Shown one piece after another: positions 1-45,413 of a stretch of 45,413 nt of DNA; the first letter of the stretch is position 1; the number at the start of each line of letters is the position of its first letter. The notes under the pieces are model-generated. The model was not told where the DNA came from and searched no databases. It saw nothing but the letters and a program-made list of their open reading frames with translations. This DNA is from Deltaproteobacteria bacterium RIFCSPLOWO2_12_FULL_60_19 (lineage in GTDB: Bacteria; Desulfobacterota; Binatia; UBA9968), in assembly GCA_001798595.1 (NCBI GenBank), contig MGSS01000005.1, forward strand, positions 1 through 45,413, in the 5' to 3' direction. The position numbers were made by a program, and so were the translations under genes.

Positions 1-78
1 ATTAAAGGCCGACCGATCCCCCTCTCGGACCCTGCCGAGCAGCTCCCCGTCCGGGTCTTGACCCGATGCCATCGCCAC
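1..78 (-). CDS. ECF-type RNA polymerase sigma factor, N-terminal fragment cut by window edge
   Basis: Reading the minus strand from about 78 gives a short open frame running off the left edge. It begins (V)AMASGQDPDGELLGRVRE and continues GDRSAFN. The pattern D-x-E-L-x-x-R-V-R-E-G-D-R-x-A-F is the usual start of region 2 of sigma-70-family extracytoplasmic-function sigma factors, which recruit RNA polymerase to stress or envelope promoters. A GTG at 78-76 lies 8 nt after AGGAG, and an ATG at 72-70 is the alternative start. Only about 26 codons are visible, so regions 2.2 to 4 cannot be checked. It is divergent from the DoxX-like gene. Confidence 0.6.
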   Translation of the reverse strand, partial: MAMASGQDPDGELLGRVREGDRSAFN

Positions 79-236
79 GCCGCTATCTCCTCGCTCCGTT
101 AGACAGCTTGGAATCCAAAAAGTTCCCGTGTGCGTCTTTCGTGGAACAGTGAAACCGCATTGTAGATGAAGCAGCGCGATGAGGAAAGAGGGTTTTTCCT
201 CTTGACTGTTATCCCGCCAAAAGCGATTCCTCGCAG

Positions 237-337
237 TAGAAGCCGCCGCTCGGTCGGAGAGCCCGCGCATCCGATACCGCCGGCGGGATTAACCAGCTAC
301 CCATTGCGCGGGCTCGGAGAGCGGGTGGCGGCTTCTA
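237..337. repeat. Large two-tier inverted repeat in the 79-428 intergenic region
   Basis: The 350-base stretch 79-428 holds no gene I trust. Its main content is a nested palindrome. Bases 237-247 are perfectly complementary to 327-337 (11 bp), and 259-269 to 305-315 (11 bp). The two stems are separated by an 11 x 11 nt partly pairing internal loop, so each arm is 33 nt. The apical part contains a further small CCGCC/GGCGG palindrome. A perfect -35 hexamer TTGACA lies at 361-366, but the -10 at the right distance is poor (TAAACG, 384-389), so a promoter for the DoxX-like gene is only possible. The element could be a leader RNA or an extragenic palindrome; I do not recognise a riboswitch class. 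Confidence 0.6.
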
Positions 338-428
338 TCGGCAAGGGCACGGGAAGTGAGTTGACACCGCGCGGGGAATCCACTAAACGGCAGAATAGTC
401 AGGGCTGTTTTTCGAATGGAGTGGGGTC

Positions 429-911
429 ATGGATCAGAGTGTTTGGCTGCCGGTTATCGAGAGTCTTCTGCGCGTCGTGCTGGGGCTCAGGATTCTCCAC
501 AGCGGCGTCAGCAACGTTATCAGGTGGCCGAACCCGACGAAAAATACCCGGTTGATATTCCCCTTCGGTGTGACCTTTTTCGCTTTTGTAGCCGTGGTGC
601 TGATGGTGGCCGGCGGCCTGGGGCTGGCGCTCGGTTTTCAAACTCGGCTTGCGGCCCTGATGATCGCGCTGTTTATGGTCCCGACGCTGAAGATACAATT
701 TTACTGGCTGCGCGAGCTTCCGGCCGTGATCGAAGAAGTGAACCGGGCCGTTCCCGAGGAACAGATCAACGGCAAGTTTCGCCTGCTGGCGAAGCAGGCC
801 CTCCATTCCCACGAGACCGGCTGGCAGAATAACCTGGTGCTCTTGTTCGCCGCGTTGTTCTTCGCGCTGCGGGGCTCCGCCGCCTTCGGCCTGGACAACC
901 TGCTGCGGTGA
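429..911 (+). CDS. DoxX-family integral membrane protein
   Basis: This 160-residue protein has about four hydrophobic segments: near residues 10-28, 48-70, 76-92 and 133-152. The helices carry small and aromatic residues and the length is typical of DoxX/DoxD-like proteins. The segment RVVLGLRILHSGVSNVIRW near the start is the usual first DoxX helix. Family members sit in the cytoplasmic membrane; some are thiosulfate:quinone oxidoreductase subunits or act with oxidoreductases in thiol stress, but most have no proven role. The ATG at 429 follows a G-rich ribosome-binding stretch (GGAGTGGGG). A small unknown gene follows 59 bp downstream, probably in the same transcript. The substrate cannot be told from sequence. 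Confidence 0.75.
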   Translation: MDQSVWLPVIESLLRVVLGLRILHSGVSNVIRWPNPTKNTRLIFPFGVTFFAFVAVVLMVAGGLGLALGFQTRLAALMIALFMVPTLKIQFYWLRELPAVIEEVNRAVPEEQINGKFRLLAKQALHSHETGWQNNLVLLFAALFFALRGSAAFGLDNLLR

Positions 912-970
912 TCGGCGTACGGAACTCGCCGCGCAGCGCCTCACGCCGGTCAAACGCAGACAGCGCGCCC

Positions 971-1219
971 ATGATTACTCAAAAACAAGACGAGGCCGCG
1001 GTCGCCGACATCGAAGAGTGGGCGAACCGCATCGCCCGCTCCGCGAGCGAAGGGGTTCAAATTTCGGTCTACTACGACGGGGACTCGAGCACCTACGTGC
1101 TGCGGCTGGCGAGAGCAAGCCGCGTGCTGCTGTTTCGTTTGTCCGATGCGCAGGTGCGCACACCCGCACGCGAAGCGGAATGCGAAAAGACCTTGCGCAA
1201 GAAAATCAGCGATCTATGA
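971..1219 (+). CDS. Small hypothetical protein (82 aa)
   Basis: A short soluble protein with an acidic, helical N-terminal half (DEAAVADIEEWANRIARSA) followed by a beta-rich part (VQISVYYDGDSSTYVLRLA) and a charged C-terminus. I chose the ATG at 971 because the upstream part of the frame overlaps the DoxX-like gene and looks non-coding. I do not recognise the family. It lies just after the DoxX-like gene and is convergent with the ABC ATPase gene, with only 10 bp between their stops. Regular codon use and a sensible hydrophobic pattern make it likely real. Confidence 0.5.
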   Translation: MITQKQDEAAVADIEEWANRIARSASEGVQISVYYDGDSSTYVLRLARASRVLLFRLSDAQVRTPAREAECEKTLRKKISDL

Positions 1220-1229
1220 CCGCCGCCCG

Positions 1230-1970
1230 CTACACGCCCAATTCCCGCAGGATCTGTTCTTTTAGCTCGATGAACTCGGGGCTGGTGAGCTTGCGGGGTT
1301 GCGCGAACGGAACTTTCAGAATCGAGCGGATGCTCGCGGGCCGTGAAGAGAGTATCAGAATCCGGTCGGCCAGGTGAATAGCCTCTTCCACGTCGTGCGT
1401 GACCAGCAGCACGGTATGTTTTTCCTGCGCGAGAATTCTCAGCAACTCAAGGCGCATGCGGACTCTGGTCAACGCGTCCAATGCCGCAAACGGTTCATCC
1501 ATGTAGAGGATCTCCGGCTTGACGACGAGCGCCCGCGCGACCTCCACCCGCTTCAACATCCCGCCGGAGGTTTGATACGGAAATGCCTCCTCAAATCCTT
1601 TTAGTCCCACCAACTCCGCGTAATGATCCGCCAGCCTTCTCTTCTCCTGCCTGGGCAAGCCGTCCAGGCCGAACATCAGATTGCGCCGCACCGTGAGCCA
1701 CGGAAAGACCGAGCCCTGCTGCGAGATGACGATGCCTTTACGGCTCGGCCCGCTCACCGGAACGGCATCCACGGCCACGGCTCCTCGATCTCCCGGTTCG
1801 AAGCCGGCAACGATGTTTAACAGCGTGGTCTTGCCGCAGCCCGACGGGCCGACCACGGCCACAAACTCTCCTTCGGCCACCGTGAAGTCGATCCCTTCGA
1901 GCACGGACAACGGACCGTCGGGAGTGGGATAGATTTTCCAGAGATTTCTTACGGCGATCTTAGCGGCCAT
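1230..1970 (-). CDS. ABC importer ATP-binding protein, nitrate/sulfonate/taurine type
   Basis: This 246-residue ATPase has Walker A GPSGCGKTT at about residues 41-49, a signature loop reading TSGGM in place of LSGGQ, Walker B ILYMDEPFAALD and the switch histidine in LLVTHDVEEA. It belongs to the SsuB/TauB/NrtD group that powers group II importers. I start it at 1970 because MAAKIAVRNLWKIYP begins the family domain and this gives an 11-bp overlap with the permease gene. It is the last gene of the six-gene operon starting at 5363 and should energise the permease encoded just upstream. The Q-to-M change in the signature is a mild oddity. Confidence 0.9.
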   Translation of the reverse strand: MAAKIAVRNLWKIYPTPDGPLSVLEGIDFTVAEGEFVAVVGPSGCGKTTLLNIVAGFEPGDRGAVAVDAVPVSGPSRKGIVISQQGSVFPWLTVRRNLMFGLDGLPRQEKRRLADHYAELVGLKGFEEAFPYQTSGGMLKRVEVARALVVKPEILYMDEPFAALDALTRVRMRLELLRILAQEKHTVLLVTHDVEEAIHLADRILILSSRPASIRSILKVPFAQPRKLTSPEFIELKEQILRELGV

Positions 1971-2718
1971 ACTTCCAACGGACCTCTTTGAGCCGCTCCA
2001 GCCGCCGCATCGCATTGTCCAACACGAGGCCGATCACTCCGATGATCGCCATCCCGGCGACCACCAGATCGTAACGGTTGCCCGCGTTCCGCGAGTCGAT
2101 GATGAGATAGCCGAGGCCCGATTTGAGCGCGATCATCTCAGCCGCAACCACCACCAACCAGGCGACTCCGAGGCTGATCCGCATTCCGACGATGATGTGC
2201 GGGAGGGCTGCCGGAACGACGACCTGGCGAAACAGCGCCGCGCCGCCGACGCCGAAGTTCTGCGCCGCCCGAATATACTGGCGCTCGATGGTATGAACCC
2301 CGGCCGTGGTCTCCAACACGATCGGAAAAAACGACGAAAGAAAGATCAGAAAAATCGGCGCCATGTTTCCCACCCCGAACCAGATGATGGCGAGCGGAAT
2401 CCAGGCGATGGGAGAGATGGGACGAAGGATCTGCGTCAGTGGATTTAGCGCCGCGAAAAGTCCGTGGAACCATCCCATGAAAATACCCAGCGGTATGGCG
2501 AGGGCGGCAGCCAGGAGATAACCGCTCCCGACCCTGAAAAGCGAAGCAGCTATATGATCGAGCAGAGTGCCCTGGCGCGCCAGCTCTACGATACCGAGAA
2601 CAACGCGCCACGGCGTGGGGACGATGATCGTCTCGCTCACCGCGACCGCCGCCCACCACAGAACTACCAAAACGCTTACCAGAACGGCCGGGGCGAGAAT
2701 TTTTGTTTTGCCTCTCAT
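1960..2718 (-). CDS. ABC importer permease, SsuC/TauC type
   Basis: This 252-residue membrane protein of the binding-protein-dependent transport family has six likely transmembrane segments. The EAA-type cytoplasmic loop that docks on the ATPase reads about AAQNFGVGGAALFRQVVVPAALPHI. The N-terminal helix (LAPAVLVSVLVVLWWAAVAVS) and the GIFMGWFHGLFAALNPL stretch are typical of sulfonate, nitrate or taurine permeases. It overlaps the upstream cupredoxin-like gene and the downstream ATPase gene, so the three are translationally coupled. No specificity can be read from the permease; the operon context of copper proteins is the only clue. Confidence 0.9.
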   Translation of the reverse strand: MRGKTKILAPAVLVSVLVVLWWAAVAVSETIIVPTPWRVVLGIVELARQGTLLDHIAASLFRVGSGYLLAAALAIPLGIFMGWFHGLFAALNPLTQILRPISPIAWIPLAIIWFGVGNMAPIFLIFLSSFFPIVLETTAGVHTIERQYIRAAQNFGVGGAALFRQVVVPAALPHIIVGMRISLGVAWLVVVAAEMIALKSGLGYLIIDSRNAGNRYDLVVAGMAIIGVIGLVLDNAMRRLERLKEVRWKYGR

Positions 2719-3200
2719 ATCCGTTCGTCTTCGTTTTCTGTCGCTTCACCGCTCGACGGGGCGGCATGGTCTTCGAAGAGGCGGGCCACGCGCCAGCGAA
2801 GCCGCGGCCAGCCTGCTTCAGGCGCCTTCTCGACGAGAATCGTAAGGCGCCCGGACTCGTGAAGCGGGCAGGTCAATTCGAACCTGGAGGGCACGCGCGC
2901 CGGAATCCGATAGCTTTGCCGAGGCATCAGGAGCACCGGCCCAAACAGCGCCGGCGCCTCATCCTCGTTCCTGAGCACCAGGATGTCCTGAACTCCCAAG
3001 GTCAGGCGAACCGTAGAAGGAATAACGTTGAGTTTCTCCCCCGCAACCTTGCGCGCCCAGGTGCCCCTGGGAATGACATAGACGAGCTCCCGTTGATCCG
3101 ACGACACCGGCGCCGCCGACGCCCAAAGAGCCGCCGCCAACGGAACAACTCCGATCGCGGAAAGCCCCCAAAGCAGAATGCGCGCGCGCCGCTTCCTCAT
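2715..3200 (-). CDS. Cupredoxin-like exported or anchored protein with incomplete copper site
   Basis: A basic start followed by one hydrophobic segment (ILLWGLSAIGVVPLAAALWAS) suggests a signal peptide or anchor. The rest is beta-rich and ends with a segment like the copper-site loop of cupredoxins: FELTCPLHESGRLTILV, i.e. C-P-L-H-x-x-G. The usual axial Met after the His is Arg, and the upstream ligand His expected in the NEDEAPALF segment is absent. The fold call is therefore reasonable but ordinary type 1 copper binding is doubtful. I use the ATG at 3200, preceded by GAGGTGAGG; a GTG at 3209 would overlap the PCu(A)C stop. It sits between the PCu(A)C gene and the permease gene. Confidence 0.55.
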   Translation of the reverse strand: MRKRRARILLWGLSAIGVVPLAAALWASAAPVSSDQRELVYVIPRGTWARKVAGEKLNVIPSTVRLTLGVQDILVLRNEDEAPALFGPVLLMPRQSYRIPARVPSRFELTCPLHESGRLTILVEKAPEAGWPRLRWRVARLFEDHAAPSSGEATENEDERI

Positions 3201-3205
3201 ATGCC

Positions 3206-3673
3206 TCACCTCACCTCGGCATCCACCGAGACCTGCCCGGCTTTCTCAAACGTGAGCGATGCTTTGATCTTCTCTCCGGGCGTGAGATCCCGTTTAAGCC
3301 GGAGCAGCATGAGGTGGTAGCCGCCCGGCTTCATCTCCAGCTTGCCCCCGGCCGGGATCTCGAATTTCGGCACGGGTCGCATCATCATCATTCCCGACAT
3401 CTCGTAGCTCTCGTGAAGCTCCACGGCATCCGCCGCCTCCGACGCGCCGGCGATCAGGACGTCCGTCGTCTTTCCCGCGTTGACGACGGTCGCGTAAACC
3501 GCGCCGTTTCCCCGCTCCGAAGCGGCGCCGGACTGCGTGCCGCCCCCCGCCATCGGGGCGCGCCGCGCCCAGGCGCTCTCGAGGCGGATCTCCGGCTTCG
3601 ACCGATCGCACGCCGCCGCCGTCGCCAGGAAAAAGATCGCCGCGAGTGTCAAACTCAACTTGTTGCCGTTCAT
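3206..3673 (-). CDS. Periplasmic copper chaperone PCu(A)C (lipoprotein)
   Basis: The protein has a lipoprotein signal ending ATAAAC, giving an anchored Cys22, and then a PCu(A)C domain. The copper(I) motif H-x10-M-x21-H-x-M is exact: His87, Met98, His120, Met122, with extra methionines at 92 and 95-97. Family members carry Cu(I) in the periplasm and hand it to cytochrome c oxidase, usually with SCO1-type proteins. The SCO1 gene is directly upstream and overlaps by 4 bp. An insertion rich in Gly/Ser (about 40-57) lies between strands. Role as a copper carrier is well supported; its partner in this operon is inferred. Confidence 0.88.
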   Translation of the reverse strand: MNGNKLSLTLAAIFFLATAAACDRSKPEIRLESAWARRAPMAGGGTQSGAASERGNGAVYATVVNAGKTTDVLIAGASEAADAVELHESYEMSGMMMMRPVPKFEIPAGGKLEMKPGGYHLMLLRLKRDLTPGEKIKASLTFEKAGQVSVDAEVR

Positions 3674-4269
3674 CGTTGTCTCTCCGTCAGCAGAAGTTTG
3701 ACGTCGTGGGCCATGTCCTCAACGGACGTTCCGAACGGCGCCATGATGCGAAGGTAGCCGGCGCCATCGATGAAGTGGATGGAAGCCGAGTGGTGGACGA
3801 GATAGGCGCCCGATTTTTTATCCACGACGGTTTTCCGGGTGGAGACGCCGTAGCCCTTCCGCACGCCCGTCAATTGCTCGGGGGTTCCCGTCAATCCGAG
3901 AAACGTCTTGTCGAAAGCGTTCATGTAGGCGCGCAGCCGCTCGACGGTGTCCCGCTCCGGATCCACCGTGACATAAATGACCTGCACGCGCTCCGCGTCG
4001 GCGCCGAGCTTTTTGCGGACCAACGCGAGATCGGCTAGGGTCGTCGGGCAAACGTCGGGACAGTAGGTATAGCCGAAACCCATCAGAACGACTTTCCCCT
4101 GGTAACGGCTTAAGCGGAATTCCGCGCCGTTCGAGGCCTTGAGCGTAAAGTCCGGCGCCTTGCGCGGCGGCTGCAAAACTCCCGCGCGGAATTCGGCGCC
4201 GTGAAGCGGCCCCACGGAGAGCCACAGGAGCGCCAACGTTACGACCGTCAATAATCTCCTGAACGCCAC
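3670..4269 (-). CDS. SCO1/SenC/PrrC family copper-binding thioredoxin-fold protein
   Basis: After a signal or anchor segment (RLLTVVTLALLWLSVGPLHG) comes a thioredoxin-fold domain with the SCO motif Y-C-P-D-V-C-P (Cys70, Cys74) and the distal ligand His near residue 160 in YLVHHSA. SCO proteins bind copper and reduce or metallate the CuA centre of cytochrome oxidase. The GTG at 4269 is preceded by AGGAGAGCC. The gene starts 11 bp after the solute-binding protein gene and overlaps the PCu(A)C gene, so it belongs to the same operon. Its presence inside an ABC importer operon rather than an oxidase operon is unusual. Confidence 0.9.
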   Translation of the reverse strand: MAFRRLLTVVTLALLWLSVGPLHGAEFRAGVLQPPRKAPDFTLKASNGAEFRLSRYQGKVVLMGFGYTYCPDVCPTTLADLALVRKKLGADAERVQVIYVTVDPERDTVERLRAYMNAFDKTFLGLTGTPEQLTGVRKGYGVSTRKTVVDKKSGAYLVHHSASIHFIDGAGYLRIMAPFGTSVEDMAHDVKLLLTERQR

Positions 4270-4280
4270 GGCTCTCCTTT

Positions 4281-5363
4281 CTACTGCGGCAGGGAAATCT
4301 TCGCCGGCTTGGAATTACGGGCGAAGCTCTCGTCCACATATTTTTCATAGGCGACGGCGCGCTTGAGGGTGCCCGCTTCCAAAGAGAGCTGCACCAGCTC
4401 GTCGAACTCGGCCCGGACCAGCTTGAGGTCTCCATAGGTGACCCGATCGGCGGGGTTTTCCATGACGAAGCGCAAAATCTCCGGGTCCTGGTTGAAAAAT
4501 GCCGGCCGGGCCGCGACGCGAATCGCATGGAGACGGTTCTGCGCAGCGGCATCGAGCCATCGTCCCGCCGACAGGACATAGTCCACCAGCCGCTGCACCT
4601 GGGCGCGATCCGATTTGATCAGCTCATCCCGGACCGTCAGCACGCAACAGATATAGTTGGGCCAGGCGTCGCGGGTCATATGGAGCGGCCGCGCGTACCC
4701 GGCCTTCTGCGCCACCGCTCCGAACGGCTCCCCCGTGGCGTAGGCATCGACGGACTTGGCGTAGAGCGCCGCCGGCATGTCGGGCGGATTCATTTCGACC
4801 AGCTCGATGTCTTTTTCCGTCACGCCGTACTTTTTCATGAGCTTGCGCACGAACAGATAATCGACGGCGAATCTGCTGGGAATGGCCACCCGCTTTCCTT
4901 TCAGGTTGCCGAAGTTATCTCCCGCGAAGTCGTTTCTCACCATCACCACCGCGCCGGAACGGTGGCCCAGCGCCACGATCTTGATCGGAATGCCGGCATC
5001 CGCCAGGTCCATCACCATGGGCGCCAGCATGTACGCCGCTTTGATCCTGCCGGTCATCAAAGCCTCCTTCAACTCCGGCCAGCCGCTGAACTTGCTGAAC
5101 TCGGTCGCGGCGCCGGCAGCGCTTTTGGAGGCGCCCTCTTTGGCGTCACTCTGCATCGCCATACAGGCGACGGGCAGCGTGAGGTTTCAGGTGACCGGCA
5201 ACCCTCCGACTCTCAGCGGCTCGGCGGCCGGCTGCGCCGCCATTCCTTCCCGGCCCTTCGGCGCATCGACGGGAAGCAGGGAAAGCATAAGAATGGCGAT
5301 AACCATCGCCGCTCTCCGGATCGTGTTTCGGAAGCGGGTAACAGCCGGTTGATGAAGATTCAT
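4281..5363 (-). CDS. NMT1/SsuA-like ABC solute-binding protein with in-frame TGA, predicted selenocysteine at residue 59
   Basis: One frame runs from ATG 5363 to 4281 and is broken only by TGA at 5189-5187 (codon 59). The start has a strong ribosome site (GGAGGAG, about 7 nt before ATG). A signal peptide follows (hydrophobic core MVIAILMLSLL), then mature sequence AAEPLRVGGLPVT, the TGA, and NLTLPVACMAMQ. The remainder is a complete NMT1-type binding domain with the family block PIKIVALGHRSGAVVMV. From memory, close relatives have Cys at this spot (LPVTC-x-L), so the TGA replaces Cys. A SECIS-like hairpin lies just downstream (5177-5151). The ATG at 5162 would give a protein without signal peptide or first strand and falls inside the hairpin, so I reject it as the true start. 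The protein would be 360 residues with Sec. It is first in an operon with SCO1, PCu(A)C, a cupredoxin-like protein, permease and ATPase. Confidence 0.78.
5151..5177 (-). promoter_or_regulatory. SECIS-like hairpin downstream of the TGA in the solute-binding protein gene
   Basis: On the minus strand, CGTCGCC (5172-5166) pairs perfectly with GGCGATG (5160-5154) around the 5-nt loop TGTAT. Below it, CTG (5177-5175) pairs with CAG (5153-5151) across a two-base CC bulge. The loop G is its second base, and 22 nt separate it from the TGA. Published rules for bacterial SECIS elements ask for a stem-loop right after the UGA with G among the first two loop bases about 16-37 nt away, and this fits. It would bind SelB to direct Sec insertion. 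Confidence 0.72.
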
Positions 5364-5407
5364 AGAGTAACTCCTCCGTCCGTGGAAAATGATTGTCTCA
5401 TGGTGTT

Positions 5408-6385
5408 TTACCGGGCATGCAGCTCCCGCGCAACATTCTTGGCGAAATAAGTGAGAATCATGTCGGCGCCGGCCCGCTTGATCGCGGTAAGCACTTCCCA
5501 CATGATTCTCCTCTCGTCAATCCAGCCGTTTTTCCCGGCGGCCTTGATCATCGAGTATTCGCCGCTGACGTTGTAGGCGGCGACCGGATAGCCGAACTTC
5601 TGCTTCACGCGATAGACGATATCGAGGTAGGCCATCGCCGGCTTGACCATGACGATATCCGCGCCTTCGCGGATATCCAGCTCGACCTCTCTCAAAGCCT
5701 CATCGGCGTTCGCCGGGTCCATCTGGTAGGAGCGGCGGTCGCCGAACTGCGGCGTCGATTCCGCGGCGTCGCGGAACGGCGCGTAAAAACCGGAGGCGTA
5801 CTTCGCCGCATAGGCCATGATGGCGACCTGCTCAAAGCCGTCTTGGTCGAGCGCCTTGCGGATCGCGCCGACCCTGCCGTCCATCATGTCCGAGGGCGCG
5901 ACGACGTCCGCGCCCGCGCGCGCGTGAGACAATGCCTCTTTCACGAGCAGCTCGATCGTTGCGTCGTTATCGACGTCGCCGTCCTTGACCACGCCGCAAT
6001 GGCCGTGATCGGTATATTCGCAGAGGCAGACATCCGTCATGACCAATAGCTCCGGAATCTTCCGCTTGATTTCCTGAATCGCCCGTTGCACCACGCCGTC
6101 GTCCGCGTAGGCCTCCGACCCCTGCCCGTCTTTGCGCTCGGGAATGCCGAACAGGATGACCGCCGGAATTCCGAGCGAGCCTGCTTCCTCGCACTCCTGC
6201 ACGGCGCGGTCAACCGAGAGTTGAGCGACGCCGGGCATGGAGGGAACGGGCCGCGCGCTATTTTTTCCCGGACCGACAAACAGCGGATAGATCAGGTCGT
6301 TCGCGCTCAGCGCCGTCTCACGCACCATCGCGCGCAGCTTCTCATTTTTGCGTAACCTCCGCGCGCGGTAAGTTGGAAATTCCAT
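5408..6385 (-). CDS. hemB: Porphobilinogen synthase (delta-aminolevulinic acid dehydratase)
   Basis: This 325-residue enzyme condenses two 5-aminolevulinate molecules to porphobilinogen in the cytoplasm. The Schiff-base lysine is Lys248 in [10 protein letters not shown], and the second active-site lysine lies in MAYAAKYAS. The zinc-type cysteines are present in [14 protein letters not shown] (Cys120, Cys122, Cys130), so it is a Zn-dependent form. I start at 6385 because [12 protein letters not shown] is the family start and GGAGG lies just upstream. It is the last hem gene of the block, and the selenocysteine binding-protein gene begins 44 bp after its stop, so the two groups may be co-transcribed. 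Confidence 0.96.
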
Positions 6386-6419
6386 AGCTCCTCCGAAAAA
6401 AACCGACGTTAGGCCTTTT

Positions 6420-6471
6420 CGCCTCACCCCTAACCCCTTACGTAAGGGGTGAAAGGTGAGGGGTTAGGCGC
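6420..6471. repeat. Extragenic palindrome between hemD and hemB
   Basis: The 93-bp hemD-hemB gap contains a perfect palindrome CCCCTTACGTAAGGGG (6434-6449) nested in a longer imperfect inverted repeat, with CGCCTCACCCCTAACC on the left and GGTGAGGGGTTAGGCG on the right. It can form a strong hairpin in either strand. As it lies inside an operon it may be an RNA-stability or attenuation hairpin, or a REP-like insertion. Confidence 0.6.
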
Positions 6472-6478
6472 CTTTTGC

Positions 6479-7297
6479 CTACTGCCTACTGAAATGTTCC
6501 GCGATCACCCGCGTAAGCCCCGGAATGGTAAATTCGCCGGCGACGACGTCGACTCGAATTCCCAACCTCTCAGCCGTCTCCCGCGTGATCGGACCGATGC
6601 AGGCGACCAGGCAGTTGCGGAGAAGATCCGGCGCGTCCTCCTCCGCAAAAAGCTCGGCAAAATGGTTTACGGTGCTTGAGCTGGTAAAAGTCACGACATC
6701 GATCTCTTTTTTACGCAACATCGACTTGAGCCTGGCTGCGTTCCCTTGGGCGGCCACGGTGCGATAAGCCTCGACTACATCCACGGTCGCGCCCCATCGC
6801 TCGAGCGTCAACGGCAGCACGTCTCGCGCCTCCGCCGCGCGCGGCAAAAGCACGCTCTTTCCTTTCACACGAGCCTTGCCCAATTTTTCCGCAATCGCTT
6901 CCGCGCGGTATTCCCCCGGCAGCAGCGCAACGCTAAGCCCCAGAGATCGAAGCTCCGCCGCCGTGCGCGGGCCGATGGCCGCGATGCGAGCGCCTCTGAG
7001 ATCACTCGCCCGCTTGTTCAGCCGGGTAAAACGCTTCCAGAAATGCTTCACGCCGTTGACGCTGGTAAAAATAATCCACTGGTATGTCTTGATCCGACGA
7101 ATCGCGAGATCCAGCGGCCCATAGTTGACGGGCGGAACAATCTCGATGGTCGGAAATTCGATTACTTCTCCGCCCAGCTCCTCGATCAACCGGACGAACT
7201 CGCCGGCCTGCGTGCGCGGGCGGGTGATAACGATGCGCCGGCCCGAGAGCGGCGGTTTTTCCCGGGCAGTCCCGGCCTTTCGCTTAACTCGCGCCAT
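6479..7297 (-). CDS. hemD: Uroporphyrinogen-III synthase
   Basis: This 272-residue protein closes and inverts ring D of hydroxymethylbilane to uroporphyrinogen III. It begins MARVKRK and shows the first-domain start GRRIVITRPRTQAGEFVRLIEELGG, then the second-domain stretch VVEAYRTVA and the block DVVTFTSSSTVNHFAELF, all typical of the two-domain HemD fold. I set the start at 7297, giving a 14-bp overlap with hemC. The family is poorly conserved, but the position between hemC and hemB makes the call firm. Confidence 0.93.
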   Translation of the reverse strand: MARVKRKAGTAREKPPLSGRRIVITRPRTQAGEFVRLIEELGGEVIEFPTIEIVPPVNYGPLDLAIRRIKTYQWIIFTSVNGVKHFWKRFTRLNKRASDLRGARIAAIGPRTAAELRSLGLSVALLPGEYRAEAIAEKLGKARVKGKSVLLPRAAEARDVLPLTLERWGATVDVVEAYRTVAAQGNAARLKSMLRKKEIDVVTFTSSSTVNHFAELFAEEDAPDLLRNCLVACIGPITRETAERLGIRVDVVAGEFTIPGLTRVIAEHFSRQ

Positions 7298-8222
7298 GCG
7301 CCGAACTCCCTCGCTGTTGCAGCAAAATCTCCGCCGCGCCCATGTCCAGTAAACGGATCGCCAGTTGCTCGCCCAACCGCTCTCCCGCCGCCGCGTCGCC
7401 CGCGATCTCGTCGCGCAGCAGTTTTCCGCCGTCGGGATCGGCGACGACTCCCGTAAGACGCACCCTGCCTCCGTCGAACTGCGCCCGCGCCCCGACCGGC
7501 ACCAGACAGCCGCCGCCGAGCCGGCGCAAAAAAGCCCTCTCCGCCGCGACTTCATGCGCCGCAACCGGATCGTGAAGGAACGCCAGCTCGCCGATTGCAC
7601 CGTCGCCCGCGCGCGTCTCCAAGGCCAGCGCCCCCTGCCCGACGGCGCCGAGACAGATCTCCGGCGCGAGATATTCGTCGATGCGGCTTTCCTGGCCGAT
7701 GCGTTTCAACCCGGCCACCGCCATCACCAGCGCGTTGACCTCGCCCTGGTCCAATTTTTTGAGCCGCGTATCGACGTTGCCGCGGATCGGGCGCACGGCA
7801 AGATCGGGCCGATAGTGCAGAATCTGCGCGCGCCGGCGCAGGCTGCCGGTACCGATGACGGATCCGGAGGGCAGACTGCCGAGAGATCGGCCGTCGGCGC
7901 TGACCAGCGCGTCGCGCGCGTCTTCGCGCTCCGGCACCGCGGCGATGACCAGACCGGCAGCGAGCTCCGTCGGGAGGTCTTTCATCGAGTGAACGGCGAT
8001 GTCGATTTCTTTCTCGATCAGCGCGTCCTCGATCTCTTTGACGAACACGCCCTTCCCCCCGATCGCCGCCAGCGAGGCATCGAGAAAGCGGTCGCCGCTC
8101 GTTTTGATCGTAACGATCTCCACCCGCCGGCCGGGATAACGCTCCTCCAGCCGCCGCTTCACCCAATTCGCCTGCGCCAGCGCCAAGGCGCTGCCGCGAC
8201 TGCCGATACGAATAACGTTCAT
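7284..8222 (-). CDS. hemC: Hydroxymethylbilane synthase (porphobilinogen deaminase)
   Basis: This 312-residue enzyme polymerises four porphobilinogens into hydroxymethylbilane on a covalently bound dipyrromethane cofactor. The cofactor cysteine is Cys239 in LRRLGGGCLVPVGA. The N-terminal IRIGSRGSALALAQANWV, the loop HSMKDLPTEL and TGSLRRRAQ with its substrate-binding arginines are all present. It overlaps hemD by 14 bp and follows hemA after a 97-bp gap filled with an AT-rich inverted repeat. Confidence 0.97.
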   Translation of the reverse strand: MNVIRIGSRGSALALAQANWVKRRLEERYPGRRVEIVTIKTSGDRFLDASLAAIGGKGVFVKEIEDALIEKEIDIAVHSMKDLPTELAAGLVIAAVPEREDARDALVSADGRSLGSLPSGSVIGTGSLRRRAQILHYRPDLAVRPIRGNVDTRLKKLDQGEVNALVMAVAGLKRIGQESRIDEYLAPEICLGAVGQGALALETRAGDGAIGELAFLHDPVAAHEVAAERAFLRRLGGGCLVPVGARAQFDGGRVRLTGVVADPDGGKLLRDEIAGDAAAGERLGEQLAIRLLDMGAAEILLQQRGSSAHGAS

Positions 8223-8236
8223 GTCTTAGCCATCAA

Positions 8237-8318
8237 TGCAAAATGCAAAGCGCAAATTGAAAAATGCAAAATGAAGGAGAGATCCGAGCAATTTTGCAAT
8301 TTGCATTTTGCAATTTGA
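8237..8318. repeat. AT-rich low-complexity inverted repeat (GCAAAATGCAAA type)
   Basis: The hemA-hemC gap holds several near-copies of TGCAAAATGCAAA in one orientation (8237-8274) facing the complementary TTTGCATTTTGCAATTTG series (8289-8318). Together they make a long imperfect hairpin. Similar sequence recurs around 30041-30184. Composition is far from the GC-rich coding background. It looks like an extragenic repeat rather than a regulatory site for one gene. Confidence 0.65.
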
Positions 8319-8319
8319 A

Positions 8320-9603
8320 CTACTTGTTTTCAAGGCCAAACAGCTTCCTGAGCGCCTCGACGTAGATCGCTTCGTCTTCGTCGTCCGGCGGCCGCTTCAG
8401 CCGCGAGATCGGCGCGTGCAAAATCTTGTTGATTATCGCCGCCGTCATATCTTCGATCGCCTGCTTTTCTTTCTCCGAGAGCTCCTTGAGGCTGCTGCGA
8501 AGAGATTTTTCCAACTCCGCCTGCCGGATCTCCTCCAGCCTTTGGCGCAACGCGACGATGGTCGGCACATGGTCCAGCGAGCCAACCCAGCGCAGGAAGC
8601 CGCCCACTTCCTCGTCGACGATCTCCTCCGCCTTGCGCACTTCGCCGGCGCGCCCCTGGAGATTCTCTTTGGCCACCGCTTCGAGATCGTCGATGTTATA
8701 GAGATAGACGTTGTCGATCTCGTTGATCCGCGGATCGAAATTCTGCCGGTCGCCGATGTCGATAAAAAACATCGCCCGCTGTTTTCTCTGCTTCAGCGTC
8801 TCCTCCACCGTCTCCGGCCTGAGCAGGAATTCCGGCGCGCTCGCGCAGCCGATCACCAGGTCCGCCAGCTTGAGGTACCGGGGGAATTCCTCGAAGCGGA
8901 TGGGGTTGCCGCGAAACTCGGCCGCCGCCTCGACCGCGCGCTCGAAAGTGCGGTTTGTGACCATGAGGCTGCTGACGCCGTTGCGTTGGAGGTGTCGCGC
9001 CACGAGCTGGCCCATCTTACCCGCTCCGATGAGCATCACCGTCTTGTTTTCCAGGCGATCGAAGATCCGCTTCGCCAACTCCACCGCCACCGAGCTGACC
9101 GACACCGCGCGGCTCGCGATCCCCGTCTCGGTCCTGACCCGCTTGGCGACGGAAAAGGCGCGATGGAAGAAACGATGGAGCACCGCCCCGACGGAACCCG
9201 CCTCCTGCGCGATGAGATAATAGTCCTTGAGCTGGCCGAGAATCTGCGGCTCCCCCACCACCATCGAGTCGAGGCTGGCGGCGACGCGAAACAGGTGACG
9301 GATGGCTTGATCGCCGGCGTAGGCATAGAGATGCTCGTCCAAATTGCCGCCGCCGGCCGACGCCGATTCCTGCTCGACGAGAAACCTCTTGATCTCCCGG
9401 AACGCGGCCTGCTCGTCGGAGGCCGCCGCGACCACCTCGACGCGGTTGCAGGTCGAAAGGATCACCCCTTCGTCGACCGACGCTAAAGAACGGAGCCGCT
9501 CAAGGGCGTGTTTCAGGAACGCCTTCTCAAAAGCGACCCGCTCGCGCACCTCCACCGGCGCCGTGCGGTGATTGAGGCCGACAATCACGATCGCTTTGTC
9601 CAC
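8320..9603 (-). CDS. hemA: Glutamyl-tRNA reductase
   Basis: This 427-residue NADPH enzyme reduces glutamyl-tRNA(Glu) to glutamate-1-semialdehyde, the first committed step of the C5 haem route. The catalytic cysteine is Cys52 in ILSTCNRVEV. The start VGLNHRTAPVEVRER, the block VGEPQILGQLKDYY and the Rossmann motif VMLIGAGKMGQLVARHL are present, followed by the helical dimerisation tail. Its start lies 3 bp after the stop of the cytochrome assembly gene, so the two are coupled. The pathway position implies a C5 organism; no hemL is in the window. Confidence 0.97.
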   Translation of the reverse strand: MDKAIVIVGLNHRTAPVEVRERVAFEKAFLKHALERLRSLASVDEGVILSTCNRVEVVAAASDEQAAFREIKRFLVEQESASAGGGNLDEHLYAYAGDQAIRHLFRVAASLDSMVVGEPQILGQLKDYYLIAQEAGSVGAVLHRFFHRAFSVAKRVRTETGIASRAVSVSSVAVELAKRIFDRLENKTVMLIGAGKMGQLVARHLQRNGVSSLMVTNRTFERAVEAAAEFRGNPIRFEEFPRYLKLADLVIGCASAPEFLLRPETVEETLKQRKQRAMFFIDIGDRQNFDPRINEIDNVYLYNIDDLEAVAKENLQGRAGEVRKAEEIVDEEVGGFLRWVGSLDHVPTIVALRQRLEEIRQAELEKSLRSSLKELSEKEKQAIEDMTAAIINKILHAPISRLKRPPDDEDEAIYVEALRKLFGLENK

Positions 9604-9606
9604 GAT

Positions 9607-10428
9607 CTACTCGAAGCTCCCCGCATGGCGGCTGGGAAAAAGCGAGCTTCCCCAGAGAAAATAGCCGAGCACGACGATGAAGCCGACGATGGTTAAAAAC
9701 GCCGCCTTCCGCCCTCTCCAGCCGGCGGCGACTCGTCCTTGAAGGAGCGAGCCGTAGAGCAGCCAGGTGATCGCCGAGGAGATCTGGCGCGGGTCCCAGG
9801 ACCAATAATCCCCCCAGTGGGCGCGCGCCAAAAAGCTGCCGGCAAGAATGCCAAGGGTCATCAAAGGAAATCCCCAAACCAGAAAGACGTAATTGAGCCG
9901 GTCGAGCGTCTCGAGCGAGGGAAGTCCTTTGTAAAGCGCGGTCGTCCGCTTGCTTTTCAGTCGATACTCCTGGATGAGGTACATGAGGCTCACGGCAAAG
10001 GCCAAAGTGAAAACAGCGTTTCCCAACATGGCGAGCGTGACGTGGAGCGGAACCCAATAGGTCTTGAGCGCCGGCGGAAGCTCTCCGCCGCCGGGGCCGA
10101 AGGCCACCGCGGCAAGCGACATGAGAAAGGCCAGGGGAGCGATAACGCACCCCAACACCGCCAGCCGGTACTTGAGTTGAGCCAACAGGTAAACCCCGAC
10201 CATCGCCCAGGAGAATAAAGAGAGCGCCTCGCGGAACTCCGTCACGGGAGGATAGCCGAGATGAAAAAAATGGAAGCCCAGCGCCGCGCCGTGCAGTAGA
10301 AAGCCGGCCAGCAGGACGACCGGCGATACGCGCGCGAGGAGATCTCGCGGCAACGCGGCATAGACGATAAACGCGCCGGCGCCAACCAGATATAAAATCG
10401 CCGCGCCTTTCAGCAACAAAACATCCAT
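9607..10428 (-). CDS. HemX/CcsA-like cytochrome c assembly membrane protein
   Basis: This 273-residue protein has about eight hydrophobic segments and the tryptophan-rich signature HWGDYWSWDPRQISSAITWLLYG near residues 215-238, the haem-handling loop shared by CcsA, CcmC and HemX proteins. Histidines that could ligate haem lie on both sides (for example HVTLAML and the HAAALGFHFFHLGY region). In many bacteria hemX precedes hemA and adjusts GluTR level or handles haem for cytochrome c synthesis. Here it heads the hem block. CcsA usually works with a Ccs1/ResB partner, which is not in the window. Confidence 0.87.
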   Translation of the reverse strand: MDVLLLKGAAILYLVGAGAFIVYAALPRDLLARVSPVVLLAGFLLHGAALGFHFFHLGYPPVTEFREALSLFSWAMVGVYLLAQLKYRLAVLGCVIAPLAFLMSLAAVAFGPGGGELPPALKTYWVPLHVTLAMLGNAVFTLAFAVSLMYLIQEYRLKSKRTTALYKGLPSLETLDRLNYVFLVWGFPLMTLGILAGSFLARAHWGDYWSWDPRQISSAITWLLYGSLLQGRVAAGWRGRKAAFLTIVGFIVVLGYFLWGSSLFPSRHAGSFE

Positions 10429-10538
10429 GCAGAGTCACCCTTGGATTCGGAGATCGGACCCGACGGTTAAGCCAGGGTATTATAGCGTAAACCCGGGACT
10501 GCTCAAATGCCAGCGCGTAAGCGGGGTCTGAGGAGAAA

Positions 10539-11771
10539 TCAAGCCTTCTTGGGGATTCTGAGCTGCTGGCCGATGGCGAGGCGATGGCCGTTATTTAGCC
10601 TGTTTGCGGTCTGGATCGCCGTTACCGTGACGCGATAGTTTTTGGCGATGTCCCAAAGCGTATCCCCCGAAACGACCCGGTGGAAAATCCACGAGAGCGC
10701 GCTCGCCGCGGGAGCGGCCGGCTTGGCCTTGGCGACGGCCACCGGCTGAGCCGGCTTTTGATATGCGGCCGCCAGTGCTTCGATCTTCTCACCCGGCGCT
10801 TTAACCCGGTACCCGGCCGGAATGTCCCTGACCTTGGCCGTCAGAGCGGGATTCCAGGCGAGGAATTCCGCGTGAGAAAGGCCCGCGCGCTTGAGCAGGG
10901 TCGAGATCGTAGTGGCGCGCTCAACCGTGAACTCTTCGAGCGGCAGAGGCGGATGGAAGTCGAGGCCGGGAAAGTGCTCCTCGCTCTTTTTTGCGATCTC
11001 GACTGCGGCCAAAAACTCGGCATAAAAATTTTTCGAGGCGAAACCGAACGTGGGGCTGTCATAGTTCTTGACGATAACCGCCAGATCGGTGGAGCCTGCG
11101 GCGGCGCTGGCGCGCAGCATGCCTTCCCGCCCGTGGTTATACGCCGTAATCGCCAGCGGCCAGCTCCCTAAGACCTCGTAGTTCTGCTTGAGAAGCTTGG
11201 CGGCGGCCCGGGTCGATTCCAACGGATCGCGCCGCTCGTCCACCAGGGGACCCACGCGCATGAACTTCTTGCCCGTGGCTGGCATGAATTGCCACATCCC
11301 CAGCGCGCCGACCCGCGAGCGGGCGGTGATATCGAAGGACGATTCCACGAGCGGTAGATAGGTCAGATCGACGGGGACATCTTCTTCGCGGAAGATTTTC
11401 TGCATCTGATCGAGATAGCGCCGCGACAGCACAAGCCCGGAGACGAAACGCTCCTTCACGCCGCGCTGCGCCCTGATCCTGAGCCGCCCCGCCTCGACGC
11501 CCTGCGCCGCGGCGATACCCGGCGTTTCCTGCTTGATCAGCCGGCCCAAGTCCTCACGCTCCGATGCCTGCGCCACTTTGTGAATTTTGAGGGGGTCCTG
11601 CGGGTCGTGAAAAATGACCTCGTTGGCGCCGTAACGGGTGAAGACGAGCTTCCAAAATTCAACCGCGTTCTCAAGGCCGGGGAGCACGGGGAACGGGTTT
11701 TCCTGCTCTGCGGCCGAGACGGGACTCAGGCCGGCCAAGAGGCAGAAGAAAACGAAGGACGGAAAAATCAA
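10539..11771 (-). CDS. MltD-like membrane-bound lytic murein transglycosylase with LysM domain
   Basis: The protein has a signal peptide (IFPSFVFFCLLAGLSPVSA) and an SLT domain with catalytic glutamate in LPLVESSFDITARSRVGALGMWQFMPATG. A C-terminal LysM domain binds peptidoglycan (HRVVSGDTLWDIAKNYRVTVTAI and onward). It cleaves glycan strands of murein, producing anhydro ends. Start choice is uncertain: an ATG at 11921 is in frame, but the extra 50 codons would run through three strong hairpins and lack signal-peptide character. I prefer the TTG at 11771, just before the signal peptide, although its ribosome site is weak. The gene is divergent from the peptide-transport operon. Confidence 0.88.
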   Translation of the reverse strand: MIFPSFVFFCLLAGLSPVSAAEQENPFPVLPGLENAVEFWKLVFTRYGANEVIFHDPQDPLKIHKVAQASEREDLGRLIKQETPGIAAAQGVEAGRLRIRAQRGVKERFVSGLVLSRRYLDQMQKIFREEDVPVDLTYLPLVESSFDITARSRVGALGMWQFMPATGKKFMRVGPLVDERRDPLESTRAAAKLLKQNYEVLGSWPLAITAYNHGREGMLRASAAAGSTDLAVIVKNYDSPTFGFASKNFYAEFLAAVEIAKKSEEHFPGLDFHPPLPLEEFTVERATTISTLLKRAGLSHAEFLAWNPALTAKVRDIPAGYRVKAPGEKIEALAAAYQKPAQPVAVAKAKPAAPAASALSWIFHRVVSGDTLWDIAKNYRVTVTAIQTANRLNNGHRLAIGQQLRIPKKA

Positions 11772-11777
11772 TTTGTA

Positions 11778-11878
11778 TCGAACACGGGGTTTGAATCCCC
11801 GTGTTCGACCAAAGGGGAGAGCTGCCGCTTCTCCCCTTTGGAAACCCCATCGGTTTTGTGCCCGCCTCAAGAGGCGGG
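11778..11878. repeat. Three consecutive strong hairpins, the first shaped like a tRNA acceptor/T-arm minihelix
   Basis: Hairpin 1: 11778-11789 pairs perfectly (12 bp) with 11797-11808 around loop TTTGAAT, and CCA follows at 11809-11811. Hairpin 2: 11809-11820 pairs perfectly (12 bp) with 11830-11841 around a 9-nt loop. Hairpin 3: CCCGCCTC (11861-11868) and GAGGCGGG (11871-11878). They lie between the transglycosylase and the peptide-binding protein genes. They could be a leader structure, transcription insulators or REP-like elements. Confidence 0.75.
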
Positions 11879-11929
11879 GTTTACATTGAATCAAAGTTCG
11901 TTGTGTCGTTGATCGATGCATAAGTCAAA

Positions 11930-13540
11930 ATGGAATTGACGCATTCTAGCAAAAGAGCTATTTCTTTGTCAAAGCCTCGCCCTAAAGTGAAGCTCGATAA
12001 AATACCGATCTTTGCCGCCGCCCTGGCGGCGCTTCTCCCAGGCTGCCGCCCCGCTCCGAGAGTCGAGCGGCCTCCCGGCATGTTGGTCATCGCGTTAGAG
12101 AGCGGTCCGACGCGGCTCGATCCGCGCTACGCGACCGACGCAACCTCGGCGCGGATCAGCGCATTGATCTTCAACTCCCTCGCCCGGCCGGACGAGAACC
12201 TGCGCTTGCAACCGGAGCTGGCGCAAACCTGGCAGGCCCTGGACGACCGGACCTACATCGTCCGCGTAAAGCAGGGCGCGGCGTTCCACGATGGCCGGCC
12301 GCTGACCGCGGCGGATGTAAAATACACCTATGACTCCGTGCTTAAACCCGACTCCCGCTCGCCGAAGCGGGGCGCGCTCAGATTCCTCGAAGCCGTGGAT
12401 TGGCTCGGGCCTTACGAGCTGCGCTTTCGCCTGTCGGGCCCGTTCGCTCCGTTTCTGGAAAGTCTCACCTTAGGGATCGTGCCTGAGGGAGCGCGGTCCG
12501 ACGACGCCTCAGGCGAACAGCGGTTGATCGGCTCCGGCCCCTTCTCGCTGGCTGAGTATTTGCCCGGTGAAAAGGTGGTCCTCAAATCCAATCCCGCCTA
12601 CTGGGAAGGGCCGTCGCGGCTCGCCGGCGTGACCTTCAAAGTCATTCCCGATGCCGTGGTCCGCGCGCTCGAGTTCAAGAAAGGCACGATCGACCTGATT
12701 CAGAACGACCTTGAGCCCGACATGGTCCCGTGGCTCCGCAGCCATACCGACGCCGCCATCGAGATCCGGGAAGGAGACATCTTCCAGTACGTCGGTATCA
12801 ACCTCGAACACCCCATCCTCAAGCGACGCGAGGTTCGCGAGGCCCTGGCTTATGCGATCGACCGCGGGGCGATCATCCGCCACCTGCTGAAAGGGCTGGC
12901 GATTCCGGCGACGGGCCTACTCGCGCCAGGCCACTGGGCTTACGAAGGGTCCGTGCCGCAACGCGCCTATCGCCCCGACGAGGCGAAAAGGTTGCTCGAC
13001 CGGGCCGGCTTCGCCGATCCCGACGGCGAGGGTCCTCTACCCCGCTTCAAACTGTCGTATAAGACGACGAACATCGATCTGAGAAAGCGAATCGCCGAGG
13101 CGCTGAAAGAGCAGCTCTCGCGCGTGGGAATAGACCTGGAGGTCCGCACTTACGAATGGGGGACTTTTTACGGCGACGTGAAGCAGGGGAATTTTCAGCT
13201 TTACTCTCTCGAATGGGTCGGCGTCGTGGACCCCGATATCTATTACAACCTCTTTCATTCGAGCAGCATTCCGCCTAACGGCAACAACCGCGGCCGCTAT
13301 CGCAATACTGAAATCGATAAGCTGCTGGAACAAGCCAGGCGAAATTCCGCGCTCGATGAGCGCAAGCGGCTGTACGGCAAAATCCAGCAGCTCCTTGCAA
13401 CCGACCTCCCCTATATCCCGATGTGGTGGAAAAAAAACGTCGTCGTGAGGAAGCCGGAGGTGCGGGGCTTCGCGCTCTATCCCGACGGCGATTTCGGCTC
13501 CCTCAAGCAGGTTTTCCTCGCCGACCGGCCGACTCCATGA
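11930..13540 (+). CDS. Peptide/nickel-type ABC solute-binding lipoprotein (SBP_bac_5)
   Basis: A family 5 extracellular solute-binding protein of up to 536 residues. A hydrophobic stretch ends at lipobox ALLPGC, so the mature protein is lipid-anchored. The family block SGPTRLDPRYATDATSARI, then QPELAQTWQALDDRTYIVRVKQGAAFHDGRPLTAADV, is clear. Family members bind oligopeptides, nickel chelates or similar ligands and feed a DppBC-type permease, encoded directly downstream (ATGA overlap). The first 19 codons look unlike a signal peptide, so GTG at 11987 (KLDKIPIFAAALAALLPGC) may be the real start. No ATPase genes follow, so the DppDF components must be elsewhere. Confidence 0.92.
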   Translation: MELTHSSKRAISLSKPRPKVKLDKIPIFAAALAALLPGCRPAPRVERPPGMLVIALESGPTRLDPRYATDATSARISALIFNSLARPDENLRLQPELAQTWQALDDRTYIVRVKQGAAFHDGRPLTAADVKYTYDSVLKPDSRSPKRGALRFLEAVDWLGPYELRFRLSGPFAPFLESLTLGIVPEGARSDDASGEQRLIGSGPFSLAEYLPGEKVVLKSNPAYWEGPSRLAGVTFKVIPDAVVRALEFKKGTIDLIQNDLEPDMVPWLRSHTDAAIEIREGDIFQYVGINLEHPILKRREVREALAYAIDRGAIIRHLLKGLAIPATGLLAPGHWAYEGSVPQRAYRPDEAKRLLDRAGFADPDGEGPLPRFKLSYKTTNIDLRKRIAEALKEQLSRVGIDLEVRTYEWGTFYGDVKQGNFQLYSLEWVGVVDPDIYYNLFHSSSIPPNGNNRGRYRNTEIDKLLEQARRNSALDERKRLYGKIQQLLATDLPYIPMWWKKNVVVRKPEVRGFALYPDGDFGSLKQVFLADRPTP

Positions 13541-14460
13541 GACGATTCTTCCTCCACCGCCTGCTGCTGTTTCTGCCCACGCTGCTTGGCGCGGTGACGC
13601 TCGTCTTCGCTTTGATCCACGTGGTTCCCGGCGACCCGGTGGAGGCGATGCTCGGCGAGACCGCGAGCAACGCCGACAAGGAGACGCTTCGCCGCGAGCT
13701 TGGACTGGACCAGCCCCTCTCGCGGCAATACCTTCATTTTCTGGCCGGCCTCGCACAGGGAGATCTGGGACGCTCGCTTTACCGGCAGAGCGCCGTGATG
13801 GAATTGATCTCAAAGCGGCTGCCCGCGACGCTGGAGCTGTCGCTCGCCGCGTTGGGAGTCGCGATCGCGCTGGCTTTTGTCCTGGGAATCGCGGCGGCGG
13901 CGCGGCGCGATTCGTGGGTGGATCGGCTCTCGCTGCTTTTCTCCATGTTGGGACTTGCCATGCCGAACTTCTGGCTCGGGCCGCTCTTGATGATCGTCTT
14001 CTCGATCGAGTTGGGCTGGCTGCCGGTTTCCGGAAGGGGCGGCCCGGCGCACCTTGTTCTCCCCGCGCTGACTCTTGGGATGGCGATGGCCGCGATTCTC
14101 ACCCGTATGGTGCGCTCGGGGCTGCTCGAAACCATCCACGAGGACTACATCCGCACCGCGCGCGCCAAAGGACTCAGCGAACGCAGTGTCTGGCTGAAGC
14201 ACGCGCTGCGCAATTCTCTCCTCTCCGTGATCACGGTGATCGGATTACAGTTTGGCTCGCTGCTCGCCGGCTCGATCATCACCGAGTCGATCTTCAGTTG
14301 GCCGGGGCTCGGCCGGTTGACGATCGAGGCGATCCAAACCCGCGACTACCCGTTGGTTCAGGGATGCGTTCTGGCGATCGCCGTCTCTTACCTGCTCGTC
14401 AACCTCATGACCGATTTTCTCTATCGCCTTGTCGATCCGAGAATCAGGTATGAACGGTAA
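13537..14460 (+). CDS. DppB-type ABC transporter permease
   Basis: This 307-residue inner-membrane protein begins MRRFFLHRLLLFLPTLLGAVTLVFALIHVVPGDP, the classic N-terminus of peptide-importer subunit B. About six transmembrane helices follow. The EAA loop DYIRTARAKGLSERSVWLKHALRNSLL contacts the ATPases. The ATG overlaps the stop of the solute-binding protein gene (ATGA), showing translational coupling. With the next gene it forms the membrane channel. Confidence 0.95.
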   Translation: MRRFFLHRLLLFLPTLLGAVTLVFALIHVVPGDPVEAMLGETASNADKETLRRELGLDQPLSRQYLHFLAGLAQGDLGRSLYRQSAVMELISKRLPATLELSLAALGVAIALAFVLGIAAAARRDSWVDRLSLLFSMLGLAMPNFWLGPLLMIVFSIELGWLPVSGRGGPAHLVLPALTLGMAMAAILTRMVRSGLLETIHEDYIRTARAKGLSERSVWLKHALRNSLLSVITVIGLQFGSLLAGSIITESIFSWPGLGRLTIEAIQTRDYPLVQGCVLAIAVSYLLVNLMTDFLYRLVDPRIRYER

Positions 14461-15259
14461 AGTTTTCCTGTTTGCCGGTGTCGCAATTCTTCTCGTCCTG
14501 CTTGCTACGGCGGGACTCGCGCCGTGGATCGCGCCTTACGACCCTACGCAGCAGAATCTAGAGAACGATCTGGCAACCCCGTCGAGAGGCCATCCTTTGG
14601 GAACGGACAAGCTGGGGCGGGATATGCTGAGCCGCGTCGTTTACGGGAGCCGCATCTCGGTGCTGGTCGGGACGAGCACCGTGACGATCGCGGTTCTGAT
14701 CGGCCTGCTCGTCGGCTCTCTCTCCGGCTACTTCGGCGGCTGGGTGGATCACCTGTTGATGCGCCTGGTCGATATTCTCATGGCATTTCCCGGAATTCTT
14801 CTCGCCATCGCCTTCACCGCAGTGCTGGGCCCCGGCCTGGATCATGTTGTTCTCGCGCTCAGCCTCCTCGGCTGGACCGGTTACGCCCGGCTGGTGCGCG
14901 GCGAGATCATGGCGCTCAGGGAGAGAGACTTTGTCCACGCCGCCCAAGCTCTGGGGGGCTCGCCCGCGCGCGTCATCGCGCTCCACATGCTGCCGAATCT
15001 CCTGCCGCCGCTGGTGATTCAGGCGACTTTCGGCATGGCCGCGGCGATCATCGCCGAGGGCAGCTTGAGTTTTTTGGGACTCGGCGCGCAACCGCCCACG
15101 CCGTCGTGGGGCTCGATGCTCAATGAAGGGAGGCAATTTATCCTGGTCGCTCCGCACCTGACAGCGTTTCCCGGACTGGCGATCATGGTTGCGATTCTGG
15201 GCCTGAATCTCGTGGGAGACGGCTTGCGCGACCGGCTGGAAAAAAAAGGACAACGATGA
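14450..15259 (+). CDS. DppC-type ABC transporter permease
   Basis: This 269-residue partner of the DppB-type protein has the usual N-terminal helix, then APYDPTQQNLENDLATPSRGHPLGTDKLGRDMLSRVVYGSR, a hallmark of subunit C. The EAA loop RDFVHAAQALGGSPARVIALHMLPNLL and the segment SLSFLGLGAQPPTPSWGSML are present. Its ATG overlaps the end of the upstream permease gene by 11 bp. The operon appears to end here; an AT-rich inverted repeat follows. Confidence 0.95.
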   Translation: MNGKVFLFAGVAILLVLLATAGLAPWIAPYDPTQQNLENDLATPSRGHPLGTDKLGRDMLSRVVYGSRISVLVGTSTVTIAVLIGLLVGSLSGYFGGWVDHLLMRLVDILMAFPGILLAIAFTAVLGPGLDHVVLALSLLGWTGYARLVRGEIMALRERDFVHAAQALGGSPARVIALHMLPNLLPPLVIQATFGMAAAIIAEGSLSFLGLGAQPPTPSWGSMLNEGRQFILVAPHLTAFPGLAIMVAILGLNLVGDGLRDRLEKKGQR

Positions 15260-15290
15260 TAGAAACGAATGACCGAGGAATAAAGATTTA

Positions 15291-15344
15291 GGTTTTGGAT
15301 TGCCGCTCTTCAATCCAAAATCGAAAATCCAAAATCGAAAATGC
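15291..15344. repeat. AT-rich inverted repeat (AATCCAAAATCGAAAATC type)
   Basis: Direct near-copies of ATCCAAAATCGAAA fill 15311-15341 and face a short complementary GGTTTTGGATTG at 15291-15302. The same word family recurs as a longer inverted repeat at 38203-38274. It ends at the ATG of the glutathione S-transferase gene, so that gene has no ordinary ribosome site. Probably an extragenic repeat family of this genome. Confidence 0.6.
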
Positions 15345-15913
15345 TTAAACTTTACTCCTGCCACACCTGACCCTACGCTCACAGGACAAGGATTGTCCTG
15401 GCGGAGAAAAAGGTTCCCTATGAGCTGATCGAGGTCGATCTCAAGAACAAGCCGAAAGAGCTGTTCGAGCTGAACCCTTACGGGAAAGTTCCCGTGCTGG
15501 TCGATGGCGACGTGGTGGTTTATGAATCGGCCATCATCAACGAATACCTAAACGAAAAATTCTCTCAATTTCCTCTGATGCCAAAAGAGCTGGGCAAAAG
15601 GTCGCGGGCGAGAATCTGGGTCGACTTCTGCAATAGCCGCCTCCAAGCTGCGGGCAGCGACGTGGTGCACGGCGACGATCCCGAGAAAGCGAGAGGAAGG
15701 CTGAGAGAGCACCTTAAGACCCTCGACCGGGAGATGACAGGCCGAACCTACATCGTCGAAGACTTCTCGCTCGCTGATATTACTTACATCCCTTTCTTTA
15801 CCCGCCAGCAGCGCTACGGCGTTGCCATCGACGACAGTCTGCCGGACCTCAATCGTTGGATGGAGCGGTTGCTGGCGCGTCCCGCGGTAAAATCCACGCT
15901 GGAGGTAAATTGA
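15341..15913 (+). CDS. Glutathione S-transferase-like protein with in-frame TGA, predicted selenocysteine at residue 10
   Basis: From ATG 15341 the frame reads MLKLYSCHT, TGA (15368-15370), PYAHRTRIVLAEKKVPYEL and on to the stop at 15913, 190 residues with Sec. This is a full GST: thioredoxin-fold N-domain with NPYGKVPVLVDGD (the cis-Pro glutathione-binding loop) and YESAIINEYL, then the all-helical C-domain with DFSLADITYIPFF. In omega/beta-like GSTs and SspA the motif is C-P-Y-A-x-R, so TGA stands exactly at the catalytic Cys. A SECIS-like hairpin follows (15382-15400). Starting after the TGA would delete the active site, and the first ATG there (15494) leaves only 139 residues. The A-rich upstream repeat offers no clear ribosome site. 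It overlaps the DUF3105 gene by 1 bp. Confidence 0.8.
15382..15400 (+). promoter_or_regulatory. SECIS-like hairpin downstream of the TGA in the GST gene
   Basis: CAGGACA (15382-15388) pairs perfectly with TGTCCTG (15394-15400) around the 5-nt loop AGGAT, whose second base is G. CTC (15378-15380) and GAG (15404-15406) can extend it below a small internal loop. There are 19 nt between the TGA and the loop G, within the published 16-37 nt range for bacterial SECIS elements. The loop size, stem length and G position match the hairpin in the solute-binding protein gene. Confidence 0.75.
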
Positions 15914-16524
15914 TGGCAACCCCAGAGGAGATGTCACGAACCGAGCGGAGACGGGCGGCTCGCGAAGCCAAGCAGGCGGAGAAGGAAAATACAAAAGGCA
16001 AGCAAAAGGCGGCTCAGTTGACCCAGAAAATCGTTGTGTATGGCGTCGCCGCCCTGCTGGTGGCGGGCGTGGCCTATTGGGGCTACGGCAGGTTGAACAC
16101 GGGCTCGCCGGGCGACTTTATTCCCAGCCTGGGCAACCGTCACGTCTCCGAAGCCGAAGCCGGCCTCACAAAGTATAACAGCGATCCGCCGACCTCCGGG
16201 CCGCATTTTCCCATGGTCGCGCGCTGGGGAATCCACGAGCAGCCGGTTACGAAAGAACTACAGGTGCATAACCTCGAAGACGGCGGCGTTGTCGTTCAAT
16301 ACAATTGCCCGGCGACCAGCCAGGAGTGCAAGACGTTAGTAGAGAAACTCACGTCGATCGTCCTTAAATACGACCACGTGATCCTCGCGCCCTACCCTGG
16401 GCTGAGCCACAAAATCGTCCTCACGGCTTGGACGCGCATCGACAAGTTCAACGACTTCGACGAGAAGAGGATTGCCCGCTTTATCGAGTCCTACATCCAC
16501 ATCGACCACCATCCGGCGAAGTAG
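15913..16524 (+). CDS. DUF3105 membrane-anchored protein
   Basis: This 203-residue protein has a highly charged cytoplasmic N-terminus (RTERRRAAREAKQAEKE), one transmembrane helix (IVVYGVAALLVAGVAYWGYG, about 38-57) and an external DUF3105 domain. The domain shows the family features YNSDPPTSGPHFP, GIHEQPVTKELQVHNLEDGGVVVQYNCP and a C-terminal HIDHHP. Conserved His and Cys residues suggest metal or redox chemistry, but the family has no settled function. The ATG overlaps the GST stop (TGATG), implying coupled translation and perhaps a shared role. Confidence 0.85.
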   Translation: MATPEEMSRTERRRAAREAKQAEKENTKGKQKAAQLTQKIVVYGVAALLVAGVAYWGYGRLNTGSPGDFIPSLGNRHVSEAEAGLTKYNSDPPTSGPHFPMVARWGIHEQPVTKELQVHNLEDGGVVVQYNCPATSQECKTLVEKLTSIVLKYDHVILAPYPGLSHKIVLTAWTRIDKFNDFDEKRIARFIESYIHIDHHPAK

Positions 16525-16542
16525 CGGATCGTGATCGTGTTG

Positions 16543-16568
16543 CGTGTTCGTACGGATTCACGAACACG
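16543..16568. terminator. Hairpin between convergent genes, possible bidirectional terminator
   Basis: CGTGTTCGT (16543-16551) pairs perfectly with ACGAACACG (16560-16568). A second hairpin GGTCAA/TTGACC lies at 16629-16646, with T-rich and A-rich runs nearby. The 164-bp gap separates the convergent DUF3105 and MFS genes. Neither hairpin is followed by an ideal T-tract, so the terminator role is a guess from position. Confidence 0.4.
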
Positions 16569-16688
16569 ACTCACGGACACGAACACGAAGATGCGCGCCT
16601 TGCATCTGGGAACCTTCGACCTAGCTCAGGTCAAGCCTTTTTGACCAGGCTCCAAAAAAGCATTCTTGCAGCAAACTGCCACTGCGTG

Positions 16689-18128
16689 CTACGGCTTGGT
16701 CGCTCTCTTTCCCCGCACCGCGGACATAGCGACGGCCACCAACGCGAAAGCGGCGACGATCGCCCAGGAATTCTGAAAAGCGGACAGGTAAGGAACGGGA
16801 TTTTTCAGCCACCCCTCGTAGGTCGTCGCGCTCGCGGCCGGCACGCCGTAGTAATCCAGCCAGCGCGAAAATAACAGGCTGGCCAGCGCGATCCCGACGG
16901 CGTTGGCGGTATTGGCCGCCGTGACCGTGGCGCCGCTCACGGCGCCGAGCCGCTCCGAGGTCACCGAGCCGAACAACGCGCTCAGGTTGGGCGAGGCGAA
17001 GAGCGACCAACCCAGCCCCATGCCGGCCAGCGGCAGCATGACCTCCCAATGCGCCGACGTCGACTGCAAGCGAACCAGCGAAAGAATGCTGATAAAGGTG
17101 CAGAAACAGCCCGCGGTGCAGAGCACGCGCGAGCCGAGCCGGTCGGAGAGCGATCCGCCGATCGGGGCCATGAAGACGACCACGACGGAGTAGAAAATGA
17201 TGGTCAAACCGACCTGCGTCGGACTGAACGAAAGAATCCCCTGCAGGTAGAACGGGATTAGCAAGAAGGTCGCCGTCTGGCTGAGCGAGATCAGCGCCTG
17301 GCTGATCAGCGCCGCGCTGAACGCGCGCATGCGAAAGAGATCCAGATCGATCAGCGGAACGGCCGTTCTCCGCTCGAAAAAGATAAAAAGCGCGAGGGAG
17401 AGCGCAGACAGGAGCAACATGCCTGCCGTCCTCAGCTCCAACCCTGAGCGCGTCGCCTGGTGCAACCCCAGGACCAGAAAAACCACCGAGAGCAATAGCG
17501 TCGCCATTCCCAGAGGATCGATGCTGTAGGCGCCATTTTTTTTCACGCTCTCAGGCAGCACCTTCCACGCCATGACCGCGCCCGCCAGCGCAAACGGAAG
17601 ATTCACAAAGAAAATCCAGCGCCAGCCGAGGGTGTCGATAAGAAAGCCGCCGAACGAGGGGCCGACGATGTAGCCCATGTGAAAGGCCATCGATGTGATG
17701 CCCAAAGCTTTTCCCCGGTTCGCGCTGCCGAAGACCGCCGAGGCGATGGCGCGGCCGTTGGCGAGGATCATCGCGCCGCCGATGCCTTCCAGGACGCGGA
17801 AGAAAATCATCGGCAGGACTCCCGTCGCCAATCCGCACAGCGCCGAGCCGGCCATAAAAATTACAAAACCGGAGTTGTAGATTTTTTTTCGGCCCACCGC
17901 GTCGCCGAGGCGGCCCAGGCTCAGGACGAGGCCGACGACCGTGAGCTGGTAGGCCAGCGGAATCCACTGGACGACCTCCATGCTCGTGCCGAAATAAACC
18001 GAGAGCGTCGGCAGCGCGACGTTAACCGAGCGCGCATCGACGGCGCCGACAAACTGCCCCAGGCAAACATTCGCCAGCATCAGCCACTGCGCGGCGGACG
18101 GACGAGTCGCTTCGTTGTTGGTTGTCAT
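16689..18128 (-). CDS. MFS drug/solute exporter, 14-helix EmrB/QacA (DHA2) type
   Basis: This 479-residue membrane protein has about 14 hydrophobic segments. The start NVCLGQFVGAVDARSVNVALPTLSVYFG matches the DHA2 motif in which an acidic residue in helix 1 couples to protons. The loop SLGRLGDAVGRKKIYNSGF is MFS motif A, and RVLEGIGGAMILANGRAI is motif B/C-like. These are proton antiporters that usually export drugs or toxic metabolites. No fusion protein (EmrA type) or regulator gene is adjacent; the cupin gene lies 18 bp upstream and may share its transcript. Confidence 0.9.
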   Translation of the reverse strand: MTTNNEATRPSAAQWLMLANVCLGQFVGAVDARSVNVALPTLSVYFGTSMEVVQWIPLAYQLTVVGLVLSLGRLGDAVGRKKIYNSGFVIFMAGSALCGLATGVLPMIFFRVLEGIGGAMILANGRAIASAVFGSANRGKALGITSMAFHMGYIVGPSFGGFLIDTLGWRWIFFVNLPFALAGAVMAWKVLPESVKKNGAYSIDPLGMATLLLSVVFLVLGLHQATRSGLELRTAGMLLLSALSLALFIFFERRTAVPLIDLDLFRMRAFSAALISQALISLSQTATFLLIPFYLQGILSFSPTQVGLTIIFYSVVVVFMAPIGGSLSDRLGSRVLCTAGCFCTFISILSLVRLQSTSAHWEVMLPLAGMGLGWSLFASPNLSALFGSVTSERLGAVSGATVTAANTANAVGIALASLLFSRWLDYYGVPAASATTYEGWLKNPVPYLSAFQNSWAIVAAFALVAVAMSAVRGKRATKP

Positions 18129-18146
18129 GCTGCGCGGACAGTAGCG

Positions 18147-18494
18147 TTACTTTTTAGTGTAGCGGACCTCGAAAGTGGTGCAGCCGTTGGGCGACTTCCA
18201 GGGACCGTGCGCCATCCCCGGAGGCCGGCAGGCATATTGGCCCGCCCTGAACTCCTGGTTCAATCGCAGGTCGATGATGCTTCCCTCGACGATATAGACC
18301 TCTTCCCAGAAATCGTGCGTCAACACGCCGTTGGGCGTCGTATCGCAGCCCGGTTCGAACCTGAGAATGCGCGTGTAGTTTCCGCTGTTGGGATCACCGG
18401 TCAGAATGCGCTCGCGAAGTCCCGCGCATTTGCTCCCCGGAACATCCCGCCACGGCCTGGCGGTCACATCAAAAAATTCCAACTCTGCTTTCAC
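18147..18494 (-). CDS. Cupin-domain protein, ChrR/acetylacetone-dioxygenase-like
   Basis: A single cupin barrel of 115 residues. The metal-site pattern reads THDFWEEVYIVEG, then GQYACRPPGMAHGPW, giving His, Glu and His ligands. I start it at the GTG 18494-18492 because AAGGAGG sits 10 nt upstream and this leaves a 29-bp gap after the DUF2848 gene. A longer frame to 18560 would overlap that gene and adds no domain. Family members include metal-dependent dioxygenases and anti-sigma cupins; the substrate is unknown. Lying after DUF2848 and before the exporter, it may act in breakdown or efflux of a small organic compound. Confidence 0.75.
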   Translation of the reverse strand: MKAELEFFDVTARPWRDVPGSKCAGLRERILTGDPNSGNYTRILRFEPGCDTTPNGVLTHDFWEEVYIVEGSIIDLRLNQEFRAGQYACRPPGMAHGPWKSPNGCTTFEVRYTKK

Positions 18495-18523
18495 CGGCTT
18501 ACAGCCTCCTTGGTCGGTAATTT

Positions 18524-19201
18524 TTAACTCTCTTGCACAGGCTGAATTCTGTATTGACATCTAAGCGAACGGCCCGCGCTCTCATCGCAAAGCTCGGCTT
18601 CGAAATAGGGCTTGAACGCGAATGCGCCGCCGATGAGCGGGATCGTGCCGGTGTAGATCGCCGCGCCGTCCACAAGCTTGCCTAAACGGCGGCGCAAAAT
18701 AGCGAGCAGATCTTCGGGCCTGAGCAGGGCCGACATGCGCCCTTGCTGATAGAGCCGCTCGCGCCCGCTCTCGCCGACCCAGCTCCGCAGAGTGAGGTTG
18801 TCCCAGCGATCGCGCAGTTCGGCATAGCTCCACACCTCCGCGCCGACCGGCTTCGGGCAGACCTGCTTCGACACCGGTATATCGCTCTTCTCCAGCTCGC
18901 GATCCGTGTGATCGCTGCCGACGGCGACCCAGACATCGTCGCCTTTCACCAGGAGGATGACCTCCGCCTCTCCCGCCGTGTTTCCGCCCAACACCTCGAT
19001 TTCACCGCCGGTCGTGAGCCGATCCAATGTCGTGCGGAAGATCGTCGGCGTCTCCGCCGGCGCCGGAATCCCCTGCGCCGCTAGCTCCTTGATATGCGCG
19101 CGCACTTCCTCTTGATTCCGCCCCGTGTAGCCCGCGATGATCACGCGCTCGGGCGTAAAGTCGATCCCTTTCCCAGTCGATTGCAGCGTGAATCTCCACA
19201 T
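18524..19201 (-). CDS. DUF2848 family protein
   Basis: This 225-residue soluble protein begins with VIIAGYTGRNQEEVRAHIKELAAQGIPAP and has the stretch WVAVGSDHTDRELEK near the middle, which I recognise as typical of DUF2848. Related folds include fumarylacetoacetate-hydrolase-like beta barrels, so a small-acid hydrolase or isomerase role is possible but unproven. It is followed by the cupin gene and the MFS exporter gene, suggesting a small catabolic cassette. The start ATG at 19201 lies 15 bp after the hemerythrin gene's stop. Confidence 0.75.
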   Translation of the reverse strand: MWRFTLQSTGKGIDFTPERVIIAGYTGRNQEEVRAHIKELAAQGIPAPAETPTIFRTTLDRLTTGGEIEVLGGNTAGEAEVILLVKGDDVWVAVGSDHTDRELEKSDIPVSKQVCPKPVGAEVWSYAELRDRWDNLTLRSWVGESGRERLYQQGRMSALLRPEDLLAILRRRLGKLVDGAAIYTGTIPLIGGAFAFKPYFEAELCDESAGRSLRCQYRIQPVQES

Positions 19202-19216
19202 AAACCAACGTCTCCC

Positions 19217-19672
19217 CTACCTCGCCAGAATTCTTTCGATCTCCGCTTTGAGCCGCTCGCCGTCGCTCGCGCCTACATGCTTTTCGAACAGCGGGAACAG
19301 TTCGCGCTCCTCGCGGCGGATATGGCGCTCCAGAAGATCGCCCACGTCAAACAGGATCTTGGCCAGCTCCCTGCCCTCTCCAAGCCCGGCGGCGGCCGCG
19401 CGCAGCTGCTCGTGGTCGCGCAGCAGATCGTCGATCAACGGATGAGAATCGGCCGCCGCAGCGCGCAGCCAGGGAAAGAGCGCCTCCTCTTCCGCTTTGA
19501 AGTGCGGCGTGAGGTTCTGCGCAAAGAAGTTCTTAAACTCCTCGGCGCGCTCTTTCAATCCCTGCGACCCCAGCGGCTTGATCCGCCCCAGCGCCTGTTT
19601 GCGGCAGCGCAGCGCCAGACCGAGGCCGTGGTGATGGTCGTGGGAGAGCGGGATCAGACTGGGGTGACGCAT
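19217..19672 (-). CDS. Hemerythrin HHE-domain protein
   Basis: This 151-residue four-helix protein has diiron ligands in the usual spacing: PLSHDHHHG near the start, HFKAEEEALFPW, LLRDHEQLRA and ERHIRREERELFPLFEKH. Such proteins bind oxygen or nitric oxide, or act in iron and redox stress responses in the cytoplasm. It starts the leftward DUF2848-cupin-exporter group and overlaps the rightward solute-binding protein's upstream region head to head, so the two may share a promoter region. Confidence 0.88.
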   Translation of the reverse strand: MRHPSLIPLSHDHHHGLGLALRCRKQALGRIKPLGSQGLKERAEEFKNFFAQNLTPHFKAEEEALFPWLRAAAADSHPLIDDLLRDHEQLRAAAAGLGEGRELAKILFDVGDLLERHIRREERELFPLFEKHVGASDGERLKAEIERILAR

Positions 19673-19754
19673 GGTTGATACCGTGTACCCACCGAGAGCG
19701 GCATATGATCCTGTTTACACGGATCTGCCGCCATGTTACAAGCCTACCAGGCCG

Positions 19755-20771
19755 ATGAGACGCTCGTTTTTCCCTGTACTGGCGGCGGTCGCCCTCTTCC
19801 TTGGCTCCGCGCACGACGCGGCAAGCGCCGCCGACGCTCCGACCAAATTGTTTATCGCGCAGGGGGCGATCAGCAGCAACGTCACGCCGCTCTGGTTTGC
19901 CAAGGAGCACGGCATTTTCCGCAAATACGGTCTCGAAGTGGACAATGTCTTTATCATCGCCGGCCGCGCCGCTCAGGCGATGATGGCGGGCCAGGTCGCC
20001 GTGGGGCTGATCGGCGCCACGCACGTCACCAATGTCGTCACCGGCGGCGGCGATCTGACGATGATCCTCGGCCTGCAAAATCGGCTGGACTATCTGTTCA
20101 TCGCCCGCCCTACGGTGAAAGGGCCCGAAGACCTCAAGGGCAAGAAAGTGGCGATCGGCACTCCGTCGGGCTCGGCCTCGCTGGGAACCTATGTCGCGCT
20201 TGAATATCTCGGTCTAAACCCCCGGAGAGACAATATTGTGCTGTTATATGTCGGGGGGGTGCCCGAGCGCTTGGCGGCGCTGCGCGCCGGCAGCGTCGAT
20301 GCGACGAGCCTCTCGCCCGAGTTCGGCCAGATCGTGACGAGCGAAGGCTACCGCGTGCTCGTCGATACCGGCAAGGAAAACATTCCTTTCCAATCCTCCG
20401 GCCTGGTCGTCTCGCGCAAGTTCATGAAATCGAATCCCCAACTCGTCGAGAACACCGTCCGGGCGATCGTCGAAGGGGTCGCCGCGATCCACAATCCGGC
20501 GAACCGGCGGTCCGTCGAGCAGACCCTCGCCAAGAATCTGCGGCTGGACAAGCCCGAGCGCGTGGAGAAAGCCTATGTTGAATTACTGAAAGAGCTGCCG
20601 CGCAAGCCCTGCCCGACGCTCGAAGGAGTCGCATCGGTGCTCAAGCTGATGGCCCAGCACGGACTCAACCCCAAGGCGGCTCAACTCAAGCCGGAAGATG
20701 TCGTCGAGATGAGCCTCTGCCGGAGGCTCGACGAGAGCGGCTTTATCGACAAACTCTATCAGGGTTTTTAG
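19755..20771 (+). CDS. NMT1/SsuA-like ABC solute-binding protein (orphan)
   Basis: This 338-residue protein has a signal peptide (MRRSFFPVLAAVALFLGSAHDAASA) and a periplasmic binding domain with NVTPLWFAKEHGIFRKYGLEVDNVFI, PEDLKGKKVAIGTPSGSASLGTYVALEYLGL and PFQSSGLVVSRKFM, typical of nitrate, sulfonate or taurine-type binding proteins. I start at 19755, where the signal peptide begins. No permease or ATPase gene is adjacent. It is convergent with the CoA-transferase gene and their stop codons overlap. Such orphans abound in this type of genome; the ligand is unknown. Confidence 0.88.
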   Translation: MRRSFFPVLAAVALFLGSAHDAASAADAPTKLFIAQGAISSNVTPLWFAKEHGIFRKYGLEVDNVFIIAGRAAQAMMAGQVAVGLIGATHVTNVVTGGGDLTMILGLQNRLDYLFIARPTVKGPEDLKGKKVAIGTPSGSASLGTYVALEYLGLNPRRDNIVLLYVGGVPERLAALRAGSVDATSLSPEFGQIVTSEGYRVLVDTGKENIPFQSSGLVVSRKFMKSNPQLVENTVRAIVEGVAAIHNPANRRSVEQTLAKNLRLDKPERVEKAYVELLKELPRKPCPTLEGVASVLKLMAQHGLNPKAAQLKPEDVVEMSLCRRLDESGFIDKLYQGF

Positions 20772-21943
20772 ATAACGCCGTTTTGCCGGAGCTGCGCGAC
20801 CGCTGCCTTGTCATAGCCGAGATCTCCGAGAATTTGCTCCGTATGCTCGCCCAACATCGGCGGCGGCAGCCGGACGCCGGGCGGCGTGCGGCTCAAATCG
20901 ACGCCGCTGCCGACCAGCTGCATCTTTCCCATGACGGGATGCTCCACTTCGATGGGAAAGCCGTACTCCCTGACTTGCGGATCTTTGAAGACCTCGTCCA
21001 GCGTATTGAGCGGAGCGCACGGCACGTCGCGCTCGCGCAGCCGCCTGAGCCACTCCTCGCGCGCCCCGGCGCCGAAAACGTCTTGCAGCATCCGTTCGAG
21101 CAGGTCGTGATTTTTCTGCCTCCCCTTGCGGTCGCTAAAGCGCGGATCGTCCGCCCATTCGGGCTTTCCCGCGACATCCAGCAGGCCGCGCCAGAACTTC
21201 TCCGGCGAGGAGAGATGGATGACGAAGGGAAGGCCGGCTTGATCGACGAACGCAAACACTCCCGCGGTGCGGACCCGGCTGGCGCGGCGCGGCACGGCCC
21301 CGGTCTCGAAGAAGCGGACGGCATTCTCGCTGAGGAAGGAGACCGAGGCGCGGAGCAGCGATGTCTCGACTTGTTGCCCCTGGCCGGTCAGGAGCCGGTT
21401 GACCAGCGCGCCTAAAATTCCGTAGCAGGCATAAATGCCGGTCAGATGGTCGGAAAAAGAGATGCCCATGCCCTGCGGCTTTTCCGGGTCGGTGACGAGG
21501 CTCAGCAGGCCGCTCATCGCCTGGCCGACGGTATCGTAGCCGGGCATGTCGCGGTAAGGCCCTTTCTGGCCGAAGCCGGAGATGGAGCAATAGACGATCT
21601 TCGGATTGACCGCGCGCGCGGCGTCATATCCCATGTTTCTCTTCTCCATCGTGCCAGGGCGAAAATTCTCGATGACGACATCGGAGAGCGAAACCAATTT
21701 GAGAAATATCTCCCGCGCTTCGGCGTGGCGGAGATCGAGGGTGAGGCTCCGCTTGTTGCGGTTGAGGCTGCGAAAGTTGGAAGAGTAGAGGTTCTCTCCC
21801 CAGCCGCGAAACGGGTCGCCCTGCCCCGGCTGCTCGATCTTGACCACCTCGGCGCCCAGGTCGGCCAACAGCAGAGAGGCGAACGGCCCGGTCACATAAC
21901 TCGCGATCTCGACGACACGAATCCCTTCCAGCGCGCCGGCCAT
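20768..21943 (-). CDS. CaiB/BaiF family CoA-transferase (class III)
   Basis: This 391-residue enzyme moves CoA between carboxylic acids through an enzyme-bound anhydride. The N-terminal LEGIRVVEIASYVTGPFASLLLADLGAEVVKIEQPGQGDP, the block RNKRSLTLDLR and the catalytic Asp165 in FSDHLTGIYACYG are all in place. The acid substrate cannot be predicted; formyl-CoA:oxalate, carnitine or mesaconate-type enzymes share these motifs. It is monocistronic here, ending in overlap with the convergent binding-protein gene. Confidence 0.93.
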   Translation of the reverse strand: MAGALEGIRVVEIASYVTGPFASLLLADLGAEVVKIEQPGQGDPFRGWGENLYSSNFRSLNRNKRSLTLDLRHAEAREIFLKLVSLSDVVIENFRPGTMEKRNMGYDAARAVNPKIVYCSISGFGQKGPYRDMPGYDTVGQAMSGLLSLVTDPEKPQGMGISFSDHLTGIYACYGILGALVNRLLTGQGQQVETSLLRASVSFLSENAVRFFETGAVPRRASRVRTAGVFAFVDQAGLPFVIHLSSPEKFWRGLLDVAGKPEWADDPRFSDRKGRQKNHDLLERMLQDVFGAGAREEWLRRLRERDVPCAPLNTLDEVFKDPQVREYGFPIEVEHPVMGKMQLVGSGVDLSRTPPGVRLPPPMLGEHTEQILGDLGYDKAAVAQLRQNGVI

Positions 21944-22024
21944 AGTAACTCCGTTCCAAATCTCAGGATGCTGACTCCACGTTCTTTCCCTTACGCCATG
22001 AGAAAGTCAAGAGGATATATCAAC

Positions 22025-22113
22025 CGGTGAGTAGTGAGCAGTGAGTAAGTGAACAGCAATAAGGCTCGGAGTCGTCGCTCACTCCTTACTACTCACCACT
22101 CACTACTCACTTT
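22025..22113. repeat. Low-complexity inverted repeat (GTGAGTAGTGAG type)
   Basis: GTGAGTAGTGAGCAGTGAGTAAGTGAAC-like repeats at 22026-22053 face their complement CTCACTCCTTACTACTCACC-like series at 22078-22112. This forms a long imperfect hairpin between the CoA-transferase start and the sensor kinase stop. The 5-6 base periodicity looks like slippage-grown extragenic sequence. Confidence 0.6.
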
Positions 22114-22117
22114 TTCA

Positions 22118-25540
<3,423 letters not shown>

Positions 25541-25563
25541 ATCGCGCCCGTTCGTCCGTTAGG

Positions 25564-26538
25564 TTACTCAATAACCTCATCCGCGCGCAAGAGAATTTCT
25601 TTGGGGACTTTCAGGCCGATCGCTTTCGCGGTCTTTAGGTTGATCACCAGGTTCAGCCTGGAAGGCTGCTCGATCGGGAGGTCGGCTGGTTTGGCGCCTT
25701 TGAGGACCTTGTTCGCCATTATCGCGCCTTGTTGACCCAGCTCGAAGTAGTCTGCGGTATAGGTCGCTAACGCACCTTTCTTTATGGTGTCAATGTTGGT
25801 ACCAATAAGCGGCAGCTTTTCCTTAATAGCCTGCCGGGCAATCTCTTCAATAGCGGCAGTGACCAGGACATCGGGAGGTGTGAAGACGGCTTCGCCTAGC
25901 TTGCGGGTAATCAAAGCCGATATTTTGCTTTTGATCTCCTCATGGCCAGCCGCATGGACTTCAGTTAGATCGACGCCAAGTTTTTTCCCGGCCTCCCATA
26001 TGAGACGATGACTTATCTCATAGTTGGTCCCCGAAGGGACTTCTAACACAATGACCCGCTTGATCCCGGGAACGAACTCCTTCAGAAGTTCCATTCGTTT
26101 CTCGATGAGATCGAGGGAGGAGTTGGAGATCCCCGTTAGGTTATTGCCTGAGCTGGCATAACTCTTCACAAACCTTAGCGGATCGCTGGCGCTGACAAAT
26201 ATCACGGGAAGATTGGTTCCCTCGGTTAACTTGGCGACCGGAATGGTAACCGACGTCGATGAGGTTACGATAAGATCCGGCTTGTCTTGGGCCAATTTCT
26301 GGGCCAGCTTGTTAAGAGTATCCTGATGTCCCTTGGCGTTATGAAAATCATAGTTGACATTTCTTCGCTCCACGTAGCCTAGTTCTGTCATCTTCTTTTT
26401 GAACCCCTCAAAGGCGGGCACAAACAGATCAGAAGCTACCAAGGCACTGATACGGTAGACCTTCTGGGCGTCGGATACCGGTGGGAAACATAGAGCCAGC
26501 ACACCCATGAGGGCGAGGGCGCATCGACGCGGTGTCAT
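25564..26538 (-). CDS. COG2984-type (TrpX-like) ABC solute-binding protein, copy 1
   Basis: This 324-residue protein has a signal peptide (RRCALALMGVLALCFPPVSDA) and the ABC_sub_bind fold: FEGFKKKMTELGYVERRNVNYDF, DLIVTSSTSVTIPVAKLTEGTNLPVIFVSASDP, GNNLTGIS. The C-terminus INLKTAKAIGLKVPKEILLR then ADEVIE is identical to copy 2 upstream, showing a tandem duplication. Family members bind amino acids or other small molecules. No permease or ATPase gene is adjacent; instead the next gene is a sensor kinase 23 bp away, suggesting a sensory rather than transport role. Confidence 0.88.
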   Translation of the reverse strand: MTPRRCALALMGVLALCFPPVSDAQKVYRISALVASDLFVPAFEGFKKKMTELGYVERRNVNYDFHNAKGHQDTLNKLAQKLAQDKPDLIVTSSTSVTIPVAKLTEGTNLPVIFVSASDPLRFVKSYASSGNNLTGISNSSLDLIEKRMELLKEFVPGIKRVIVLEVPSGTNYEISHRLIWEAGKKLGVDLTEVHAAGHEEIKSKISALITRKLGEAVFTPPDVLVTAAIEEIARQAIKEKLPLIGTNIDTIKKGALATYTADYFELGQQGAIMANKVLKGAKPADLPIEQPSRLNLVINLKTAKAIGLKVPKEILLRADEVIE

Positions 26539-26556
26539 TGCTTCCGGCGCTCCTCT

Positions 26557-27525
26557 CTACTCGATCACTTCGTCCGCGCGCAGGAGTATCTCTTTGGGGA
26601 CCTTTAGGCCGATCGCCTTAGCCGTCTTCAGATTGATCACCAGGTTCAGCTTTTCGGGAAACTCGACGGGCAGGTCGGCCGGCTTGATGCCTTTGAAAAT
26701 TTTGTCCACCAGCGCGGCGCCCTGCCTTCCCAGGCTGACATAGTCCGCCGCATACGTGGCCAGACATCCCTTGCTTACGTTCGCGGCCAATGAAGTGATG
26801 ACCGGCAGCCGCTCTTTGATCGACTGCTGGACAACAAGTTCGATGGCCTCGGTGACCAACGAGTCCGGCGGGGTAAAGATAGAGTCCGCAACCTGGCGGG
26901 TGACGGTCGGCACGGCGCGCGCTATCTCCTCCAGACTGGTCGTCTTGATCTCACGGACCGAGTACCCCAGCTTCCTGGCCGCTTCGCCGACTTCGGTCAC
27001 TATCGATTGATAGTTGACCCCCGCAGGGTTGTTGAACACGGCGATGCGCTTGACCCACGGCGCCAGCTCTCTCAGCAGCTCGAATCTCTTGCCGGTGATC
27101 TCCATCGAAGCCGAGCTGATGCCCGCCAGATTGCTGCCGGAGCTGGCGAAGCTCTTGACCAGGATCTGCGCGTTGCCCGAGCTGAGAAAAACCACGGGGA
27201 TATTCGTGTCTGCCGTAGCCTTCGCCGCCGCCACGGTGGCCGTTGTCGAGGTGGTTACGATGAGATCCACCTTGTCCTGCGCCAGCTGGTGCGCGAGCTT
27301 GAGCAAGATTTCATCGCTCCCTTTGGCGTTGCGAAAATCGTAGCGGACGTTGCGCCCCTCGACGTATCCCAGCTCCGCCATGCGGCTCTTAAATCCGTCG
27401 AACGACCTGGCAAACTGCTCTCCGGTATTCAACGAGCCGACGCGGTAGACCCTTTGAGCTTGAGCGTGTGAAGGGCCGACGGAAACTAAGATGGGGAGGA
27501 AAACAAAAATCCAGGCATGTTTCAT
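26557..27525 (-). CDS. COG2984-type (TrpX-like) ABC solute-binding protein, copy 2
   Basis: This 322-residue paralogue of the following gene has a signal peptide (AWIFVFLPILVSVGPSHAQA) and the same domain plan: FDGFKSRMAELGYVEGRNVRYDF, DLIVTTSTTATVAAAKATADTNIPVVFLSSGNA. The last 26 residues are the same in both copies while the middle has diverged, so ligands may differ. Its ATG overlaps the stop of the small HTH gene by 1 bp (TGATG), so the three are translated together. Confidence 0.88.
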   Translation of the reverse strand: MKHAWIFVFLPILVSVGPSHAQAQRVYRVGSLNTGEQFARSFDGFKSRMAELGYVEGRNVRYDFRNAKGSDEILLKLAHQLAQDKVDLIVTTSTTATVAAAKATADTNIPVVFLSSGNAQILVKSFASSGSNLAGISSASMEITGKRFELLRELAPWVKRIAVFNNPAGVNYQSIVTEVGEAARKLGYSVREIKTTSLEEIARAVPTVTRQVADSIFTPPDSLVTEAIELVVQQSIKERLPVITSLAANVSKGCLATYAADYVSLGRQGAALVDKIFKGIKPADLPVEFPEKLNLVINLKTAKAIGLKVPKEILLRADEVIE

Positions 27526-27734
27526 CAGAGCGTTTTCTTGGCGTCGGCCAGCCCCACTTCCAACAAGCCGGCCTGCCCACCGGAAAGCATCCGCACGATT
27601 TCATCCCGGCTGAAGCGCCAACCTCCGCCAAACTTCCTTCCCGGCACCAACCCCTTACGGGCAAGCTTATACACCGTCCTCAGGTGAACCTGCAACATGT
27701 CCGCTACCTGCGAAGCAGTCAATATTTGTTCCAT
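27525..27734 (-). CDS. Small excisionase-type helix-turn-helix DNA-binding protein
   Basis: This 69-residue protein of the MerR-like HTH_17 class reads LTASQVADMLQVHLRTVYKLARKGLVPGRKFGGGWRFSRDEIVRML, with a winged helix after the recognition helix. AGGAGGTACGCAAAA precedes the ATG, a strong ribosome site. As first gene of the HTH-SBP-SBP-kinase operon it may regulate that operon. Such small HTH proteins are also excisionases, but no integrase is near. The 228-bp region upstream holds an 11-bp inverted repeat (27885-27934) that could be its operator or a terminator. Confidence 0.85.
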   Translation of the reverse strand: MEQILTASQVADMLQVHLRTVYKLARKGLVPGRKFGGGWRFSRDEIVRMLSGGQAGLLEVGLADAKKTL

Positions 27735-27884
27735 TTTTGCGTACCTCCTGGGTTTGCTTGGGTTGTCTAGGATACACCAAAAATGCAGGATTTATGCCAG
27801 CTGCCTCACGATAGAGGTAAAATAAAAAAGTCCTGTGTTTACAGAGGGTTTGCTTGGCTCGAAGGGAGAGAAATGGAGCTATGG

Positions 27885-27934
27885 GCGTGACAAAAAGTGA
27901 CTAAACCGACGGGTATCTACAAATTTTGTCACGC
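27885..27934. repeat. 11-bp inverted repeat between the ArsA-type operon and the HTH operon
   Basis: GCGTGACAAAA (27885-27895) is perfectly complementary to TTTTGTCACGC (27924-27934), with 28 nt between. A further partial copy AGTGAC lies inside at 27896-27901. It sits 29 bp after the ArsA-type stop and 150 bp before the HTH start. No T-tract follows on the minus strand, so an operator or a stable 3' end hairpin are both possible. Confidence 0.55.
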
Positions 27935-27962
27935 GTGGGATGGTAAATCGGCCGGATAAATT

Positions 27963-28949
27963 TCAACCGCCGGCGAACAAGGCCTGCCCGGCTTGGCGCA
28001 GCATCGGGAGTCCCCGCACCTCCTGATCGAACAGGGGGAGGATCGCCCGCACCGAACCGTCGAACTTTTCCCAGATCGTTTTCATGTGCTCGTCCTGCAT
28101 CTGTACCCGGTTGAGCACGAACTCAGGCGTGCCATCGCCGAGCGCCTGCTTGTCGAGCACCATATTGACGACCACCCCCCCGACGGGAATGCCGAAGTCG
28201 TGAAACCAGCCGATAAAGCGGGTGATCACGGCGATGGGCAGGGCCTCGGGCAGGGTCACGAAAAAAAACGCCGTCTTCCCGGCGTCGGTCAGCCGCTCGC
28301 GCGCCTGGCCCATGCGCTGCCTGAACTGGAGGAGATAGCCGAGCAGCGGGTCTTCTTCTTTCTTCTTGGTAAAGGAAAGCATCTCTCGCAGCGTGCGCGC
28401 CTCTTCGCGCGATTTGAGCATCTTGTCCACCCACAGCGAATAGATCTTCGACATCCCAAGCAGGCGGCGGGCATTGGCCGTAGGCGCGGTATCGAAGACG
28501 TAAACGTCGTATTCGTCCTTCAACATGAGGTCCACCATGTTCTCGAACATGGCGGACTCTTCAAAGGCCGGGTTCATCGTCGCGGACTCGACAAAGTCGT
28601 CCGCCTTGGTGCTGATGTCGGCGAACTTGAGAAACCACTGGATCTTTTCTCGAATTTCTTTCTTGGATCGCTCGATCGTCTCGCGCGTGTCGATCTCATA
28701 CGCCCAGAGATTCTCCGCCTGTTGGACGGGCGTCGGCGCGCCGAAGACCGATTGCTCCAAGAGGCCCGAGAGGCTGTGCACGGGATTGGTCGATGCCAGC
28801 AGCGTCCGCTTGCCGCGGCCGGCCAGCCAGAGCGCCGTGGCGCCAGCCATCGCCGTCTTGCCGACGCCGCCCTTGCCGCCGAAAAAAACATACTTCAGCT
28901 CCGGGTGCTCCTCGATATATTGGCTCATCGATGTAGTGATGTTGCTCAT
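27963..28949 (-). CDS. ArsA/Get3-type P-loop ATPase, copy 1 (Asn at the catalytic Asp57 position)
   Basis: This 328-residue member of the ArsA/Get3 (SIMIBI) class has the deviant P-loop FFGGKGGVGKTAM with signature Lys26 and a normal switch II DTAPTANARRLLGM. The switch I motif, STDPAH in Get3, reads STNPVH, placing Asn55 where yeast Get3 has catalytic Asp57; D57N is the classic ATPase-dead trap form. A helical middle region (about 110-240) could form a hydrophobic client groove. It is the last gene of the cstA operon, right after a second ArsA-type gene. ArsA pumps arsenite and Get3 delivers tail-anchored proteins; no ars genes are here, so neither role is shown. Confidence 0.9.
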   Translation of the reverse strand: MSNITTSMSQYIEEHPELKYVFFGGKGGVGKTAMAGATALWLAGRGKRTLLASTNPVHSLSGLLEQSVFGAPTPVQQAENLWAYEIDTRETIERSKKEIREKIQWFLKFADISTKADDFVESATMNPAFEESAMFENMVDLMLKDEYDVYVFDTAPTANARRLLGMSKIYSLWVDKMLKSREEARTLREMLSFTKKKEEDPLLGYLLQFRQRMGQARERLTDAGKTAFFFVTLPEALPIAVITRFIGWFHDFGIPVGGVVVNMVLDKQALGDGTPEFVLNRVQMQDEHMKTIWEKFDGSVRAILPLFDQEVRGLPMLRQAGQALFAGG

Positions 28950-28969
28950 CTTCTAACTCGTTCAAAATT

Positions 28970-29056
28970 GTTCAAGAGATTCAACATGGTTCAAGGTTGT
29001 TCAACGGATTCAAACTACTTTGAACTATTTTGAACCACTTTGAACTATCTTGAACT
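28970..29056. repeat. TTCAA-rich low-complexity inverted repeat between the two ArsA-type genes
   Basis: Five GTTCAA/ATTCAA-type words at 28970-29014 face a series of TTGAAC words at 29020-29055, each spaced 9-13 bases apart. The whole gap can fold into a long imperfect hairpin. It separates two genes that otherwise look co-transcribed, so it may modulate the relative level of the second ATPase. Confidence 0.6.
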
Positions 29057-30028
29057 CTACGTGAATAGCCTCTCGGCTAGCCGTTCAATCATCGGCAGTC
29101 CGGTCACGTCGCGCTCCATCTCCGGCACGTAGGCGAGAACGTTTTCCCCAAGCGTGGCGCGGATGTCCTGGAGATATTTCTGCTGCATGGCGAGGCGGTT
29201 CTTCAAATATTGCGGAACCTTTTCGCCGCCCAGCTCCGGCGGCAGCACGCGGTTCACCACGTAACCGGAGATCGGCACGTCGAAACGCGCGAACAGCTCC
29301 GCCGCCTTGCGGGTGTCGAGAATGATCATCTCCTCCGGCACGAGCACGAAGAAAAACGCCGCCCGCCTTTTGTCGGTCAGAATTTGCGAGGAGGCGTTGA
29401 TCCGGTGCTTGATGTACTTAAGCTCTTCGAGAATCTTGTCCTCTTCCACGGTCGCCTGGCGGCGCATCGTGGCCGCGACCCGATCGTACTGGCGCATCTC
29501 TTCGCGCAACCCGGTAATCTTGTTGATCCACTCATCGTAGACCTTCGCCATCGAGAGATAGTAGAGCGCGTGGCCCAGCGGGACGAGATCATAAATGTAG
29601 TAGTCGTAGTCGCCCTGAACAATGATGTCCACGACCGCGTCGAAGATCGCGCTCTCCTCCATCGCCGGCTCGGCCGAGGCCGCCGCGATGTAGCTGTCGA
29701 TCTCTTCCGGCACCCGGTCGAAACCGTACATGTCGAGAATCTTCTTGCGGATCTCGTCCTGATAGTCGCGGATGCGGCGGTCGGCGTCGACCTCCTGCGC
29801 CCAGAGGTTCTCCATGATCGGGACCGGTCCTTTGCCGAAGATATCGCGCTGAAAGATGTCGGAAAGGCTGGCCTGCGGATCGACGGAAAAAAGCAGCACC
29901 CGCTTGCCGTGGCTCGCCAGCCAGAAGGCGCTCGTAGCGGATAGCGTTGTCTTGCCAAGCCCGCCCTTCCCGCCGAACATGATGTAGCGGCGCTCCGGAT
30001 GGCTTTCGAATACCTGTTTCAGTGACAT
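29057..30028 (-). CDS. ArsA/Get3-type P-loop ATPase, copy 2 (altered switch II)
   Basis: This 323-residue paralogue of the downstream ATPase has P-loop MFGGKGGLGKTTLS with its signature Lys and switch I FSVDPQASLSDIF, which keeps the catalytic Asp (Asp50). Switch II reads YDLVPLGHALYYLSM rather than DTAPTGHTLR. So this copy and its neighbour are damaged at different motifs, as expected for an asymmetric heterodimer. I start at the ATG 30028 (MSLKQVFESHPERRYIMF), which aligns with copy 1; a longer frame to 30055 adds nothing. The ribosome site is weak. Confidence 0.9.
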   Translation of the reverse strand: MSLKQVFESHPERRYIMFGGKGGLGKTTLSATSAFWLASHGKRVLLFSVDPQASLSDIFQRDIFGKGPVPIMENLWAQEVDADRRIRDYQDEIRKKILDMYGFDRVPEEIDSYIAAASAEPAMEESAIFDAVVDIIVQGDYDYYIYDLVPLGHALYYLSMAKVYDEWINKITGLREEMRQYDRVAATMRRQATVEEDKILEELKYIKHRINASSQILTDKRRAAFFFVLVPEEMIILDTRKAAELFARFDVPISGYVVNRVLPPELGGEKVPQYLKNRLAMQQKYLQDIRATLGENVLAYVPEMERDVTGLPMIERLAERLFT

Positions 30029-30040
30029 TTTCGCTGAAAG

Positions 30041-30184
30041 CAATTCAAAGTGCAAAATGAAAAGCGCAAAATGAAAACTTCAAGATGACGGAAAACGCTT
30101 TCTTACTTTTGATTTTTGCACTTTACCATTCGACAGGCTCATGGTGGTGAGCTAGGTCGAACCACAATTTTCATTTTGCATTGA
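30041..30184. repeat. AT-rich inverted repeat with embedded TTCGACAGGCTCA palindrome
   Basis: GTGCAAAATGAAAAGCGCAA-like sequence at 30050-30073 faces TTTTCATTTTGCATTG at 30168-30183. Between them, at 30129-30161, is TTCGACAGGCTCA ... TGAGCTAGGTCGAA, a palindrome family I recognise from many environmental bacterial genomes. It fills the gap between the small protein gene and the second ArsA-type gene. No coding frame is present. Confidence 0.6.
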
Positions 30185-30195
30185 GCCGAGCAGAC

Positions 30196-30468
30196 TTATC
30201 CCAGGACATCCGTCACATCGCGTTCCCGCAACATGCGCCGCTTCCACGAGCTGATCTGCGGCGTGACGTAAGGGAGCAGACGCAACGAATAGTACGGCGG
30301 GAGGATCGGAATGCCGAGCAAATCCCCCATCGTGATGAGAATAAACAGATGCTCCATACTGGCGCGCGTGCGCACCGCATGGCGCGTCATCTCGTGCGAG
30401 GACATACCGTAGACGATATCCTTGAGCGCCCCCAGGAACCCTTTTTTCGGTTTCGTTTCCTCTGCCAT
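30196..30468 (-). CDS. Small ArsA-associated protein, copy B (90 aa)
   Basis: A basic, partly amphipathic N-terminus (MAEETKPKKGFLGALKDIVYG) is followed by EMTRHAVRTRASMEHLFILITMGDLLGIPILPPYYSLRLLPYV and a basic tail SSWKRRMLRERDV. The segment LFILITMGDLLGIPILPP could be a short membrane or membrane-interface helix. It is a clear paralogue of the gene upstream: both share HA-x-x-x-R-x-x-x-E-x-LF, G-(V/I)-PILPP, LRL(L/I)P and W-K-R. From memory it resembles the small actinobacterial family called cory-CC-star, but lacks the terminal CC. Two copies beside two ArsA-type ATPases suggests paired clients or adaptors. Confidence 0.7.
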   Translation of the reverse strand: MAEETKPKKGFLGALKDIVYGMSSHEMTRHAVRTRASMEHLFILITMGDLLGIPILPPYYSLRLLPYVTPQISSWKRRMLRERDVTDVLG

Positions 30469-30497
30469 CCAACCTCCTGATAAACCGTCATGTATGG

Positions 30498-30525
30498 GTA
30501 GGGGCGACCGGCCGGTCGCCCCTAC
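30498..30525. repeat. Perfect 28-bp palindrome (GTAGGGGCGACC type)
   Basis: GTAGGGGCGACCGG and its exact complement meet without a loop. The same core GTAGGGGCGACC occurs at 42187-42198 in a larger hairpin. It lies between the two small ArsA-associated genes, inside what looks like one operon. REP-like extragenic palindrome is the simplest reading. Confidence 0.75.
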
Positions 30526-30539
30526 GGATGCCTTCCGCC

Positions 30540-30848
30540 CTACACCCCGTGTAGCTCAAATTCCTCCCGTTCCCAAATCTCCTTCTGGCTCGCCATCTCC
30601 CGCTTCCACCTGGCGATGTCGGGCATGAAGTGTGGGATCAAGCGCAGCGCCGAGATCGGCGGTAAAATCGGCACGCCGACGAGCTGGCCCATCGTCGCCA
30701 GCATGAAAAGCGTCTCGGCCTGGCGCCGCATCTCCAGCGCATGGCGCGCGAATTCGTATCCCGTCGCGCCGTACAGCACCTGGCTGAGCGTTCTCAGCGC
30801 GCTATTGACCCGCTCCTTCCAACCAGGATGAGTATCTACGCTTCCCAT
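30540..30848 (-). CDS. Small ArsA-associated protein, copy A (102 aa)
   Basis: The protein reads GWKERVNSALRTLSQVLYGATGYEFARHALEMRRQAETLFMLATMGQLVGVPILPPISALRLIPHFMPDIARWKREM with an acidic tail. The central LFMLATMGQLVGVPILPP matches the same segment of copy B. It begins 17 bp after the CstA stop. No known enzyme motif is visible. A role with the ArsA-type ATPases and the CstA transporter is inferred only from the operon and from the matched gene numbers (two and two). Confidence 0.7.
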   Translation of the reverse strand: MGSVDTHPGWKERVNSALRTLSQVLYGATGYEFARHALEMRRQAETLFMLATMGQLVGVPILPPISALRLIPHFMPDIARWKREMASQKEIWEREEFELHGV

Positions 30849-30865
30849 CTTGCGTCTTGCATCTT

Positions 30866-32659
30866 TTACTTCCGCGCCGTCGCCGCGCGCGCGGCTGCCG
30901 CAGGCTGCCCTAGGTATTTAAGAAATGCCCGCCAGCCGTCGAAACCGATGAAGAGGGCCGCCACCACGAGGAGAACCGCTACCAGGACCATCAGCCCGGA
31001 GCCCACCGCCGGCAACAGCCGGCCTGCGTCCAAATTCGGCACGTAGACGTTAAAGTAAAGATTGTAGGCCGTAACGAGGATCGATCCCACGGTCGTGACG
31101 TACATAAAAATCATCGGCAGACCCGCGTAAAGCCAGTCCTTCCCGACCGAGGCGAGCCAGATCGTGACGAGCAGCAGTGAAAGCGCCGCCATCAGCTGAT
31201 TGGCGGCGCCGAAGAGCTGCCAGAGATAAATCCAGGTGCCGGTCAGGACCAGCAGAATCGCCAAGGCGACGGAAATGAACGACGCCACGTGCTGGTTGCG
31301 CAGCGGCGGGATCGCCTCCCCCAGCCATTCCGTCAGCGTCACGCGCATGACACGAAAAATCAACTGCGTGACGACCAACACGATCACGATGAAAGTCGCA
31401 AAAGCGAGCGAGACCGCGTATTCGAGGGGCAAACCCCAGACGCTGATAAACCCTCCCAGTCCATTCGCAAACGCGGCCACGGGCGGGCCCTTGGCGCCGA
31501 CGGTAACGGCGAGCAGCGCCAGCAGGCCCAACAGAAATTCGGCGAACATCGCCCCCGCGCCGACCGGCAGCATGTCGGCCTCGCTTTCAATTTGTCGCGC
31601 TGTTCCGACACTGCCGAACAGCGAGTGCCAGCCGGAGATGGCGCCGCACGCAATCGTGACAAACAGCATCGGCCAAAGCGGCATGATGCCGGAGGGACCG
31701 AGCTGCGGATTCCAGCCTTTGAATGCGGGGATTTGAAACTGCGCCACCTCCGGTTTGATGAAGGTCCCCAGCGACGCGCCGAGCAGTCCCAGAATCATCG
31801 CCACGGCCGTAATCCAGAAGCCGACGTAAACCACCGGTTGCGCCATGCGCCAAATCGGCAGCACCGATCCGGCATAGCAAAAGATGCAGATCGCGATAGC
31901 CCAAAAGAGCAGACTCGGCATGATCTTCGCTTCCGCGCCCTTGAAACCGGCGAGCGTCGGATCGAAGTAGGTCACGATCGCCGATCCCCCGGTCAGAGAG
32001 TTGAAGAATTCGTTGAGCCCCTTGAACAGCCCCTCCGTCAGAGGACCGGCAAGGACCGCGGCAAAGGCTATCCCCACCGTCAGCGCCGTGGCCGGCAACA
32101 GGCCCACGCCCCAACGATAGAGCATCTGTCCCAGGAGCAGCCCCATCGCGACCAATAAGATCATTCCGAGATGCGTCTTAGGCTGGGAGTCCATCACCTG
32201 CGCCATGATTCCGACGAACGCGCCGGCGATGAGCAGCAGGTAAAAAAAGATAAAGATAAACAGGATGGTGCGCGTGCGCGGCGAGATCAGACGGTGCGCC
32301 ACCGCCGAGAGGCTGCTACCTTCGTTGCGCACGGAAAGAACGATCGCGCTGTAATCGCTGGCCCAACCCATGAACGCAACGCCGAGCACCAGCCAGATCA
32401 TCGCCGGCAGCCAGCCCCACAGGTTCGCCGCCACGATCGCGCCGACGATCGGGCCTGCCGCCGCGATCGACTTGAAGTGATAGCCGAACAGAATATTGCG
32501 GTTGGTCGGCATGAAGTCCACGCCGTCCATGTAGAGCGTCGCGGGAGTCGCCCGTTTGGGGTCCGATTGAATGACGTTACGGTCGATCCGGCGCGCGTAG
32601 CGCGTATAGGCCAGGTAAACCGTGGCCGCGCCCATGATCACGGCGATCAAGGCATTCAT
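30866..32659 (-). CDS. Carbon starvation protein CstA family transporter
   Basis: This roughly 597-residue inner-membrane protein has many transmembrane helices. The N-terminal family signature includes YTRYARRIDRNVIQSDPKRATPA, GVDFMPTNRNILFGYHFKSIAAAGPIVGA and SVRNEGSSLSAVAHRLISPRTRTILF. CstA and BtsT in Escherichia coli import pyruvate or peptides. I start at 32659, where AAGGAG lies 7 nt before the ATG. It is the first gene of the operon with the two small proteins and two ArsA-type ATPases, an unusual partnership. Confidence 0.93.
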   Translation of the reverse strand: MNALIAVIMGAATVYLAYTRYARRIDRNVIQSDPKRATPATLYMDGVDFMPTNRNILFGYHFKSIAAAGPIVGAIVAANLWGWLPAMIWLVLGVAFMGWASDYSAIVLSVRNEGSSLSAVAHRLISPRTRTILFIFIFFYLLLIAGAFVGIMAQVMDSQPKTHLGMILLVAMGLLLGQMLYRWGVGLLPATALTVGIAFAAVLAGPLTEGLFKGLNEFFNSLTGGSAIVTYFDPTLAGFKGAEAKIMPSLLFWAIAICIFCYAGSVLPIWRMAQPVVYVGFWITAVAMILGLLGASLGTFIKPEVAQFQIPAFKGWNPQLGPSGIMPLWPMLFVTIACGAISGWHSLFGSVGTARQIESEADMLPVGAGAMFAEFLLGLLALLAVTVGAKGPPVAAFANGLGGFISVWGLPLEYAVSLAFATFIVIVLVVTQLIFRVMRVTLTEWLGEAIPPLRNQHVASFISVALAILLVLTGTWIYLWQLFGAANQLMAALSLLLVTIWLASVGKDWLYAGLPMIFMYVTTVGSILVTAYNLYFNVYVPNLDAGRLLPAVGSGLMVLVAVLLVVAALFIGFDGWRAFLKYLGQPAAAARAATARK

Positions 32660-32825
32660 GAGTTGGCTCCTTGTTGAGGCTCCGAGACCGCGGAATTTGG
32701 GAATTTGCACGCATCATATACTTTCGCCCAAGTCGCGGCAAGGCTTTTTCCCCTGCGCAGACGCATGAAGGAGAAGGAGTACTGGAGTGGGTCAAACGCG
32801 GAAGACGAACGTGACCGGCATCGCC

Positions 32826-32961
32826 GCCCGCCTGGGAATCTCTCTCCGGGCCGACGCGATACGTCGGTATTGCGCTGCTCCTAAAAGATAAGAGCAGCCA
32901 GGAGGTACGATTGGCACTCTTCGTCCCACGCGTCGGCCCTCCGAGAGACCCCCAGGCGGGC
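32826..32961. repeat. Long inverted repeat with 33-nt arms and internal hairpin
   Basis: Arms 32826-32858 and 32929-32961 are each 33 nt and complementary except at five positions in two small internal loops: 11 bp, 2 mismatches, 6 bp, 3 mismatches, 11 bp. Between them, GCTGCTC (32874-32880) and GAGCAGC (32892-32898) form another hairpin. It fills most of the 334-bp gap between cstA and the methyltransferase gene (32660-32993); I see no gene there. It could be a structured RNA or a small mobile palindrome. Confidence 0.7.
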
Positions 32962-32993
32962 TATCGCGACGACAACTTTTTCGAAAGGCTTCG

Positions 32994-33593
32994 TTATTTC
33001 TTCGCTTCGACCCGCCAGAGGTAGAGCGTGTGCCCCCAGGTCGAATTGTCTTTTAGCTCCACTGTTTTAAGCGGCTTCCAGTCGCCCATGTCGAAGTCGT
33101 GGGAAACGACGCGCGAGCCGGGCTTCATCTGGCTCCAGATGTTCGGGCGCAGCATCAAATTCACTTCGGGGAGAAGATACATGGTCAGCACGCTGGCGGG
33201 CGACAGGTCGACGGTTCTGATATCCTGCTGGCGGATCTCCACCAGATGGCCGACACCGGCCTTGCGGATGTTTTCGTGCGATTCTCGAATGCGCTCCGGG
33301 TCGATCTCGAAGCCGATCGCTTTGACGCCGTATTTCTTGGCCGCCGTGACGACGATTCTCCCGTCGCCGGAGCCGAGGTCATACACCACGTCGCCTTTCT
33401 TGACCTGGGCCAGCTCCAGCATCCTGTCCACCACCTCCTGGGGCGTAGGGACGTAGGGAACGATCTTCTTCGACTCGACGTCGTCCTGGGACTGAGCGGC
33501 GGCGCGGGTCGCCAGCCATCCCGGCATCGAAACCAGCCCGCTGCTCATGCCGACAAACGCGAACAACCCAAGCCACAGAAATCTCTTTCTCAT
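32994..33593 (-). CDS. SAM-dependent methyltransferase-like protein with signal peptide
   Basis: This 199-residue protein begins with a signal-like stretch (KRFLWLGLFAFVGMSSGLVSMPGWLATRAAAQ), then YVPTPQEVVDRMLELAQVKKGDVVYDLGSGDGRIVVTAAKKYGVKAIGFEIDPERI, a clear class I methyltransferase glycine loop and acidic residue. Similar exported methyltransferase-like proteins exist in several environmental phyla. As S-adenosylmethionine is cytosolic, either the N-terminus is an anchor with the domain inside, or the protein works differently outside. It stands alone between two strongly structured intergenic regions. Confidence 0.8.
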   Translation of the reverse strand: MRKRFLWLGLFAFVGMSSGLVSMPGWLATRAAAQSQDDVESKKIVPYVPTPQEVVDRMLELAQVKKGDVVYDLGSGDGRIVVTAAKKYGVKAIGFEIDPERIRESHENIRKAGVGHLVEIRQQDIRTVDLSPASVLTMYLLPEVNLMLRPNIWSQMKPGSRVVSHDFDMGDWKPLKTVELKDNSTWGHTLYLWRVEAKK

Positions 33594-33718
33594 CGTGGTT
33601 GCCTCCTTCGAACTGAAATCGCGGCCAAGCTATCCAATGGCGCCGGTAGTGTCAAGGGAGCGCGGAACAATCCGTTGCCACGGCATGGTGTAGCGGGCGA
33701 CTACTCGGTCGGGACGAG

Positions 33719-35527
33719 TCATGGTCGTCGAGACATTTCCTCTATGAGATGCCGGTATCGTTCTCTGATCACGTGGCGGCGGAGCTTGAGCGTGGGCGTC
33801 AACTCTCCCTTTTCCACGGTAAACTCGCGGGGCACGATGCGGAAGCGTCTGACCGCTTCGAATGCGGCAAGCTCCCGGTTGGCGCGACGGATGCTCTCCT
33901 GGATGAGCGCGTTGATCCGGGGATGCGACACTGCGTCCGTCGCGGCGACCAACTCGATACCCTCGCGCGCGGCCCATTCGGCGACCCGTTCCTGGTTGAG
34001 CGTAACCAGGGCCATCAGATGCCGCTGCCCGTCGCCGATCACCATCGCCTGAAGGATCAGCGGGTCGGCCTTGAGCACGCTCTCGATCGCCTGCGGGGGG
34101 ACGTTTTTCCCGCCCGAGGTGACGATGATATCTTTCTTGCGGTCGGTGATGCGGAGAAAGCCGTCGTCGTCGATCTCGCCGATATCCCCGGTGTGAAGCC
34201 AGCCTTCCGCGCTGAGAATTTCCCGCGTGGCCGCCGGATCGCGATAGTACTCCTTTAAGACGTTCGGCCCGCGCAGCAGCACCTCTCCGTCCTGGGCGAT
34301 CCGGCACTCAACTCCGGGAAGCGGCGGGCCTACGGTGCCGCGCTTGTGCCGTTCGACCCGGTTCACATGAGACACGGTGGCGCACTCGGTCAGCCCGTAG
34401 CCCTCCAGAACCAGAATCCCGAGCCCGTGAAAAAAACCGGCGATCTCGGGCGACAGGGCCGCCCCGCCGGAGATCGCCAGGCGCAATCGCCCTCCGAAAG
34501 CCCGCCGTATGCGGCCAAACACCAATCGTTCCGCCACCCGATACGCGACGCGCAGCGTCAGGGGAAGCGGCTCTTTGCGGTCCAGGCGGCCCAGCCGTCT
34601 CGCCGCGACAAACTGCGCCCAGCGAAAGAGAGCACGGAGCGGAGCGGACGCCGCCTCCGCGCGCAACAGAATTCGCCGGTAGGCATTCTCGTAAACTCTC
34701 GGGACGGAAAAAAGCAGCGTGGGCCGAACGGCGAGCAGATCTCTGGCAACCGTCTCCAACGAGCGGGCGAAGCAGCAGGTAAAACCCTCCGCTACGACCA
34801 GGAAGTGCTCCAAACGGCCGAAGGAATGGGCCAGCGGAAGAAATTGGAGCACGACGTCCCCAGCGCCGCAAGGGATCGCCGCTTCGACGGATTGCAGCAT
34901 GAATAGATAGTGGCCGTGGGTCGTGAGGACCCCCTTGGACTCGCCGGTCGTTCCCGAGGTGTAAATGATCGTGAGATCGTCCTCGGGGCGCAGCGACCGT
35001 GCCGTTTGCTCGAAAATCCCATTGTGCTCCCGGTCGTATTCCCGCCCCATCCGCTGAAGCTCGTTCAGGGAGATCACGGAGATTCCCGCGGGGAGGCCGA
35101 CAAGCGGCGCCGCGCTATCGATCAGAACAATCGTGCGGACCGCGTCAAGAGAAGGTTGAGACCAATCGAGTTTTTTGAGCCGCTCCGGCGAGTCGACACA
35201 CAGGACCGTCGCCCCGGAATGCGCAAGGATATAGGCGACCTGAGAGGCGGTGCTGGAGGGATAGAGTGGAACGGTCAGCGCGCCGGCGCAGATATCCGCC
35301 CAGTCGATCAGGCTCCACTCGACGCGATTCGCCGCCGCGATCGCAACCCGGTCGCCGCGCCGCACGCCCAGCGCGAGCAGGCCCAGCGCGATCTCGCGGA
35401 CCCGCGCAAGCGACTTCTGCCAGCTCAGCTCCTCCCACCGCCCCTCGACGGCGAACCGGTAAAGAGTCCTGCTTCCGTAGCGCTTTGCCTGGGAAAGGAA
35501 CATCTCGGCGAGACTTCGATAGGTCAT
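33719..35527 (-). CDS. Long-chain acyl-CoA synthetase (AMP-forming)
   Basis: This 602-residue ANL-superfamily ligase activates a fatty or other acid to acyl-AMP and then acyl-CoA. The phosphate loop IIYTSGTTGESKGVLTTHGH, the motif GYGLTECATVSHVNR, the hinge region GWLHTGDIGEIDDDGFLRITDRKKDIIVTSGGKNVPP and the C-terminal catalytic Lys (LTPTLKLRR) are all present. Length and order fit FadD15-like long-chain enzymes. It is divergent from coaE with an 81-bp gap; no other beta-oxidation genes are close. Confidence 0.93.
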   Translation of the reverse strand: MTYRSLAEMFLSQAKRYGSRTLYRFAVEGRWEELSWQKSLARVREIALGLLALGVRRGDRVAIAAANRVEWSLIDWADICAGALTVPLYPSSTASQVAYILAHSGATVLCVDSPERLKKLDWSQPSLDAVRTIVLIDSAAPLVGLPAGISVISLNELQRMGREYDREHNGIFEQTARSLRPEDDLTIIYTSGTTGESKGVLTTHGHYLFMLQSVEAAIPCGAGDVVLQFLPLAHSFGRLEHFLVVAEGFTCCFARSLETVARDLLAVRPTLLFSVPRVYENAYRRILLRAEAASAPLRALFRWAQFVAARRLGRLDRKEPLPLTLRVAYRVAERLVFGRIRRAFGGRLRLAISGGAALSPEIAGFFHGLGILVLEGYGLTECATVSHVNRVERHKRGTVGPPLPGVECRIAQDGEVLLRGPNVLKEYYRDPAATREILSAEGWLHTGDIGEIDDDGFLRITDRKKDIIVTSGGKNVPPQAIESVLKADPLILQAMVIGDGQRHLMALVTLNQERVAEWAAREGIELVAATDAVSHPRINALIQESIRRANRELAAFEAVRRFRIVPREFTVEKGELTPTLKLRRHVIRERYRHLIEEMSRRP

Positions 35528-35608
35528 GCAAACTTATTATTAACCCAGCTCCGATGTCGAATAAAGAGCTTTGTTGAAACGGCCGGCTGTTTCTGCCATT
35601 AGTGGGCC

Positions 35609-36211
35609 GTGAAATTGATCGGCTTGACCGGAGGCATCGCGTCCGGAAAGACGACGGTCGCGGCCATGTTGCGGGAGTTGGGAGCGAGCATCATCAACGC
35701 GGACGAGCTGGCGCGCGAGATCGTGCGGCCGGGGCAGGACGCCTGGAAAGAGATCGTCGCGGCGTTCGGAGAGGCGGTGTTGCGCGACGACCGGACGATC
35801 GACCGGCAGAAGCTGCGGAATCTCGCCTTTAAGAACGACCTCTTGCGCAAGCGGCTGGAGTCGATTACCCATCCGCGCATCCGCGCGCTGGCTAAAGTCA
35901 AAGCGGCGCAATTCGCCGCTCAAGGGGCGGAGGTCGTCGTCTACGAAGCGCCGCTGTTCTTCGAGGCCAACGCGCAGGTCTGGATTCGACCGGTGATTTT
36001 GGTCGCCTGCGACGTGGCGGTGCAGCGCCAAAGGCTGCGCGATCGGGACAACCTGACGACGCACGAGATCGACCGCCACCTGGCGGCCCAGATGCCGGCC
36101 GGGGAAAAGCGCAAGCTCGCCGATTTTGTCATCGAGAACAATGGCGACTTAGACGACCTCCGACGGCGAGTGAAAGACGTGTGGGACAAGATAGCAGGCA
36201 GCCAGCAGTGA
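35609..36211 (+). CDS. coaE: Dephospho-CoA kinase
   Basis: This 200-residue P-loop kinase makes CoA from dephospho-CoA, the last step of CoA synthesis. It starts at GTG with MKLIGLTGGIASGKTTVAAML (Walker A GGIASGKT) and continues with ADELAREIVRPGQDAW, the lid with RDNLTTHEIDRHLAAQMP and KRKLADFVIENNGDLDDLRRRV, all standard for CoaE. It stands opposite the acyl-CoA synthetase gene and converges on efp. Confidence 0.95.
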   Translation: MKLIGLTGGIASGKTTVAAMLRELGASIINADELAREIVRPGQDAWKEIVAAFGEAVLRDDRTIDRQKLRNLAFKNDLLRKRLESITHPRIRALAKVKAAQFAAQGAEVVVYEAPLFFEANAQVWIRPVILVACDVAVQRQRLRDRDNLTTHEIDRHLAAQMPAGEKRKLADFVIENNGDLDDLRRRVKDVWDKIAGSQQ

Positions 36212-36244
36212 GCAGCCCTTCTGCCTACTTCAGCCGGAGGCTGA

Positions 36245-36291
36245 TCCGCCTCTGGCGGAGCCTACTGCCTGCCCTGAGCTTTGTCGAAGGG
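36245..36291. repeat. Extragenic palindromes between coaE and efp
   Basis: The coaE-efp gap holds TCCGCC/GGCGGA (36245-36259) and CCCTGAGCTTTGTCGAAGGG (36272-36291). The second belongs to the CCTTCGACAAGCTCAGG family common in environmental bacteria. Both can form hairpins between convergent genes and might act as terminators. Confidence 0.5.
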
Positions 36292-36301
36292 CCTTCCGCC
36301 G

Positions 36302-36865
36302 TTACTTCACCCGTTCCAGATACGCCCCTTCCACCGGGTCCACGCGGACTTTGTCGCCTATCTGAACGAAGGGCGGGACCTGAATCGTCGCGCCGGTTTC
36401 CAGTTTGGCCGGTTTGTACGACGCGCTGGCCGTGGCCCCCTTGCGCGACGGCTCGGTGTCCACCACCTCAAGATCGACGGTCGACGGCGGGCTGATCCCC
36501 ACGGGCCGCCCATCGAATAGCTCGATCTCCACGACGTGATCGGGCAGCAGATAGTTCAAAATCTCGCCGATCTCCTCGGCCGGCAGAGAGATCTGCTCGT
36601 AGTTTTTGGTATCCATGAAGGTGTACATGTCCCCTTCGTGATAAAGATACTGCATCGCGCGCGTCTCCAGGCTCGCCCGCTCGAGCCGGTCTTCGGAGCG
36701 GAACTTTTTTTCCGTGCCGACTCCGGTCTTGAGATTCTTCATCTTGGTCTGCATGAAGCCGCGCTTGTTGCCCGGCGTCAGGTGATGAATGGTGCTGACC
36801 CGATAGAGATCCCCCTCGTAAAGGATGATCATTCCCGGTCTCAGTTGCGTCGCTTGAATCAACAT
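36302..36865 (-). CDS. efp: Translation elongation factor P
   Basis: This 187-residue three-domain factor relieves ribosome stalling at proline runs. It has the KOW-like N-domain (QATQLRPGMIILYEGDLYRVSTIHHLTPGNKRGF), then KMKNLKTGVGTEKKFRSEDRLERA and the C-terminal YKPAKLETGATIQVPPFVQIGDKVRVD. The loop tip reads P-G-N-K-R-G, so by alignment Asn33 stands where E. coli EF-P has the modified Lys34, with Lys and Arg next. The gene is monocistronic, close to gdh. Confidence 0.94.
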   Translation of the reverse strand: MLIQATQLRPGMIILYEGDLYRVSTIHHLTPGNKRGFMQTKMKNLKTGVGTEKKFRSEDRLERASLETRAMQYLYHEGDMYTFMDTKNYEQISLPAEEIGEILNYLLPDHVVEIELFDGRPVGISPPSTVDLEVVDTEPSRKGATASASYKPAKLETGATIQVPPFVQIGDKVRVDPVEGAYLERVK

Positions 36866-36916
36866 TTGCTACGTTTCTCCTCCAGTCAAAGTTATTCCGT
36901 CTAGTTGCACGGACCG

Positions 36917-38176
36917 TTACGCGTACAGACCGCGCCAAAGCATAGCTCGCGCGACGCGACTGATTCCCAGCATCAGCGCCGCCATGCGCATATCCACTTT
37001 TTCTTTTCGGCTCAGCCCCAGCACCTCGTGAAACGCGCGGGTCAAAATCGCCCTGAGCTTGTTGTTGACATCCTCCTCGGTCCAGAAAAAGTTCTGCAAG
37101 TCCTGCACCCACTCGAAATACGAAACGATGACGCCGCCGGCGTTGGCTAGAATATCGGGGATGACAAAGACCTCTTTTTGCCTCAGTATCGCATCGGCCT
37201 CCGGTGTGGTCGGCCCGTTGGCGCCCTCGGCCATGATCCGGCATTGTGTCCTGCCGGCGTTCTCGCCGGTGATCTGCATCTCGTTGGCCGCCGGAATCAG
37301 GATATCGCATGGCAGCTCCAACAGCGATTGGCCCGCTATCTTGTCCGCGTTGGGAAAACCCTCCAACTCTCCGTTCTTTTCCTTGTAGGCAATCACCTCA
37401 TCCAAAGCCAGCCCGTTGTCCCGGCATAGCGCGGCGGAGCTGTCGCTTACGGCCGCGATCTTGACGCCCAGGCGGGCCAGTTCCTGGGCCGCGATCAAGC
37501 CCACATTGCCGAAGCCCTGCACGACGGCGGTGGATTTCTCCAAAGCCAAGCCCAGATGTTTCGCCGCTTCGACGATCGTGTACACGACGCCTCTACCAGT
37601 CGCTTCGCGCCGGCCCAGCGTGCCGCCGATGGCGACCGGCTTTCCCGTCACCACGCCGGGCACGGCGAAGCCGCGGTGCTGGCTGTACGTGTCCATGATC
37701 CACGCCATCACCTGCTCGTTGGTGCCCATGTCGGGCGCGGGGACATCGACGTCGGGTCCGATGAAATTCAAAATCTCCGCCGTGTACCTTCGCGTCATGT
37801 CTTGAAGCTCTCGGCGGGAGAGTTTTTTCGGATCGCAGGCGATGCCGCCCTTTCCTCCCCCCAGCGGCAGGCCGGCGAGAGAGCACTTCCAGGTCATCCA
37901 CATCGCCAGGGCCGAGACCTCTCCCAGGTTGACATCGGGATGGTAACGAATGCCCCCTTTGAAAGGCCCCAGCACGTCGTTGTGCTGGACGCGGTAGCCG
38001 GTGAAGACGTGAACGCTGCCGTCATCCATGCGCGCCGGCACGCTCACGATCAACGCGCGGTCGGGTCTTTTCAGCCGCGCGGCCACGTTCTTATCGAGAT
38101 CGAGTCTCTCCGCGGCGGCTTCGAACTGTTTCACCGCCATCTCGCTCGCCGGGCTGCGCCACTCAACCGTCGCCAT
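36917..38176 (-). CDS. Glu/Leu/Phe/Val family dehydrogenase, probable glutamate dehydrogenase
   Basis: This 419-residue NAD(P) enzyme interconverts glutamate and 2-oxoglutarate plus ammonia. The substrate loop GGIRYHPDVNLGEVSALAMWMTWKCSLAGLPLGGGKGGIACDPKKLS carries the catalytic lysines, and PAPDMGTNEQVMAWIMD provides the catalytic Asp. The Rossmann stretch AVVQGFGNVGLIAAQELARLGVKI follows. Length and motifs fit hexameric GdhA/RocG-type enzymes. An AT-rich inverted repeat precedes the gene. Confidence 0.94.
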   Translation of the reverse strand: MATVEWRSPASEMAVKQFEAAAERLDLDKNVAARLKRPDRALIVSVPARMDDGSVHVFTGYRVQHNDVLGPFKGGIRYHPDVNLGEVSALAMWMTWKCSLAGLPLGGGKGGIACDPKKLSRRELQDMTRRYTAEILNFIGPDVDVPAPDMGTNEQVMAWIMDTYSQHRGFAVPGVVTGKPVAIGGTLGRREATGRGVVYTIVEAAKHLGLALEKSTAVVQGFGNVGLIAAQELARLGVKIAAVSDSSAALCRDNGLALDEVIAYKEKNGELEGFPNADKIAGQSLLELPCDILIPAANEMQITGENAGRTQCRIMAEGANGPTTPEADAILRQKEVFVIPDILANAGGVIVSYFEWVQDLQNFFWTEEDVNNKLRAILTRAFHEVLGLSRKEKVDMRMAALMLGISRVARAMLWRGLYA

Positions 38177-38202
38177 AAAACCTCCTAACCTAACCCTGCC
38201 CC

Positions 38203-38274
38203 ATTTTCGATTTTAGATTGCCGATTTTCGATTAGGCTTTTTAATCCAAAATCTAAAATCGAAAATCTAAAATT
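38203..38274. repeat. AT-rich inverted repeat (AAAATCTAAAATCGAAAATC type)
   Basis: TTTTCGATTTTAGATTG (38204-38220) and CGATTTTCGATTAGG face ATCCAAAATCTAAAATCGAA-type copies at 38243-38273. They make a long imperfect hairpin between the gdh and HIT genes. It shares its word family with 15291-15344, so it is a dispersed repeat of this genome. Confidence 0.65.
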
Positions 38275-38280
38275 CCTCCG

Positions 38281-38625
38281 TCATCCCGGCGGCCACGAAA
38301 AAGCCCGCCCGCCGAGAAGATGAAAATGGAGATGAAAGACGCTCTGCCCCGCGCCCGCCCCGCAATTGACCGCGACGCGGAAACCGCTCTTGGCGATCCC
38401 ATGCTCCTCGGCCAATCGATTGGCGACGCCGAACACCTCCCCGATCAGCTTGTGATCTTCGACCGTCGCGTCGAGGAGCGTGGCGATATGCTTGCGCGGG
38501 ACGATCAGGATATGGACCGGCGCTTTGGGACTGACGTCTTTGAAGGCAACGACGTTGTCGTTTCGATACACGATGTCGCCCTTAATCTTGCCTTCGATAA
38601 TCCCGCAGAACAGACAGTCGTCCAA
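38281..38625 (-). CDS. HIT family nucleotide-binding protein (HINT-like)
   Basis: This 114-residue protein has the start CLFCGIIEGKIKGDIVYRNDNVVAFKDVSPKAPVHILIVPRKHI and the histidine triad HLHFHLLGGR with catalytic central His. HINT proteins hydrolyse adenosine phosphoramidates. The start is TTG at 38625, supported by GGAGG seven bases upstream. It heads a run of leftward genes ending at gdh; the two Rieske genes lie upstream of it. Confidence 0.93.
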   Translation of the reverse strand: MDDCLFCGIIEGKIKGDIVYRNDNVVAFKDVSPKAPVHILIVPRKHIATLLDATVEDHKLIGEVFGVANRLAEEHGIAKSGFRVAVNCGAGAGQSVFHLHFHLLGGRAFSWPPG

Positions 38626-38679
38626 TTTTGGGCCTCCTTCCCGTCTATCTTCTATCCTCCATCTTCCATCCTCGATTCT

Positions 38680-39072
38680 TTATCCGCCATCCTCCGCCTC
38701 CGGCGGACAGAAGGCGCGCACCTCGCCGCCGGCGATCTCCAGCGGGACGCTCTGCAAAAACGCGCCGAAACAGGGGCCCCAAACGCACTCTCCGGTTGTC
38801 GGCTCGTAGGTCGCGCCGTGATTAGCGCAGATGAGATAACGCCCGTCTTCGGTAAAAAACTCGTTGTCCACCCAGTCCAGCGACAGCGCGATGTGCCGGC
38901 AGCGATTGACGTAAGCTCGCAATCGCCCCTCGTAATTGACTAACAGAGCCTCCACCGTATTTCCATTGCATTTGAGCAGAAACTTTTTCGTCCTCCCGGG
39001 CGGAAGCTCATCGGCGCGCGCGACCAGTTTGCCCCGCCGGCGCCGTTTTTTGGCGGCCTTTTTAGCGCTCAT
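38680..39072 (-). CDS. Rieske-type [2Fe-2S] protein, copy 1
   Basis: This 130-residue protein has a very basic N-terminus (AKKAAKKRRRRGK) and a Rieske domain. The ligand pairs are C-R-H in VNRCRHIALSLDW and C-A-N-H in LICANHGATYEPTTGECVWGPC. These small ferredoxin-like Rieske proteins transfer electrons in the cytoplasm to oxygenases or unknown partners. It overlaps no gene, but begins 3 bp after the stop of copy 2, so the two are co-expressed. Confidence 0.9.
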   Translation of the reverse strand: MSAKKAAKKRRRRGKLVARADELPPGRTKKFLLKCNGNTVEALLVNYEGRLRAYVNRCRHIALSLDWVDNEFFTEDGRYLICANHGATYEPTTGECVWGPCFGAFLQSVPLEIAGGEVRAFCPPEAEDGG

Positions 39073-39075
39073 CCA

Positions 39076-39555
39076 TCACTCTGCTAAATGCGAGAGATCG
39101 CCCGACGGGCAGCCGACGATCACCTCGCCGCGATCCACGCGGACCGGCAGCGCGTAGAGCGACAACCCCTTGCAGGGTCCTTCGACGCAAAGCCCGGAGC
39201 CGGGCTCGTAGAGCGCTCCGTGTGTCAGGCAGACCAGATGGCGGCCGTCCTCGGTGAAAAACTGGTAGCGGACAAAATCGAGCGGCGTCTCCATGTGGCG
39301 GCAGCGATTGACGTAGGCCTGAAAGCTCCCCTGGTAATTGACGAGAAAGGCGTCCAGGCGGTATTTTTGGCAAATCAACCGGAATTTTTTCACCGAGCCC
39401 GGCGCCAGCTCCCCCACCCGCGCGATCACCCTTCCTCCCGTCCGGCTCTCCCGCTCCATCCGCGCCTTATCCCGCAGGAAGATAATCCTGCGGATAGCGA
39501 GCGCGACAAGGTAGACGGCAAGAAAAAACAGCGAAAAATAAATGGTCAACCGCAT
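39076..39555 (-). CDS. Rieske-type [2Fe-2S] protein with N-terminal membrane helix, copy 2
   Basis: This 159-residue paralogue of the next gene has an N-terminal transmembrane helix (IYFSLFFLAVYLVALAIRRIIFL) and a Rieske domain with VNRCRHMETPLDF and LVCLTHGALYEPGSGLCVEGPC. The shared pattern C-x-H/C-x2-H and the same flanking words (RYQFFTEDGRHL against NEFFTEDGRYL) prove duplication. One membrane-bound and one soluble form next to each other suggest an electron relay to a membrane partner; no oxygenase gene is near. Confidence 0.9.
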   Translation of the reverse strand: MRLTIYFSLFFLAVYLVALAIRRIIFLRDKARMERESRTGGRVIARVGELAPGSVKKFRLICQKYRLDAFLVNYQGSFQAYVNRCRHMETPLDFVRYQFFTEDGRHLVCLTHGALYEPGSGLCVEGPCKGLSLYALPVRVDRGEVIVGCPSGDLSHLAE

Positions 39556-39600
39556 AACCGACTAACCTGGAAGAAGATCGAAGAGAGAGAACCGGCGAAC

Positions 39601-39930
39601 TTACTTCGTCTCTTTCTCAATAGATTTGCGGATCTGCTTTACGTTCTCCGCGCTCTGGCTTCCCTTGAGCCCCATCACCTGCATCAGCTCGCTGGTCATC
39701 TCCGCCGTCACCTGGTCCTGAATGCTGCCCTTGCCGTCCGGATCGGCCTTGAGGAAGACCAGTATCTTTTCCTTCGCCACGCCGGCCTCAGCCAGGCCGT
39801 CCAGGAACTCCCCGTACCCGACGCGCCCGCGCAGCTCCTCCACGCGCGCGAGCAGCTTTTTGCAATCGCCGCACGCGCTCGCCCAGAAGCCGCTCCGCTC
39901 GCCGCAGTAAACACAACGCCCTCGGGTCAT
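39601..39930 (-). CDS. Small zinc-ribbon-like hypothetical protein (109 aa)
   Basis: The start MTRGRCVYCGERSGFWASACGDCKKLLARVEEL has two C-x-x-C pairs, a likely zinc ribbon or knuckle. The rest is helical and acidic (YGEFLDGLAEAGVAKEKILVFLKADPDGKGSIQDQVTAEM). I use the ATG at 39930, giving a 4-bp overlap with the CysQ-like gene; the longer frame is a shadow of that gene. Function unknown; coupling suggests expression with the phosphatase. Confidence 0.7.
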   Translation of the reverse strand: MTRGRCVYCGERSGFWASACGDCKKLLARVEELRGRVGYGEFLDGLAEAGVAKEKILVFLKADPDGKGSIQDQVTAEMTSELMQVMGLKGSQSAENVKQIRKSIEKETK

Positions 39931-40748
39931 CGCGGCGGCTCCGGTTCGAGCTTCCCGGCCAGCGCCTTCGTCAGCATCGCGTGCAGGCTCCGAGCCAGAG
40001 GCGGATTGGCGGCGACCATGCCGCGGCAGAAAGTATCCCGCCGGTTGAACGTCAATCTCTCCCCTTCGCCGTCGATCACGATGCCGCCCGCCTGTTCGAC
40101 GATCGCCACGCCGGCGCACACGTCCCATTCGCGCAGCGAGCGAAACGTCAGCGTGCCGTTCCCCTCTCCGCCGGCGACCAGGGCGAGACGGAAGGCGATG
40201 CTGCCGATCGGCTGGACGCGGCACAGATCGGCAAACGGCTGAAATCTCTTGCGCGGCTCGGAGCGGCTCACCAGGAGCGCCGCCCCTGCCACCTCCGCGC
40301 GTTGAGATACGCGGATCGGCTGCCCGTTCAGCGTGGCCCCGAGACCGGCCGCGGCCTTGTAGAACTTCTCCTGCGCGGGATTATAAACCACGCCGAGCAC
40401 GGGCCGGCTGTCGATCGCCAGACCGATCGACACGGCGAACTGCGGAATCCCTTCGATGAACTCCTTGGTCCCGTCGATCGGATCGATCACCCAGACGCGC
40501 GAGGCGCTCAGCCGCTTGAGATCGTCCTTGCTCTCCTCCGACAGCCACGCGTCGTGGGGAAAGCGCCCTTGGATGATCTCCTGAATCTTGTGATTGGCGG
40601 CGAAGTCCGCCGCGGTGACGGGATTGCCCTTGCTCTTCTCTTCGATGTGATACTCCTTGCCGAACATCGCCATGATGGTCGAGCCGGCTTCTCTGGCCGC
40701 CCGCTCCGCGGTTGCAAGTTCTTCGGATAGATCACTCTGCATGCTCAC
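39927..40748 (-). CDS. Inositol monophosphatase family / 3'(2'),5'-bisphosphate nucleotidase (CysQ-like)
   Basis: The Mg-dependent, lithium-sensitive phosphatase fold is clear: AREAGSTIMAMFGK near the start, WLSEESKDD, the motif DPIDGTKEFIEGIPQFAVSIGL and the second motif EWDVCAGVAIVEQAGG. In CysQ this removes PAP formed in sulfate assimilation; histidinol-phosphate or inositol phosphatases are alternatives. I choose GTG at 40748, eight bases after AAAGGA; ATG at 40742 is almost equal. The longer upstream frame is unlikely. Confidence 0.88.
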   Translation of the reverse strand: MSMQSDLSEELATAERAAREAGSTIMAMFGKEYHIEEKSKGNPVTAADFAANHKIQEIIQGRFPHDAWLSEESKDDLKRLSASRVWVIDPIDGTKEFIEGIPQFAVSIGLAIDSRPVLGVVYNPAQEKFYKAAAGLGATLNGQPIRVSQRAEVAGAALLVSRSEPRKRFQPFADLCRVQPIGSIAFRLALVAGGEGNGTLTFRSLREWDVCAGVAIVEQAGGIVIDGEGERLTFNRRDTFCRGMVAANPPLARSLHAMLTKALAGKLEPEPPR

Positions 40749-40829
40749 GCCATATATCCTTTCTTCAAACCACGAGGGCCGGTTGAGCCCGTAACGCTGC
40801 CGGGAAGTGCCGCCCAAGAAAAGCTGACT

Positions 40830-41420
40830 TCACTCGGAAAGAGCTTCCACGCCGCCGATCTTCGCCGCGCCCGCCTGCACCATCTCCGCCACCGCGCGCT
40901 CGGCGTCGCCCGGCTTGAGATTAACACCGCGCGACGCGTCTTCCAGCAAAACAACTTGAAAGCCGTGTTTGACGCCGTCCAAAACCGTGTGCTTCACGCA
41001 GTAATCCGTCGCCAACCCGCCGACATAAATCCGCTCGACGCGCAAGCGTCGCAAAAGATCGGCCAGCTCGATGCCGCGGTCGTCCCTTCCATCGAATCCG
41101 GAGTAGCCCTCTTCGTCGGGCGACATCCCGGCGGAGACGACGACCGCGTCGGAGGGCAACCGCAGATCTGCGCGGAACTCGGCCCCCTTGCTCCCCTGAA
41201 TGCAATGCGGCGGCCACAGGCCGCCGAAGGCCTTGAAGTGGCGCGTCTTTACCGGGTGCCAGTCGCGCGTGGCGAGAATCGGAAGCTTCCGCCGTCGAAA
41301 CTTTTCGATGTAGCGGTTAAGCGCCGGAACGACCTGATCCCCGTCGGCTACCGCGAGCGCGCCGCCCGGACAGAAGTCGTTCTGGACATCGATGATCAAC
41401 AGGGCATCTTTGCCTTTCAT
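40830..41420 (-). CDS. pncA: Nicotinamidase (isochorismatase fold)
   Basis: This 196-residue enzyme converts nicotinamide to nicotinate in NAD salvage. The catalytic Asp lies in LIIDVQNDFCPGGALAV, metal ligands in ATRDWHPVKTRHF, and the catalytic Cys in GLATDYCVKHTVLDG. The length and HCIQGSKGAEFRADL stretch fit PncA rather than a generic isochorismatase. It is followed by the CysQ-like gene after an 81-bp gap and is divergent from the HAD gene. Confidence 0.93.
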   Translation of the reverse strand: MKGKDALLIIDVQNDFCPGGALAVADGDQVVPALNRYIEKFRRRKLPILATRDWHPVKTRHFKAFGGLWPPHCIQGSKGAEFRADLRLPSDAVVVSAGMSPDEEGYSGFDGRDDRGIELADLLRRLRVERIYVGGLATDYCVKHTVLDGVKHGFQVVLLEDASRGVNLKPGDAERAVAEMVQAGAAKIGGVEALSE

Positions 41421-41472
41421 CAGCGTTCATTATAATGGAAGATAGGATGGTTTCAACAAAGACGTTTGCGAC

Positions 41473-42180
41473 ATGCCTTTCAAAGTAATTTTTTTCGACG
41501 CCGCCGGGACGCTGATGAAAACCGTTCGTCCGGTCGGAGAGAGCTACGCCCTCTTTGCGCGAAAGCATGGGATGGAGGCGCCGGCGGAAGAGATCGCAGC
41601 GCGATTTCGCGCCTGCTTTTCCTCGGCCCCGCCGCTGGCGTTTGCCGGCGCGCGGCCCGAAGAGCTTTCATCCCTTGAGCGAGCTTGGTGGAAGGAATTG
41701 GTGCGCCGGGTATTCGAGCCGTATGGGACCTTTGCCCGCTTTGATGATTACTTCGCGGAACTCTTCGATTACTTCAGCCGGCCCGACTCCTGGCGCCTCT
41801 ATCCGGAAATATTAGAAACGCTCGCCGCATTGAAAGAGCGCGGGTTGACACTGGCGGTGATTTCGAATTTCGATTCGCGCCTGTTCACTATTCTCGAAGG
41901 ACTCGGAGTGGCGGCCAATTTCGATTCCATCGTCATCTCCAGCCACGCCGGATACGCCAAGCCCGCGCCGGAAATTTTTCACCGGGCGTTGGCTTTGCAT
42001 GACGTAAAAGCCGAAGAGGCCCTCCACGTTGGCGACAGCCCGGACAAAGACGCCGCCGGCGCAAGCGGCGCGGGACTTTCCGGCGTCCTGCTGGATCGCG
42101 GCGGGAAGATCGCTGCGAACTCTTTTCCGCGCGTCCGCACGCTCACCGATTTGTTGCCGTTGATCGATCACCGGGGTTGA
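41473..42180 (+). CDS. HAD-superfamily hydrolase, HDHD3/REG-2-like
   Basis: This 235-residue protein has motif I VIFFDAAGTLMKT, motif II LAVISNFDSR, the conserved Lys in HAGYAKPAPEIF and motif III HVGDSPDKDAAGA. The second Asp of motif I (DxD) is Ala, as in the HDHD3-like branch, so phosphatase activity may be low or specialised. Substrate unknown. It stands alone, divergent from pncA and followed by a three-stem palindromic repeat. Confidence 0.88.
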   Translation: MPFKVIFFDAAGTLMKTVRPVGESYALFARKHGMEAPAEEIAARFRACFSSAPPLAFAGARPEELSSLERAWWKELVRRVFEPYGTFARFDDYFAELFDYFSRPDSWRLYPEILETLAALKERGLTLAVISNFDSRLFTILEGLGVAANFDSIVISSHAGYAKPAPEIFHRALALHDVKAEEALHVGDSPDKDAAGASGAGLSGVLLDRGGKIAANSFPRVRTLTDLLPLIDHRG

Positions 42181-42186
42181 AAATCT

Positions 42187-42244
42187 GTAGGGGCGACCCC
42201 CTGTGGTCGCCTAAACCCGGGCAGGCACAGGGGCCTGCCCCTAC
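42187..42244. repeat. Three-stem palindromic element (GTAGGGGCGACC type)
   Basis: Outer stem GTAGGGGC/GCCCCTAC (42187-42194 with 42237-42244) encloses two inner hairpins, GCGACC/GGTCGC and GGCAGG/CCTGCC, giving a small cloverleaf. It shares its first 12 bases with the palindrome at 30498-30525. Lying between convergent genes, it may act as a terminator or be a REP-like element. Confidence 0.65.
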
Positions 42245-42281
42245 AAGGACGCGTCGTTCAAATCAAATTAGACACCACCCA

Positions 42282-42980
42282 CTACCCCAGCGTCTTCTTC
42301 AGCCACTTGCAGCTTTTCGACACTGATTCGTCGGCCGCCGTGCGATTCGCCTCGCTCTTACCGACCGGGTTATTGAGAAAGGCGTGACCGGCCCCCTGGT
42401 ACATGTGGATTTCGTATTTCTTGCCGTAGCGATCCAGCGCCTCGCGAAACATCTCGATCTCCGCCTTCGTCGTATTCGCATCTTCCGTCCCGTAGTGGCA
42501 CAGGAGGGGCGCCGCGATGCCGCGCAGCTCCTCAGGATCGGGAAACAGGCTCTGATAGTAGATGACGCCCGCCGCGAACGCTTTCGACCTGCCCAAAGCG
42601 TAGAGCGCCAGCCCCCCACCCATGCAGAAGCCGAGAACGGCGATCTTTTTCTTGCCGACGTACGGCAATTTCCGCAGGTAGGGAATGCTGTCGACGATCT
42701 TCTCCACCGCGCGCGGGACGTTCAGCGAGGTTTTCGCCAGGGCGCAATCTTCGGGCGTGGAATAAATCTTCCCATGGAACAGATCCGGAGACAGGCAGAC
42801 AAAACCTTCCCTGGCAAAGCGGCGCGTGACCGCCCGCTGGCCGTCGTCCACGCCCCGATAGCCGTGAATCAGCACAATCGCGGTTCGCGCCTCCGTCACA
42901 TTGGGGCGGGATAGAAATCCGTCCACAATCTCCTTCCCGCTCTTGTAGGCCGCATGCATCGAAACGATTTTTTCTGCCAT
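42282..42980 (-). CDS. Dienelactone hydrolase family protein
   Basis: This 232-residue alpha/beta hydrolase has the cysteine nucleophile elbow VLGFCMGGGLALY, catalytic His in GAGHAFLN and an Asp before it in YGTEDANT. Dienelactone hydrolases open lactones in chlorocatechol breakdown, but many relatives have other ester substrates. Its start lies 15 bp after the class II aldolase gene, so it is in the same operon as the aldolase and the molybdenum hydroxylase. Confidence 0.9.
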   Translation of the reverse strand: MAEKIVSMHAAYKSGKEIVDGFLSRPNVTEARTAIVLIHGYRGVDDGQRAVTRRFAREGFVCLSPDLFHGKIYSTPEDCALAKTSLNVPRAVEKIVDSIPYLRKLPYVGKKKIAVLGFCMGGGLALYALGRSKAFAAGVIYYQSLFPDPEELRGIAAPLLCHYGTEDANTTKAEIEMFREALDRYGKKYEIHMYQGAGHAFLNNPVGKSEANRTAADESVSKSCKWLKKTLG

Positions 42981-42995
42981 CGGAGATTCCCCCCC

Positions 42996-43736
42996 TCATT
43001 TCTCTCTTCTCTGCAGCAGCTTCAACTGGTAGCGCCAGTCGGACAGAAATCTGGAAGAGGAGTTGCGGAACGGCCCTTCCTGGCGTTCAGTCCGCCTCTG
43101 GTACTCGAAAATGTCGGCCTCCGGAATCGGCCTGGGCTGTCCGATGGCATAGGCCATGCCGTGAACCCGCGCCAGCTCATACAGATTGAGGCTTATGACC
43201 GTCGCCTCTTCCACGCTGCCACCGGCAACCGTCATCCCGTGGCCGATGAGCAGGCAGGCCTTTTTCTCGCCCATCGTCCTCATGAAATCTTCGGCCAGCT
43301 CTTGATTCACGATCGTCACGCTGCGCGGATAGATCGGAATCCCGTCGAGCACGAGCCGCATGCCGGCCGGGTTGTAGGCGGCGTAGAGCGGAATCAGCGG
43401 CTTCTCGCAGGCCGTGAGCGCAACGATCCAGTCGGGGTGCGTGTGGATGACGCTCATCACCTCCGGCCGCTTGCGATAGACGGCCAGGTGCATCGCGCTT
43501 TCATTCGGCGCCTCGATCACCCGCCCTTCGAGATCGACCGTGATGATGTCTTTTTCCCGCGCGAACTCGACCGCCTCTTCGTCGATGCCCTTGCCTTTGA
43601 TGAGCACCCGGTCCGTCCCCGGTATCCGCGCGCTTACGTGGCCCAATGAGCCCCGCGTCAACCCCTGCCCGCCGACGATCCGGCACGACAGCGCAACTTT
43701 TTTTCTGAGTTCCGCGACGAGACGTGACGTTTTCAC
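42996..43736 (-). CDS. Class II aldolase/adducin-domain protein
   Basis: A zinc aldolase or decarboxylase fold of about 246 residues. The metal histidines appear in VIHTHPDWIVAL and GHGMTVAGGSVEEA, and GSLGHVSARIPGTDRVLIKGKG is the substrate loop. Fuculose-phosphate aldolase and ribulose-phosphate epimerase relatives share this fold; the substrate is unknown. I start at GTG 43736, which overlaps the upstream stop (GTGA) and has GGAG upstream. With the hydrolase and molybdenum hydroxylase it may form a breakdown pathway for a heterocyclic or aromatic compound. Confidence 0.88.
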   Translation of the reverse strand: MKTSRLVAELRKKVALSCRIVGGQGLTRGSLGHVSARIPGTDRVLIKGKGIDEEAVEFAREKDIITVDLEGRVIEAPNESAMHLAVYRKRPEVMSVIHTHPDWIVALTACEKPLIPLYAAYNPAGMRLVLDGIPIYPRSVTIVNQELAEDFMRTMGEKKACLLIGHGMTVAGGSVEEATVISLNLYELARVHGMAYAIGQPRPIPEADIFEYQRRTERQEGPFRNSSSRFLSDWRYQLKLLQRREK

Positions 43737-45413
43737 TTTTTCTCCCTTAACGCACGCCACACCCGCTCGGGAGTGAGGGGGAGGTCTTTGATGCGGAGGC
43801 CGGTGGCGCGGGCGAGGGCGTTGGTGATGGACGGGGCGACGGCGACGAGACCGCCTTCGCCCATGCCGCGGGCGCCGTGGGGGCCGGGGCCGTCTTTGTT
43901 CTCGACCAGGACCGTGTGAAACTCCTCGGGTACGTCGGAAAACCTCGGCACGCGGTAATCGACCAGGCTGGAATTGACCAGCTCGCTTCCTTCGTAGATC
44001 ATCTGCTCGAACATCGTATGGCCGATGCCCATCATCGCCGCGCCCTCTTCCTGTCCGACGCAGCCTTCGGGGTGAATCGCTTTGCCGACATCCGCCACGG
44101 AAACATAGCGCTTGATTTTCACCTCGCCGGTCTCTTCGTCGATCGCCAGCTCCGCCGTCCCCATGCCGATCTCCCAGAAAACCGGCAGCGTGCCGGTGAT
44201 CTCCGGGCCGACGTCGCCGTGACCGATCAACTCGCCGCCGCTGCCGCCGAAGCGCCGTGACACGGCTTCCTTAAACGTCATCCTCATCTCGCCGCAGATC
44301 ATCGCGCCCTCTTCCAGGCGAATCTGGTTTGGTTTGACGTGGAAAGCCTCTGCGCCGATCTTTAAGAGTTGGCTTTTAAGATCGCGTGCCGCGCGCTGCG
44401 CGGCGGTCCCCATGAGCGTCGTCGAGCGGCTCGAACCCGTCGAGGCGTCGTAGGGCGTGACCTGGGTGTCCGCGCCGCCGATACGGATTGCGTCCAGCGG
44501 AAGGGCCAGCTCCTCGGCAATGATCTGCGACAGCACCGTTCGCACCCCCTGCCCCATCTCCGTGCTGCCCGCGAACGCATGGAGCGACCCGTCGGGCTGC
44601 AAGCGCACCATCGCCACCGACACCGGCGTCGCGCCGGCGTTGGTCGCGCCGCAGGCGAGGCCCATCGCCGCGCCCTTTTTCTTCGAGCGCCGCTTCCACT
44701 GGCTGGCGCGCACGAGCGTCTTGAGATTTGACGCAAGGTCGGCGTCCATCCCGCGCAGCTTGGGGCGAAGCTCCTCGCCCTTCTGCAGAAAGTTTTTGAG
44801 CCGCAGCTCCGCCGCGTCGATCCCCAGCCTGGCCGCGATTTGATCCATCTGCGACTCCGAAGCGAAGATCGTCTGTGGGGCGCCGATGGCGCGGAACGAG
44901 CCCGCGCCGCCCGTGTTCGTGTAGACGGCATAAGCATCAGTGCGAATGTGCGGAATCCGGTACGGCCCCAGCACCCGGCTGGCCGCGCGCATCGCCACCT
45001 GCGGGCCGTTGTCCGCATAGCCGCCCGTGTCGATGTAGATTTCCGCCTCGCGCGCGACCAGCGTCCCGTCCCGCTTGACGCCGGTCTTGAGTCGCACGCG
45101 CGCCGCGTGCCGCCGGACGGTGAGCATCGACTCGGCGACCGAGTTACAGATCCTCACCGGCCTTCTCGCCTTGCGCGCCAGGGCGACGACCAGCGGCTCG
45201 AACTTGGTGTAGGACTTGCTGCCGAAGCCGCCGCCGAGGAAAGGGATCACCATTCTCACTTTTGTCGGATGGAGGCCGAAGATCTTCGCGATATCGCCGC
45301 GCACCTGGAACGGATGCTGCGCCGAGGACCAGACCGTGATCCCCTCGTCATTGAAGTCGGCGACGACCGAGTGCGGCTCCATCGCGTAGTGATAGACCAT
45401 CGGGAAGGTGAAC
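43733..45413 (-). CDS. Molybdenum hydroxylase large subunit (xanthine dehydrogenase family), N-terminus beyond window
   Basis: About 560 C-terminal residues of a molybdopterin-binding subunit are visible; the frame is open at the right edge. Cofactor contacts include IPFLGGGFGSKSY, NTGGAGSFRAIGAPQTIFASESQMDQIA, GSTEMGQGVRTVLSQIIAEEL and the catalytic Glu in RGMGEGGLVAVAPSITNAL. The active-site loop is GAGSFR, unlike AYxCSFR of form I carbon monoxide dehydrogenase, so hydroxylation of a heterocycle or aldehyde is more likely. Partners with FAD and [2Fe-2S] would lie outside. The stop overlaps the aldolase start, so it is in one operon. Confidence 0.92.
   Translation of the reverse strand, partial: FTFPMVYHYAMEPHSVVADFNDEGITVWSSAQHPFQVRGDIAKIFGLHPTKVRMVIPFLGGGFGSKSYTKFEPLVVALARKARRPVRICNSVAESMLTVRRHAARVRLKTGVKRDGTLVAREAEIYIDTGGYADNGPQVAMRAASRVLGPYRIPHIRTDAYAVYTNTGGAGSFRAIGAPQTIFASESQMDQIAARLGIDAAELRLKNFLQKGEELRPKLRGMDADLASNLKTLVRASQWKRRSKKKGAAMGLACGATNAGATPVSVAMVRLQPDGSLHAFAGSTEMGQGVRTVLSQIIAEELALPLDAIRIGGADTQVTPYDASTGSSRSTTLMGTAAQRAARDLKSQLLKIGAEAFHVKPNQIRLEEGAMICGEMRMTFKEAVSRRFGGSGGELIGHGDVGPEITGTLPVFWEIGMGTAELAIDEETGEVKIKRYVSVADVGKAIHPEGCVGQEEGAAMMGIGHTMFEQMIYEGSELVNSSLVDYRVPRFSDVPEEFHTVLVENKDGPGPHGARGMGEGGLVAVAPSITNALARATGLRIKDLPLTPERVWRALREKK

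Follow-up and report, generated by a model that had tools for sequence, protein, structure and literature searches.

The gene at 4281–5363 on the minus strand of the window (the whole 45,413-nucleotide stretch of DNA analyzed here) is supported by sequence comparison as a true selenoprotein gene. It encodes an NMT1-type ABC solute-binding protein of 360 residues (the coordinates include the stop codon), with selenocysteine (Sec) predicted at codon 59. A cassette of copper-protein genes, to which the earlier sequence-only reading of this DNA made no reference, provides the best clue to its function. We put the probability of the overall explanation, in which a selenoprotein of the binding-protein type carries a soft-metal site and belongs to a copper-linked cassette, at roughly 0.6.

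Translation with TGA read as Sec confirmed a single frame, in which the TGA at 5187–5189 (−), within the context GLPVT-U-NLTLPVAC, is the sole internal stop of the 360 codons; an ordinary table 11 reading of the gene gives only a 293-residue stub. The good ribosome-binding site reported earlier is a GGAGG at 5373–5377 (−), directly 5′ of the ATG at 5361–5363, and the predicted signal-like segment corresponds to a hydrophobic stretch seen by eye at the N terminus. The full NMT1-type domain was also recovered, as Pfam NMT1_2 matches residues 45 to 281 (E = 2.6e-32). The structure predicted for residues 44 to 360 has a mean pLDDT of 93.5, and its fold matches the binding proteins of the NrtA, CmpA, TauA, and SsuA class. 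Thus, the Pfam match above cut-off, the fold, and the presence of permease and ATPase partners identify the product as an NMT1_2/ABC solute-binding protein.

Relatives were collected by a pattern-based search of named species genomes, with the best 80 of 107 retained, and kin genomes were searched as well. Among the 87 matching frames, the closest 14 comprised three with TGA (the window, L016 from Rokuibacteriota, and L024 from Methylomirabilota) and 11 with Cys, which represent 10 distinct sequences because L012 is contained in L021. In the phylum of L016, 3 of 95 genomes matched at E ≤ 1e-40, and all three carry the TGA, including a new locus, L109. An in-frame TGA at codon 59 is therefore found in four genomes, and the proteins of L016, L024, and L109 are 56 to 68% identical to that of the window. 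A search of the order to which the Roseateles genome G151 belongs gave matches at E ≤ 1e-60 in 4 of 399 genomes, namely, L018 again and L121 to L123, all three of the latter with Cys at position 59. Six of 148 genomes of the window's class matched at E ≤ 1e-40, with a stop in the window gene only, and a phylum sample of 395 genomes gave two matches. The 24 other genomes searched from the window's family yielded no close copy and one remote match, L014, with at most 21 candidates scored per genome. In total, Cys occupies exactly the codon 59 position in 13 distinct close relatives, and it is also found there in the looser L015 and the remote L014. Among the 71 distant loci, 70 were aligned, and these have Thr (62), Ser (5), or Ala (3) at this position. 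The earlier statement that relatives have Cys here was thus borne out: the alignment contains both Cys and TGA forms, and the TGA has homologs in other genomes (L016, L024, and L109), which together mark the gene as one for a selenoprotein.

The machinery for Sec insertion is present in the window's genome (G000), which carries selA, selB, and selD near one another on contig C142 and tRNA-Sec on contig C153 (76.6 bits; also detected by ARAGORN). A genome devoid of selB and tRNA-Sec, named earlier as an argument against Sec, is not what we found. Across all four TGA genomes, selA scored over the cut-off, and selD was present with one in-frame TGA in each, which suggests that these genomes decode TGA as Sec. 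Both selB and tRNA-Sec were found in all three TGA genomes tested. More broadly, selB exceeded its cut-off in 9 of 14 genome entries (G238, the genome of L109, excluded), namely, the three TGA genomes and 6 of 11 with Cys; therefore, the cassette does not require Sec. Hits for tRNA-Sec passed the cut-off in 11 of 13 entries, and the eight with more than 65 bits are the same eight that have selB. Because 5 of 14 control genomes also passed, the hits of 47 to 50 bits were taken to be other long-armed tRNAs. The SelD gene of the window's genome (L115, G000:C142:20857-21783) lies close to selA and selB and itself has an in-frame TGA.

A SECIS-like hairpin spans 5146–5182 (−), with its upper stem and apical loop at 5155–5171. 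The upper part is as originally described, with 7 bp (CGTCGCC/GGCGATG) and a 5-nt loop (TGTAT) with G at position 2; the lower stem, given as 3 bp, is present but longer (4 + 4 pairs). The loop begins 21 nt from the TGA. We scored hairpins by the bSECIS rules as set out in the available text of a 2026 review (PMC13188914): a loop of 3 to 9 nt, a stem of 4 to 16 bp, G in loop position 1 or 2, a spacing of 16 to 37 nt, and an energy of −7.5 or lower. The window hairpin conforms to these published rules, as claimed (−10.7), and so do those of L016 (−12.5) and L109 (−8.3; a 3-nt loop with G first); these are the three TGA genes, of four, that were scored. With RNAfold, the window hairpin reached −20.6 kcal/mol (z = −4.0), a value that none of 200 shuffles attained, and the L109 stretch gave z = −3.4, while those of L016 (−0.57) and L024 (−0.71) folded no better than shuffles. 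The rules were also satisfied by 18.7% of 5000 synonymous recodings of the window, 44% of those of L016, and 16% of those of L109; 5.1% of the 5000 window recodings were as stable as the native sequence. A qualifying hairpin was present elsewhere in the stretch in 2 of 10 Cys genes. With this proportion of window recodings and of Cys genes qualifying, we dismissed the hairpin alone as proof of Sec. What excludes chance is evidence from homologs and not from the hairpin: three other assemblies have TGA at this very codon.

A stem at a fixed place was also compared between the two groups of genes. Pairing of positions +19 to +24 with +30 to +35 from the codon is complete (6 of 6 pairs) in all four TGA genes, L024 included, and in none of 14 Cys genes, each of which retains one to four of the six pairs. 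All four TGA genes have G at loop position 2 and U at position 3; the loop G is non-discriminating, because it lies within the codon for Cys67 and is present in 13 of the 14 Cys genes. In L109 (L109:1654-1707), Ser replaces Cys67, and the loop sequence is changed with G2 and U3 kept. Position 70, encoded by the 3′ arm of the hairpin, is Met or Ile in the TGA proteins and Arg, Lys, Asn, or Tyr in the 13 close Cys proteins. Covariation across the four hairpin sequences amounted to one two-sided change, which was not significant, as 140 of 500 shuffles did as well.

Downstream of the TGA, dN/dS was 0.23 to 0.44 in the six pairs of TGA genes (296 to 301 codons). A tree was built with 27 rows, of which 4 have Sec, 11 have Cys, and 12 were taken from the 71 distant ones. 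Its Sec rows diverge below a Cys clade of ten rows (100/99), and L015, a Cys row on a long branch, falls outside them. A single gain of Sec followed by one later swap to Cys on the way to the ten-row clade, or repeated gain of Sec, would explain this topology. The homologs with TGA or Cys, the stem, the machinery, and the selection thus support the earlier proposal that Sec is inserted at this codon. Ribosomes would almost certainly read TGA59 as Sec, guided by the SECIS hairpin and the genome's own SelA, SelB, SelD, and tRNA-Sec.

The binding-protein gene is the first of six genes, all on the minus strand. It is followed by genes for an SCO1/SenC family protein (3670–4269; Pfam SCO1-SenC, 3e-40), a PCuAC copper chaperone family protein (3206–3673; Pfam PCuAC, 2.2e-33), a cupredoxin-like protein with a Cys-x2-His motif (2715–3209), an ABC permease (1960–2718; Pfam BPD_transp_1, with SaoP as its best NCBIfam match, below cut-off), and an ABC ATPase (1230–2015; Pfam ABC_tran). 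The cupredoxin-like protein had no match in a Pfam search. Its Cys-x2-His motif is invariant in all eight aligned copies, its N terminus is hydrophobic by eye, and its structural model (pLDDT 80) gives modest-scoring matches to copper-bound cupredoxins and CuA domains. Upstream, the cassette adjoins a heme cluster at 5408–10428 (−) that encodes ALAD (HemB), HemD, glutamyl-tRNA reductase (HemA), and a cytochrome c assembly protein.

Among 15 distinct close loci (L121 to L123 left out), SCO1 follows the binding-protein gene in 13, and 12 of these 13 also have the cupredoxin-like gene; no SCO1 was found near the gene in L024 or L015. In L016, a PCuAC-like protein was recognized by eye only. The flanks of four loci were mutually dissimilar except for a glutamate dehydrogenase before both L017 and L019. 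As the flanking genes differ among loci, the cassette looks like a unit. In L022, a TonB-dependent receptor, a possible outer-membrane partner, precedes the cassette (L022:5328-7739). The more distant loci L025 to L095 represent a sizeable sister family of the Thr type (GYMPVITNLAAPLLDYA), with members in Desulfobacterales, Gammaproteobacteria, and other groups. In the flanks covered for these 71 loci, the shortest of which span only 3 to 5 kb, no SCO1, PCuAC, or cupredoxin-like gene was found; an ATPase was present in 68 and a permease in 58.

Judged from sequence and gene neighborhood, the binding protein is proposed to be a component of a soft-metal importer, with Cu(I) as the likeliest metal, and its copper-handling neighbors suggest that Sec helps to catch copper or a similar metal. 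In the NMT1/NrtA-type fold, the loop that leaves strand 1 is located at the cleft. Sec59 would be part of this loop, close to the cleft, where it could make up a soft-metal site together with His134 and Cys239/Cys240; the most likely ligand would be Cu(I) or a copper complex. Compared with the 70 distant sequences, the 14 of the close clade have Cys, His, or Met of their own at positions 59, 67, 103, 118, 134, 141, 181, 229, 240, and 324; the distant clade of Thr type likewise has specific His or Met residues, at columns 52, 55, 136, 163, and 168, and the candidate ligands were chosen after the fact. These clade-specific columns and the GH and CC motifs shared with the zinc-titled structure 3un6, taken with the neighboring genes, point to a soft-metal site, for which copper is the best guess. 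We give an even chance that the ABC transporter imports copper or that the binding protein exchanges copper with its SCO1, PCuAC, and cupredoxin-like neighbors, which would serve the assembly of copper enzymes. A more elaborate scenario is only tentative: a new class of copper ABC importer with Sec as a direct Cu(I) ligand, in which Sec came early and was later replaced by Cys in Pseudomonadota, and which feeds SCO1, PCuAC, and the cupredoxin-like protein for oxidase assembly.

The principal alternative, which we regard as unlikely though deserving of attention, keeps the selenoprotein but assigns it a different thiophilic cargo, which could be mercury, organomercury, arsenite, a thiol, or a compound of selenium. 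The SCO1-type protein would then act as a thiol reductase that holds Sec59 in its reduced state. Of the selenoprotein models, only SaoX matches the binding protein, the permease's match to SaoP reaches 187 bits, and arsenite-bound AioX is among the fold matches. Moreover, L024 has the TGA gene and a transporter with neither SCO1 nor the other copper genes found nearby, which counts both in favor of this alternative and against a role in copper handling. On the other hand, the PCuAC and cupredoxin-like proteins of the window's cassette belong to copper-protein families, and a search of the window's genome at E ≤ 1e-30, which scored 37 of 97 first-look candidates, did not find SaoX. A soft-metal site with copper as the likeliest ligand remains the reading that we prefer.

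Quite improbable is a catalytic protein with a binding-protein fold, which would use Sec59 as a nucleophile and would not itself be a transporter subunit. This possibility is raised by fold matches to enzymes of this fold such as DszB (“C27S mutant”) and MqnD (“Cys11 modified”), known to us by titles and residue ranges only, in which the Cys named in the title lies near the same N-terminal part. However, the permease, and the ATPase where the sequence reaches, share the gene's unit, and no enzyme family appears among the domain matches or above cut-off in NCBIfam. Last, a sequencing or assembly error, a pseudogene, or a mis-binned contig, for which one could cite the draft state of the genome (162 contigs, the window lying on one of them) and a hairpin that is only modest when taken alone, is hardly credible and was ruled out by the identical TGA in three further assemblies (four concordant in all), by the purifying selection after the TGA, by the Sec machinery in the genome, and by a tetranucleotide composition whose correlation is highest, among 11 loci compared, with the selB (0.93) and selD (0.92) loci of the same genome, the value for the short tRNA-Sec locus being 0.82, barely above that for L024 (0.81).

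Among solved structures, the nearest fold is Staphylococcus aureus 3un6 (“with Zinc bound”; Z = 36.8, rmsd 1.9 over 287 residues, 28% identity). Like the window protein, it has GH and CC motifs; in contrast, its LPIT motif is followed by His and not by Cys or Sec. The nitrate- and bicarbonate-binding proteins NrtA and CmpA are alike in fold (Z about 33) at 17 to 18% identity. SCO1 and PCuAC deliver copper to cytochrome oxidase, and the window gene has a neighbor from each of these two families. To our knowledge, such systems usually operate without a dedicated NMT1-type importer.

Most characterized selenoproteins have a thioredoxin-like fold with a redox motif, according to the available text of the 2026 review, which lists 119 prokaryotic families, among them the binding proteins SaoX, SaoB, and BtuF (PMC13188914). 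The earlier statement that no Sec-containing binding protein of this family had been described thus needs qualification: such binding proteins are listed there, and the SaoX model matches the window protein weakly, but far below its cut-off. With 51.2 bits against a cut-off of 300, membership in SaoX (NF040735) was rejected, as was that of the permease in SaoP (NF040733; cut-off 295). Eight NCBIfam (20.0) models matched the binding protein; none reached its cut-off, and SaoB was not among them.

SaoX resembles the window protein in being a binding protein beside an ABC permease. Its Sec motif is UxP in the text available (PMC13188914), and in an ungapped comparison by eye its Sec would fall three residues later (GYYNCDHMTAAP versus GGLPVTUNLTLP). 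SaoX was detected in 1 of 45 genome entries at E ≤ 1e-30 and in 3 of 395 phylum genomes at E ≤ 1e-60; the three genes (L111 to L113) are without a TGA, and no copper genes were found within about 4 kb around them. SaoB and BtuF are, like the window protein, binding proteins predicted to carry Sec, but their motifs, CUxxT and CxxU, differ from its own (PMC13188914, text available).

Among the literature matches listed, as represented by titles and abstract openings, there was no such cassette and, apart from the Sao system, no NMT1 protein with Sec. In both name and Sec motif, the window protein falls outside all 119 families as cataloged in the available text of the review (PMC13188914). Because the SaoX score lies below cut-off and no NCBIfam model was reached, we consider it a new selenoprotein family among the Sec-containing binding proteins, and in a new context. 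The Cys version in Roseateles saccharophilus DSM 654 (L018) makes the function of the cassette testable. Compared with the 119 families of the review, as far as its available text goes (PMC13188914), our analysis adds one that is absent and places Sec in the binding protein of a transporter within a copper-protein operon.
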